Assembly (NCBI GenBank): GCA_000231825.2
Contig: JH720316.1
Coordinates: 502,919-566,918 of the forward strand
Origin: Tetrahymena elliotti 4EA
Lineage: Eukaryota > Ciliophora > Oligohymenophorea > Hymenostomatida > Tetrahymenidae
DNA: 64,000 nt
Reading direction: 5' to 3'
Numbering within the stretch: the stretch's first letter is position 1; every line of letters starts with the position of its first letter. This document shows, piece after piece, positions 1-64,000 of the stretch. The notes beneath the pieces were generated by a model. That model worked only from the letters and a program-made list of their open reading frames with translations, had not been told where the DNA came from and did no database searches. A program made the position numbers and the translations under genes.

Positions 1-51
1 ATTTTCAGAATCAAAAATTTTTGCAAAAAAGAAAAAACCAAACAAAAAATG

Positions 52-318
52 TCAAAAATTAAATTTCAGTATTGAAAAATGAATTTGTATGTAGCATATT
101 GATACAAATTAATTGCATAAGATTAGAATAATAATAGATCTATTTTATTGGTTTATGATTTAAAAAGTAACTGATTGATTTTCAATAGTATATAATACCG
201 ATAGTAAATCAAACCATAGAATAATTAATTACAGTTATTTATAAATTTCACATTTGATTATTTTGTAATTGATTACTTGCTTAGTTTGAATCTTATCAAA
301 TATTTTAATAACATAGAA
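52..318 (+). repeat. Diverged direct repeat, copy 1
   Basis: This segment resembles 1655-1895 over most of its length in the same orientation. Shared blocks, in the same order, include AAATTTCAGTATTGAAAA, TTTTATTGGTTTAT, AGTAAATCAAA, CATAGAATAATTAAT and TATTTTAATAACATAG. Small insertions and substitutions separate them. I see no terminal inverted repeats or transposase, so this may be an old segmental duplication. Confidence 0.6.
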
Positions 319-1654
319 AATATGTGAAATTAATACCTTGGACACAAACTGGACAGATAAATATTAGAGCTCTTTTGACAGATTTTCATCTGAAATACTA
401 TGGCATCATAAAATATAAATTATTTTTTACCCGAAAATGATTATTTTATTAATAAGAATAATTTTAATTTAGATTTTGAGTTTTACTTTTGCTACTCAAG
501 GTCATACTGTTTGTAGCATGTATAAATCTTTAAAGTCGTCAAAAATCTTGTCCATTATCTATAGTTGGAGGAGGTACTTGTTAGTGTGTTTGGGAATATA
601 TTAATAATTTTTGTGTGATTGCTGATTGTGATTGTCACAAATCTAATGGTACTTTTGGGTATTTTGCTTATATCTCATTTATTTTGTTACTCTTGTAAAG
701 CTGCTTTTAATTTCACTACAACTCTTTTGCTAACCTTGCTGGAATTTCATGTGTTGATTCATCAGCCTCTTGTTAGCAAAGAGGAGCTATTGCTTGGGCT
801 GATGCTGACCGTGCCTAATGTGAACTGCTACTGCTTGTGTTTCTTAAACAGCCTCTTGCTTGACCAGAGCAGGTACTGCTTGTAATTTTTTTCAATTCAT
901 GCACTACTTGTACTTTTGTACTGGTTTTAACTGAGATAGTAATAATTATGCCTCATTTTACTCCACAAAACCATTCAAAAATAATAAATAAATAAATAAT
1001 AAATATTTTATTTTTTTGTTTTTTTTAATATTAATCCTACATTAATACATTAAGATTAAAGAAATATTATTTTTCTTTATTTTAAAAAAAATCAATTTTT
1101 TAATTTATAAATTCAGTTTTTTTAATTTTAAGTTAATTTATGAATTTTTTTACAAAATGAAAAGAGTCTTCTAAGCTTAGTAAAAAACTATACTTTTTAG
1201 ATAAATCAAAGTTTGCAAGAGAAGTGCTTTTTTAATTTTAAAATAAAATTAAATTTTTTGTATTTTTTAATATTATTATTCACAATTAAGTGGTACAAAA
1301 ATAAATATTTAAACACTTTTAAGCATTTATTAAAAATGTAAATAAACAAAAAATTTCTTTATTTAATACTGCCTAGAGGTGAGCCAAAATAAAGCATTTG
1401 GAGTTTGGATTTTTCTCATAAAAAAACAACTAAAAATTTGACATAGAATTGATAAGAAATAATTGATAATTAGAATAAATAAAAAGAATGAAGGTTAGAG
1501 AATAACTTGAATAGTAGTTTCAAAATAAAATCAAGATATTGAATAGTAAATAAATTTGCTGAATTTGTAAAATCATAATAATTTTTGTAATTAAAAAAAC
1601 TGGTTAATTTTATTTATTTGTTTTTTTTCAACAGCTCGATTTACAAAATTTTGG

Positions 1655-1895
1655 AAAATTTAAATTTCAGTATTGAAAATTTAATTTATTTTTAGTTTAT
1701 TGATAAAAATGATTTGAAAAATATTGGAACAATAATATATATTTTATTGGTTTATAATTTTGAAAGTAATTGATTGATATTACATAGAATTTTACACAGA
1801 GAGTAAATCAAATCATAGAATAATTAATCAATGTTCTTAGCAATTGATTACATGCTTGGTTTGAATTTTATCAAATATTTTAATAACATAGATTA
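1655..1895 (+). repeat. Diverged direct repeat, copy 2
   Basis: Second copy of the segment at 52-318, in the same orientation, about 1.3 kb downstream. It is slightly shorter than copy 1 and shares the ordered blocks listed there. The interval between the copies holds the less AT-rich patch at 500-950. Confidence 0.6.
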
Positions 1896-2347
1896 AATAA
1901 ATTATTTATTTTTCTATGAACAAAATCAAAAAGTTCACAAATAAAATTGAGTGAAGAAAGCAATCAAGCAAATAAGCATAAAAACAACTAATCCATCAAA
2001 CAAACAAGCAAACAAAAATATTGAATGAAAATTAATAAATGAATAGGAATAGAATTAAGAATAAGAAAATATGAATTGACTATATATAAAAATTAAAGTA
2101 AATTTCTGTTTCTAGTTTAAATAATTTAATTGATAAATAGATCTTTGCAATTCAAAGATAGGTAGGTATGTAGGTAGGATCAGTCAGTCAATCAGTCAAA
2201 TAAATTAAAACTCAAACAATCAAAGAAATAATAAAAAAAATAAAAAAAGAAGTATATAAATTGAAAATTTGATTGCTCTAAATCAATCAAAAAGTAAAAA
2301 ATTTAAAGGAAAGCTGAAGATAGATAGGTTGAGCTAATTAAAAGCAA

Positions 2348-5300
2348 ATGTTAAAAAATACGAATTTCAGCAGCAATAAGGGAGACTAAAATTAGAGAAT
2401 AAACTCAAGCTCTGGGAAGGAAAGGAGAGAGGACAACTAGTTGTAGAAAGCTCACGATGAGAATCAATCTGAGTAGAGAAGCAAGTAAAAGAATAGATGT
2501 AGTAGTAGAAAATAGTAGAGCAAGAATCCAAATAATAATAGTAAAAATAATGATGCTACTGCATAATAGATGAAAAAGGAAGAGTAAGAGTTAATAAGCA
2601 ACCAAATAGCCTAGAGTTCTTAAAATTCAAACAAAAAAATGGGCTAATGGTCATCATCGCAATCCACTTGGTAGCCTCCTATCCTTTCATCACCCAGCAG
2701 CTCCTATGCTTCATAGTTTCCTTCAATAAGCGAAGTTACTTAGTTAACTGCCCTTAAACCAAATTCAAATAATTAAGCAATTAATACTAATTTTTTAAGC
2801 TCTCCAAACGAAAATTCATATCAAGACTCTCCTACCTAAAATCAATAGCGCAGCGTTTCTCCTGTGAAAGAAGAGAGAATGTACGACTCAGATGACCAGG
2901 AGAATAACCCAAATCTTGCAAATATATAATAAAGCAGCACAAATAGCAGCTGCTCCATAAACAATCCTTCCAATAGCGATAACATGAATAATAATTAAAT
3001 GAATTAAAGCATCCCAAATAGCAACAGCAACAATAACAGTAGCAATAACAATCACAACAGCAACCATTTCGGTGGTATTTAAAATTATATGAGCACCAAC
3101 AGCAGCCAGAGCAGCCATTTTAATCACATTCACTCACAGCACTCTCATAATTTGCAGCAAATGGGCTGCCCTTTAAGTAGCAGTAGCAATTTGAATAGCA
3201 TGAATAGCAGCAATAACTTGGATTTGAATAACACTAGCACTTGTCATGAAAAATCAAGCTCAAAGCAGAGAAATGTAAATGGAAAAGGCAAAAAATATGG
3301 ATATAAGCATGGATAAATGAATCTCAACTGCGATTAGAACAACTTAAATGGGAAAGAGCAGCACAAGGCCTGCGAAATAAACTGTTCTTAAGCCCTTTGC
3401 TAGAATAATAAAGGCTTAAGAAATCTATCAAACTTACTAAAAAGCTTGAAATTTTCACCTCTACTAGCTTAATAATAGTAAGTAACCTAAAGCCTAATGA
3501 CTTTGCCCTTCGAACTTCACTTCATCATTTGCTCTTATTTAGCCCCCAAAGATATTTACCTCCGTTTGGCTAATGTTAATTAATACTTCCGTAAAATGTC
3601 CAAGGATACTCGTCTTTGGAACTATATTTAGAAGTTTTAGTCTTTAACTATCAATGACAAATATTAGAAGAATACCCCTGTAGTAGAACGCAGATCTAAG
3701 GGAAGGCTCTTTTCAGCAATCTCTCGACTTGATAGCAATCAGGTAAGCATTTATTCCTTCCTTCCTTCGTTTCTTTCCTCCCTCTATCATTCCTTCATTT
3801 ATTCAATCAATAAAATAAATACTACTCATTTTCAAATATGAATGAATCAATAAAAAAATAAGCAAATAAATTCAAAATCATTCTCTCTTTGAATCAATCA
3901 AGCAAGCAATAGATGAACAAAAATGAACTAGCAAGCGAACAAGCAAATAATTCAGTAATGGATGGATCAATAAATAAAAGGAATTAGCAAAAACAGAAAC
4001 ATAGAAAGAAAAGAGTAAAAAATAAATCAACATGTTTTATTTTTAAATTTGTTGAAAAAACCGAAATCGAATCAAATCAAATGAATTTCTTAATTTGTTT
4101 GTTTGTTTGTTTGCTTGCTTCTTTGTTTGATTTAGTTCATTCAAATTTTCGAATCTTTTTTGAACAAAATTAGATTTTTCTAAAGTCGCTTTAAATAAAA
4201 AAATAAATAGTTTATGATTAGAAATGTGAACATCATGATTAGTAATGCAGGATAAGATGATGGAGTACCAACAAGCATTTTGAGAGAACTCAGTTACTTG
4301 TAGACTCTTGATCACCCAAATATTACAAAGTAATTTCTTCATCTATTTTTCAAATGAATTTCACTCAAAAAAATAGATATTAATAATATATCTTTAAATG
4401 AGTAAATTCAAAAACAAACATTTTTTTTGCTCAGTTTAAATTAAAAAATTTAGCTCAAGCTAGGACAAGCACAAAATAAGCTGAATTTAAAAAATTAATT
4501 AAATAAATAAAACAGTTGAAATTTAAATCTTGATTTTATTTAAAAATAGAATTCACGAAGTAGATATCAAAAATGTGCTAGTTTAAATAGTTTCAAAAAG
4601 ACAGGAATACAATTTGAAGGAATATGTTAGAAGATACATCAGTTTAGTTTAGGATGATGCCAAGGGACTTGCTCGTCCTTAATACAAAATTCCATTGATC
4701 AAAGTCAAGGAAATTGCTTTCTAGATCCTCGAAGGCTTAAATTACTTGCACCATCAAGGAATTATGCACAGAAATTTGAAGATTGACAATATTTTGCTTG
4801 ATAAAGATGTTGTAAAAATATCAGATTTTGGTCTATCAAGACTTGTTTCCATCCCTCACATCCCCTACACTCCTGAAGATCCTAAAGAAAGAGAGCGCTC
4901 TGGCAGAGAAGCCCGTCGTCTATGGTACAGAGCTCCTGAGCTGCTCTTGAGAAAAAGCATCTACACCTTCGAAATTGATATGTGGTCTTTTGGCTGTCTT
5001 TTAGCTGAAATCGTATTGAATGAACCACTCTTTGCTGGAGGTAAAAAAATAAATATGAATTTGAACTCAAATAGAATTTTATACAAAAATTAATAAAGCG
5101 CATAGATTATTATTATTATAAAAAACTAACATTTGAAACTTCAAAAGAAAAATTAAAAATCATGCTGGCTCATTAATTAAATAAATAAAAAAATGAAATA
5201 AAAATGAGGAATTTTAATTTGATTTTTAAATTAGCATTTCGTTTGTTGTTTGTTGAGATCAAAATAAAACAGATTTAAAAGAGATATCTTCAAAACAGAA

Positions 5301-7345
5301 AATTTAAATTTGAATGTAAATTTATTAAATTAAGATAAAAATTCTGAGAATCAAAAAAGAATTAATCAATTAAACAATTTAAATTTTTTGGGTAAATAAA
5401 TGAAATCAAATGAATGTGAATGAAAAAAAAATACTGATCAAATAGACAAAAAAGCTAACTAATATATTCCTTCACATTTCATTTAAAAATCAATTAATTA
5501 ATTTATTCATTCAATTATCTATTGATTTATCTAATTATTTTTATTAATACAAAATAGATTCTGAAATAGAACAACTTTTCAAGGTATTCAAATTTATTGG
5601 TTCTCCAGACTCAGAAACTTTGATGTCTATGTGTGACAACCCTGATTACTAGTAGACTTTCCCTAAATGGAAAATGATCAATCTTTCACATATCTGTGAA
5701 CCTAACCAAAGTGATGATTTCAAATAATTAAAGACTACTATGATTCCCAACAGATAGAATGGATTCTAAAAGCTGAAAAATTTAGGAAATGTATTGGGAT
5801 TGCAAGGAATGCAACTGTTGAACTCTCTTCTGCAATTAAATCCTTACAAAAGAATATCCTCCCAAGAAGCCCTTAACCACCCCTTCTTTGATGAAATAAG
5901 ACAATAAAGAACTTTAATGAACATCCCCATGCAAATAGATGAATCCATCAATATAAGCAAGTGCTGCAGTCAAGTAGTACCTTCATGCTATTTCTAGTTT
6001 TCACTCCCCTACTGCCATCTCTCAACAATCTATCAAACCATGGTCAAGCAAGAAAAAACAGAAACATTGATGAAATTTGATTACATGAAAAACCAAACTT
6101 TCATTACTGAAAATATGCGTATAATTCTCCTTGATTGGCTCATTGATGTCAGTGTTCATTTTGAAGCCTAAGACGAAACTCTTCATTACTGCATTTCTTA
6201 CATTGACAGGTAACACAATCAAATCTAGTTCATTACTCTATAAAATAAAGAAGCATTCTTCTTGCATATAAAGATCAATTACATTAATTTAATTTTAAAC
6301 CAAAAAGTTTTTTTTTTACATATTAAATTGATCCAAACAAATTTTTCAAAGAACCATTTTGTTTTTTTAAAATAAATGAAAATCATCTTTCGTATTTGAA
6401 TTCATATTTCTTTATCAAAACAATGCTTTTTTATGGAAATAAAACCTTTATTTTAATGATTTTTTTAAATTAAAAACAAAAAAGAGTTCTTAGTGTAATG
6501 AATATCGAGAGACAAAAATTATAGTTAATTGGTGTTAGCTGCATGAAGATAGCTGAGTAAGAATTTAAATTAATAAAAAAATTAAATTTCTGATTTTGAA
6601 TATTATTAAATAGTGTTTTTAATGAGAGATCAAGAGAATACTACAAGCAAGAAAATGCAATTGAATATGCATACATTACAGCAGAAGAATACAATGCAGC
6701 ATAGCTCATTGCCATGGAAAAAAAGATTCTTAAAACTCTCTCTTTCTAAATGAATACTCCAAATATGATGTATTTTTTAAAAATTATGTGTACCTTATTT
6801 GACACAGACTCATAAGTTTCTGTTATTGCCATGGTAATTCATTCATTAATTTAATTCAATTTTCTTTAAAATTTTAAACTATAGAATATCTATCACTTTA
6901 CATATAGTCTTGAATAACCCCTTTTTTAAATCGTTTTTATTTAGATCTTCATCCCAAATCAACATTTTTAAATTAAATTTATTTTGAAATTATAAAGTTC
7001 CTTGCTGACCTACTACTCATGAGTTATGAAGCTTTGAAATACAAGCCAAGTTTACTAGCCAGTTGCTGCATATTCTTGAGTTTCTTAACCAACGAGAGGG
7101 AATTACCTTCTTAGGAAAAACTAAAAGAAGTTCGCAGCCTCTTAGATCACTATACTATTGATGAATTTAAAGAAGCTGTTGAATTCGTTAGAAAATTCTG
7201 GCATTACTACAGATCTGATCCCACTACTCTCAACTTTGAATCTGTATTTAATAAATATGCCATTGTTTATGGTTTGGAAGCAAGATTAATTAATGCTCCT
7301 ATCATAGAAAAATCTCTACTAAACCAATGGATCTATACAAAATGA
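2348..7345 (+). CDS. F-box / CDK-like pseudokinase / cyclin fusion protein
   Basis: Seven exons: 2348-3742, 4136-4329, 4550-5040, 5558-6209, 6485-6556, 6614-6833, 6998-7345; 1123 residues. The ATG at 2348 is the first after an in-frame TGA at 2330. Residues 1-380 are S/N/Q-rich. An F-box follows at about 386-428 (LPFELHFIICSYLAPKDIYL ... LWNYI). A CDK-like kinase spans about 466-800: PSTAIRE-like PTSILRE (510-516), HRN at 603-605, SDFG (D622), WYRAPE, and a C-lobe ending near HPFF. A two-fold cyclin fold follows (MRIILLDWL near 880; KLQLIG; MEKKILKTL; PSLLA). Exon 4 carries both the kinase C-lobe and the cyclin box without a break. By family, F-boxes recruit SCF ubiquitin ligase through Skp1 and cyclins bind CDKs. 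An SCF receptor scaffolded by an inactive CDK-cyclin pair is my inference. The exon 5 acceptor (AAAAAAG) is the weakest join. Confidence 0.85.
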
Positions 7346-9462
7346 AAACACTTAATAACAAACAAAATAACTTAATCAAGAAGTAAATAAAAATAAAAAA
7401 ACTAATTTTTAACCTTCTCAAACACACACAAACACTCACTCTTTCTCTCCCTCCCTTACTAAATAAATCAATGTAAAATAATATCAACCATCCTATGAAT
7501 CTATTATGAATAAAATTTACTTGGATAGCCATTTGATTATCTATTTAAATTAAATTAATTAAATCCAATGATACCAACAGAATGAAAATGTTAATATTAA
7601 GATATCCATCCACTAACTTGAAATAGATATTTGTTTAACACATCCTAAAGAAATCTGTCTATTAATGTTATTTATCATAAGTTGGCAGCAAACATAAGTA
7701 AAAAACTAATATAAAGACGAAAGAATCCTTATCTCATTGATTTCATTGTAAATATAACATTTTAAACACTAAAATACCTACCAACCTACCTAGAATAAAT
7801 ACTAATAGAAAATAATCAAACAAGCAAGCAATAGCTAAAAAAGAATGATAAGAGTTAATTGAATAAAGAAACAAAGATTAAAGTTAAAATATTAGATTTG
7901 TTTCCGTTGGTAATAAATTGGATCATCAAATTTAAAGAAAAATTTTATCTGAAAAGAATAAATAAATAATATATAGTTTATCTTAAAAATCTATTTTATA
8001 AATGTAAATTAAAGACTGACTGACTGACAATGACTAACTGAATACTTTATATATAAATGTTAACAAATCCTGTATATTTATTTTGTGTAATTAGTACAAT
8101 TTCTATTTTAAATTCATTCATTCATTCTCTCACTTTTGAAATTCTCCATAAATATTCTGTTTTTTTAATAAAATCTGATTAGCTTTTTTAATATTTAATT
8201 TAATTATTTTATTTATTTTCTTTATTTAGTCTTTTATTTTGAAAGGAGTTTTATCCTTATTAATTATCTTAAAAAGCCAGTCACTCTCTATATTTTATTG
8301 ATAGAAACTGAATTTAATGAGTAAATTTGAATACAATGCAAAACTTTTTAAAAGAATGAAAGTTAAAACACTTAATTTTCATAACTTTAAATTCCCTAAT
8401 TATTGATAATTTTGATTTTATCATTCTTTATGCTTTATGCAGAGAACGAACAAAAAAAAGTTAATCGAGTTATAAATTCTTATCAAATCCAAGAGTTCTT
8501 TTACAAAATTAAAAAATTTCATTCATTTCAAAAAAAATTTGAAACAAAAATTTAGTTTTTTGATTTTATCATAATTAATTAATTATTTTTTTATTTAATC
8601 AATTTCAAATTACTTGTTAAAAATATAAAAAATCAATAAATTCTCTTCTTCCTTACTTCTTTTTATTTATTTACTTATATTTTATTAATGAATAAAATTT
8701 CATTAAGCTTATCATTAAATTAGAGAAACATTGGTATATTAAGTAAAAAAAATCAAATTGAGCAAAAAAATTTGAAATTGATAAAATTAATAGATTGTAG
8801 AAGTAAGTATAATTCTGAGGTGATTGTAAAATTATGAGTTAGATAGATAAAAGAGAATTTTGTTTTATAATAAGTTTTAATCGCTAATTTTATTCATAAA
8901 TGAAAATTTTAATCATGAAACACAATTAATTAAGTAGAAAAAAAATTTTAATTTAAAAAATCAAAAATATTAAATTAAAAAATTTTGGATACATTTTTTT
9001 TATACAATTTATATTTGAAATGATTGATTTAATTTAAGCGATATATAATTTGCTTAGATTGATATTTTTATAAATATTGATAGAAAAAATTAATAATTGC
9101 AATCGACCATAATTTATATTTAGTGCTGCTTTCTCAATAAATAATAAAAATTTTAATAATTATTTTATATAATTTAAATACTAAAATTTGTAATGAGTAT
9201 CTATCAAAAAAGATGCTTGCATGGATAATAAATTGATAAAATAGGTGTAGAAAAATAAATAAGAAATGAAGAATGGACAATTAAAGTTGATTGATTGATT
9301 CATTGATTGTGTTTTTTGATCAAAAAGTATCAATAATAGTGATTGATTCAGTGATTATTATCTTGCTAGAATTTAAAAATCGAATTTACAAAAACAAATT
9401 AAAAAAAATTCAGTTTTGAAATTTGTTTTGAAGCACAAATTATTTGTTTATTTTTTTGAGAG
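7346..9462. other. AT-rich intergenic region
   Basis: No ORF with family motifs, repeat array or RNA gene recognised. It should contain the 3' end signals of the fusion gene and the promoter of the TPR gene downstream, but no distinctive element can be singled out in such AT-rich sequence. Confidence 0.6.
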
Positions 9463-11892
9463 ATGTCTTATAGCTTTTTAAAGGAAGTAGACATTTTAAG
9501 TTAAAAGCAATAGGTGGGACCAGAGACTTTTAAGGAATTTGCAATTAAACTGATAGAAAAGATAGTTAAAGAGCCCGAGTATAAGCATTTAATTGGTTAG
9601 GCCTTTTTTGAATTTAATATGATTTTGGATGATCTAAATTAATTTTTAATCGTAAAGCCTGAATTATTAGATGATTTATAAGAAAAAATATTATACATTA
9701 ATGCATATAAGGCTTATTTATAGCTCAGTTAGGAAAATTGCATAAGAACCATTGAAAAAAAAAATTGCTGCTTTAGATATAACTTTTTTTAACTGAGAAA
9801 GAGTGAGGTTCCGCTGAATATTTATTTGCAAATCAACAAAGTAAATTAGTTTTTCTTGTTAAGACTTGGCTTACTTTTAATAAAATCTATCAGCAAATGT
9901 CACAAAAAGGCTTATTTTATAGAATTTATTAATTAAAAAACTGTTTTCATTGACATTCTCAATCAAAATGTTCTGCTCATTAATCCTATTCAAAAGCTTC
10001 TTTTGCAATTTTAAAATTCTTTTAATAACAAAAACTCTCAAGCTAATTCTCCTAAAAATGATATTAAAGGTTAATTGGAAACATTAAAAGTTAAAGATTT
10101 AATCAAGAAGGATTCATTAAGTTTCATTTAAACCTTTTTAAGTGTGATAGGAATTAGAAACTCTGAGTTTAAAGATATGATTGGGGAGTGCAATCTTTTT
10201 TAGCCTTTCCTATAAAGAAATTTCAAAGGGAGGATTAGTAATCCCATGTAATACCTAATAATCTATCTATAAACATTATAAAACAATAGCTCAGAAATCG
10301 ATCTAACTAAAATTGAAATTATGATAATGAATATCCTTTACTAGGATATTAGGTCAACTCAAAAAAAGTATTTAAAATAATGTATCCTGAACCAAACATA
10401 AAAAGAAAATAAATAAATTTCAAACAAGAACTTGGAGAGTAATAGTAATAGTAAAATTAAAGTTGCTCAAAAGTTAGATGTATTTAATATCAAAGAATCA
10501 AAATCGATGAAAAACATAAAATAACCATCACTACTTACTCTCAATTCTCCAAAATAATACAATTCTCTTTAAATAAATTTATAATACTAATAAATATAGA
10601 AGAAGTGTTAAACTGATTTAGAATAGAATTTAAATACTCCAAGATAGAAAGTAGAAAAAGTAAAAAGGTAGTTTAGTTCTATTTAAATTCATAACCAAAC
10701 TTCTCCAAAATAAATACTAAACAAACAGTCACTAACAAGCAGTACATAAAATCTTAATAATGAATAAAAATACTTTAAGTAGAAATCAATAGATGACAAA
10801 TAAAAATCTGATGAGAAAATAAAACATAAATAAGCTGAGGCAAAAGAGCAATAAAAAAATGGATATTAAGAAAAATAGAATTAGAATATTGAGTAGAATC
10901 CAGATGTAGGTTTAAGTAGCACTTTTAAGGAATCTTAGTTAAGTGAATGTGTGAAAGATCAAATTAATTGGTTAAATGGATTTTAAAATAAGCAGATGAC
11001 TCAGAATTAAGCATATTTTTAACTTAAAAAACTAGACAAGATAAAAGAAAAGAGCATTGAATAATGGCAAATGACAGCATGGATGCAGTATAAATACTTT
11101 GGGTTTTTTCAAGAGCCTTTACAAATTATGCTCAGATAAGTAAAAAAATTAGAACAAAATAGCAGCAGTAGTAGCAGTAACTGCCAATAAAATTAAAAAA
11201 TGCCAAATCAATCTGATTAGAATGGTTCTTCTATCCTTGATAAATCATAGTCATACAGCTTGATAGGAATTTTGTATTGGAAATGGAAAAAATATCAAAA
11301 AGCAGTTCAAGCATTTAAAACAGCATTGAAATTTGACAGTAGAAACCAATATGCTTTATATTATTTAGGAAAATTCAACATTGTAATTACATAAAATTAT
11401 GAAGAGGGTAATCGTTATCTTGATCAATTGTTATAAGTTAATCCTTATAATGGGTAATTGATCAGAAAAATAGTTAATTTTAACTAATATTGTCCTGACA
11501 AAAATGAACTATTTTGGTATTATTTATCTATAATTGCAAATCCAAAATGTTCTAAATCGCTTTTAAACATAGCTAAAAAGTATTATGTCATGAGGAATCA
11601 TAAATTGGCCTTATTCTTTTGTGCAAAAGGAATAGATCTTGATAAAAATGAAAAAGAATTTTATTTGGTTATTGGTATGATTTTCAATGTTGAGAGAAGA
11701 CTAGAAAAGAGTCTTAAATATTTAATTAAAGCAGAAAGTCCCAAAAACAAGCAAATTCCTGGCCTCTTATGTGATCTTCATAGGTATTATGGAGATTTGG
11801 AAGAAACAGAAATTAATTTTTACAAAGACCTTAAAGGCATAAATATACTTAAAACCTCACCAACAAACTTCACAAATTTCTTGTATGGTTGA
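9463..11892 (+). CDS. TPR-repeat protein, uncharacterised
   Basis: One uninterrupted frame of 809 residues from ATG 9463 to TGA 11890-11892, with many in-frame TAA and TAG codons read as glutamine. The N-terminal 300 residues are helical and hydrophobic/charged without a motif I recognise. Residues about 320-560 are rich in Q, N, K and S and look disordered. From about 597 to the end there are tetratricopeptide-like helical pairs, for example ILYWKWKKYQKAVQAFKTAL followed by a YALYYLGKF stretch, and later HKLALFFCAKGIDLDKNEKE. TPR repeats are protein-binding scaffolds. The partner and process cannot be told from sequence; such proteins are common in ciliates, including in cilia and basal bodies. 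No signal peptide or membrane segment is evident. The stop is followed directly by AT-rich intergenic DNA. Confidence 0.85.
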
Positions 11893-13063
11893 TTGATTCT
11901 TAATTACTTTTAAAGTAATTATTGATAAAATTCAAATGATGATGACGATGATGATCTATTTATTAAATTTGATTTTAAAAAGTATATCTAAATTAAAATA
12001 TCTCTTCATTTAATCTAATTAATTTAAAAATCTTATGAAAAGAATCTTTAAAAATTAATAAAAAAGATACTCAGAAAATAAATTAATGAATACATTAAAT
12101 TATTAACAATCAATAATCTAAAATAACATTTTTTCATTTAATATATCTAACTAACCTTTCAAATCTGAAAATTTTAAAAAGAAATTACAAAAGTTTATAT
12201 TTAGTAAACCATTTTCTTTGAAATTAATTAGTTTTCTTTTATATTTTTTATAAAACCATTTAGCTTTTAAACTAACTATTTCTATTTTAATTTATTTAAT
12301 GTTTAGCTCTAAAAATACTTGAAGAAATCAAGTTTTTATTTAAAAAATTAATTTATAATAAATATCACCTAATTTTGGAATTATTAAAATTAAATTTGAA
12401 TTTCTGTAAGTTGCAATATCACAAAAACTTTTTTGGATTAAGGTGATTGCTATCTCATCTCTCTATTTTTTAACTTTTTATTTTGTTTTACTTTATAAAT
12501 TATGAAGCTTTTATATGATTTCCTTGTAAATAAATAATTAAAACAAAAAAAAAAATAAATAAACACCAATAAACCAGGCGAGAAAAAAGTAAAACTCAAA
12601 ATCGAAACTAAATAAAGAGAAAATAATTAATACCTTGTTATTATTCGTGTATGTAGTCTTGAAAAAGACAGTACCTTAGGGTACTATATATATATATAAT
12701 AAATAATTTATGATTATTTGAAATTTTATAGTTTGTAATACACTGAATTTATCACACTCATTTCATTTGTTTAATTTAATAAAAAAGAATGTTTGAAGTT
12801 AAATACGTAGATTTAAATAAATTTATTCATTTTAAAAATGCAAACTATGCAAGCAAATAACAAAAATGATTTTTTAAAGTTTAAAATGGCTTATTGATAA
12901 TTAATATTAAAGAAAATGAAATGAATAATGAGTTAAATTATTTGGATAAATTTGTGCAATTAAAAATCTTAGTGAGCGATTGAGTGATTGAATAAGCGAG
13001 TTAGTGAATGATAAAAGAAATAAATTTATATATGAGGAATAAGTTATTTATATCTTAGATATT
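11893..13063. other. AT-rich intergenic region between convergent genes
   Basis: The TPR gene and the repeat protein on the minus strand converge here. No gene is seen. A pair of short hairpins near 12656-12690 is entered separately; otherwise the stretch is featureless A/T-rich sequence. Confidence 0.6.
12656..12690. other. Two adjacent small hairpins followed by a TA run
   Basis: GTCTT-GAAA-AAGAC (5-bp stem, GAAA loop) is followed at once by AGTACC-TTAG-GGTACT (6-bp stem) and then an alternating TA run. Two closely spaced perfect stems stand out in DNA this AT-rich. It could be a transcript-end structure or chance. No RNA family is recognised. Confidence 0.3.
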
Positions 13064-15806
13064 TCAGACAGCCTTAAAGTCTATAAAGGCTAATTTGTAT
13101 GTAGTGTCATAATATTTTTCATGGTCACCAGGTCTAAAGTGGTGAGATCTTAAATCTTTAGCAAGTTCAGGATTTAATCTTGAGGGTTAGCATTAATATC
13201 TACCAATATCTTGCATAGTGGTGGTATACTCGTTATTCATGGTACCATAATCGAAATGGTTACTTCTTAAGTCTTTAATTAAGTTAGGATCCAACTTGCT
13301 TTAGCTTGATTCTTTTGTTTTATCATTGAAAGTCTTTTTCATTTCACTAATCATTTCAGGTTAGTCTGTACCGAATTAGTAATGATGTCTTCTCAAGTCA
13401 GCTTGAACTTCCTTTTCAAGTGCAGAAGGGACTTGATTACCAAAGTTAACAAAGCTTTTGACATAAAAATTAAATTAATTTAAAGGGACATTATTTTATA
13501 AAAGTAATACTTTTTCTAAGCTTCAGATTTGAATTAATCATCTATTTTATCTGAACCAAATACGATGTGAGAACCTCTATCTGCTCTATCATTTCTAGTT
13601 GCTTCAGATTTTTATGCTGATTTTGCTTCAAAGTTTTATTTATAGTTGGAAACGTAATGTTGAACAGGGTTGGTACCTCCAAATCCTTCTAAATTAAAAT
13701 GAGAACGATAAAGATATGACATATCAGGTTATTTAGTAAGTGAATTTTTGTCAAAATCTTTAAACTTTGCTGCTGCTTCAGAAGTGTAATTTTGAGCATC
13801 ATTACCAAGTTTGAAATGTTCAGCTTCACATTTATTTATTTAAAAATTGTTAATTTAATTGTTTAAATGAAAATCATTTCAATAAAATTTTTATTGAAAA
13901 TGTTTAAAATAAATGTTACTAAATAAATTCCAATTTCAATTAGCAAAAAAATTATTTCAATTATGAAAAAGTCAAATAACTTAATCGAAATTTATTAACA
14001 TTAGATCAAGATTTTTGAATTAGAAATGAAGAGATAAAAATTTCTCCAAGTCAAATAAAAGAAATAAAATTTATCCATCTTGAAAATTTAAATTAAAAAT
14101 AAATTTCATTTAAATTATCATTTTTTAAATCAAATATTTAAACAAAAGAAAAACATTTAAAATTGAGAAAATTTTGAAATAAATTGATATGAAAATTGTT
14201 TGTTTGATAAATAGATTTTATCTGTAAGGATAATTTTAATGGAAAACTTTTTTTAAGGAATGTTTATTAGAAGATAGTATTTATTGAAATAAATATAAAT
14301 AAATGAATAAATAATACCTCTCAAATCTTTGGAAAGAGCCTTGATTTTTTCAGGGTCATGTTAATGCATTTATTTGCCTTGATAGGTTTTGGAGGTGGTG
14401 GTTTCATAGAGATTGGGGTCTTCTCCCAATGTGAAATGAGATTTTTTTAATCCTAAATCAACTTAGGTTCTAAAGGCTTGAGGTTTATTGTTAAATTCAG
14501 ACATAGCTTCAGATGTGAACTAGGGATTATTGTTACCCATGACCAAGTTTGTTTTACGTAAATCAACAATTTACTACATAATTTCTTCTTTACTTTTTCC
14601 TTGTTTTAAGAATTGAGGATCATAGGATTTATTAAAGTTCTCATTGTACATAGAAGAATGATAATTGCTCTTATCTCCAAAATCATGATTATGCTTTCTC
14701 AAAAAATTGATTTGTTCTTTTCTATCTTTCAATGTTTCAGGATCAATTTATTTTTAGTCATAATTTAACTTGTAGTCAGACAAAACTTTATCATTATAGT
14801 GTCCTTTTTATAATATTAAATAAAATTAATAATCATTTTTACCAAAAACTCTTTAATTCAAAGCAAAATTATTATTTTGTTGAGAAAATGTTTGGGTAAA
14901 TAAGGAATATGCTTGCTTGCTAGTTTGCTCAATGGCTTGATTGATTGACTAATTTTGAATTAATTAAATTAACTTTAGTATTGTAAGCCATTAAAATTTT
15001 ACAACTGCTATTTAATTAATTAAGATTTTATATTAATAGAATTATATGAATAGATTTGCTTTATTCAACCAATTAATGCATATTTATTTTTAAGCAACAA
15101 TTATTCAAAATCTTCAAGCTAAGGAGGAAATTATCATTTTATTTACAAATTAAGCTTCTTGACTGAACTATAAAATAATTTTTTTGCTTCTGCTCTTTAA
15201 ATATAATAATTAGCTTGAAATAGTTCATAATACCTAGATTAAAATGATGAGATCTAAGGTCATTTTTAGTTTCAACTGAAAGTTGAGAAACTTAAGGATT
15301 AACTGGTTTTATAAATGACTGAGCAGCAGTTGAAACAAACAATTTATTTGGATCATCAGTTCCCAAAAGGTAATGAGTTGATCTTAAGTCATTTCTTAAT
15401 TTAAGCATTTCTTACTTGGTTTTTTCAGCCTATTCTAAATCATACCATTTGTAAAACTCTTTGTATCTAGTTTCATCATCAAATCCTTTAAAATTAATAT
15501 AATTTTAATGGAAAGAAATAAATAACAAAATATTTTAGATTATTTCTATCATTATTGTTGTTAAACTATTATCAATCTATAAGCTAGACTTTATTTAGAA
15601 GTTAAATAGACAAACAACGTTCATTCTTTAACTAAATAATATCTAAATATTTGTCCTCATTCTCTAAAATATTATTTTAATAAAATAAAACCTTCTCTAA
15701 ATCCTAAATCGAAGTGAGCCTTTCTCAGTTCTTTGGAAAGCTCTTAACGCTGCTCTCTCTAAATTTCCTGCTTACTTTTATGTGGTTACTAAGGAATTTC
15801 AGTCAT
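13064..15806 (-). CDS. Protein of about twelve LRxxHFxxG repeats, probably cytoskeletal or ciliary
   Basis: Five exons: 15692-15806, 15234-15485, 14318-14803, 13511-13823, 13064-13454; 518 residues, all splice phases consistent. A motif of the form (D)LRxxHFxxG recurs about twelve times every 35-50 residues: ELRKAHFDLG, DLRSTHYLLG, DLRSHHFNLG, FLRKHNHDFG, DLRKTNLVMG, GLKKSHFTLG, DLRAEHFKLG, LYRSHFNLEG, RGSHIVFG, DLRRHHYQFG, DLRSNHFDYG and DLRSHHFRPG. Between motifs lie charged, helical linkers often carrying Y and F. There is no signal peptide or membrane span. Regularly spaced short motifs of this kind are typical of proteins lying along microtubules, including ciliary inner-lumen proteins; that assignment is inference and I cannot name the family. 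Three introns interrupt or abut a repeat motif, which supports the joins because each splice restores it exactly. Confidence 0.85.
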
Positions 15807-17353
15807 AATTTATTTATCTACTTACTAATTCAGAATTTATTTTCTAACTATTAATTACTTTATATTACTTTATAATCAATCAATTATTGAAATAATATTT
15901 TGGCAAGTCTTAATCTTTATCTATGTCTTTTATTCATTATCAAACAATCTATTTATTATCAATTACTTAAGCTACTCCATATATGAAAAATTAAAAATAA
16001 TATTTAAAAATCAAATAAATTCTTCAAAATAGAAAATATTATCTTAAAATAAACTTTCTTTTAAATTTAAATGGAAATTATTTTAATTTTATTTCAATAA
16101 AAATCTTAAAAAAATAAAGAACTGATTGACTTGTTTTGTTTTTATTGTTCAAAATTTTAATTTTTTAATTGTTTAAAAATGATTTTGCATTTTAATTTGA
16201 AAAAATGAATGGAAATAAAAGTAAATTTGAGGGAAGTATGACAAATATGCAAAGAAAGTAATAAATGAATGAATGATAGCTATAATAATAGTAAGAAGAG
16301 TGACATATAATTATTACATTTGAGGGAGATACAAGGAAAAGAATAAAAAATATGAAACAATAAAAAAGAATGTAATTGAATTTGTTTATTATGCATGTTG
16401 ATGAGTGTATGTATGTAATTTTAATGATATATGTATGTATTTAACTAGTTAAGAATCAGGTTTTGCAAAGAGTAGCTCAGACAGCTATGAGATTTATTGC
16501 TATAAGATAATTATAATGCGTTTTTAGTTTAAATCTTTAATCTTAGTGGAGTATTTGTGGTGTTTTTTGGTTAAGGAAACATTAAGATTTTTAATAAGTA
16601 AATTTGTTCGTTAAGTAAATGATAGATAGAGACTTATTGAGTTTAGTATTGGCTTGATTGCTTTAAGGCTTTCTTTAGTTTGTTCAAGCGATTATTCAGT
16701 AGAATCATTAAAAAAGTTTTTATCAAAAAATTAATAAAAAAAGCAACTTGTAATCATTAAAAAGTAAGTAGGTAGATAGATAGATAGGTAGGTATATCAT
16801 AAGATTATCTATTTAGTTGTTATTTTGTTATTGTTGATAATAATAAATCAATTAAAAAACCATCTTTTGATAGATAAATTTGATTTCACCAAATAATCTC
16901 TTTTTTCTCTCACTCAAATTATGCTTCCTAATTAACTAACTTATTAACTTCACTTCATGAAAAAGCAACTAATTCCTAATTAAATTATTATTTATCCTTC
17001 TCAGAGCTGTTTTTTGCGATTAACCTTTATGCATTCAAATAATGTGCTGTTTGTGTTGATATGCTATTGATCGATTGATTGCTTGCTTATTGCACCTAAA
17101 TGAACTCTTGATAATAACTATTTGGCGTTTATAAGTAAGTAGATAGCTTGCTGGCTAGCTAAGTAAGGCAGGTAATTTTGTAAATATATTCATTTTTTGC
17201 TTTCACTCACTCTCTCTCATTCTTTAGTATTATACGTTTGTATTTTGTATTAATGTATAATTGTTTTTTGCAGTGTTTATAGCTTAGTTTAAGTATTAGA
17301 TATTGATGATATATGGTGTAAAATTGTATAAATTGGTTATTTATACTGCTACC
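15807..17353. other. AT-rich intergenic region
   Basis: Separates the promoter side of the LRxxHF-repeat gene from the 3' end of the PKA gene. No coding frame with recognisable features; a few short simple repeats of the GTAGATAGATAG type near 16770 only. Confidence 0.6.
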
Positions 17354-21141
<3,788 letters not shown>

Positions 21142-24131
21142 TTTTTATTAGCTTTACAAATCTATTAATAAAAATCTGTTTTGTTATTTTTTTTCTTTTT
21201 CTTCTTATTATCTTTTAATTTGTTTTATTTATTTATTATTATTATTGTCATTAATATTAGAGATACATCCATACAAGCATACAAACAAGCAAGCAAGCAA
21301 ATAATCAAACAAATAATCAAAATATAAATAAATTAATAAATAAACCTTCTTATTTACTTTCTTTTCTGATTTTATTATTTAATTTCCAATTTTTCATTCA
21401 TTTTGCCAAATTCACTGCATAAATTTCTAAATACGCTAATAATTATAAAAGTTATTTATTTATTTATTTCTTCAGAATACTGTCAAAAAATAAATAACAA
21501 ATCGGTCAATCAATAAAAAAGGAGATTCATTCATTATAATTGACTAATCAATCAATCAGTCTAATTAATTATCTCAATAAAATAATGAATAAATGATTAT
21601 TATTTTTTAAATACCCTTCAAACCATCATCACCTTTTCTCTAAAATAAAAGTTCTCATTCTCAACACAAATGACTGCTTTTCACTTTCACCATTTTGCTT
21701 CGCATGATTTTTAGCTAGTTAATAATTGAAAGCTAATTAATCCCGGTCCTCAATCTGCCGATTTAGACAGAGAAGTTAAAAGTAGTTTGTTTCACTGTTT
21801 TCTTTTTCAAATTATATTTTTAAAAAATTGCATTAATAGCTGACTTTAAATTTTAATTGCTATTTCTTAAAATATCATTCCTTCTTTATACTATTCTATC
21901 AAATGTATTTATTTTTGCAATAAATTTTTATTTCAGACAATAAATTATTAACAAGTAAACAATTCAATTAAAACCATTTTTCCTTCCAATGAACTTTAAA
22001 TTAAAAATAACCATTTTATTGAATCATTCAAATTACCTTCGTTATCTACAAATTATTTTAAGCAAGAATAAAGCTAAATAAATAGATGCAGATTTGTATT
22101 TTAAAAATAAATTACTTCAGTAAGTAGTTTGGCCAGAAATTGAGAACTGACATTCTATCTCTCTTTTTTACACAAAATATATTAAAATACTCAAATTTAA
22201 GCTTTTTTCTCTTAAAAAATTAGATTCTAAATTGAAATCTAAAATTATTTTTAAAAACATAAATTAAATTAGTCATATTGACAGAAGCTTTTTTATTTAT
22301 TTTTTGTTAAAAAGTAATTTATTGATTGATTGATTGCTTTGGTTAATTTATTTTAAATTTTATTGTCTAAATTTTGAACCAGTCGTCCCTGTATGATTGT
22401 CTAATTTGATGTATTTTGATAGTAAAATTAAAAAATAAATAAAATCTAATTTTATTACTAACAATAGCCGCTTAGCAGACCTTACTGACGTATGCTTTCA
22501 AGAAACTTCAATTTTAAGAACTTAATTTTCAATTCCTTTGTCATTTATTTAAATTGTTATTTTCTCAATCTGCTACTAGCATAACTCATAACAATACAAA
22601 ATTTCTAAAAGATAATATTTACATTCAAAATATTTTCTATAGTACCAACTCATCTTCAAAATATACGTATGGTAAATTTAATCATATAATTTTTTTATTG
22701 TTAAGCAAATTATAAAAAGCAATCAAAAAAAGTTAGGAAATTATATGATTATTTGGTTTTTTTTGCCAATATCTTAGAAATATCTTATAGAAATACAAGC
22801 ATGAAATTAAAGCAAATAATTGTTACATCGATAATCGTTGAAAATTAATGAATCAAAATTCATCATAGCTTTTACTCACAAAAATTTTATGAAATCAAAT
22901 AAAATGAAAATAAATTAATCTAATGATGTTAAAAAACATCTTATAACTTACATAGTATTATTAACTAATTATACCTAAAAAATACAATTATTATCAATTT
23001 ATATATTCAGTTTTCTCTAAATTACCACCAAACTTATGAAAACCTGTTTCTGAAAATGGCTCTACTCCTAAATAAGATTTAAATAAAATAAGTCAAATTC
23101 TGCCTTTCTTTATAAACTAAAATTATTTATAATTAAAAATGTGTTTAATTTTAATATTCAAACCTTATTAGATTATGTGGTTTCTCATTTTTAAGTAAGT
23201 TCATTATTTTACCTCCCTTTTTTCTAACAAAAATATTTTTTGAAAGGATAAGGTTGATTTCAATAAAAAATGAGCATATGAATTCAACAAATTAGAGTAG
23301 GTGTGTAGTATTTAAAAAATAAGATTGATGAAAATAAAAAAATATATTTATTTTAGATGGCATAAAATAGTTATTGGGAGTAAATAAAATAAAGAAGAAA
23401 ATAAAATTAATGATAATTATTGAATTAAAATAACTGATATAGTTTTATCTTAATAGTGTTACTATCTACTCATAAATCATAATTAACTTTAACAATTTTT
23501 ATTAAGGAATGATTTTATAATGATTGAAATGGGGATAGCTTCAATTTTAAGTTTGTATATTTCTAAAAAAATAAATTTTAGTACATTTTTAATGTTTATT
23601 TTAATTTTTTGTTTGCAGAGATTATAAAAATACTTTAAAATAAATTTAATGTCAGCAATAAAAGCAAAGAAGATAAAATTTAGTGTGTTATCTAAGAAAG
23701 TGTTAAAAAATTAAGATATTATTTGATATTGTTAGTTAGTTGTGCTTGCTGATTAGATATTTACATATTCTATGCATTTTTTTAACTAGATCAAAAATTA
23801 AATTAATTTTTAACCAAATTGAGATAAGCAAACAAACCAAAAGCAAATACTTATAGAAGGAAACAAACAAACAAGTAAAAAAAAGAGTTTTGTGAATAGA
23901 TATCTAACTACTTCTTACTTAATTGAAGAAAAAATTAAGGATATGAGAAAAGTAAAAATAAGAGCAGACTCACTTATAAGAGTGGATACATTTACATATA
24001 TTGTGCATAATTAATTCAAACAAGCTAAATGTTAGCAATAAATTATATTTAAATTATTAATTGTGCAATCTTTTGGATTACTTTTTTACATTTAAATGAA
24101 GCAATTATAATTATGAATTTATTTTCGATTA
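21142..24131. other. AT-rich intergenic region
   Basis: About 3 kb upstream of the PKA start and downstream of the Rab gene. Mostly A/T tracts and simple TTTA, AAGC and GATT runs. Slightly less AT-rich patches at 21660-21780 and 22380-22510 were read on both strands for tRNA or snRNA features without success. One tiny spliced ORF near 22994-23188 is listed separately. Confidence 0.55.
22994..23188 (-). CDS. Possible 32-residue spliced mini-protein
   Basis: Two candidate exons, 23164-23188 and 22994-23067, joined at phase 1 by an intron (GTTTGA...TTTAG), would encode MRNHIIQQG followed by VEPFSETGFHKFGGN and ending EYIN before TGA. The second exon has balanced composition unlike its surroundings. 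The product is very short, no family is recognised, and the segment could instead be the remnant or last exon of something larger. An in-frame TGA lies just upstream of the ATG. Confidence 0.22.
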
Positions 24132-24890
24132 TCAAATTTGGCAACATCCTAAGTTTACTTTATTTTGCTTTTTACCTTGTTAGTTAGAACTACCGAGAGA
24201 TATGTTTTCATTTGTTTGGGCTGGTTATTAAGAGTTATTCGTGGTAGCTGAAGTATTAGAAGCTGATGATTAGGCTCTTGAAGAGCTTTCAGATGTTGAT
24301 GATGATGATCCAGTACCTTTTTTACTATTGGTTGGACGCTTCTTCTTTTCAGCTAATTTGGCATCCTTTTTAGACATTAATCTCTTTGAAATAGCAAGAA
24401 AAGCATGCTCAATTTAATCTGATGTCTTGGCTGATGTCTCATAAAAATCCATGTGCTTTTTTTCTGCATATTCAGAAACCATATTAGTTTCAACCTAGCG
24501 CTAATCTGCAAGATCACTCTTATTACCTAAAAGAAGGAGTTCAACATCTTTTTCAGCATAACTTTCAACTTCATTCAACCAAAAACGTTCAATATCTTCA
24601 AAAGAAGTAGAGTTAGTAATATCATAAACAAGGACAATTCCGTCTGCTCCTTTGTAATATGCATTAGTAATTGTACGGAATCTTTCTTGGCCTGCAGTAT
24701 CCCAAATTTATAATTTGACCTTTCTACCATCAATGTTTAAAGTCTTGAATCTAAAATCTACACCAATTGTTGTTAAATATGATTCGCTAAATTGATCATC
24801 GCTAAAACGCAAGAGGACTGAAGACTTTCCAACGCTTGAATTACCAATAATTACCAACTTAATCAAGTAGTCGTATTCTCTGTTAGCCAT
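24132..24890 (-). CDS. Rab-family small GTPase (Rab1-like) with extended C-tail
   Basis: Single exon, 252 residues. All five G motifs are present: GNSSVGKS (16-23), switch I with TTIGVDF, WDTAGQE, GNKSD and TSAK. The sequence [13 protein letters not shown] is close to the Rab1/Rab8/Rab35 group, which acts in ER-Golgi and post-Golgi traffic. After the GTPase core there is an unusually long tail of about 75 residues: a basic KKK patch, then a run rich in S, T, N and Q. The end, LGCCQI, carries two cysteines suitable for geranylgeranylation, so the protein should be membrane-attached through a Rab escort protein and GGTase II. Typical Rabs have 200-220 residues, so the extension is the odd part. 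The ATG at 24890 begins [11 protein letters not shown], the normal Rab start, and glutamines are partly encoded by TAA and TAG. Confidence 0.95.
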
Positions 24891-27134
24891 TTAACCTATT
24901 AATTTTTTTTTATTGCTGCTCCTTTTTTAGCTTTTTTAATTGAAATTTATAAATTTAAGATTTAATTTTTTGATTTACTTTTTCAGTATCAAAAAAGCCC
25001 TCTTCTTGCACTTGTCCTTAGAACTACTAATGTTTTTTCAAATTAATTGTTGTGTGAATGATTAAAAAATCAATTAATCACTTATATTTATCAATGAGAA
25101 GTCTTATGATTTTTACTTTTCTATTGTTTTATTCTTTTAACGTTTATCATTCATCTTATTAGCAGTCTGTTCATCTGTCTGATTCAACTCATGTATTCCC
25201 TCATTCCCTCTTTATTTCTTATAACCCAAATTTTGAATTCTTAAAAATCAATTGAATTAAATTTAATATTTAGTTAGGTCAATCAATCTATCAATTCTTA
25301 CTTTTTCTGGCATGTATCTTTCTAAATTATCACTTGTTAAATTCTGGTCTTTACCATTTTGTAATTAAAACAGTCTGTTTAAAGTTAAATCTTGGAGTTT
25401 TATTCTATTTGATAAATACTCCATAGATAAAACTCCATTTTAATTCTATTAAAATAGACATTAATTTAATAAAGGCTTTTCCACATTTCGTTAATTTGTT
25501 GAAAAAGAAGTCCAGTCATCTTTAAATAGATATTCTTAAAAAGTTTAATAAATTATCTAATTTAATCTGTTAAGAAATAGAAATAATAAACCTTACTTTG
25601 TTTGTGCAAGTATTCTATTTTAATATAATTTTTATTGCTATTGTTGTAGCATATTATAAAACTAAATATTTTTCAGTTTCAAATTTAAAGCTTCATTTAA
25701 GTCAAAATTAACTTTAGAAAAATAAATCAAATAATAAATTGTTTCAAAGAGCTGAATTAATAATTACTAGAATGAAATCTACTCCTTCCTTATCAATCAA
25801 GCTAGTTAAAAATTTCTTATTCAAAGAAGATTCTATCTCTCCTCTAGTTCAAAGGGCTGCTAAAATTGTTTTATTTTTGCATAAAATTAATCTAAGACAA
25901 ACATTTTTTCTGAGTAGTTTGTTTTCTTTATCATTTATCAGAAAAAAACTAGTTATATTACTGTGAAGATTCTAGTTATTATTATTAACAGCTCTAGCAA
26001 TATTTATTTTATTAGATTATATTAATAAATACTTAATTTTAGTTACTTTTTTTATTTAATTTTTTAAGAACCTTTTATTGAAGGTATATTATTTTAAGGT
26101 TTATTTTTAAATTTTTACGACTTACTTAAAAATTGATGGAGATTGTAGAGAGAAGAGAAGATAATCTAAATTACAAAAATATTTTATGACTTTATCTATA
26201 TGCTATGTTATTTAAATTTCTATCTTATTTTTTTTACTAAGAGGGCTGAAAGGTTAATTCTAATAAAGTAATAGTCATTTTAAAAATAACAATAATCCCT
26301 CTATTAGTTTGTCTGATCGATTTCCAAGAAATTGAATATTTTTTAGAAGCTTTGAAATATTTTTCTGATTTCTCAAGAAACTCATCCAAATTTGTCCAAC
26401 TTAGTGAAAAATTTATTAAAAACTAATCAACTATTAAAAATAACTCTTAAATTTTTAAAAAATCATTAAATAAAAATGCTGATCTAAAATAATTAATAAT
26501 AATAGGGTATGAGAAAAAAAATTGATGGACATCTTAATTTGATATATTTTAATAAAATAATTTATGTTTTTTTTTTTACACCCCAGCAGGCAAGTAATGT
26601 AATTTTTCATTAGCATATGAAGAAACTACATTATATTATTTATAAAAATAAGAAAAATAGCTCATGCTAATTCACAATATTATATTTCGTTGAATAGCTC
26701 TAATTCTTTATTGTATTTTTTATAAAAATTGGAATTTAAAAAATTGGGTTTAATTTTACTATTTACCAAATAAATAAATAAATGAGAGTAGAAAATAAAT
26801 AGTTAATTTAATTTTATAAACAGTTGATAAAAATAACAAAATTTAATACATATTTTCAAAAAGATAAAAACTCTTTCATAAATTTAAATTTATTTCTTAC
26901 AATTCTTAATTAAAGTAAGATTTTATGAATAGTACAAACAAATGGCTAATATAAAAATAATATTTATAGCTAATATAAGAATAGTATTTATTTACTAAAA
27001 TAAGAGTAATATTTATTTACTCATTAAGAATAATATTTTATTTACAGGTTTTTTATTTGAAGGGTTATTGCTAAATTAATAATATTTTTTGATAGTTAAT
27101 TTTTTGGAAGCTTGCATTTTATTTATTTTTTTTT
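24891..27134. other. AT-rich intergenic region
   Basis: Upstream of the Rab gene and downstream of the divergent kinase. A 75-codon frame at 25739-25966 on the plus strand lacks an ATG start and coding character. Imperfect repeats of AATATTTATTTACT occur near 26980-27050. Nothing else supportable. Confidence 0.6.
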
Positions 27135-29580
27135 TCAATAAAATCTTAAAGGTGTATTAAAAGGGCGTAATTAACTTGGACTAAATTGATAATTTTATTT
27201 TTCAGGCAAAAAAAATATGTTTTCCTGCTATTTCTATAGTGATTGATATTCTTATTAAATTTATTATTTTTTCGTAAATGATGGCTATTGGATTATGTTA
27301 ACTAATCTTCTTTAAATTTAAAATTTTTCTTTTGATTTGATTAATTATGATTTATTGGTACTATTTATTGAAGAAGATTTTGGTGATTTTAATTCATCTA
27401 TTGAACTCAGATGACTCAAAGATTTTTTGTCCAAATTACTATTTGATTAAAATGGATTAAGATCATTGAGTGAAGGAAATAAAGCATTTTTTTAACTATT
27501 TTTAGTAGATAGTTAAGCCTAGCCACCCATATTATTTTAAGATTAGATAATACTTGGAAATTTAAGTACAAATTTATTTTCTAAATTACTACTATTACTA
27601 GTTGGAGTTTATAATAACGAAGCTTGGGAGGAATGGTTTGATATTCTTTCTCTTTAAAAAGGTTTAGTCTAAATCTTTAAATTCTATCTTGAATTCATAA
27701 AGGCTTATTATTAGGAAGGATAAACTCTTGCTGATTGTAGCAGAGACTATGTAGGTTCTAATATTTTGTTTACTTTCTCATCAGAATCTAACATTTGATT
27801 CTAACTAAAGGTAGAGATAGGTTTTATTTAAAGTTTTACTTTACTCTTCTCCACTTTTAGAATTTTAGCTTAATCTCTTTACAAGTCAAATTCTTATTGA
27901 TCTTACTATTTTAATTTTTTAGGATCTAACTAATTTTGTTGTTGCTTATTATGCTTATCTTCTTGTTCTTCTTCTTTTTTATGATCATTAAGATTTTCTT
28001 ATTGTTTTTAATTTAAGTTATCAGTTGGTTTATTCTTTTGATTCTTAAGCATTTTTAGAGTTTTAACTAAGTCTTCTACTGTTAGTCTATCATCTGGTTC
28101 ATATTACATCATTTTTTTAATAATAGAATTATTGAACTCTTCGTAGTAAGGATTTAAATATTTATCATAATTATGGGGAGATATTTTATCTTTAAGAATC
28201 CATTTTTAAGTTATGTCTACCCCAGTTAATTGCAAAAAAACAACACCAAGACTGTAAATATCACTCTAAAATATTTTATTTTATTAATCATTTTAATTTA
28301 TTTTACAAAATATCTTTCAAGTTTTCAAAAAAAATGGAGTTTATTTAAGTTTTTGATTTAAATTAACTTAAGATTTTTTATAGTTAAACATAAATAAATA
28401 AATTACAGGCTTTGATACTTTTAGAGTATTTCTAGAGATCATAAACTAATATTATTCTGGAGATGAGTAGGTTACAGTACAACCTATCTAATTTGTTATA
28501 TTAATAAAAAAATTAAGAAATAAATTATCAATTAATTCAAATTAAATCGACATAAGATAATGAGTAAATAAGCTAGTAGATAAATAAATACAAATCTTTA
28601 AGTGTGTTATTTGTTTTCTGATATTACTTTAGAAACGCCTAAGTCAGCGTATTTCCACTTTAAATCAAATCCAAGAAGGATGTTAGCAGGTTTAATATCA
28701 AGATGAAGAATATTTTTGTTGTGAAGCTCTTACAATCCTTTAGAGAGCTGAAGACATAATGAATATAAATTAGAGTGAGTTAAAAGCTTAGTTGAGCTAA
28801 TCTTTTTGGTGATATAATTCTTTAAATCATCTATTTATTTAATTTTTAATTTAATTCAGTAAATTTATAATTTTATTAAGATTGTATGTAATGTTAGTTA
28901 GAACGAACTTATTTTAAATTAATTTTTATGCTTGCATTTTTTCACAACAAATATTTATCAAATAGCACCACTTTTTCAATGTCTTTTGGTGATTCATAAA
29001 ATAAAATTGTTTAAAGAATTTAAAATAAATGCTTACAAACACATCTTTCCATGACCAAAATTTGGTAGTTGATTGAATTAATTTACTCATTTAAGCATTA
29101 GTAAACTTTCGTCAGGTAATTAGAGTTAAATTTTTTTAAGATATCAAATTCCCTTTAATTACTCTAAAATTGATCAAGATTTTCGTACTTCATTAATTTA
29201 ACTGCTAGGTGATCATTCCACTCACAGCAAGCCCTCAAGACAATTCCACTCCCTCCCATTCCAAGTAGACCATTTTCAATAATGATACCCTATTTTTCTA
29301 AATACTTTACAGCGTTTTCAATATAATCTAAAGGTTGATTTATTTTTTAGCTCAGTTTCATCATTCCTTGTTGATTGATTTATCTCTCTTTGTTTGTTTG
29401 TTATTAAAGAATTTCATATTAATTTTTATATGAAGTAAAATAAAAATAGTTTTTTTAAAAAGTAAGATAAAGTGTTTTCAGTTTACCTTTTAGTTTTGAC
29501 CATAATTCAGGATTTTGAGCTACTTTGTCAGTTTATGTTTCAAGCTATAAAGCCTAAGGTTTAGCAGATGATGATCCCAT
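27135..29580 (-). CDS. Divergent Ser/Thr protein kinase, probably N-myristoylated
   Basis: Five exons: 29487-29580, 29037-29366, 28628-28830, 28407-28487, 27135-28265; 612 residues. It starts MGSSSAK, a good N-myristoylation signal (Gly2, Ser near position 6), suggesting membrane anchoring. Kinase features: glycine loop GMGGSGIV, AVKLM (beta-3 Lys), catalytic loop HLDIKPANILL (Arg of HRD replaced by Leu, Asp kept), ADLG in place of DFG, SPEQY for APE, and SDIYSLG. The loss of the HRD Arg suggests it does not need activation-loop phosphorylation; activity is plausible because Lys, Asp and DLG Asp remain. The C-terminal half is a long Q/N/K/S-rich tail with no domain. Lineage-specific kinases of this type are numerous in ciliates. 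I cannot assign substrate or subfamily. Confidence 0.87.
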
Positions 29581-31112
29581 TGTGATTTCTTTATTATGTA
29601 GACTACAATTTTTATGAAATAAACTGTGTAATTTACTTTAATTATTTTTCAATTTATTATTTTTTTTAATTTAAATTTATTTACTTTTTTGATAAGTAAA
29701 ATAATATTTACTTTTTTGTATGGACGAATTATTACTATTACTATGAATTAAATTATTCAAACCTTAGATAGAACCAAGAATTCAAAAAATTAGATTTAAA
29801 GATTACAGATTATGTATGTATGTATGAATGATAAAACTAATATTTTTAGAAGGTTAAATTGAAATATTATCAAAATCCATTTTCTATTATTATTATGATT
29901 TACTTTTTTTACATTCAAATATGCATCTGAATTAACATAACAAGGTATATTCTCTTTGACCTTAGATTTTTAAAGAAAAAAAGTAATTAATTGGTATTTT
30001 CTTTAATATCAATCTTATTTAAAATATCTTATGTTAGTTGGTTGATCTTAATTTCTATAATCCAAATAAGCACATTAGTTTTTTTTAAATTATTAAAAAT
30101 CTTTTGCTTTAATTTTAATGAAGTAAGGGTTGGGTATTTTTATTGGTTAACAATTAAAAAAAATAAAGCTTTGTAGAGCATCTATAAGACTGAGATAAAT
30201 AAATTTGAATCTGTAATTTTATATTGTTATAATGCAAGCAGGTAGGAAAGCAGGATACAGTAACTACTAACCTACTAACTAACCCATTTAATCTAAATCC
30301 TACATATTCTAATAAAAAAATAATATAAACTAAAAGAGAATTTTGAAAAATTCCATAAATAAATAATATGCTTCTTCCTAATGTTAAAAATTATTCTCTT
30401 AATTTATAAAAAAATAATAATAAATTTTAGCCAATAAAAATAAAAACAATTTAAAAATTTGTATGTATCAATCAATTAAATAGTTCTAAATAAATGGAAT
30501 CTAAAATCTAAAACAGTTAGAATGAATCATTGGAGTAAAATAAATTATAGGGTTAAATCTCAAAAATATTTTTTAAAATAGGAAAATCTCAATCAATTTC
30601 TTAATATTTTATTAAATAATAAATTTTTTTTTAGTTTTTATTGAATATTAAATCGAAAGTTTCAAATCTAGTTAAAAAAACGATTAAATGAGAGAGAATA
30701 GAATGAATGATTAATTTTATTAAAAATGAGTAAAATAAATATACAAATATATATTTTTTACAAATTTATTAATAAAAATAATAAGAGTTATTTTATATTT
30801 GTTTTTGTTAGTAGTTTTGGTAGAAAATTTGTTAAAATTCTAATTATAGAAATTTATTTATTTATATATTATTGGTTTGAATTAATTTAAACAATTTTGT
30901 TAATCAAATGATTCATTCTATTTTGGTAATTTAAATTAATTTTTCTATTTATTTAAATTAATTTTTCTATTTGTTCATTTCTTGGTTCTTGTTTACGATT
31001 TCGATTAAAATAAGTTTGAAGAAAGAGAGTGAGATGATAATCTATGAAAATTTAGATCATAGTTTTCATATTCAAAAGAGTTCATTTTTTCTTCTCCCTT
31101 TAATTTGTTTGT
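29581..31112. other. AT-rich intergenic region
   Basis: Between the start of the divergent kinase gene and the 3' end of the histidine kinase gene. No ORF with recognisable motifs. TATG repeats near 29810 and a stretch of alternating TTTATT runs only. Confidence 0.6.
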
Positions 31113-34100
31113 TCATAATTTTAAGAGAGAAGAGTTCACTAGGTTAATAAAGAATTCTTTGTTTAAGATGGGTTTTTGGATGAAAGATTGGATTGAAAGG
31201 TCTTTTAATCTTTCTTCATGTGCTTATTGATTATCCGCAGAAATCATAAATACAACAGGTTGTTTAATTTAGTCTTTAAGATCTCTAACTTTAGCTATAA
31301 ATTCTATACCATCCATGATTGGCATTTAAACATCAGAGAAAATTAAATCATATTGATTTTTTTAGACTTCTTGTAAGGCTTCTTCAGCAAAAATGAATTC
31401 AGAAATTTCAAAATTTGTAAAGCTCTTTAGGTAAGCCTTCAATGCTATGATATTGTAATAAACATCATCAACAATCATAACTTTAATTTTCTTTGTTTCA
31501 TCACATAAACATGGCTGAGAAGGGTTGGTTTTAAATTCATTTATTACTTTGATTCTAGATTGATTTTCTTCTAATTAATGTTATAATTCACTTCCGAAAA
31601 CTAAACTTTCATGATCCTCATGGGTTTACTATTCTTCATTGTTATTAAGAGGAGAAATGTTGCAGGGAGATTCATTCTTTTCATATTAATTTGAACTTAA
31701 ACTTTATGTGGCTCTTGTTTAATAAGTAGATATCATTATTTGAGCTATTTTTTAATATTAATTAATTTTAATAAAATAACAGCTTTGAAAGAATAAATAT
31801 ACCATCAGATGATTATTTTGGCTTAAGACTAAGTTTTACACTGAACATAAATTTTGATCCTTCCTAAAGCTTAGAATCAACTTAGATACTGCTTTTACTT
31901 CCAATTAGACCAATCAATTTTTTACTCATGATTAAGCCAAGACCAATACCTTTAAATAAAATAAATAGAACATTAAAAAATAAATTTAAATATGAAAAAT
32001 TATTTTACCATCAACATTTAAGTGAGTTTTATTGAAAGTTCCTATTTTCGAAAAGAGTCTATTGATGGTATTTTTATCCATTCCTTTTCCTGTGTCAATA
32101 ATTGAAACTTGTAATTCGTTTGTTAAATCATTTTGAACGCATTTTACTTTGATGAATCCAGATTGAGTAAATTGAATAGAATTTTATATAAAATTGAGAA
32201 TAACTTATTTAAAGCGATTTTCATCATTGAATATTTCTAAGGAGCTATGAACTTCTGCTATTAATTGAATGTTTTAAGAGTTAGCTTATTGTTGAACCAA
32301 TCTAAAAATATCAAGAATGGCATTTTTGACATTGAATTATTTGCAATTTAACTTAAGTTTTTGCATTTTAATTTAAGAATAATCAAGAATATCATTAATC
32401 ATGTGCATAAGCAATTGAGAGTTCTTGGATATGATATCCATTTCATTATTGATAGAAGAAGAGAAACTATTTAAATTATTCTTAAAGTTTTAAGAAATAG
32501 ACAAAATACAATTTAAAGGTGTTTTTAAATCATGAGAAATCCTTGCTAGTAACTTATCTTTATAAACGTTCATTTATTTTAAATATTCATTTTTTCTTTG
32601 AATTGTTTCATCTGAAAGAAAAATAAGAGCAGAGAGTTCATTTTAAAAGTAGCAGTGAGAATACCTAACATTAAAATACAAGCTTTTATGCTAAAATAGC
32701 TTATCAGAAGTTTAAACATCCATAATGTCTATTTCTTTGATAGTATCTTTTCTTTTTTAAGACAAAATCATACTACTTTATTTGAATAGTTATTGATAAC
32801 AATCCTCAATTATACTAACACATTTGTCTTTCTTCAAGCTAGCTTCTTTGTCAACAGTAATATTTTTTAAGATCTCATCAAGTTAGGTCATATCCTCTAT
32901 TTTAAATGTCTCAAGGCATGACTGGTTGGCATACAATATGTTGTATTCTTAATTAAAAAAATAAATTTTAGTTTAAAATTATTAAATATAATTACTGGGT
33001 GAAATTCATTCATTCTCTTTTCTTGTTACTTAAAAAAAATTGCATGCTATAGTAAAGAATAAGTAAACAATTTATAATAGAGAGGATGAATTATCATTGA
33101 TTTTTTAATAATCATATTCAATTTTTAATTTTAAATTTCTAATTATCCCAGTTCAACTTTAAGTTTAAAGCAGTATTTTTGGAAATCATTTATTTTAACT
33201 TCTTTTGTATATGGAGAATTAATAGATAATTAAATAATTAACTAGTAAGTTAATTTATTCACTTTCTTGATCTTATTAAATTTAAATTTTTCAGATAAAA
33301 CAAGTGACAAAAAGAGATAATAAAAGTGTATTTGTTCTCTGGGAACTTCATAAAAAACAAACAAACAAACAAAATTTGTAACCTCATGAAAATCTATTTA
33401 TCTATTTGTATTAATCAATGAATCAATTTAAAAGATCACTCCATCAATTAATTAATGATTAAACAGATAAAGCTTCCTTCCAATTGATGAATAAAGAAAT
33501 AAATATTTACCTGTTTGTGATTTAAATTATAGGATAATCATAGAAGAAGGAATTAGTTTGTTAATAATATCATGATGAAGAGAAAGCTGCTGAATTTTGT
33601 AATTGGTTTAAAGAAAATTTTGTTTTTTAGTTTTTTCTGACCAGTAGAACATGAGTGTGATAAATATTTCAAATTGAATTTAGTTAACTATTTCTAAATA
33701 TTTACTAGAATCCCAATAAAAGTAAATAAAAATTGTTTAAGAGCCAATAAATATGATAGCTTTTAGTGTCCATCTTTTTATGTACCAATCCATAAGTAAA
33801 GTGAAAAAGCCTATTAATTATAAATTATTTTATTTTAATACAACATCAATATCATTTCTAACTTTATTATTTACCTAGCGCTCTCACTTGTAGCAAAGAG
33901 GTTTCTTCTCCCAAATTAGTTTTCAAAAGATATAAAACCACAGATATGGAATAAACAATTGAAAATTTAGTCAAATAAATAGCAAACATCTTTTTCTTGT
34001 TTCCTGAAATTATAGTGAAAAAATGATTTTCAATTGAAAAGAATGAAAGAAAAACACTTACTTATTGAGAGAGCAACTAAGGCAATCAAAGATTGGAATA

Positions 34101-34296
34101 TAGCCAAAATTGTTTTTGTGCAACAAGTCTAGTAAGAATAATTAGCTATCTAAATAACTCCAATCAAAAGAATAAATAAAAGCACCCAAAATGTTTGTTT
34201 GAATTAATAATTATTCATTTTATCAGAGTAAATACTCTCAAGTCTTTCTTCTTTAATCTTCAGCGACACTTAATGCATTTATTGCTATTTTGTCAT
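31113..34296 (-). CDS. Membrane hybrid histidine kinase with receiver domain
   Basis: Six exons: 34062-34296, 33875-34003, 33511-33810, 32009-32947, 31803-31949, 31113-31744; 793 residues. The N-terminal 200 residues hold about four hydrophobic segments (for example FWVLLFILLIGVIQIANY and FFTLLMDWY with AIIFIG), a membrane sensor region. A PAS-like linker follows (EYNILYANQSCLETF). The dimerisation/phosphoacceptor domain has ISHDLKTPLN (His near 360). The ATPase domain has an N-box NFIQNSIQFT, G1 DTGKGM and G2 GIGLGL. After a low-complexity linker, a receiver domain (about 670-790) has MIVDD, the phosphoacceptor Asp in FSDVQMPIMDG, and the conserved Lys in IQKP. It would autophosphorylate on His and pass phosphate to its own Asp. 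The signal is unknown. Hybrid kinases are a known expanded class in ciliates. Confidence 0.9.
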
Positions 34297-37200
34297 TTAT
34301 TTTACTAACAAAGAATGATTAGTGATTAATGTGATGTGATTTTGTATAATCAAACACTGGTTTAAAAATATAAATAAATAATTTTTTTTTTGAATTTGTA
34401 AACTTTTAATTTATTATAAAATCCTTCTCGCACTTTTTTTGATTATTTTGTTTTCTAACTAACTAACAAACGAACAAACAAACTAAATAAATAAATAGTA
34501 AATAAATTAATTAATTAATTAAATAACAAACAAAACAAGCTAGTTATTTTTTAATTTCTTTATTAAAATCATCTTTGTCTAAATCAATCCTGTCTGTATC
34601 CTGCTCGCAATTAATTAATCTTACAAATTAACTTGTTGTGATAACAACTCATCTATCTCATTCATATCTTTCTTTTTTATTAAGAATTTTTTTCTCTTTC
34701 TTTCAGTAAAGCTTTCCATCTTGAAAATTAAACAAATATTTTAGAAAAGAGTGAATAGTACAATATTTGATCTACTCACCATAAGAAATACCTTTATCAA
34801 AATCCAATCGGCTTTTTGACTTAAAAGGAAATTCTATTTTCCTATTTCGAAATTGATAAGAAAACGCTAAAAATTTGCATAATTTTTTACTTTTTTTGCT
34901 AATAAATAATTTCAAAATTGTATCAATAAATTAGATATTGCTTGCTTCTTGATAAGTTAGTGTGATTATTTATTTTTACACATATTTCGGTATTTAACAA
35001 AATTTATTCTTAATTTAGATCCAAATCAAATAACAAAGAAATGCACTTAAAAAACCAAATTAACTAATTACAAACAAATAAAATAAACTCAAAAGATTGA
35101 GTTCCTGATTAACAAATAAACATCAATCAAACGCTATCAAAATAATTAGGTAAAATCAAATAACAATTCAAAATTAAATTAGGCAGTTCCCAATTAAAAA
35201 AGAAGCCCTTAGTTAAATAATCTAAGTTACAATTGAAATTAAGAATTTAGTAGATTTATTTTTGACATAATATCTTGAGAATTTCAAACAAAAAAACAAG
35301 AAAATCTCTCAAAAAACTCTTTATTTGTATTGTTAAAGCTAAATTAAGAGGGAATTGTTCTATTTTAATGTAATTAACCTGATACACTAATTTTCTATCC
35401 AATATTTATTTCATTCTACCTTACACTAATAATTTACAATTGATTATATTTCTTTGTTTCTTACAATTAAAATATTTCTATTATTAATTCAACCTAAATA
35501 CTTACTCTTTCATAAAGAAATTATCCTTAATTTCATTAAAATGTCTTTGAAAAAATTAAATAAATAAATGAAATACTACATGAAATACAAAAATACAATT
35601 ATAGAATGACTAAAATGATCTAAACAGACATTCCTTTATGGGATTAATATGGCTATTAGTTTAAATGTACTTATTACATTTTTATTTAATCCTTAAAACC
35701 TATAAAGACATCAATGTGTCTCAAGATTTTTAATTAAAAAATCAGAAATGATAATAATTTATTCTTTGACTAAACTATTTGAATACAAAAACACAATTTA
35801 AAGGTTTATTTTTTCATCAATTTTGTAGGAATTTTATTATAAAATTCGATTAGAAAAATATTCTAGCTTTTAATAGTCACTTGTGATTGCTTATAGGAAG
35901 TAAAAATAAATAATCAAAAAAGACTGAGTGTTTTACAAATTTAGTTTACACAGAATCAAAATAATAAATAGGTTAATCAAGTGCTTCTGATATTAATGAA
36001 AAATACTCTTCATGTAGGATTTAATTCAATAATTTTAGATGTTAAAGGATGCATATCTATTTATTTATACCCCCAATTATATGTACTGCTTGAATTTTAT
36101 ACAGCGAATATTTAAAAATTTTGGATAACTTAATTAAATTAATCAATTCATGCAGTCAATAGTCTTCATTCTTCTAAAAAATATTGTGATTCTATTAATT
36201 ACCTAAAATTTCTAATTATTAAATATCTACTCTATATCCTCCTTGAGAGTCTAAATTAAAACAACAAAATACAATCAATATATTTATCTATTCACCCAAA
36301 TTAGATAAAAGCTTTGTCAAACTAAATTTAAATTGACATGCTTGTGAGCTTAATTAACTGTGCCAAAGAAATGCTTTGTTTGAAAATATTCAGATTCTTT
36401 TTAGGCTGTTTGATATTTATTTTGTTTCAGTATTTTTTATTATAAATTTAACTGCGTTATATCTTTAATGATATATGAAGTATATTATTTTTATATTTCT
36501 TTCAGTAACTTATTAAAAAACCAAGATAAAATTTGTAAGACCTTCTTATGAATGTATGGGTTTTAAAGTGCGATTTTTAAAAATGTTTAATTTGGATTGC
36601 ATTATTGCATTACTTGATTTTTGGCTATTAATAAATAATTAACTAAATTATAAAAATTGTAATAAAGAAATTAAGAAGATTCCTATTACTAATAAATAAT
36701 TAATATTGGTTCTAGTTTGCCAATTCTTATTATCTTTTCTTCATCTCAAAAGTTAATATTATTTCTGATTCTAGCCTAGCACTTGAACAAAAATAAACCT
36801 GAAATTCCTAAGACTTTTCCTTTTACTTTTCTATTTTCTGTTTGTTTTTTTGTGAAAGTAATTACATTATATTAAATAACCTTCGTAATTTTAAATTCTC
36901 CTCACAAATTTCTAAATCATTTAATTGATTCGGATGAATTCATAATTAAAATACTCAGTAACGAAGCACATATTTTGTTATTCCCTTATCTTCATTACAC
37001 TCAAACAGTAAAAATTGTTTAAAGCGATCTCTATACTAAAAATAATAATTAATCATCTTTCAGTAAGCCATTTCGAAATCAGGATAAATTTTAGTTATTT
37101 TTTCTTTCCAAAATTTGCATTAACTAATAAAAGAAAATCAATAATAATTAAAATATTTTAAAATAAACTAATTTATACATTAAAATCATTATTATTACCT

Positions 37201-37820
37201 ACCTTCCCCTCTACTTGTTTTTGAAAAAATCAAAAAAAATAGGAAAACAAAAACAATTTTATGAGCTCGAAAATAAAATATTTGAATTACTTGATAATAA
37301 AACTCAATAAAAATAAATTCATTTTGAAAATGAAGCAAAAATTAATACAAATTGTTGCTAAAGAATGAATAATTTGGTGAATAACTGAATAACAAACAAT
37401 AAATCCATTTAAATTAAATAGATAATTGATTGATAAGAATATCCTTTGTAGATAAAATAATTAAAATAAGCAGAAGTAAAATATATTTTTTATTATTATC
37501 AACTTTTAACATAAATTATGTTTGTAAGAGTATTATTTAAATTAAAAAAATTGAATAAAGAAAATGAATGATATTCGGATCCAAAACAAATAATAAATTG
37601 TATTTTAAGATTTTAGATAAATACACCATCAATAAATATACTTTTTTACCTAATTAATTTATTTATTTCTCTCATGTATTTTTAGGAACAAAATTTTTTT
37701 AATGAGTTTATATAAAAGTGAATCCTAAGATTCATGCCTAAGCTTCAGGCAACATATATATAACAGTTGTAATTTCAAAAATCGGAACAATGTTTTACTT
37801 TTTTTGGAAAGGTGATTTTT
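34297..37820. other. Long AT-rich intergenic region
   Basis: About 3.5 kb without a convincing gene. A minus-strand frame around 36740-37000 is open for about 85 codons from an ATG (MKIREQQNMCFV), but its composition is ordinary and no motif is present. Possible 5' leader sequence of the histidine kinase gene lies at 34300-34750, where a pyrimidine-rich TTTCTTTCAG occurs. No RNA gene seen. Confidence 0.55.
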
Positions 37821-38213
37821 TCAAATAAGAAAAGTTTTTTTACATTTTTTTAATGAGTTTAAAAGCAAATATTTTAAAAAAAACAAAACATCTTCAACCT
37901 CTACACCAGCAATTTAAGACTGAAAATCTTTGTCTTCTTCTCTTTTAAAAGGAATCAAATTTATATATCTATTAATATATAATTTAATAATTTCTTTTCT
38001 ATACTTTCTTTTTTCAATAATGAATTACCCAAAATTGTAAAATAATTTTGTTCCAAATGTGACTAACAATCTTTGATGAAATAGTGGAGAGCCTATGTCA
38101 AGGTTAATTAAGGTTGATTGTGAATTCTCACTAGTATAAATAGTGATTGCTTCAAAACCAAATACTCTTTTTAAAATAAGAGCTGTCATAGATATTATTA
38201 TAAACTTGCTCAT
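37821..38213 (-). CDS. Possible small secreted or membrane protein, or remnant
   Basis: Open for 130 residues under the ciliate code, with TAA and TAG read as Gln. It begins MSKFIIISMTALILKRVFGF, which has signal-peptide character, and continues with TLINLDIGSPLFHQRL. That fragment faintly recalls the N-terminal strand of pepsin-type proteases (hydrophobic-x-IGSPxQ), but the catalytic DTGS is absent, so this may be a degraded copy of such a gene. The remainder is basic and has no motif. The DNA is as AT-rich as its surroundings; an open frame of this length could be chance. Confidence 0.3.
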
Positions 38214-39012
38214 TTTTTTTAATTGTGAGAGTTCAGACTTTGGTGTCACCTCTTTTATGTAGATTAAGTTACTAACTAACTAAATAAGTATTTGGTAAAT
38301 AATAAAATTAAAAAACAAAAATTGAAAATAATGAAGAAGTGTTTTAAAAATTAGAATTTCATTTTAATTTTTCACTAAGAAATTTTTATTTATTAAAGTT
38401 CTTTTAGAGAGAGATAAAAACTATTTTTACATTTTATTATTCTTAATTGTCAAATAAGAAAAAATTTGTTTTTATCTATGTTTAAACTGATATAATTATA
38501 TAGTAGCTGTTTTTAATTAAAAATATTGTGCGTAGCTTTCTTTGATTATTTGATTGTCTTTTAATTTTTTATTTCTCTATTGTAAAATTTTGATATTATT
38601 AAAAATATTCTTAATAATAAAGAATATCTTTGAAGAAATATTTTATTGTAAAGGATGTAATCTAGAATGACTACTTATGTTCTTGAGATATTATAATATT
38701 TTGTTCATGTAGTTATTAAATTTCTTCATAAAATTCTATTTTAAAATTATTTACGAAAATATTAGGACCGAATTGAATTAAATTTTGAGAACAGCAAAAT
38801 TAAAAGGTATTTTTGTATGTAAAATATTTGAATTTAGAAATAACAAATCAGATCAATAAAAGTGAACAATAAGGATAGAATTATGAATAAAAATAAATTT
38901 TGAGTAAAGCATTTGAGAAAATAGTTAACTTTATAAAATATAAACAAAACTCAATACTGCTCTGATTTCATCTTGAAAAAGCAGCATATTGCTTAATATG
39001 AGTTAAATATTT
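38214..39012. other. AT-rich intergenic region
   Basis: Between the doubtful small ORF and the 3' end of the CFAP107-like gene. No coding frame, repeat array or RNA gene recognised. Confidence 0.6.
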
Positions 39013-39913
39013 TCAGTTAGGTTTTTGTGTGCCCAAATACATTCTATCAAAAGTGTGAGCAGACTTAGTCCATCTTAATAGTATTAACAAGTAAAATTAA
39101 AATAATTAAATTAATTTTAAAATTTATTACTTTTCTCTATATTCTTCTAATTCTTGGGGATTCTTATCGAAATGTGATTTTTTAACTATGAATGGCTTTA
39201 ACTCTGAGTTTCTCTTTTGTTCACTGGGCTTTTTATATTCTTACCTGTTCAATTAATTAATAAGAAAATATTCAATTAATAAATCAATTAATGAATAGAT
39301 GTTAGTTAAGGTCATACAAATAAATTAACATTTTAATCAATTTTTATTCGTAGAATGAAATAATACATTAATTTGTTAGTTTATGATTTTTGATAGGAGT
39401 TTTATTTCAGTAAATCTAAACAAACTAAATAGATTGACTATTCCAAAAATGATAGAAAAGAAAGAATGAAAGAATAAATATTATAATTTACATATTCATG
39501 GTGATGAATTGATCATTCTTCACTTCTGGCTTATTTTCTTAGAAATTCAACCAGCTATTACTTGTTTCTTGGAATTTATTCTGATGATTTAAAGGGATAT
39601 TAGTTTTATTTTAACTTTTTTCAAATTGTAATTTACTTCAGAGAGTGTATATTTCTAGTAATTGTTATCAGCATACTTACGTTCATTATAAAACTTGCTT
39701 TGATCTCTGTTGGGGTCACATCTTTCTTCATACCAATTGCCTAAAATAATATTTAAAGTTACTTTTTAGCAAATTAATCACTTTTGAATAACATTCAATA
39801 TCTATTAAAAAATAGATAGATTTATAAACAGCTTCTGATTTACCTATGAGTACAGTTGAATTGAATTTCTTTTCTGGTTCAGTTGTTTATTGCAATACAA
39901 AATCTCTAATCAT
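39013..39913 (-). CDS. Small CFAP107-like ciliary protein
   Basis: Five exons: 39844-39913, 39637-39740, 39492-39580, 39131-39244, 39013-39073; 145 residues, all phases consistent. The N-terminal core STVLIGNWYEERCD matches the VLxGNWxEER signature that I associate with CFAP107 (C1orf158), a microtubule inner protein of ciliary doublets. The match is the short core and small size only, so the assignment is moderate. The rest is basic and polar with aromatic anchors (SWLNFQENKP, VKKSHFDKNPQEL, AHTFDRMYLGTQKPN), the style of an extended microtubule-lining peptide. No signal peptide or membrane span. Introns are 56-250 bp. The AATAAATTCC exon start needs the 56-bp intron 39581-39636; other donors gave TGA. 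Confidence 0.78.
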
Positions 39914-41315
39914 TTTCTATATGTTTTTTTATTCTTATTTCTATTATAAAGCCTTGAATTATGATTCTATATTTTGATTCTTATAAATTACTTGGTTGAT
40001 TATGACTATTTTAATATTTGTTAAGGTTTTGTCTTTAATTGATTTATAATCAGGCAAACAAATAATAAATAACATCTATTTATTTTTATTACTAAATAAT
40101 CATAAACAAGCAAACAAACAAAATAATTATTAATATTACGATTTATGCAACATTTCCAATAGCAGTTAATTAAATCTCTTCAATTTAATCAACCAAATAT
40201 TTTTGTTTAATCAAAATCATTTTACAAATTCAAGAATAATAATTGGAATTTTCTCAATTTTAATCACCTTTAAGTTTTATTAATTTTTCAAAAATATTTT
40301 AATATTCTCAAAACTTAGATAAAAAGTAGTTTCCATTGATTGATTTATGAGGTATTTTTAATTTGTAAAATATTAAAATATTTAGAGTAAAAAATAAAAT
40401 TCAAATTGGAACTCTTTGTTTGAGATTAAATTCTACATTTTTTTGTCTTCTAGTTAAAATAATTTTCCAAATTATTAAATTCTAATCAAATTTAAATAAA
40501 AATTAGGGTAAAATATCAGTTGATTTTTATGATATGTTGAATTTTATTAAAAATAATATTTATGTTTCTCTTAAATAATATATTAAAATGATTTATCAAA
40601 GTAAAATAAATTAAAACTTTACTCTTTGTTTGATTGTTTGATAAGAGAACTATTAATACTAAAATAATGATTATTATTGACTTAAATAGTTAATAGTTTT
40701 TAAAATAAAAGGTTAAAAAGCCAAAATAAATTAATTGTTTACAAAAAATAAAATTAAAAGTAAGCTCATAAAAAATGATTTGACATTATATTTCCCGTTA
40801 TTTTTTGTGGAGATATTCATATATAATTTTATAATTTATTAGAATTGCTTAGAGTTAGTTGGTGAAGCTATATTTAATGTTAAATAATCTGATAATACTT
40901 TCTTTACAAATTTAACCATTATATTTTCTAATGCAATGTTTAAATAAATAATTAATTAATTTTATGAAAAGAAATCTAAAAATATTAATTTTTTTTTGTT
41001 TTTGTTTTCGACTTAACAATAAACTACTTTAATAAAATTATCTAAGGTCTAATAAATAGAATTCTTAATCATAAAAAATAAGAAGATTTATTTAGTTGAT
41101 GAAATTAATATTCATAGCATAATTATTTTATTTTAAAAAATGAGTGGCTATGAAGAATTAATTAGTTTAATCGAAATTGCACACTAAGGAAATGATTAAA
41201 AGCAAATTAATTAATTTTTCTGTTGGTGATACATACTTCTATAAAATATTTGCTTATAAATTGAATTGTATCTTAATTATTACTATTATTACTTAACCCT
41301 ACTTTTTTATAAAGA
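39914..41315. other. AT-rich intergenic region with a possible upstream exon
   Basis: Divergent promoter space between the CFAP107-like gene and the Q-rich gene. An ATG at 41140 opens MSGYEELISLIEIAHQGN and stops at TGA 41227-41229. It looks like a real N-terminus preceded by an AAAA leader, but none of the available GT donors joins in phase to the Q-rich frame that starts at 41316. It could be a short upstream ORF. Confidence 0.45.
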
Positions 41316-42791
41316 ATGTTTAACCCACATGATGAGTAGGAGCAAAGTCCCTACTAATTACAGAATTAGGAGTATCCTAGGTTATGTAGTTCATAAGTTT
41401 AGCTTAGGAAGCTACAAAGACATTCATCTTAGCTTTAAAACCGCGCTTAAGCTCAGCAATTTAGGATTTCTCCTCAGCCATAACAAAATAACTTTACAAA
41501 TATCTAATCTAATAAAACAACTATAGACTAAGAAGATTTTACAGTAACAGCAACAACACTTTATGATAAAAAGTAGTTTGAAGCTAAAAAATCAAACAAT
41601 ATGTTTATCCTTAGAGCAAAAAAGAACATGTAAAAAAAGAAAGTTCAAACTACTTCTCCCATCAGAGGAACTTAAAACTAATTTATATAAAAGAGAGAAG
41701 AGTTAACATTTAATGATCTAATGAAGCTGTATGGAGTTACATTGTCGCAGTATTAGAACCCAAAGCAAGAAGTAGCAAAGGTTCTGCAACCAAAAACATT
41801 TTACAACTCACAAAGAGGGATATTTAGAATTTTAAGTGGGAATGTTGCAACTCAACCAGAAGAAAACATACAATATTCAAATAATCTAAAACATAATTTA
41901 GCTATGAGCAACTAAAGATGCAATTCTGTATAAAGAATGATAGAGTATTCTGAAGAGCTTAGAAATAAAAAATACAATTATCCAATTACAAATAGAGAAT
42001 AAAATTAGTCTTTATTACCTATTGAGCCTAATGCAACATTGCCTTACAGAAAAAGAAGTTAGACTGCAACTACTTAATCATAGCTTAACTCAGATATCAA
42101 AGGAAATTCAAGATAACATAAAACTGATCTAAATGTTCTTATGACTTATTACTAGTTGAAAGAAAAAAGTTTATATGAAGCCCTATATAAGAACAGCAAT
42201 AAAGAAAACACTATCATAACAGAATAAACAGAAAGACTTCAAACAGAAGAATCAATAAAAAATATTTAAGAAAGTCAGAATAAGATTCCAACTATGTACA
42301 GAAATAAAAGCACTCATATAAGAGACCTAACTAACTCTAAAAATTCTACACAAAATTAATTACCAAATAATAGCTAAATAATATCTTAAAATCTGTAAAC
42401 AACAATCTTAAATGCAGAGACAAAATAATAAATTAACTCAGAAAATTAAAATTTAATCAATACAAAATCAAAAAAGAGACTATGGAAAAAGTAGCCTAAA
42501 TCAGAAATTTCAAAATTTGATGATTTTCAAACAGAAGATAATGATAAATATGAATTAAGTCCTAGATTCGAAAAATATATTAATTAAGATAATCTTTTGG
42601 CTAAAAAAGTTACATAAAATTCTTCATAAAAAATTAATAGTCCCAAACCAGAAAATAAAACCTAATCTATGATACAAGACTACAAAGACAGTATAGATAA
42701 AATCCATCAATTGCAGCAAATTAAATCTAATTTAAATCAACCATCTAAGTAAAATCGCATTTCAATTTAATATTTTTTCATTTTAAAATGA
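41316..42791 (+). CDS. Q/N-rich hypothetical protein
   Basis: One open frame of 491 residues from ATG 41316 (MFNPHDEQEQSPYQLQNQ) to TGA 42789-42791. Glutamine is very frequent and encoded by CAA, CAG, TAA and TAG alike. The body mixes Q/N-rich runs with charged segments such as KREELTFNDLMKLYGVTLSQ and ERLQTEESIKNIQESQNKI. No globular domain, signal peptide or membrane span is recognised; it is probably largely disordered with short helices. Base composition is clearly less AT-rich than the flanks and the frame has no TGA across 1.47 kb, which supports coding. A shorter overlapping frame at 41266-41526 looks like a shadow. Upstream exon possible (see the ATG at 41140). Confidence 0.72.
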
Positions 42792-43159
42792 AATTGTACA
42801 TTTTAACATGTACTTCAAAATATAATCTAAATTTACATTCGAATTTTATATTAAGGTTTTATACAAGAATATTATCAAAGTTTTACATTCAAAATCTAGT
42901 AAATTTTACATAAAAGAATAATAAGAGTTTTACATCCAAATTTCCAAATTTTATATTCGAAAGTTTTACGTACATCAAACAATTTAAAATAAAATTAAAT
43001 TAAATTAGTTTGTGAAATCATATCATAAATTTTTAATAAAAATATTATAAAAAATGGTCATTTAGTAAATATTAAAGATTTTTGATTAAAAATTATAAAA
43101 ATTTGTCAAGTATTAAAGATTTTTGATTAAAATATAATAGCAATAATGTGGCTAAAAAG
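42792..43159. other. Short intergenic region with repeated AT motifs
   Basis: A GTTTTACATTCAAA-like phrase recurs several times at 42820-42980, and a 22-nt phrase beginning TATTAAAGATTTTTG occurs at 43070 and again at 43111. No gene. Confidence 0.55.
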
Positions 43160-43384
43160 ATGGCAGATACAATTTCAGCTCAAACTTTAAATTAATGGTC
43201 TAATATAATGAAAAAAAGATAGGATTAAGAAAATAACTCCAATCCTCTTCCTGCTTTTTACATAACAAAAAAGCTATTTAATAAACCTACACATATTATA
43301 CCTGTCGATTAGTATAAAAAGGTTATAAAAGGTAACTAAAATAGTCCTAAAAAAGATAAAGAAAGTGAAGAAGAATTTTATTGA
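43160..43384 (+). CDS. Small basic hypothetical protein
   Basis: Open frame of 74 residues from ATG 43160 to TGA 43382-43384: MADTISAQTLNQWSNIMKKR at the start, then a region with LPAFYITKKLFNKPTHIIPV, and an acidic end (KESEEEFY). Composition is distinctly less AT-rich than the surroundings. Mixed charge with scattered aromatic and proline residues is the style of small structural proteins. No family recognised. It might be the last exon of a longer gene, since an AAAAAG precedes the ATG, but no upstream exon was found. Confidence 0.5.
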
Positions 43385-44364
43385 TTTAGTAAAAAGTTTT
43401 TATTTATGTTCTCCATTCTTTAAAATCTTTTATTGTTTGAAAAGAGTAATAAAAGAAAAATAGCTATTATTGATTTTATAACAAATATATCCATTATATA
43501 TAAAATATCAAATTAAAAATATAAGTAAAATATCTATCTGTAAAAATAAATCTTTTTGTATGTAAAAGATATATCAGTATTTCTTTAAATTGGAATTCCT
43601 AATTTGATTAAAATCTATTTCCTTTAAGCTTATTTATTGTATTATCTAATTTTTATCTGCAAGAAATTACTTAGTTTTAATCTTAAAAAATATTAAAACC
43701 CTTGGTTTCTTGTTCTAAAAAATTTTTTAAATTTAAAGTTTTTTTTATTTATTTATTTCATTTGTGAAAATAATCAAAAAATCTTCAACAAATTGTACAT
43801 TTCTAAATATTTATTTAACAAAAGCAGAAAAATTAATTAATGAGTGAAAATGATAGAAAATGGAGATGTATTTGAATACAGTTTTTTTAAAAATCAATGA
43901 ACTTCCTAATAACTTGTATAATTGATGAATTTAATTTTGTTAATTTTAAATGAAAATTGTTGTATAAATAATATTATTAATTGTTTAAAATAAAAATTGT
44001 AAGAAGAATTTTAATTTTTTTAGTATTGAAACTGGAAGTTTTATTTCATTGGCAAAAGCATTTAAAAATAAATAAAAAATTCTATTTTAACGAATAAATG
44101 AAAATGATAGAAAATGGAGATGTATTTGAATAATAAGCTTCTTTTTAAGATAGATGAACAATGGTAGGTAGGTAGGTACTTATGATTGATATAACTTATA
44201 TAAAAAAGAAAATAAATAGCTAATTTGATTTATTTATTTGTTTATTTTATTTAAAATTCATGCTAAGCAAAAAGAAACCTAAAAGCTTATCTATTTATTA
44301 TCTGGGTGCTTGTTTGTATGTATGTATATTGTTAGTTAGTTATATAATATTTTCAAGACAACAA
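43385..44364. other. AT-rich intergenic region with a 34-nt direct repeat
   Basis: Between the small basic gene and the 3' end of the V-ATPase d gene. Apart from an exact 34-nt phrase present at 43845-43878 and 44099-44132, nothing is recognised. Confidence 0.6.
43845..44132 (+). repeat. Pair of 34-nt direct repeats 254 bp apart
   Basis: The phrase starting TGAAAATGATAGAAAATGG and ending GTATTTGAATA is present identically at 43845-43878 and 44099-44132. Related but diverged wording (GGTAGAAAATGGAAATAGC) recurs near 47840, suggesting a small dispersed family. The flanks differ, so this is not a simple recent tandem duplication. Confidence 0.65.
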
Positions 44365-46618
44365 TCAGTTGTTGTTAATCAAACTGTCGAATGGAACGAC
44401 AATCTTTTTCCATCCAGGGGAGTTTTTAGGTAAATTACGAGTAATCATTTCAGCTAACCAAACGATATTTCTGATTTCTTATTCCTTAAGTTTTAAGTAA
44501 GCATAGAAGACAGCATATTGAGCAGCTTGATCAAAGGCAAGAGAGTATCTCTTGATTTCTTCGTCATACATCAAATCTTCTAATGATGTAGCAAAGTTTT
44601 ATTCTTCCTTTCTAGAAGGATCAGGGGCGTCCTTAACAATATTGCCATAGTTTTCGCAGCCCTTTATAGCTTCCTTGATTTCATCCAAACTTCTAGCGTT
44701 CTTCAAGGAGGTTTGGCAATCAGGGTACAAGTAACCCAAAGCAGGAGTAAGTTGCTTTCTAACTTCCTAGCTCTTAGCAACGGTGTGTTAGATAGTATTG
44801 TAAACGACTTGAATTGATTTCATATCAGCTTCGAATTTCAATAAATCATCTAAAATTTCGGAACTAGTGCTATTTAATTTTTCAACACAGTACTCATGGA
44901 AGTCTTCTAACCACATCTATATTTTTAAATAATTAACAATTAATTTCATTTTTTTCTCATTCAAATTATTCTAATTTCATATCTCTTATTCATTTCACTT
45001 TATATTAACTATTTATTAAGAGAATTAAAGTAATTTTATTTATTCCTTATTTTTTGAAAAATAACTCTTAATATATTTGCTTTATTGGTGCTTAAAAAAC
45101 GGATATGAATTGTTTGATTTGCTTTTTACCTTCTTGAGAGAGGTTCTAATGTGTTCAGGTCTCATTTCCTTGAAAATTTCTTAGACAACACCAATGCCAC
45201 AGTTTTCAGAGACTTCATGCATGCAAGATTCTAAGAATCTCATGAAGTAAGGACCAACAGGAGTATCAATAAGAACTTCCTAATACAATTCAGAGTAGTC
45301 ATCCTTATCGAAGACAACGATTTAAGTCATTTCAGGGAAGAAACCCAAAGGATCAGCAGCAGCTAATAAGTCATCCTTGGAAACCTACAATTATTAAATA
45401 TTAAATTAAATTTATTCAAATTGCATGTAATTTAGGTAGATAATATATATAAAACCAATATAATTGAATGATTGAATTTATTTACCTTGTTCTTGATACC
45501 TTCGATCATGTTGACAACGTTGTCAATCATGTATCTGTGCTTCATCATATTAATGAATTCATTTAACTTGCCAACACTCTAGGCTTGGATGTATTCTAAT
45601 TCATCAGCTAATTTCTTTTTTAACTTTTAACGTAATAAGGGAATAGTCAATTCGAGGACATCGTTTTACAAGTATGAAGCGTAGTCAGTTTCTTCCAAGT
45701 GCTATTAATATTATTTATTATAAAAGAAATTTAATAATAATCTTTTGATATTTATTTATTTGCTTGTATGTTTGTTATCAGATTAATTTATCTTTAATTT
45801 AAGTTAACCAATATTTATTTGATTGATTGATTCATTCATTTAGATTGCTTTAAGCCAAATATTTTGTCAAATCTATTCCAACATTTACTTCATATTATGC
45901 TTTTATTTATTTTTTTAATTCACAATTTGTTATCTCTTTTTGCTTATACTTTTTGATCAATGAAATCTATTGGTTTGTTTGCTAATTATTTGCTTTTTAT
46001 CTTTATTTATGTTCAATTAATACTTCATTTCTAAATATTCTTAACACCCTAATACTTTCTTTTATTGCTCTCAAATTGATTGACTTTTTTGTAATATTTT
46101 CCTAGATTTATTTTAAACTCTTTAATTGCTAATTCAATTAAAAATTTATCTCTTTTTTTGCTTCTCTGGCTAGTGATTTGCCAAAAAAAGAGCCTTAAAC
46201 GTTGCAAATAAGACTTTTGGTCTGTGAAGAAACAAATAATTGAATTGATGCAAACAAGCTATTTTTGAAAAACTCAATTTTCAATCTAAAGCAGAATTCT
46301 ATTAGGGATAATGAAGCTTTTAATTAAATTAAATTGGCTTTTCAATGGCATTTTGCAAAGCAACCTAAGATTTTGGCAAACCAAATTGCATTAAAAATGA
46401 AAAAACTTGTCAGGCTAATGAATGCATAATAGATAAATTTAAAATGAACAAATGTGCTTATGTGTTAGATTAAAGGGATAAATTACAGATTTAAGATCTT
46501 GAAGATTGTTGCTGGTTTTCATTTAAGTGTATTATGTTTAGGTAATGAAGGAAGCACGAAGACCACGAAGAATAGCCTCAGCAAACCCATCATCAACTGC
46601 GAAAAGAGTAAGATCCAT
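44365..46618 (-). CDS. V-type proton ATPase subunit d (V0 sector)
   Basis: Four exons: 46487-46618, 45486-45701, 45130-45384, 44365-44916, all joined at phase 0; 384 residues. It follows the Vma6/ATP6V0D family throughout: FAVDDGFAEAILRGLRASF near the start, HLEETDYASYL, MKHRYMIDNVVNMIEG, ADPLGFFPEM, TPVGPYFMRFL, PALGYLYPD, and the family-specific AVFYAYLKLKEQEIRNIVWL near the end. Subunit d caps the c-ring and couples it to the central stalk of the proton pump that acidifies contractile-vacuole, endosomal, lysosomal and phagosomal membranes. It is soluble; no signal peptide. Start ATG 46618 gives MDLTLFAVDDG. Length is slightly above the 345-351 residues of fungal and animal forms. Intron 1 is long (785 bp). 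Confidence 0.96.
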
Positions 46619-48629
46619 TTTAATATACTATCTTTGTTATTATTATTTTTATTTTTAATTGCTTTTCCTTTTCTTATCAATTAATAATTTATTATTTTTA
46701 TTTTAATTCCCTATGCTTTTATTGCTTTTCTCTTTCAATCAACTAATTTTTTTTTTGACTATTTATTTCCATTACCTGTCTGCTTACCTTCTGTACTAAT
46801 CATACGAAAAATCTTTATCAATACTCATTCACTCATGTCATGTCATGTTATGTTATTCCTTCTTTTCTTTCATTTGATTGAACTGAAGTTAATTGGATTT
46901 TATTCAATTTATCTAATGTTTTCTCTACACATACATACATATATATCTATTTATCTATATCTGTCGGTCTGTCCGATCGGTTGGTCTGTTTTATGCTTGC
47001 TGTGAGATAAATAAGGCCTGAACAATAATATATTTTTTGGAGAGGGATCGCTCTTATAAATAATTTGAATATATAATATGTAATTTTTATATTAAATAAA
47101 TAATTTTAGCAATATATTTTCTATATTACAAATAAATGTTAATAATTTATTTTTCTATTTTTAAATTTTAACTTTCAATCTTATTAAATTTTCTTTAGCA
47201 TTTTTATTTAGATAATATCGGACTGAATCACTCAAATTATGTCATAATTAAATTACTAATTAATATGTTTCATACAATTTTTGGTAATGTTCAGTACTTT
47301 ATTTAGGAATATTTTTCTCAAAAATTGAATATTTTTTAAATGAAATTTATATTTTTTAAATATTTTAAATTCTATGTTCTTATTAACTAATTCTATATAA
47401 AAAAATAGGAGCTAAATGAAATCAAAACTTTCAGATTTAACTGTAAATTTTATTTTTGCTTTGAGACTAACATCTAAGAAAGTTTTTTGAACTGCATTGC
47501 ATAGTTTACTTATAAAAAAAAATTCAAGACTGATAACATTCATAATAATACCTTCTCATGATATTTCAAATTGTTTAAGAATTTTATTATTTTAAATCAA
47601 AAATAGTTATTTTTTGTTTTAAATAAAAATTTTAATAAAATATTTATATTAATTTAAAAAATATCTAATATATTGTGCTAAAAAATTAAAAATATTATTT
47701 CAAGTTAAAATAATTAAGTCTTAAATTAATTTTTTTAATACATATTTTATCTGATTTAAGTTGTATGTTATAAATATGATTGAAAAATCAAAATTTAAAA
47801 TAGATAAATTCTAGTGAATAACAGAGCATGCTTATAATGGTAGAAAATGGAAATAGCAAAAAAATAAACAAAAACATCTATTTAAAATTTAAAGTTAAAA
47901 TAATTAAATCTTAATTTAATATAGCTCATTAAAATTAACAAAAATTGTATGATTTAATTTATTCAAAAGCTATTTTTATTTGCCTTTTTGAAAAGTTTAC
48001 TAAATCTTATTCTAAGAAGGTTTTATCTATCTCCTTTGAATATATTTTAAATACGATTGAAAAATTAAACATAAAAGGAGATAAACTCAAGCTAACAGTT
48101 TAACATATTTAGAAAAGGAAATAGCAAAAAATACATGAATATTATTTTTGAAATCAATTTGTTTGTTTGAATAGTAGTTAAATAAAATGCCTGTAAAATT
48201 TAGGCTTTGTTAAAATTAAAAAAATAACTTCATCAAAAATATTTTTTTTGTTTAAAAATCATCAAGGAAGTAAAAAATAATAAATGTTGAATTTTATTTT
48301 GATAGATTTTTGAAATTTTAGAAATGGAATATGAAAATGATTTTTATAGAAAAAGAAATGTAGAAATTAGTAGTTTAAAAAGTATAACAAATTTACAAGA
48401 ATTAGTAATGTTTATATTAATAAATATGAATATATATAATCAATCTTTCAAATATGCAATTTACTGAAACTAAGGATAGTTATAAGATTTTTGATAGTTA
48501 TTTGTTTTAAAAGAAGAAAAGCTAGATTTTACATTATACATAATCAATCACTTAAATATTTAAAACTAGCAAATTAGAATTTGAATTTAAGCAACAATTT
48601 ATAAGTAGTTATTAAAAGTAGTCAAATAA
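46619..48629. other. Divergent intergenic region
   Basis: Promoter space between V-ATPase d (minus) and the CFAP57-family gene (plus). Contains a short island of unusual sequence near 46960-47055 (TCGGTCTGTCCGATCGGTTG, then GGAGAGGGATCGCTC), and two loosely similar segments at about 47700-47890 and 47890-48160. No gene recognised. Confidence 0.55.
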
Positions 48630-51600
48630 ATGGAAATCGTAGATGTGAGGGAGAAAGATTATATTATGATCAATGATATTAAAGTGGTAATGACTTACGT
48701 TTTTACCCATCTTTAGATTTTAAATTTATCATTAAATACAAATTATCTATCAATTAAGAAAAAAAAAATAGTTTATTCATGAGCTTATTTCATTTTTATT
48801 TTACTAGGTCAAGCGTAAAATGTGGGGAAAAGACTCCACCAAATTAGAAAATGGTATTTCTGTTCATTTAGATGGATCTTTTGGTTGTTATCAAACTCCA
48901 ATAAGAAAAAATACTTTCTTTTGCACAGATGATACTTTAGTTTATGGTTGCGGAAATCACTTAGTTTTATACGATGTTGTAAGAAAAAAACAAAAATATA
49001 TCATGAAAAACATAGAAGATTAACCTTTAACTGCTATGAATTTTTTCACTAACTCAAAAGGAGAAATTTCAGTAGCTGTTGCCCTTAAATCTAAATCTGA
49101 TACTCTTCCACAAGTTAAAGTTTATAGTTCTGCAAAGTCCTTTAATTATTCACTTGTTCATAACATGCAAAACTCTATTATTCTAGATACTGCTTTCATT
49201 CTTAAAAGCAAGGTATTTATTTACTTACTTACTTACTTATTCACTTAGCTCATTCATAAAACACTCAAAAAATAAACTAACTGATTATTTATTCAATTAT
49301 GATATTTCAAAATTTCTATTTCTACTGTTTTTTACAATTTAATCGCATAAATATTACCAAGAAATTTATCTCTTAATCATAGTGTGATTAATATTAACTG
49401 TCCAAATATTACTGAATTAAAAAATCTCTTATTAACTAAAAAAATAGTATTTGATATCACTGACACATTTAAATAAGGGATTCATAATTAGCATTTATAA
49501 AGTTCAAAAAGAAAAGCTAGCTTGTTTCAGGTAAAATCCTAAAAAACTATACATTTTAAATAATTTATTTTATTTAATTTTCACAGTGATCTATCTAAAT
49601 TGCAAATAAATCAATCATTTTTTGGATTGATATTAATCAAAAATTTTATTAAAAACAATTCAAAAGGAGCAAATACTAACATTAATAAGATTTTTAAATG
49701 TTGATTCTGTAACATAATATTAGAATGAATAATATCAACTGTAAAATATTTTCAAATCAAAAGTTATTCTTGAAATGTTTTTTTAAACATCTAAAAAATT
49801 ATTAAAGAGATGTTTGGTTAGATTTTATTAAATCTAATGTCTTGAAAATATTGGAATATAAAGTTTATAATATTGTTGTTTTCAAATACAATTATTTTTT
49901 AAAAAAAATTTTAAAGATTGATAGAATAATTTAAATAAATATTAACAAATATGAATTGATTGATTGATTAAAGATATTTTTAAGATAAATAGATGACTAA
50001 GAAGCAACAAAAATAGAAGTTTTCGATAAGAATTTATCTGAATTTATTATTTATGGGAAATCTTTTTGTAAAATATACTCTTTTGATTATCAAGGATTGA
50101 TTATGGAAGAGCGTTATGATATTTACTCTCTTCTTTAAGAGGCCTTAGATTAGTAATTTAATGATTAGATTGTAGAGATTTTATGGCTTTAAGAAACTAA
50201 TACAATAGTTATTGCCAGCTATGAAAACAAGCTTTTTTTGTTTAAAGACTATAAATATGTTTAAACAATTGAAGTTGAGCTCTTTGATAAAGATTTAATT
50301 TATGCTGGAAGGAATTCAAAATAATCAAAATAAGAACAAGAAATGATGGCAGCATAAATTTTAGAATAACAAAAGCAGTTATCGAAATCTATATCAATTT
50401 CATGTATGGCTAAGCTTTAAAGAGGTGTAGCTATTGGTTTTTAAGGAATGGCTATGCTTTCCTTATACGAGTTAGATTCAACTGATAAAAATCTCGTTCA
50501 TAGAGGTAATTATTCTATCATTAATAATAATTCTATTATTTATATTATTTTAGATATAAAAATATTTTTTATTCAATTTTTAATACAAATTTTTTAGGAA
50601 ACTTTCCACTAAAAGAAGAAAATGTAATGAAGATACATTCAATAGATATAGCACCTGATGATATGTATGCAGTTATTAATGTACTTTTTCATTAAAGAGG
50701 TAATCATGTAGCCCCAAAAATAAGATCTGAAGGAGTGTTTGCAACATCTGAAGAGGAAAAAAAGGAATAATAAGGAAAGTTGGAAATTTATATGTTTAAT
50801 TTAGCAGTGGTAGATGCCATAAGAAGTGTATAGAAAGACCCTTATGAGCCTTTATTTGATCAAGGAGTTCATAAAGGTTCTATTTTAGATTTAAGCATAT
50901 GTCCAACTAGATCTTTTTTAGTTTCCATTTGTGAAGATAGAACTGCCAAATTTATTGATTTTGGTACTGAATTCAGAGAACTAATATCTCAGTTCTTCCA
51001 TGAAAGCCCTTTAAGTGTTTCTATTCATCCTCTAAGCATATAGTGTGCTATAGGATATAAAGATGGGTAAATATTCTTTTCTTTTAGCATTTCTATTTAT
51101 TTAAAAAATTTTTAGATGCAACAACACTAAGGATAAATTAGCTTTAATATTCAAAGGAATAAAACATGTTTTAAGCATTTAATATTTTACTTTTATAAAA
51201 AAACAAAACTTGCTCTCTCATTTTTCTTATTCGAAGAAAAATAAAGTGAGTGAGTTTAAGAAATAACCAAATACACGTCATTTAAATCATTCATTACTTT
51301 GTGAACTCAGTTATTTATTGCTTTGAATACTGAACTGAGATCAATCTAAAATTCTTTCTTTTTTTTATGGAAAAACACATTTCTAAAAACTATTTGGAAA
51401 CATTCTCTTTTTTTTTTGAGAAAGAAATAGATAAAATTGAATTAAAGAGGATTAAATAGAAACCTATTTCTTTGGAAAAAAGATTTTAAAAGTTGCTTGT
51501 TCTTAATTGTTTAAATAAATTTTTAAAAATAAAAATTAGAATAAAGATCTTCTATATTTTAGATGATGAAATTAAGCATGTGTACACTAATAATACAAAG

Positions 51601-52204
51601 CCTTGTACAGCTATATGCTATAGTAATGGAGGACATCTATTGGCTGCAGGTAATTTAGATATCATTTATTATTTTTTATTAATATTTCAATAATTTATTA
51701 GCAAATGGATCAATAATAACTATTTACAACCCATATGAATTCACTGCTCTACTATAATTGAATGGTCATGCAGCTGCTTTGAAAGAAATTGAATGGATAG
51801 ATAATGATCTTAAAATTATTTCAACATGCCAAAATGGACTTCTAAATGTTTGGGATATATAAACTGGATAACGCGTTGTAGAATTCGCATATAAAACCCA
51901 TAAACTCAATGCAGTTACATATGATCTCAAATATGATCTCGTTGTATGTGCATGTGCTGACAACAAACTCAGATTATTCAAAGAAAAAGGAATGACTCAA
52001 ATATGTGAGTATGAGACATCTCCTTGTCAATTTACATCCATTAACATAGATAAAGTAAATTTATTTTCATCAATTAAAACTTTTTTTGTTAAATGGTAAA
52101 AAAACCATAAAATAATAAAGATAAATTAAAAGACAATTCTTGATTAGTTTTTATCTTTTTTTCACTCAATTTATAATTCCAAAATGAAGGATTGAATGAA
52201 TGAA

Positions 52205-52265
<61 letters not shown>

Positions 52266-55200
52266 AAATAAATAAAATAAATAACTTCTTTAATAGAATT
52301 AAAAAAGGTTTTTTCTAAAGAATGAATACAAAAATGCTTTAAATTTGCATTATAATTGATTTATTTAATTAAATAGCGACAGTTTTCGTCAACAAAACAA
52401 AATTTAAAAAGAAATAGAATATTTATATAAGAAATTACTAAATATATTTTAGACAAGAACTTATTTAATATTTTTTAATAAAATAAATTAGAGGTTTGAG
52501 GTTATAATATTTGGTACAAGTGAAGGTTCTGTAAGAATATATTTATGGCCATTTTGGACATTTTAGTCTAAGATGATGGAGTATTTGGAAATACCTATTC
52601 ATTAATGCTCTATTACTTCTATAAAGGTATCTTCAGACTATCAGTATTTGATTACTGCATCTGAGGATAACAGTATATTCTTCAGTAAGATTAGGGAGTA
52701 TGTAGAAGGAGAAGATGTGACTGCTGCTGATCTTCTTAGTTAAGTGAATCCTTCTAAAGAGTAGAATAATTATTATTAGAATATAGATAAAATTACATCA
52801 GCATATTCTCTTAATACTCTTTGTTTGTGTTCAAGATTTTCTTAAGAAACTAAAAAAGAAAGCATCAAAGAGTTAGAATTTCGTTTGTAAAATTACAAGA
52901 GTGATATTGAAGATGAAAAAGAAAAATGGGAAGACATCTACTCACAAAGAATCAAAACTCTTAAAGAAAAAGTAATTTTTTATCATTAATTTGAAACAGA
53001 AAACAAAAATAAATTTAACTGAAAAATAGCACAATGACTCTAAGTAGAAATAGAAAGAGAATTTATCTAACATATATAATGATCATGAAATAAGATACAA
53101 TGAATTGAAGGATAAGTTGTCTAATTAAAAAAATGAGACAGAAGAGGTAATGGAATAAATGAATGAAAAAAATTCAAAAGACTTAATTTCATGCTATCAA
53201 ATAAGAGACAAATTATAAGAAGAGAGTTTGAATTTAAAAAAGAAATATGCCTTGCAATTAGATAATGCATAGAATCAGTATTCAGTCACTCTTAAAAAAG
53301 TTGAAGATGAATACAATGGAAAGTTCAATGATATCTTCAATAAATATAGAGAAGCCCTAGAAAATGTCAACAATGACTAAAAAAAATTCCATGAGGTACT
53401 TACACAACAAGAATAAGACTTTGATACTTTCTTTACAAGTACAAAATAAAATCTTAAGCTAGAATTGCAAGATGAAATGAAAAGAACTGAAGATTTAAGG
53501 TCATCCAATTCTAAGTATAACAAAGTAATATTTTAATTTAAGCAAAAGTTTTGGTTTTTGAAGAATTATTTAAGAAAAAAACAACCGTTTTTCACCATTT
53601 TTTTATTGATAAAAAACATATTTATTTTTCATGAAGTAAGCAATCAAACCTAGATAATTATTTAGATTTATATTTGGCTTCGTGGCAAGCTTGCTAAAAG
53701 ATAAAAAATAGAAAAAAAAGTGTATATGGATGTTTATTTTTATTTCTGATAAAATCAAATATACAATATTACAAACAATTTTTTTTAACTCACTTATCTA
53801 TTAAATGAATCTTAGATTTCTTACATTATTTTTAACTTACAAAAAGGAAATATAAAACTACAAAGAAAGATAGGTGTATTTAAACTAGGAATCAGAGCAG
53901 TTAAATTAAGAAATATAAAATTTGATAATAGACCAATAGAATTTTAAGGAGAAATATGATATTATGAGCAAGTAATTAAGTGAAAAAGAAGACATTATTA
54001 ACTTAAGAGAATAGCAAGTTAAAGATCTTAGATCTAAGAATGTTCATCTTTAAAATTTCCAAAAAGTATATGATTACTAAGTAACTACTCTCAAAGATGA
54101 AAGATTACCACTGAAAGAGCATTTAACTAATATGGAAAAGCATGTTAAAAACCTGTATAATGAGCTGTTAGAAGAAGCAGGTACAAATAAAAAAATTGAT
54201 AAGGATATCAAATAACATCATGATCATGTAAAAGAGCTAAAAACTTAATTACAAGATAAGCAGGAAATAGTAAGAAAAACTCAAAGACTTGTTGATAACT
54301 TTGAATTTGTAAAATATTTTTTTGCTTTTTCATTTTAATAAAGAAAATTAAAATTCAACCTAATAAAACTCATTCAATTTTAAATAATCGAACTTGATCA
54401 TAAAATATTTTTTTGTAAAATCTAAAAAAAGAGTTTTATTTGAATAAGATTTAGCATTAAATAAATTATGCAAGAATAATAATAGATTTAAAGAAAAGAA
54501 TTGCCTAACAAAAAGGCATAGAAAAACTAATCTAAATAAATGAAATTGAATAACCTAATTAAATGAAATATTTCATCATATTTTTATTTTTAAGCTTTGA
54601 AAATGTTTTTGAAAAAATTTTAATCAAACTCAAAGCCCAAATACATTTTATATCACTAAATAATTATAATGAAGAAGAATAAGTATTTTTAAACCAATTA
54701 AAATTATTAAGTTCTAAATGAAATATTTTAATATTTGATAAAATTCTTAAAAAGAATCACTACTCTTTTAAATCAATTGTTTTTAAGATCCATTTGAAAC
54801 TAATTCTTTAAAATATATTTATTTTTTAATTATTAATTATTCTCTTTGAATATTAGTAAATACTTTCGATGTTGAGGAATGAAAAATTCCAAATGTGGCC
54901 AAAAATGCTGACTGAGATTTATAATGATAATTTTGGAGATTCTAATAAATTAGAAAAAGTAATAGAATAAAGTGTAATTGGAGTTAACTTGAGGGAGTTG
55001 AAGAAAGATTAATTTTTAGAATAAATAGAGTAAGAATAGTAATACTTAATTGGCTAGGATTTAAGAGGCTAAAGAGATTTTCTAACTAGACAACTTGTAA
55101 AGGTTGCTAGTGACTACAGAAAAGTTATGGAAAGTAGAAATGATGCTTACTTGAAGGTTTAAAATATGAACACTTTATTGATTAATGAATGTAACAAAAT

Positions 55201-56351
55201 GAGGGAAGAGAAATAAAAATTAAAAGAATATTTGGGGGTTTAGAAAAAGGCTTACAGAGAAGTTAAAAGATAGCTTGCAGCCCACATTGGAATAAACTTT
55301 AATGAGATAAAAGATGAAGAACATTTTCCATTTCTAGATGATATGGATGATGATTTTGAAGATAATGAAGCCAATTAAGAAGATAATTTGTATGATTCAG
55401 CAAGAAAATAATTTGGTGAAGGTAAATTTGGCTTAGAAGATGATGAATTCATGTAAAATGAAGATACTTTAGAATAATTTAAAAAAGATAATATCTCTGC
55501 TACACCTTCAAAGCAATAAGCTAATATAACTCAAGGAAAATCTTTTTCAACAATGAACATCCAAGCCAGTTTATAAAATAACTCAACTAAGTCTATGAAA
55601 AGGAACGTTAGCTCAAGCAACAAAGATTAATTGCCATTCATTTAGTATCATCAAAAGTAAAATCACCATCATTTTAAAAAAAATAGTTTTAATAGAATAT
55701 TTATTCATTCAATTATTTAAATCTTCTTTTATTTGTTCACTCCACTCTACTCTGAATTGAAAATATATAAACTAAAATTGAATTTGTTGTCTAAATTATT
55801 TTATTAAAAATTAGAAAATCATAGTCTTAGGCCTCTATCTATAAAAAAAACTTACAACCTATATCGGTAACTGAGAAGAAGTAAAACTAGAAGCAACTTA
55901 TTTAAGACTTGCTTAGACAAATAGAAGATATTAATGAAAATGAAGACAGCTCAATAAATGGAGAAAAGTTAAAGGAGAGAGTTCAAAATTTCCTCTTTTA
56001 AGAAAAGAAAGACACAGTTGGGCCTTTAGCAATAAACTAAAAGAATCAACCTGCTATGTTTAAAACATCTTAAAATTTTGCATTAAAAAAACGTAATTTG
56101 AATTAATTTGTTGACATTTTTATTTATTTTTTATATCTAAATATAAAGCTATCAGTTAGCAAAGAAATTCACCAAATGGTACAGCAGAAAGTAAAGTGAG
56201 TACTGCATCAAATTTTATGTAAACATTCTCTAGCAATCTTGGATTTGCTTAAACCGGCATAGAGTTTAACAGAAAATAACTATAATCCTCTTAGTCTTAA
56301 TAACAAAGTTAACAATTGCAATCATCGCAATAATAACTCTCTTCAAAATGA
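48630..56351 (+). CDS. CFAP57-family WD40 and coiled-coil axonemal protein
   Basis: Thirteen exons: 48630-48686, 48808-49212, 49503-49530 (inferred), 49993-50505, 50598-51066, 51540-51649, 51702-52054, 52492-52971, 53030-53524, 53847-54308, 54857-55656, 55815-56092, 56149-56351; about 1550 residues. The N-terminal 700 residues are WD40 blades (LVYGCGNHLVLYDVV, GSILDLSICPTRSFLVSICE, CYSNGGHLLAA, LLNVWDIQTGQ, YLITASEDNSIFF). From about 770 onward there is long coiled coil, including KEDIINLREQQVKDL and YDYQVTTLKDERLPLKEHL, matching the CFAP57/WDR65 layout. An acidic then Q/S-rich tail follows. CFAP57 proteins sit in the axoneme and help assemble or regulate single-headed inner dynein arms. Ciliates carry several paralogues; which this is cannot be told. 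The 28-nt third exon rests only on phase and GT-AG signals. Confidence 0.92.
52193..52284 (+). repeat. AAAT microsatellite in a CFAP57 intron
   Basis: About twenty near-perfect AAAT (TAAA) units preceded by a few GAAT units, inside the intron between the exons ending 52054 and starting 52492. Likely length-variable; no coding effect expected. Confidence 0.9.
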
Positions 56352-58008
56352 AATAATAAGTTGTAAATAGCATCAGAAAATAAATCAAGTTTCTATTCTT
56401 TAAATAATAAAATCTAATATATTACTAAATATTTATAATGCATATTTGATTATATTAGACTTCTAATATATTTCTAAAATAATATCTCTAATTCTTTATC
56501 AAATCCTAAATAATACTTTAATCTAAAATATAAAAAGAGGGTTGGACCAATTATCTTCAGTATAAACAAAACTGAATTGGCATTTATTTTTTAAAATAAA
56601 AAATGTAAAATTAAATTGATTCTAAAACAATTTAAAGTTATTTGTAGTCTATTATTTATACTTTAACTTTTAAATAAATAAATTATATTAATTTTATCAG
56701 AAAATATTTGGCCATTAGATTTTACTAATATTTGAAAAATTTTAAGAAAACTAAAATAAAAATCACCAAATATTTGCTCTAAATCACCAAATATTTGCTC
56801 TAAATCACCAAATATTTTCTCTAAATCACCAAATATTTTCTCTAAATCACCAAATATTTTCTCTAAATCACCAAATATTTTCTCTTTTTATAGAATAAAT
56901 AGAGATTAAAAATAGCATATTTGAATTCCATAAAACAATTATTTTACTTACCCCTTCCTTCCCTAGCCTTTTAATGAAAACCTAAAAAAAATTAAATTTT
57001 TCAAACAACAAATTGAAAATACTTGAATTTCGCCTTTAAACATTTAAAAATGATAAATTAAATATTTAGCATTTCTGATAGCTGGCTTTCAATAAAAAGG
57101 AATTAAATAATTATTTAATTTATACTTATAAAATATAATACAAGCTGTATAATTAAATACATCTGATAACTTTCTATATATTTAAATTAATCTTTCTTTA
57201 TTAAATAAATTATTTTAATATATATTTTTGAACTGAAAATTAAGTAATTATTATTTTATTAAGTTCACCTCCCTCCCTCCTCTAATATTAAATATTATTA
57301 CTGAAAAAAAGAATAAAATCATTTAAACAGGGTAATAATAATTTATTTTTTAGTTTGATAAAAAACAGTAAAATAACTTCATATTATAAAAATTTAATCA
57401 ATCAAAAAAACAATTAAAAAAATGATTTATTTATTTTTATTGAAAAAAAAAAACATTTATTTTAATAATAATGCAAAAAATATCAAAAACTTATTTTAGA
57501 TTTAAATCTGACATTTTAAATAATTTTCTTTATTAGATTATTTGGCTATGTTTTTGCATTGGTTTTTGGAGAAATAATTTTGATTGAATTGGATATTTAA
57601 TTGAGTAAAAATATGAACATAAATAAAATGGAGATTATATAATTAATAAATATATTATTACTAAAAAGGATAGGATGAAAATGAGTAATTGAAAATAATC
57701 AATTAATTAAAGAAATGATGTAGAAACAAAGTTAGAGATATTAATACATTTATGCTTACTAATTATATGCTCAGAATTATATTTCAAACAGAAAATACTA
57801 ATTAATTCTAAAGTTAACTATTTTAATCTAAATGCTATGCTTTTTTGCTTTCTTTCTATCATGCTTTTGCTTATAATTTTAGCCAATTTATGTATTAACC
57901 CCCTATTTATGAAAGCAGCTATAAGTTGCTTGCTAACTTTATTTCATTTTTATCTCTGCATACTATTTTATTTTATTGAAAATTGGTAAGACAGCTTTTT
58001 AACTTTTC
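56352..58008. other. AT-rich intergenic region with a 21-nt repeat array
   Basis: Lies between the converging CFAP57 and Tim genes. Apart from the six-unit array at 56760-56885, nothing is recognised. TCTCCCTCCCTC-type pyrimidine tracts occur near 57270. Confidence 0.6.
56760..56885 (+). repeat. Six tandem 21-nt units
   Basis: The unit AAATCACCAAATATTT is followed by GCTCT in the first two copies and by TCTCT in the next four; six head-to-tail copies total 126 nt. No spacers, so this is not CRISPR-like. One plus-strand frame is open through the array and would read KSPNIFS repeatedly, but no start or flanking exon supports translation. It lies about 400 bp 3' of the CFAP57 stop. Confidence 0.9.
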
Positions 58009-58843
58009 TCACTCGTCATCACCACCTTCTTCACCATCATCTTCAACAGCAGGTAAATTCATAGCAGTTTTAACCTTGGAGTAGAAGGCAGATTGAGTCT
58101 TTTCAATATTATTATAGCAAATACCTATTTTTAAAATTTATTTTTAATGTTATTTGATCAGATCAAAACTCAATTTATTCTTGAATCGATTCATGAAATT
58201 ATTTTTTAAAACGCTCTATTCTAATACATTCTGCTAAAGTAAATCATTTACATTCAATATTCATTTTCTAAAGACTTAATTTGATGCCTAAATTAATTTG
58301 CTGAAATATTTTGGCTTGGTTAAAAGTTTCATTTACTTCATTTGATTTATTATTTGCTATCAATCAATCAATCAAGCAAACAAATCTTTTCTTTATTAAT
58401 TTAGTAAAGTAAAGAAGAATTGATAAATAGAAGAATCTAACAAAAGAAAATTAAATTAAAGGTGGTTGATTGAAAGAAATGTGGGATGTTATCTATGTTT
58501 GCTAATACCAAATTTTGTTTGAAATCTTATTTCGCTTATTTCCTTGATATTTCTTTTACTTTAGGGATGTAATTAGTGATAAAATATCTTTTATTATTGC
58601 AGAATTTCTATTTTAAATGATGTTAATTCATGCAATATTGATTGATCGAAACTCAAAATTATGTTCATCTTTTTTACTCAAACAATCCTTTTCCTTTTGG
58701 GTAAGAGCGCTTCCAGAGATATCGTTTCTAAGAAGGTTGCAGCTCTAAGCGCAAAGCTTGGTTAAGGATAATCCCAAGTAGAACTTGTCAACAAGACGAA
58801 TAAATGATTATTCTTCTGCATCGAAAATCTTTCTGGTGGACAT
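58009..58843 (-). CDS. Small Tim chaperone (Tim8/9/10/13 family)
   Basis: Two exons, 58678-58843 and 58009-58124; 93 residues. The twin CX3C signature is present: CAQSC in exon 1, and CLSIC, which is created exactly across the splice (exon 1 ends ...TGTTTGA, exon 2 begins GTATTTGC). The surrounding family residues fit (FIRLVDKFYLG before the first motif, YNNIEKTQSAFYSK after the second). Family members form hexamers in the mitochondrial intermembrane space and escort hydrophobic precursors to the TIM22 or SAM complexes; the cysteines form two disulfides through Mia40. No cleavable presequence is expected or seen. The C-terminus is acidic (EDDGEEGGDDE). Which member it is cannot be decided from sequence alone. 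Intron of 553 bp. Confidence 0.92.
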
Positions 58844-60490
58844 CTCTTTATTTTTCTTTCTTTATTTCCTATTTTATTTATTTTTCCTTGTATCAATATT
58901 ATATTTCAAATATAATTATCATATTTTTCATCTAAACAAAATCTTTATCTCAAATGTATACCAATTGGCAAACAAACATACAAGCAAACTAAAATTTTTC
59001 ATTTATTTTACTATACTTCGTAATCAAAACTTATCATTTTTTATTTATTTATTAATTATTTCTCAAATAAAGCATATCTTTTTCAGTATTTGTTATTTAT
59101 CGATATATACCACCATTTTTATAGCTTTAAATAAAGCAAGTAAAAGTCATTAAATCCATAATAACAAAAATTTCATTTCATTTATTTAAAACTAAAATAT
59201 TTCATTCAAAAAATTCCTTTAAAAGCCAAACAATCTCTTCTTCTTTATGAAAAAATACTCTATTTTTAATAATTCATTTTAATTTTTTGTTGAAAATGTT
59301 TTTTAAATTAATAATTTTATATTTTTAAACATTTAAAAGAAAATTAATGACTATTTTTCAAGGAATAATTTATTAGATTTTTATTTATTTATTTATAGTA
59401 GATGCTTTATTGTGCGTCATATTAAATTGAGATACTTTATATATTCTCAAGCATAGACAGAAATCTGATAAATATAAATTAAAAAATATGATTTTACACT
59501 TAAAAAAACATTAAAAAAAAATATATAACAGACAGTTATAGACCTTTATCTAAAAGTTATCAGTAATTCCGTCGATACTAAGGATTTATTTTAAGAACCT
59601 GATATCAAATAAGTAAGATGATATATTTTTTAAATTAATTTTTGATAATTGATTTTTCTTAATTTCATCAATTTTAATTTTTTATTTATAATAACTGCTG
59701 TATTTCTACAGAGTAGTTTGTATTTTCCATCAGTATTATATGATATTTCATAGTTCTATCGAACAGAATTAATTTGAAATCTTTATTTATTTTAATTTTA
59801 ATCTAATCAAGAAGCAGGGGGTATATAAAAATATTTGTGCTTTCCTAAACCCTTATTAATATATTCTCGATATTTTGTATAACTAAAAAGGACTCATTGA
59901 TTTTAGTTACTTTTGGTTTGCATTTGAAAAAACTTCATAAAATAGTCTAACTTAATTAAAATCATCTTTTTTTATACAAAATAAAATGAAATCCAATATT
60001 GATTTGCTCATCATTTGTTTATGGAAAAGAGAAGAGAGCAAGAAAAAGAAATTATATTTTTTTTAATTTGAAGGAGTAAGTAAATATAAAATCTGAAATT
60101 AGAATAATTGATTGATTTATAGATAAATGGATCAAAAGAAAAAAGATGGAAAATATCATATATTCTTTATTTAATACTTACCAATTGTCGCTTTTGAATT
60201 AGATTGAATAATTTCAAACATACAGTAAGTCTTTTTAAAGAAATTAATTTATCTTTTTACATTCAAGGGCTAAAGAGCATATGCCTTAACATTCTTCATT
60301 TGCAATAGATATAAAAAATCTTCTGAGTGTTTAATACCAAGATAAGAAACATTAAGAAAATTATCTCTCTTTCACGTTTTAAGTTGTTTAACTATTATCT
60401 ATCTGCTTGATAATAGTAATTTACAAAAAATAAATTAATAAATAAACATATTAATTAAATAAATCCTGTTCAAAAAAAACTCAATAAAAT
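58844..60490. other. Intergenic region holding a gene fragment
   Basis: AT-rich. Contains the exon-like fragment at 59398-59777 described separately. An antisense frame over the Tim first exon (58785-59153) is a shadow. No other supportable feature. Confidence 0.5.
59398..59777 (+). pseudogene. Fragment of a gene, possibly decayed
   Basis: Two coding-like pieces join in phase through a GT-AG intron at 59613-59711: VIDLYLKVISNSVDTKDLFQ then EPDIKQ, spliced to SSLYFPSVLYDISQFYRTEL and a TGA at 59775. Upstream, after a good acceptor (TTTATAG) at 59397, the same frame reads RCFIVRHIKLRYFIYSQAQT and meets a TGA at 59466. The 75-nt stretch from 59461 to 59535 holding that TGA is bounded by AGACAG on both sides and has no GT donor. 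No start or earlier exons were found. Either an inactivated gene end or a gene with an unusual intron. Confidence 0.28.
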
Positions 60491-61279
60491 ATGTCTCAAG
60501 GCATTTAAAAAATTGAAATGTAAAATGTATGTTAAAAGATTGATTTCACAAAAGAGATTATTAAAATTAGTTTAGAATAATTTGAGATTGAGTAGTTGGA
60601 ATATTTATATCTTGATGAAAATGTATGCAGAGACTCATTTAATGACTAAAATGAGAGATTAAGAAAAACAACAAAAGGTTTTCGCCTCACTACATTAAAT
60701 ATCTCGAGTAATTTTCATTGTCCATTATATGAATTCAATTAAAATCTATTAGGAAAAACTATAGAAGCATAACCTTCAAATAATTAAAGTGAAGATATTA
60801 TTAAAATTAATTTAGAATATGTCGAGTTTGATCAATTTAAAAGTGCGTACCTAAATGAAAATGTATGCAGAAACTCATTTAATTGCTAAAATTAGAGATT
60901 CATAAAAACAACATAAGGTTCTAGTCTAAATATATTAAATATCTTGAATAACTTTCACTGTGTATAATAGGAGTTCAATCTAAATCTACATGGATAAATT
61001 ATTGAATCATAATCTACAAACATTTAAAGTGATTCTATTGAAGAATTCAACATCAACATCAACATCAACAACAACAAAAATCCTTAAATTCCTATCAAAT
61101 TGACAACTTATAGAAGAAATTCATAAATTGATTAAAATGATCATTTATCTACAAATTAAAAGACAAGGAGTAATTCATGTATCTGCCTCTGCTCTTAATA
61201 ATAGGGCACATAAAAAAAAATCAAAAAATAATAACCTAATTCTAAAAAGGTGTTCATTCCGAATTCCCAAGGTAATTGA
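60491..61279 (+). CDS. Hypothetical protein with an 80-residue internal duplication
   Basis: Open frame from ATG 60491 (MSQGIQKIEMQNVCQKIDF) to TGA 61277-61279, 262 residues. Residues about 22-100 and 101-180 are two copies of one module: EIIKISLEQFE / DIIKINLEYVE, then LDENVCRDSFN / LNENVCRNSFN, then NFHCPLYEFNQNL / NFHCVQQEFNLNL. The similarity is also clear in the DNA. Cysteines in NVCR and FHC are kept in both copies. After a short N/I run the C-terminus is basic and Q-rich with a CICLC motif. No family recognised. The last 60 bases have a second plausible frame (see findings), so the true C-terminus may differ through a splice (CAAG|GTAATT) or a slip at the A-run near 61210. Confidence 0.62.
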
Positions 61280-61465
61280 TTGCTCCAACTTTATGGCAAA
61301 CTACGATACTATTATCGAAGATGGATAAAGTATTAACATAACAAAAAATAATCTTATTTATTATAAATTTTTGTAGATTTAAAAATAAATTCACTGTATT
61401 TTATTACTCTAATTTATTTTAAACTTAAATATTCTAAAAATTATAATTAACTTTTCTTCAAATAA

Positions 61466-62221
61466 ATGAATGCTTATAAATAGATGAAATCATAATCTAA
61501 AAGAAATACCTTTCAATCAAATTTATAATTTGTCAAATCAAAAACTAAGCTTACTAAAATAAGCACTTAAGAAGATATTATAAGAGCTAGTAAAATAAGT
61601 CCTAATCTATTTTTTTTTGTATCTGGATTTTCTTTAAAGAGCTCTTTTTTTCATTCGATTATTCATCAAATTATTGCCTGTAAAAATTAATCTCGCAATC
61701 ATTCTCTCCATTTATTCAATATTTCATTTATCAAAATAAAATTTTTGGAAATGATTGTTGTTTTGATACTCTATTCTATTAAAAGTACTAAAAAATAAAT
61801 GAAAATATACATTTTATAATCTCTCAAAATAAATTATGTTCTACAAAGCTTAATTTTTTTGTTATTCATCATTATTAAAATTATGATAAATTTATTTTAA
61901 AATTCTATTTTATATTATTTAGCACTTCTAAAATTAAGTTTTTACATAATTTATTTTCTAAAGATTATTAATGTTATTTTTCTTCATCCATCTTTTCTTA
62001 AAGACATTTTAGCTTTGAAATTAATAACAAATGATCGGATTAAAATATAGGGTGTGGGTAAGCTAGCTAAATTTTTGAAAATTTTGTTGATTTCAATAGA
62101 TGATGAAACAAACATATTTATTTATCTGATTTTTTAAATTTCTTTGCTAACAAATATTTGGAAATTTTAAAAATAAAACGTATTAAATGAGAGAAAAATG
62201 ATTTTATTATAAAGCAAATGA
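61466..62221 (+). CDS. Uncertain ORF, 251 codons
   Basis: Open from ATG 61466 (MNAYKQMKSQSKRNTFQSNL) to TGA 62219-62221. The first 48 residues are basic and polar and look coding. From about 61615 onward the translation becomes F/I/L-rich, as AT-rich non-coding DNA does, with occasional hydrophobic stretches that would be membrane-like if real. TGA is infrequent in this DNA, so a frame of this length is only weak evidence. No family recognised; a short first exon with later splicing is an alternative. Confidence 0.25.
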
Positions 62222-63173
62222 AAGAATAATCAGGGATTGATTATCAATTGGCTTAAAAGGCAAATAACCAATTGTTCAGATGCTTTTTAAAATCTATCAA
62301 ACCATTTACCTACCAAAATATGACAAATAATAATATAAAAAATACCTTTTATTTAAATATAAATAGCATATTTTTTAGTATTAGAATTAAAATTAGATTA
62401 TTAAAAACCTAAAAAATTGAATTATTTTTTTTTCTCATTCTCATTACAGTATATGATGCTAAATTTATTCAGAAATAATCAGATATTTCAATTATTTTTG
62501 TGCATTTCATAATTTGGAAAATTAATTAAATATCTAGCAAAAAAAATTTTCACTTTTAAAGTACCATTTATGATATTTTGGAGGTCAAAAAATTATATTT
62601 AAACATTTGTAACTTTAAAAATATCATAACAGGCATTTATAAAGTTTCATTCATCCCCCTATAAATACACCACCTCAAATAATTTTAAGCTCTATCATTA
62701 ATAACTCCTCTATTTTAAAATTGAGAAAATATTCTTTGAAGACAATATTCAGATTATGAATAATAGAGGAAAGCAAAGTGAGTATTTAAGTAAAAAATTA
62801 AATACAAAGAAGAACTGTATGTAATCTTTATTTTCTGTAAAAATAATTCAAAAAAAGTAAGTTTAAAAAGAACATTTTCATAAACAAAAAACAAAATAAA
62901 AATAATTTTTAGAAAAATAATCTATTTTTTGAAATGTTTTATTTTTCATTTTATTCATTCGTAAGCTCTAAAGTAAATTAGATATAAAATTTCAGATACT
63001 AAAATTGATTGAGACGGGTAAGTTAGAGGTGAAGTACTTAATTTAACTTTGATGACTTTTTATTTTTGAATTTTTATGGCTAAAAACAAAAGCACTAAAA
63101 AGATTTCAGTCCTGATCATCTTAGTTTAGCGAGTAAATATTATGCTTTATGAATAATTTCATTTTAATAAAAT
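62222..63173. other. AT-rich intergenic region
   Basis: No gene, repeat or RNA recognised. A plus-strand TGA at 63150-63152 closes the frame just before the next gene's ATG. Confidence 0.6.
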
Positions 63174-63509
63174 ATGCAATCAATTGCTGAGTTCTTGTAT
63201 AATTAATTTAAAAAACAAAAAAATTTTGAAAAAAATAAGCGGAAAAACATGCTTTAAACTAAAATAATAAATAATAATGATGGATTTCATTAAAACTCTA
63301 CAAAAGATTTCAGCTACGGTGTAGATATGATGTGTATGACCTTTGAACAGAGCCTACCTTTATCATCAGAAACTAGCCTAACAGAAACAAATTCCGCTTT
63401 TTAAAGCCCAAGGAAGGAGTATAAGCCATATTTGAGAGAAAAGACAAATTATGGAAAAAAAGTTTAAACACTGGAAACTGAAACTGAAATTGAATAAACT
63501 AATCTATGA
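63174..63509 (+). CDS. Small hypothetical protein, 111 residues
   Basis: Open from ATG 63174 (MQSIAEFLYNQFKKQKNFEK) to TGA 63507-63509 with no introns needed. The first 45 residues are basic and Q/N-rich. The middle (DFSYGVDMMCMTFEQSLPL) and end (SPRKEYKPYLREKTNYGKK, then TETEIEQTNL) have balanced composition and codon use well above the AT-rich background. Aromatic and basic residues spaced along a polar chain recall small cytoskeleton-associated proteins, but that is only an impression. No domain, signal peptide or membrane span. In-frame TAA codons are read as Gln. The first ATG after an in-frame TGA was taken as the start. Confidence 0.55.
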
Positions 63510-64000
63510 ATATCAAAAAATAAAATACTTTATTCATAAATATTTCTTCTTAACCTTTCCCCTTAAATTTGAAAATCTTAGATGAATTTATCGAAAAAAA
63601 AGTTAAAAAATTAGATTGATAATAATAAATAAAACTTTGATTGATATTTTCATTTAAGAAAACTTTTAAATAGCTTAAATAGCTTAAATAACAATAATAA
63701 ACTTCACATTTAGGGTAAAATAATGCAAAAAATTACTATTATATTTAATACTAGATTAAATATTAATTATTATTATATTTAATACTAGATTAAATATTAA
63801 TAATAATAAAATCTTTATAAAAAAAAGCTAAAACTAATAAAAAATTAGCTTTTTATCAAAAAAACAAATTATGACTGAGTTGATTTTAAAGAATTTATTG
63901 CTCTTGCTTTGTTAGTAAAGCTTTTGTTCGATCAAAATAGATAAATAAATTTGAAAAAATCAACACAAAACCTACCTTTTCTTTTAAGTTTTGCTTCATT
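63510..64000. other. Intergenic edge with a tandem duplication and a possible partial exon
   Basis: Contains a 34-nt phrase duplicated in tandem at about 63737-63804 (core TTTAATACTAGATTAAATATT). At the very end, 63976-64000 on the minus strand reads MKQNLKEK before a GTAGGT donor and could be an exon of a gene that begins beyond the window; too short to be sure. Confidence 0.35.

Follow-up and report, generated by a model that had tools for sequence, protein, structure and literature searches.

Proteins that unite a CDK and a cyclin in one chain have been described before. In 2010 such fusions, with an Asp-to-Asn exchange in subdomain VIb, were reported for oomycetes, Paramecium, T. thermophila and Theileria annulata (PMC3019232, accessible part of the text). 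The T. thermophila fusion was reported in 2011 as CYC13 (EAR91121), the N-terminal 35% of which was without known similarity, and a cyclin-CDK fusion was also noted in Eufolliculina uhligi (PMC3143110, accessible part).

In the window analysed here, a stretch of 64,000 nucleotides from Tetrahymena elliotti, a gene was found whose protein shares with the fusions of 2010 the order CDK domain, Cyclin_N, Cyclin_C and the same exchange in subdomain VIb; with kinase and cyclin in one chain and this exchange, it belongs to the CDK(HRN)-cyclin fusions. It differs from them as described, in that the accessible text of PMC3019232 contains the term "F-box" 0 times and describes neither an ERRSKG motif nor a Lys-to-Arg exchange nor lengthened loops. 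The unmatched N-terminal 35% of CYC13 would fit the 384 of 1098 residues that stand ahead of the F-box in the window protein; in the accessible accounts of CYC13 and the Eufolliculina fusion, "F-box" also occurs 0 times and an inactive kinase is not mentioned. In the literature examined (open-licence PubMed Central; the accessible parts of PMC3019232, PMC3143110, PMC7022673, PMC3239843, PMC8822342, PMC6971155 and PMC4818844), the F-box, the rebuilt loops and dinoflagellate members are unmentioned. The CDK(HRN)-cyclin part is thus already published; what these sources lack is the third module, the F-box. A first-pass annotation of the DNA had stated that no natural protein with this architecture was known. 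For the CDK-cyclin part, published in 2010 and 2011, this cannot be upheld.

The protein also resembles systems outside these fusions. Cyclin F (FBXO1) combines an F-box and a cyclin in one protein, which is not known to have a kinase domain. In SCF-Skp2 with CDK2-cyclin A, an F-box receptor likewise shares one ligase assembly with a CDK-cyclin A pair, but as distinct polypeptides and with an active kinase. Among pseudokinases, HER3 has HRN and KSR has Arg for the VAIK Lys; in contrast to the window protein, both belong to other kinase groups and are not known to carry a fused cyclin or F-box.

Gene structure and relatives

The gene extends from 2348 to 7345 on the forward strand. Translated with table 6 (TAA and TAG read as Gln), its seven exons encode 1098 amino acids, and codon 1099 is the sole in-frame TGA (Table 1). 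All six introns are of the GT-AG type and A+T-rich, with GC fractions of 0.11-0.25 versus 0.30-0.37 in the exons. A disordered N-terminus is followed by the F-box, a CDK2-like domain and a two-fold A-type cyclin. The first-pass annotation had read an F-box, a CDK-like domain with a PTSILRE helix and a two-fold cyclin from this one gene, and the exon model and Pfam agree with it. The HMM search that it had recommended yielded F-box-like (385-426, 24.7 bits), Pkinase (452-779, 143.5 bits), Cyclin_N (826-957, 105 bits) and Cyclin_C (959-1071, 39.6 bits), with F-box-like, Cyclin_N and Cyclin_C above their cut-offs; the plain F-box family PF00646 stayed below. Exon 4 was also correctly described as running without interruption from the CDK C-lobe, past HPFF, into the cyclin box. 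The short exon 5 had not been named in that annotation. Neither the Rfam nor the tRNA scan found a match in the window.

Table 1. Features of the gene, in positions of the window
Feature	Position	Strand	Support
Exon 1: disordered N-terminus (aa 1-384), F-box, start of kinase N-lobe	2348..3742	+	similar start in T. malaccensis P0001
SPVK, CDK-type site in the N-terminus (aa 171-174)	2858..2869	+	motif count across 96 rows
F-box-like domain (aa 385-426)	3500..3625	+	PF12937 24.7 bits, cut-off 24.3; AlphaFold2 model of P0001
ERRSKG (aa 447-452), where the GxGxxG glycine loop is expected	3686..3703	+	
Exon 2: remaining N-lobe; Arg for VAIK Lys (4220-4222); PTSILRE helix (4268-4288)	4211..4329	+	
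Exon 3: catalytic-loop and activation-loop region	4550..5040	+	
HRN (aa 578-580) instead of HRD; DFG intact (4824-4832)	4767..4775	+	
Activation segment YTPEDPKERERSGREARRLWYRAPE (aa 611-635), lengthened, strongly conserved	4866..4940	+	
Exon 4: kinase C-lobe up to HPFF (5878-5889), linker, start of first cyclin box with MRIILLDWL	5558..6209	+	no in-frame TGA
Exon 5: middle of first cyclin fold, VLSVMNIERQKLQLIGVSCMKIA	6485..6556	+	aligns with cyclin A2 and P0001
Exon 6: end of Cyclin_N, start of Cyclin_C	6614..6833	+	
Loop VFNERSREYYKQEN, conserved, lengthened, at the CDK-contact Lys position of the cyclin	6615-6656	+	exon 6
Exon 7: Cyclin_C, TGA stop	6998..7345	+	Pfam

The protein search for relatives listed 120 of 360 matches, and a profile search 120 of 476. 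Among the matches listed, the latter returned 17 of the 106 fusion proteins already known from the protein search, and it is therefore silent on absence elsewhere. Among the matches listed, none could be recognised as an oomycete or Theileria fusion of PMC3019232, which says nothing about absence in nature. As the first-pass annotation had suggested looking for, the same architecture is present in other ciliates, e.g., in protein P0001 of T. malaccensis, which shares 94% identity with the window protein across the 724 residues that were searched and also has a similar N-terminal start. This supports the exon model of the window gene.

A misjoining of adjacent F-box, kinase and cyclin genes was rejected and is exceedingly improbable. 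Both module joints (F-box/kinase and kinase/cyclin) fall within exons and are free of stops, and the glycine-loop region lies at the 3' end of the exon that also encodes the F-box. According to precomputed Pfam columns, among the matches listed, F-box, kinase and cyclin occur together in 57 of 108 relatives (P0224 included) and a kinase with one or more cyclin domains in 105 of the 108, and the relatives include P0008, an ORF marked as complete from a transcriptome collection (source mmetsp). For P. infestans, the kinase-cyclin joint was confirmed by RT-PCR (PMC3019232, accessible part).

Catalytic motifs of the kinase domain

The kinase domain is a CDK by descent and by fold: its nearest kinase matches are CDKs, it has a PSTAIRE-like helix and a kinase fold, and the modelled fold matches cyclin-bound CDK2 in structure searches that ranked kinase chains alone and barely probed the cyclin and the F-box. 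Of the residues that mark an active kinase, the DFG Asp is present, while the HRD Asp, the VAIK Lys and GxGxxG are missing. This loss had gone unnoticed in the first-pass annotation. Among the matches listed, the Asn that replaces the catalytic Asp (aa 580) is found in 108/108 relatives and the Arg that replaces the VAIK Lys (aa 469) in 100/103; the three rows that retain Lys are all from the ciliate side. At two positions of the glycine loop, which reads ERRSKG in the window protein, Glu is present in 99 and Arg in 101 of the 101 relatives among the matches listed. The six best other kinase matches in the same genome all retain HRD. Loss of the HRD Asp or a change of the VAIK Lys alone usually abolishes or strongly lowers phosphotransfer. 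Judged by its motifs, the kinase domain looks dead, and a working kinase was rejected because the catalytic motifs are gone in every relative found.

Other residues of the nucleotide site have been kept. Among the matches listed, the DFG Asp and Asn132 are retained in all 108 relatives and the catalytic-loop Lys in 107 of them, and nucleotide binding or weak activity may therefore have survived; the HRD Arg is invariant or nearly so. With such residues and a fold like that of cyclin-bound CDK2, the domain could bind Mg-nucleotide and, with HRN and ERRSKG, still work as an atypical kinase or as some other nucleotide-dependent transferase. This is quite unlikely, however, given the universal loss of the catalytic base, the nearly universal change of the VAIK Lys and the Glu and Arg in the glycine loop. 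In the alignments, a set of motifs near the pseudo-active site and at the cyclin interface is under strong constraint. Several of the top conserved windows (HRxLKxxN, WYRAPE and WSxGC) are common to ordinary CDKs and not specific for the family.

Cyclin, F-box and N-terminus

Both cyclin folds are present, and the cyclin part matches cyclin A2 with 118 bits versus 63 bits for cyclin F. Membership in cyclin F proper was rejected because cyclin A2 is the much better match and a kinase domain is present. The matches of the window cyclin include the Skp2-cyclin A2 chain 7luo. The family does not have the Lys-Glu pair of canonical cyclins (PMC6971155, accessible part): the Lys is found in 0/102 rows and replaced by Val in 89/102, while the Glu is retained in 102/102 among the matches listed. 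The defining Lys is also absent from cyclin F, which, in contrast to the window family, is without the Glu as well (PMC6971155). At the W217 position of the RxL pocket, W is present in 36/36 ciliate-side rows versus 3/72 others among the matches listed. Since the pocket is conserved on the ciliate side only and degenerate elsewhere, RxL docking was no longer considered as a mechanism for the whole family.

The F-box of the window protein is marginal, exceeding the cut-off of PF12937 by little (24.7 versus 24.3 bits) and falling below that of PF00646 (16 versus 20.5 bits); a genome-wide PF00646 search listed 6 places, none of them within the window. The score is weak in Paramecium, P0101 and P0103. 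With a conservation of 0.424 the F-box is also the least conserved region (cyclin 0.518, kinase 0.615), in part because 7 rows are truncated there. These values, together with the published idea that the cyclin may govern the stability of the inactive kinase (PMC3019232, accessible part), would fit a protein that has no ligase role and acts as a decoy or scaffold: the dead CDK-cyclin would sequester or tether regulators or substrates of CDKs, and the F-box would only serve self-turnover or be a protein-protein helix bundle. However, an F-box segment, albeit weak in some, stands upstream of the kinase in 101/101 relatives with sequence reaching that far among the matches listed, which is more than a decoy would need, and such a role is rather unlikely. 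The AlphaFold2 model of P0001 has four helices across the F-box region with high confidence, and the T. elliotti genome contains 2 Skp1 places. The first-pass annotation had envisaged a self-contained CDK-cyclin pair tethered to an SCF adaptor; its adaptor half gains support from the F-box segments, the Skp1 places and the helical model, while a working pair is not supported, given the loss of Asp, Lys and glycine loop.

Ahead of the F-box, [ST]Px[KR] occurs in 78 of 96 rows (window protein counted), compared with a mean of 14.5 and a maximum of 23 after shuffling. A D-box-like motif is present in 59 of these 96 rows, versus 18.5 on average and at most 29 after shuffling, with no match in the window protein or P0001; the shuffling ignores the relatedness of the rows. 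The presence of CDK-type sites and D-box-like motifs in the N-termini of many members suggests that the level of the protein may itself be tied to the cell cycle.

Proposed role and distribution of the family

On balance, the sequence features argue for a substrate receptor of the SCF type that would bind its substrate through a catalytically dead CDK-cyclin pair. The window gene is probably orthologous, or else very closely related, to T. thermophila CYC13 and belongs to an old family, named F-box-pseudo-CDK-cyclin. The cyclin would fold back on its own pseudo-CDK and keep it in an active-like shape without catalysis, and the F-box is predicted to dock on Skp1-cullin, so that the CDK-cyclin body could recognise the substrates of an SCF ubiquitin ligase. 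The recruited client would be a protein that normally binds CDK-cyclin, i.e., an inhibitor, a substrate or a regulator. The pseudo-active site, the activation-segment insert and the cyclin loop may form the constant binding surface, to which the RxL pocket may add in ciliates. By analogy, the mode of action might be somewhat like that of Skp2 with CDK2-cyclin A, or of cyclin F.

Relatives of the same build were found in ciliates and dinoflagellates, and the architecture is therefore old and constrained; a recent fusion restricted to Tetrahymena was rejected for the same reason. The ciliate side comprises P0001-P0035 and P0224 by match rank, 21 of the 36 being placed in the kinase tree and the other 15 by rank alone. 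It is tempting to speculate, as a more tentative extension, that the family is a distinct class of SCF ligases predating the ciliate-dinoflagellate split, in which a dead CDK clamped by its fused cyclin binds the substrate and ATP site, lengthened activation segment and cyclin loop were rebuilt as one conserved docking surface, a reader of CDK-binding proteins.

If the SCF reading is true, one inherited protein of a major protist lineage would do the work of Skp2 (or cyclin F), of a CDK and of a cyclin, with catalysis given up. CDK and cyclin would form an obligate pair of natural origin, and the invariant loops of the protein would mark a surface absent from canonical CDKs. CYC13, which in the accessible parts of the literature examined is known just as an odd fusion, would gain a testable function. 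Tetrahymena is a tractable model, and cell-cycle control in the member lineages is poorly understood.

The UniRef labels of the relatives are mixed, with Cyclin-F for P0002, P0005, P0017 and P0026 and Cyclin-dependent kinase 2 homolog for others. P0103 is filed under the bee Hylaeus volcanicus and yet groups with the non-ciliate side; it probably stems from an alveolate associate.

Gene structure, domain order and copy number

Under the ciliate code (TAA/TAG = Gln), the gene at 2348-7345 (+) consists of seven exons with GT-AG introns and encodes a protein of 1098 residues, with its single TGA located at the end of the frame. Pfam analysis yielded an F-box-like domain, a protein kinase domain and two cyclin domains, in this order and all above cut-off. 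The seven-exon frame and these domains confirmed the proposal of the first-pass annotation that an F-box, a CDK-like kinase and a cyclin are joined in one gene. Its gene coordinates were correct and exon 5558-6209 is indeed unbroken, while exon 6485-6556 had not been named and it had gone unnoticed that the kinase starts in exon 1 together with the F-box. Because of this shared exon and the uninterrupted exon 5558-6209, both module joints fall within exons. The F-box-like domain was barely above cut-off (24.7 versus 24.3), and PF00646 missed it in the window protein and in a genome-wide search, which counts against the F-box reading. In sequence searches against solved structures, the kinase part was nearest to CDK2 (165 bits), and the cyclin part matched cyclin A2 (118 bits) better than cyclin B1 (90), cyclin F (63) and cyclin E1 (48).

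The protein of T. malaccensis (P0001) was 94% identical to the window protein (724 residues searched), with identical positions in the F-box (38/42), the linker plus kinase (336/353) and the cyclin (254/273); in the N-terminal 384 residues, 272 of 362 aligned positions were identical. The three-module observation is real, and the protein is unusual, conserved and testable. When 269 residues encoded by exons 3 and 4 were searched against the 90-Mb T. elliotti genome, scores peaked on these exons themselves (exon 4, 475 bits; exon 3, 103) and were no more than 85 bits elsewhere, so that the gene looks single.

Further features of the window
Feature	Position	Strand	Remarks
Direct repeat, upstream of the gene	42-317 and 1643-1892		spacing ~1.6 kb
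Long open frame, downstream of the gene	9463-11889	+	TPR repeat above cut-off
Histidine-kinase core	31929-33005	-	HisKA and HATPase_c both above cut-off; ciliate reading frame
Six tandem 21-bp copies	56760-56885		99% matches

The direct repeat was detected as three matching stretches, 56-103 nt long and 77-91% identical. On the minus strand, the tandem copies correspond to IFGDLE(K/Q) units inside an open frame, which may not be a gene.

The F-box and the N-terminal region in the family

The family sample comprised 108 database relatives, namely P0001-P0106 (among the matches listed, the best 120 of 360), P0224 and P0226; its rows are related and hence not independent observations. Pfam called the F-box in 57 of them, and a profile built from these 57 recovered this segment from 44 of the remaining 51; the other seven sequences are too truncated to include it. 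The profile did not match any of eight ordinary kinases, nor one reversed sequence. Judged from these matches, the F-box belongs to the family. Scores were weak (11.5-16 bits) for four Paramecium rows, P0101 and P0103, in which the segment is homologous and an F-box function is less sure.

Ahead of the F-box, [ST]Px[KR] was present in 78 and RxxL.{2,5}[NDE] in 59 of the 96 rows with enough sequence (window protein included), compared with shuffled means of 14.5 (maximum 23) and 18.5 (maximum 29), respectively, kinship being ignored. Ciliate rows have, for example, RGFLQEISLN, and rows of the dinoflagellate side RRPLQRISFN followed by SPTKRRK. These patterns resemble the D-boxes of mitotic cyclins and CDK sites. 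The window protein carries SPVK, and the RxxL.{2,5}[NDE] pattern is absent before its F-box.

Catalytic motifs and conserved surfaces

The window kinase has ERRSKG at the glycine loop, Arg for the VAIK Lys and HRN for HRD, and has retained DFG. The HRD Asp is replaced by Asn in all 108 relatives and the VAIK Lys by Arg in 100 of the 103 with a letter at that position, and glycine-loop positions E12 and G13 are Arg in 101/101. The DFG Asp and Asn132 are retained throughout (108/108). HRD is present in 12 outgroup kinases fetched for the tree and in the six top-scoring kinase matches elsewhere in the T. elliotti genome, two of which (L012 and L014) do not resemble CDKs. By its motifs, the kinase of this family looks dead, and for a long time. 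Only P0021, P0028 and P0030, all from the ciliate side, still have the VAIK Lys, combined with HRN, which suggests that the Asp-to-Asn change may have been earlier than the Lys-to-Arg change.

When 10-residue windows were ranked by conservation with gaps penalised, the top five were RRLWYRAPEL, PEDPKERERS, HRNLKIDNIL, ERSREYYKQE and DGVPTSILRE, and VERRSKGRLF was seventh. WYRAPE, HRxLKxxN and WSxGC are common to ordinary CDKs; PEDPKERERS, ERSREYYKQE and ERRSKG are specific to the family. Upon alignment with CDK2-cyclin A, the conserved kinase blocks fell on the activation segment (eleven residues longer than in CDK2), the catalytic loop, the PSTAIRE region and the glycine loop, and a conserved cyclin loop aligned at the Lys by which canonical cyclins hold the CDK. 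This Lys occurs in 0/102 family rows, its partner Glu in 102/102. Because the conserved blocks map there and the Lys was lost with the Glu kept, we read the ATP-site mouth, the activation segment and the cyclin interface as having been remodelled together and then frozen. The T160 position holds Thr in 107 relatives and Ser in one. The cyclin RxL pocket has M, L and W each in 36/36 relatives of the ciliate side (assigned by search rank) and is not intact outside it (W in 3/72).

Distribution, earlier reports and proposed role

By database names, family members occur in ciliates (Tetrahymena, Ichthyophthirius, Stylonychia, Halteria, Paramecium, Blepharisma) and in dinoflagellates (Effrenium, Polarella). 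A rapidly computed maximum-likelihood tree split 47 family kinase domains (46 of the 108 relatives and the window protein) from 13 other kinases by one branch (SH-aLRT 99); the 25 non-ciliate rows formed one group (91), and the 22 ciliate rows two groups (90 and 84), the joining of which was unresolved. A midpoint-rooted cyclin-domain tree of 43 of the 108 rows, with P0104 at its root, separated the ciliate rows from the others by one branch (94); both trees are without bootstraps and have long branches in some rows. A single fusion predating the ciliate-dinoflagellate split is the simplest account. P0103, filed under the bee Hylaeus volcanicus, grouped with the non-ciliate side in the kinase tree and was 48% identical to the metagenome protein P0102 across 39% of its length; it is probably from an alveolate associate within the bee assembly. 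P0089 (Effrenium voratum, 1360 aa) has >500 extra N-terminal residues ahead of the family N-terminal block (PF23411), which may reflect an additional fusion or two gene models joined.

The CDK fused to a cyclin is the central surprise and was previously known. In 2010, a kinome paper on Phytophthora infestans described four CDKs with C-terminal cyclin domains, confirmed by RT-PCR and carrying the same Asp-to-Asn change as the present family; relatives were reported in other oomycetes, Paramecium, T. thermophila and Theileria annulata, and as absent from P. falciparum, T. gondii and two diatoms (PMC3019232). The T. thermophila fusion was named CYC13 in a 2011 paper, which credits the first such fusion to Eufolliculina uhligi (1999) and gives 35% of the CYC13 N-terminus as being without known similarity (PMC3143110). 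The term F-box has 0 occurrences in both papers, and no report of the three-part architecture was found among the listed papers of open-licence PubMed Central (mostly titles and abstract starts). The novelty initially claimed for the architecture does not hold for the CDK-cyclin fusion. Some members are already labelled Cyclin-F in UniRef, presumably by automatic naming. As far as could be seen, four points are new: the presence of the F-box, how far the catalytic loss extends, the rebuilt loops that are conserved together, and the dinoflagellate spread.

The window protein is most likely an SCF receptor. Its F-box would dock on Skp1-cullin, the cyclin would fold back on its own pseudo-CDK, and this CDK-cyclin body, which we infer to be inactive, would bind a CDK-binding client. 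Skp1 was found at two places in the T. elliotti genome. Skp2 with CDK2-cyclin A, and also cyclin F, are the working systems most analogous to it.
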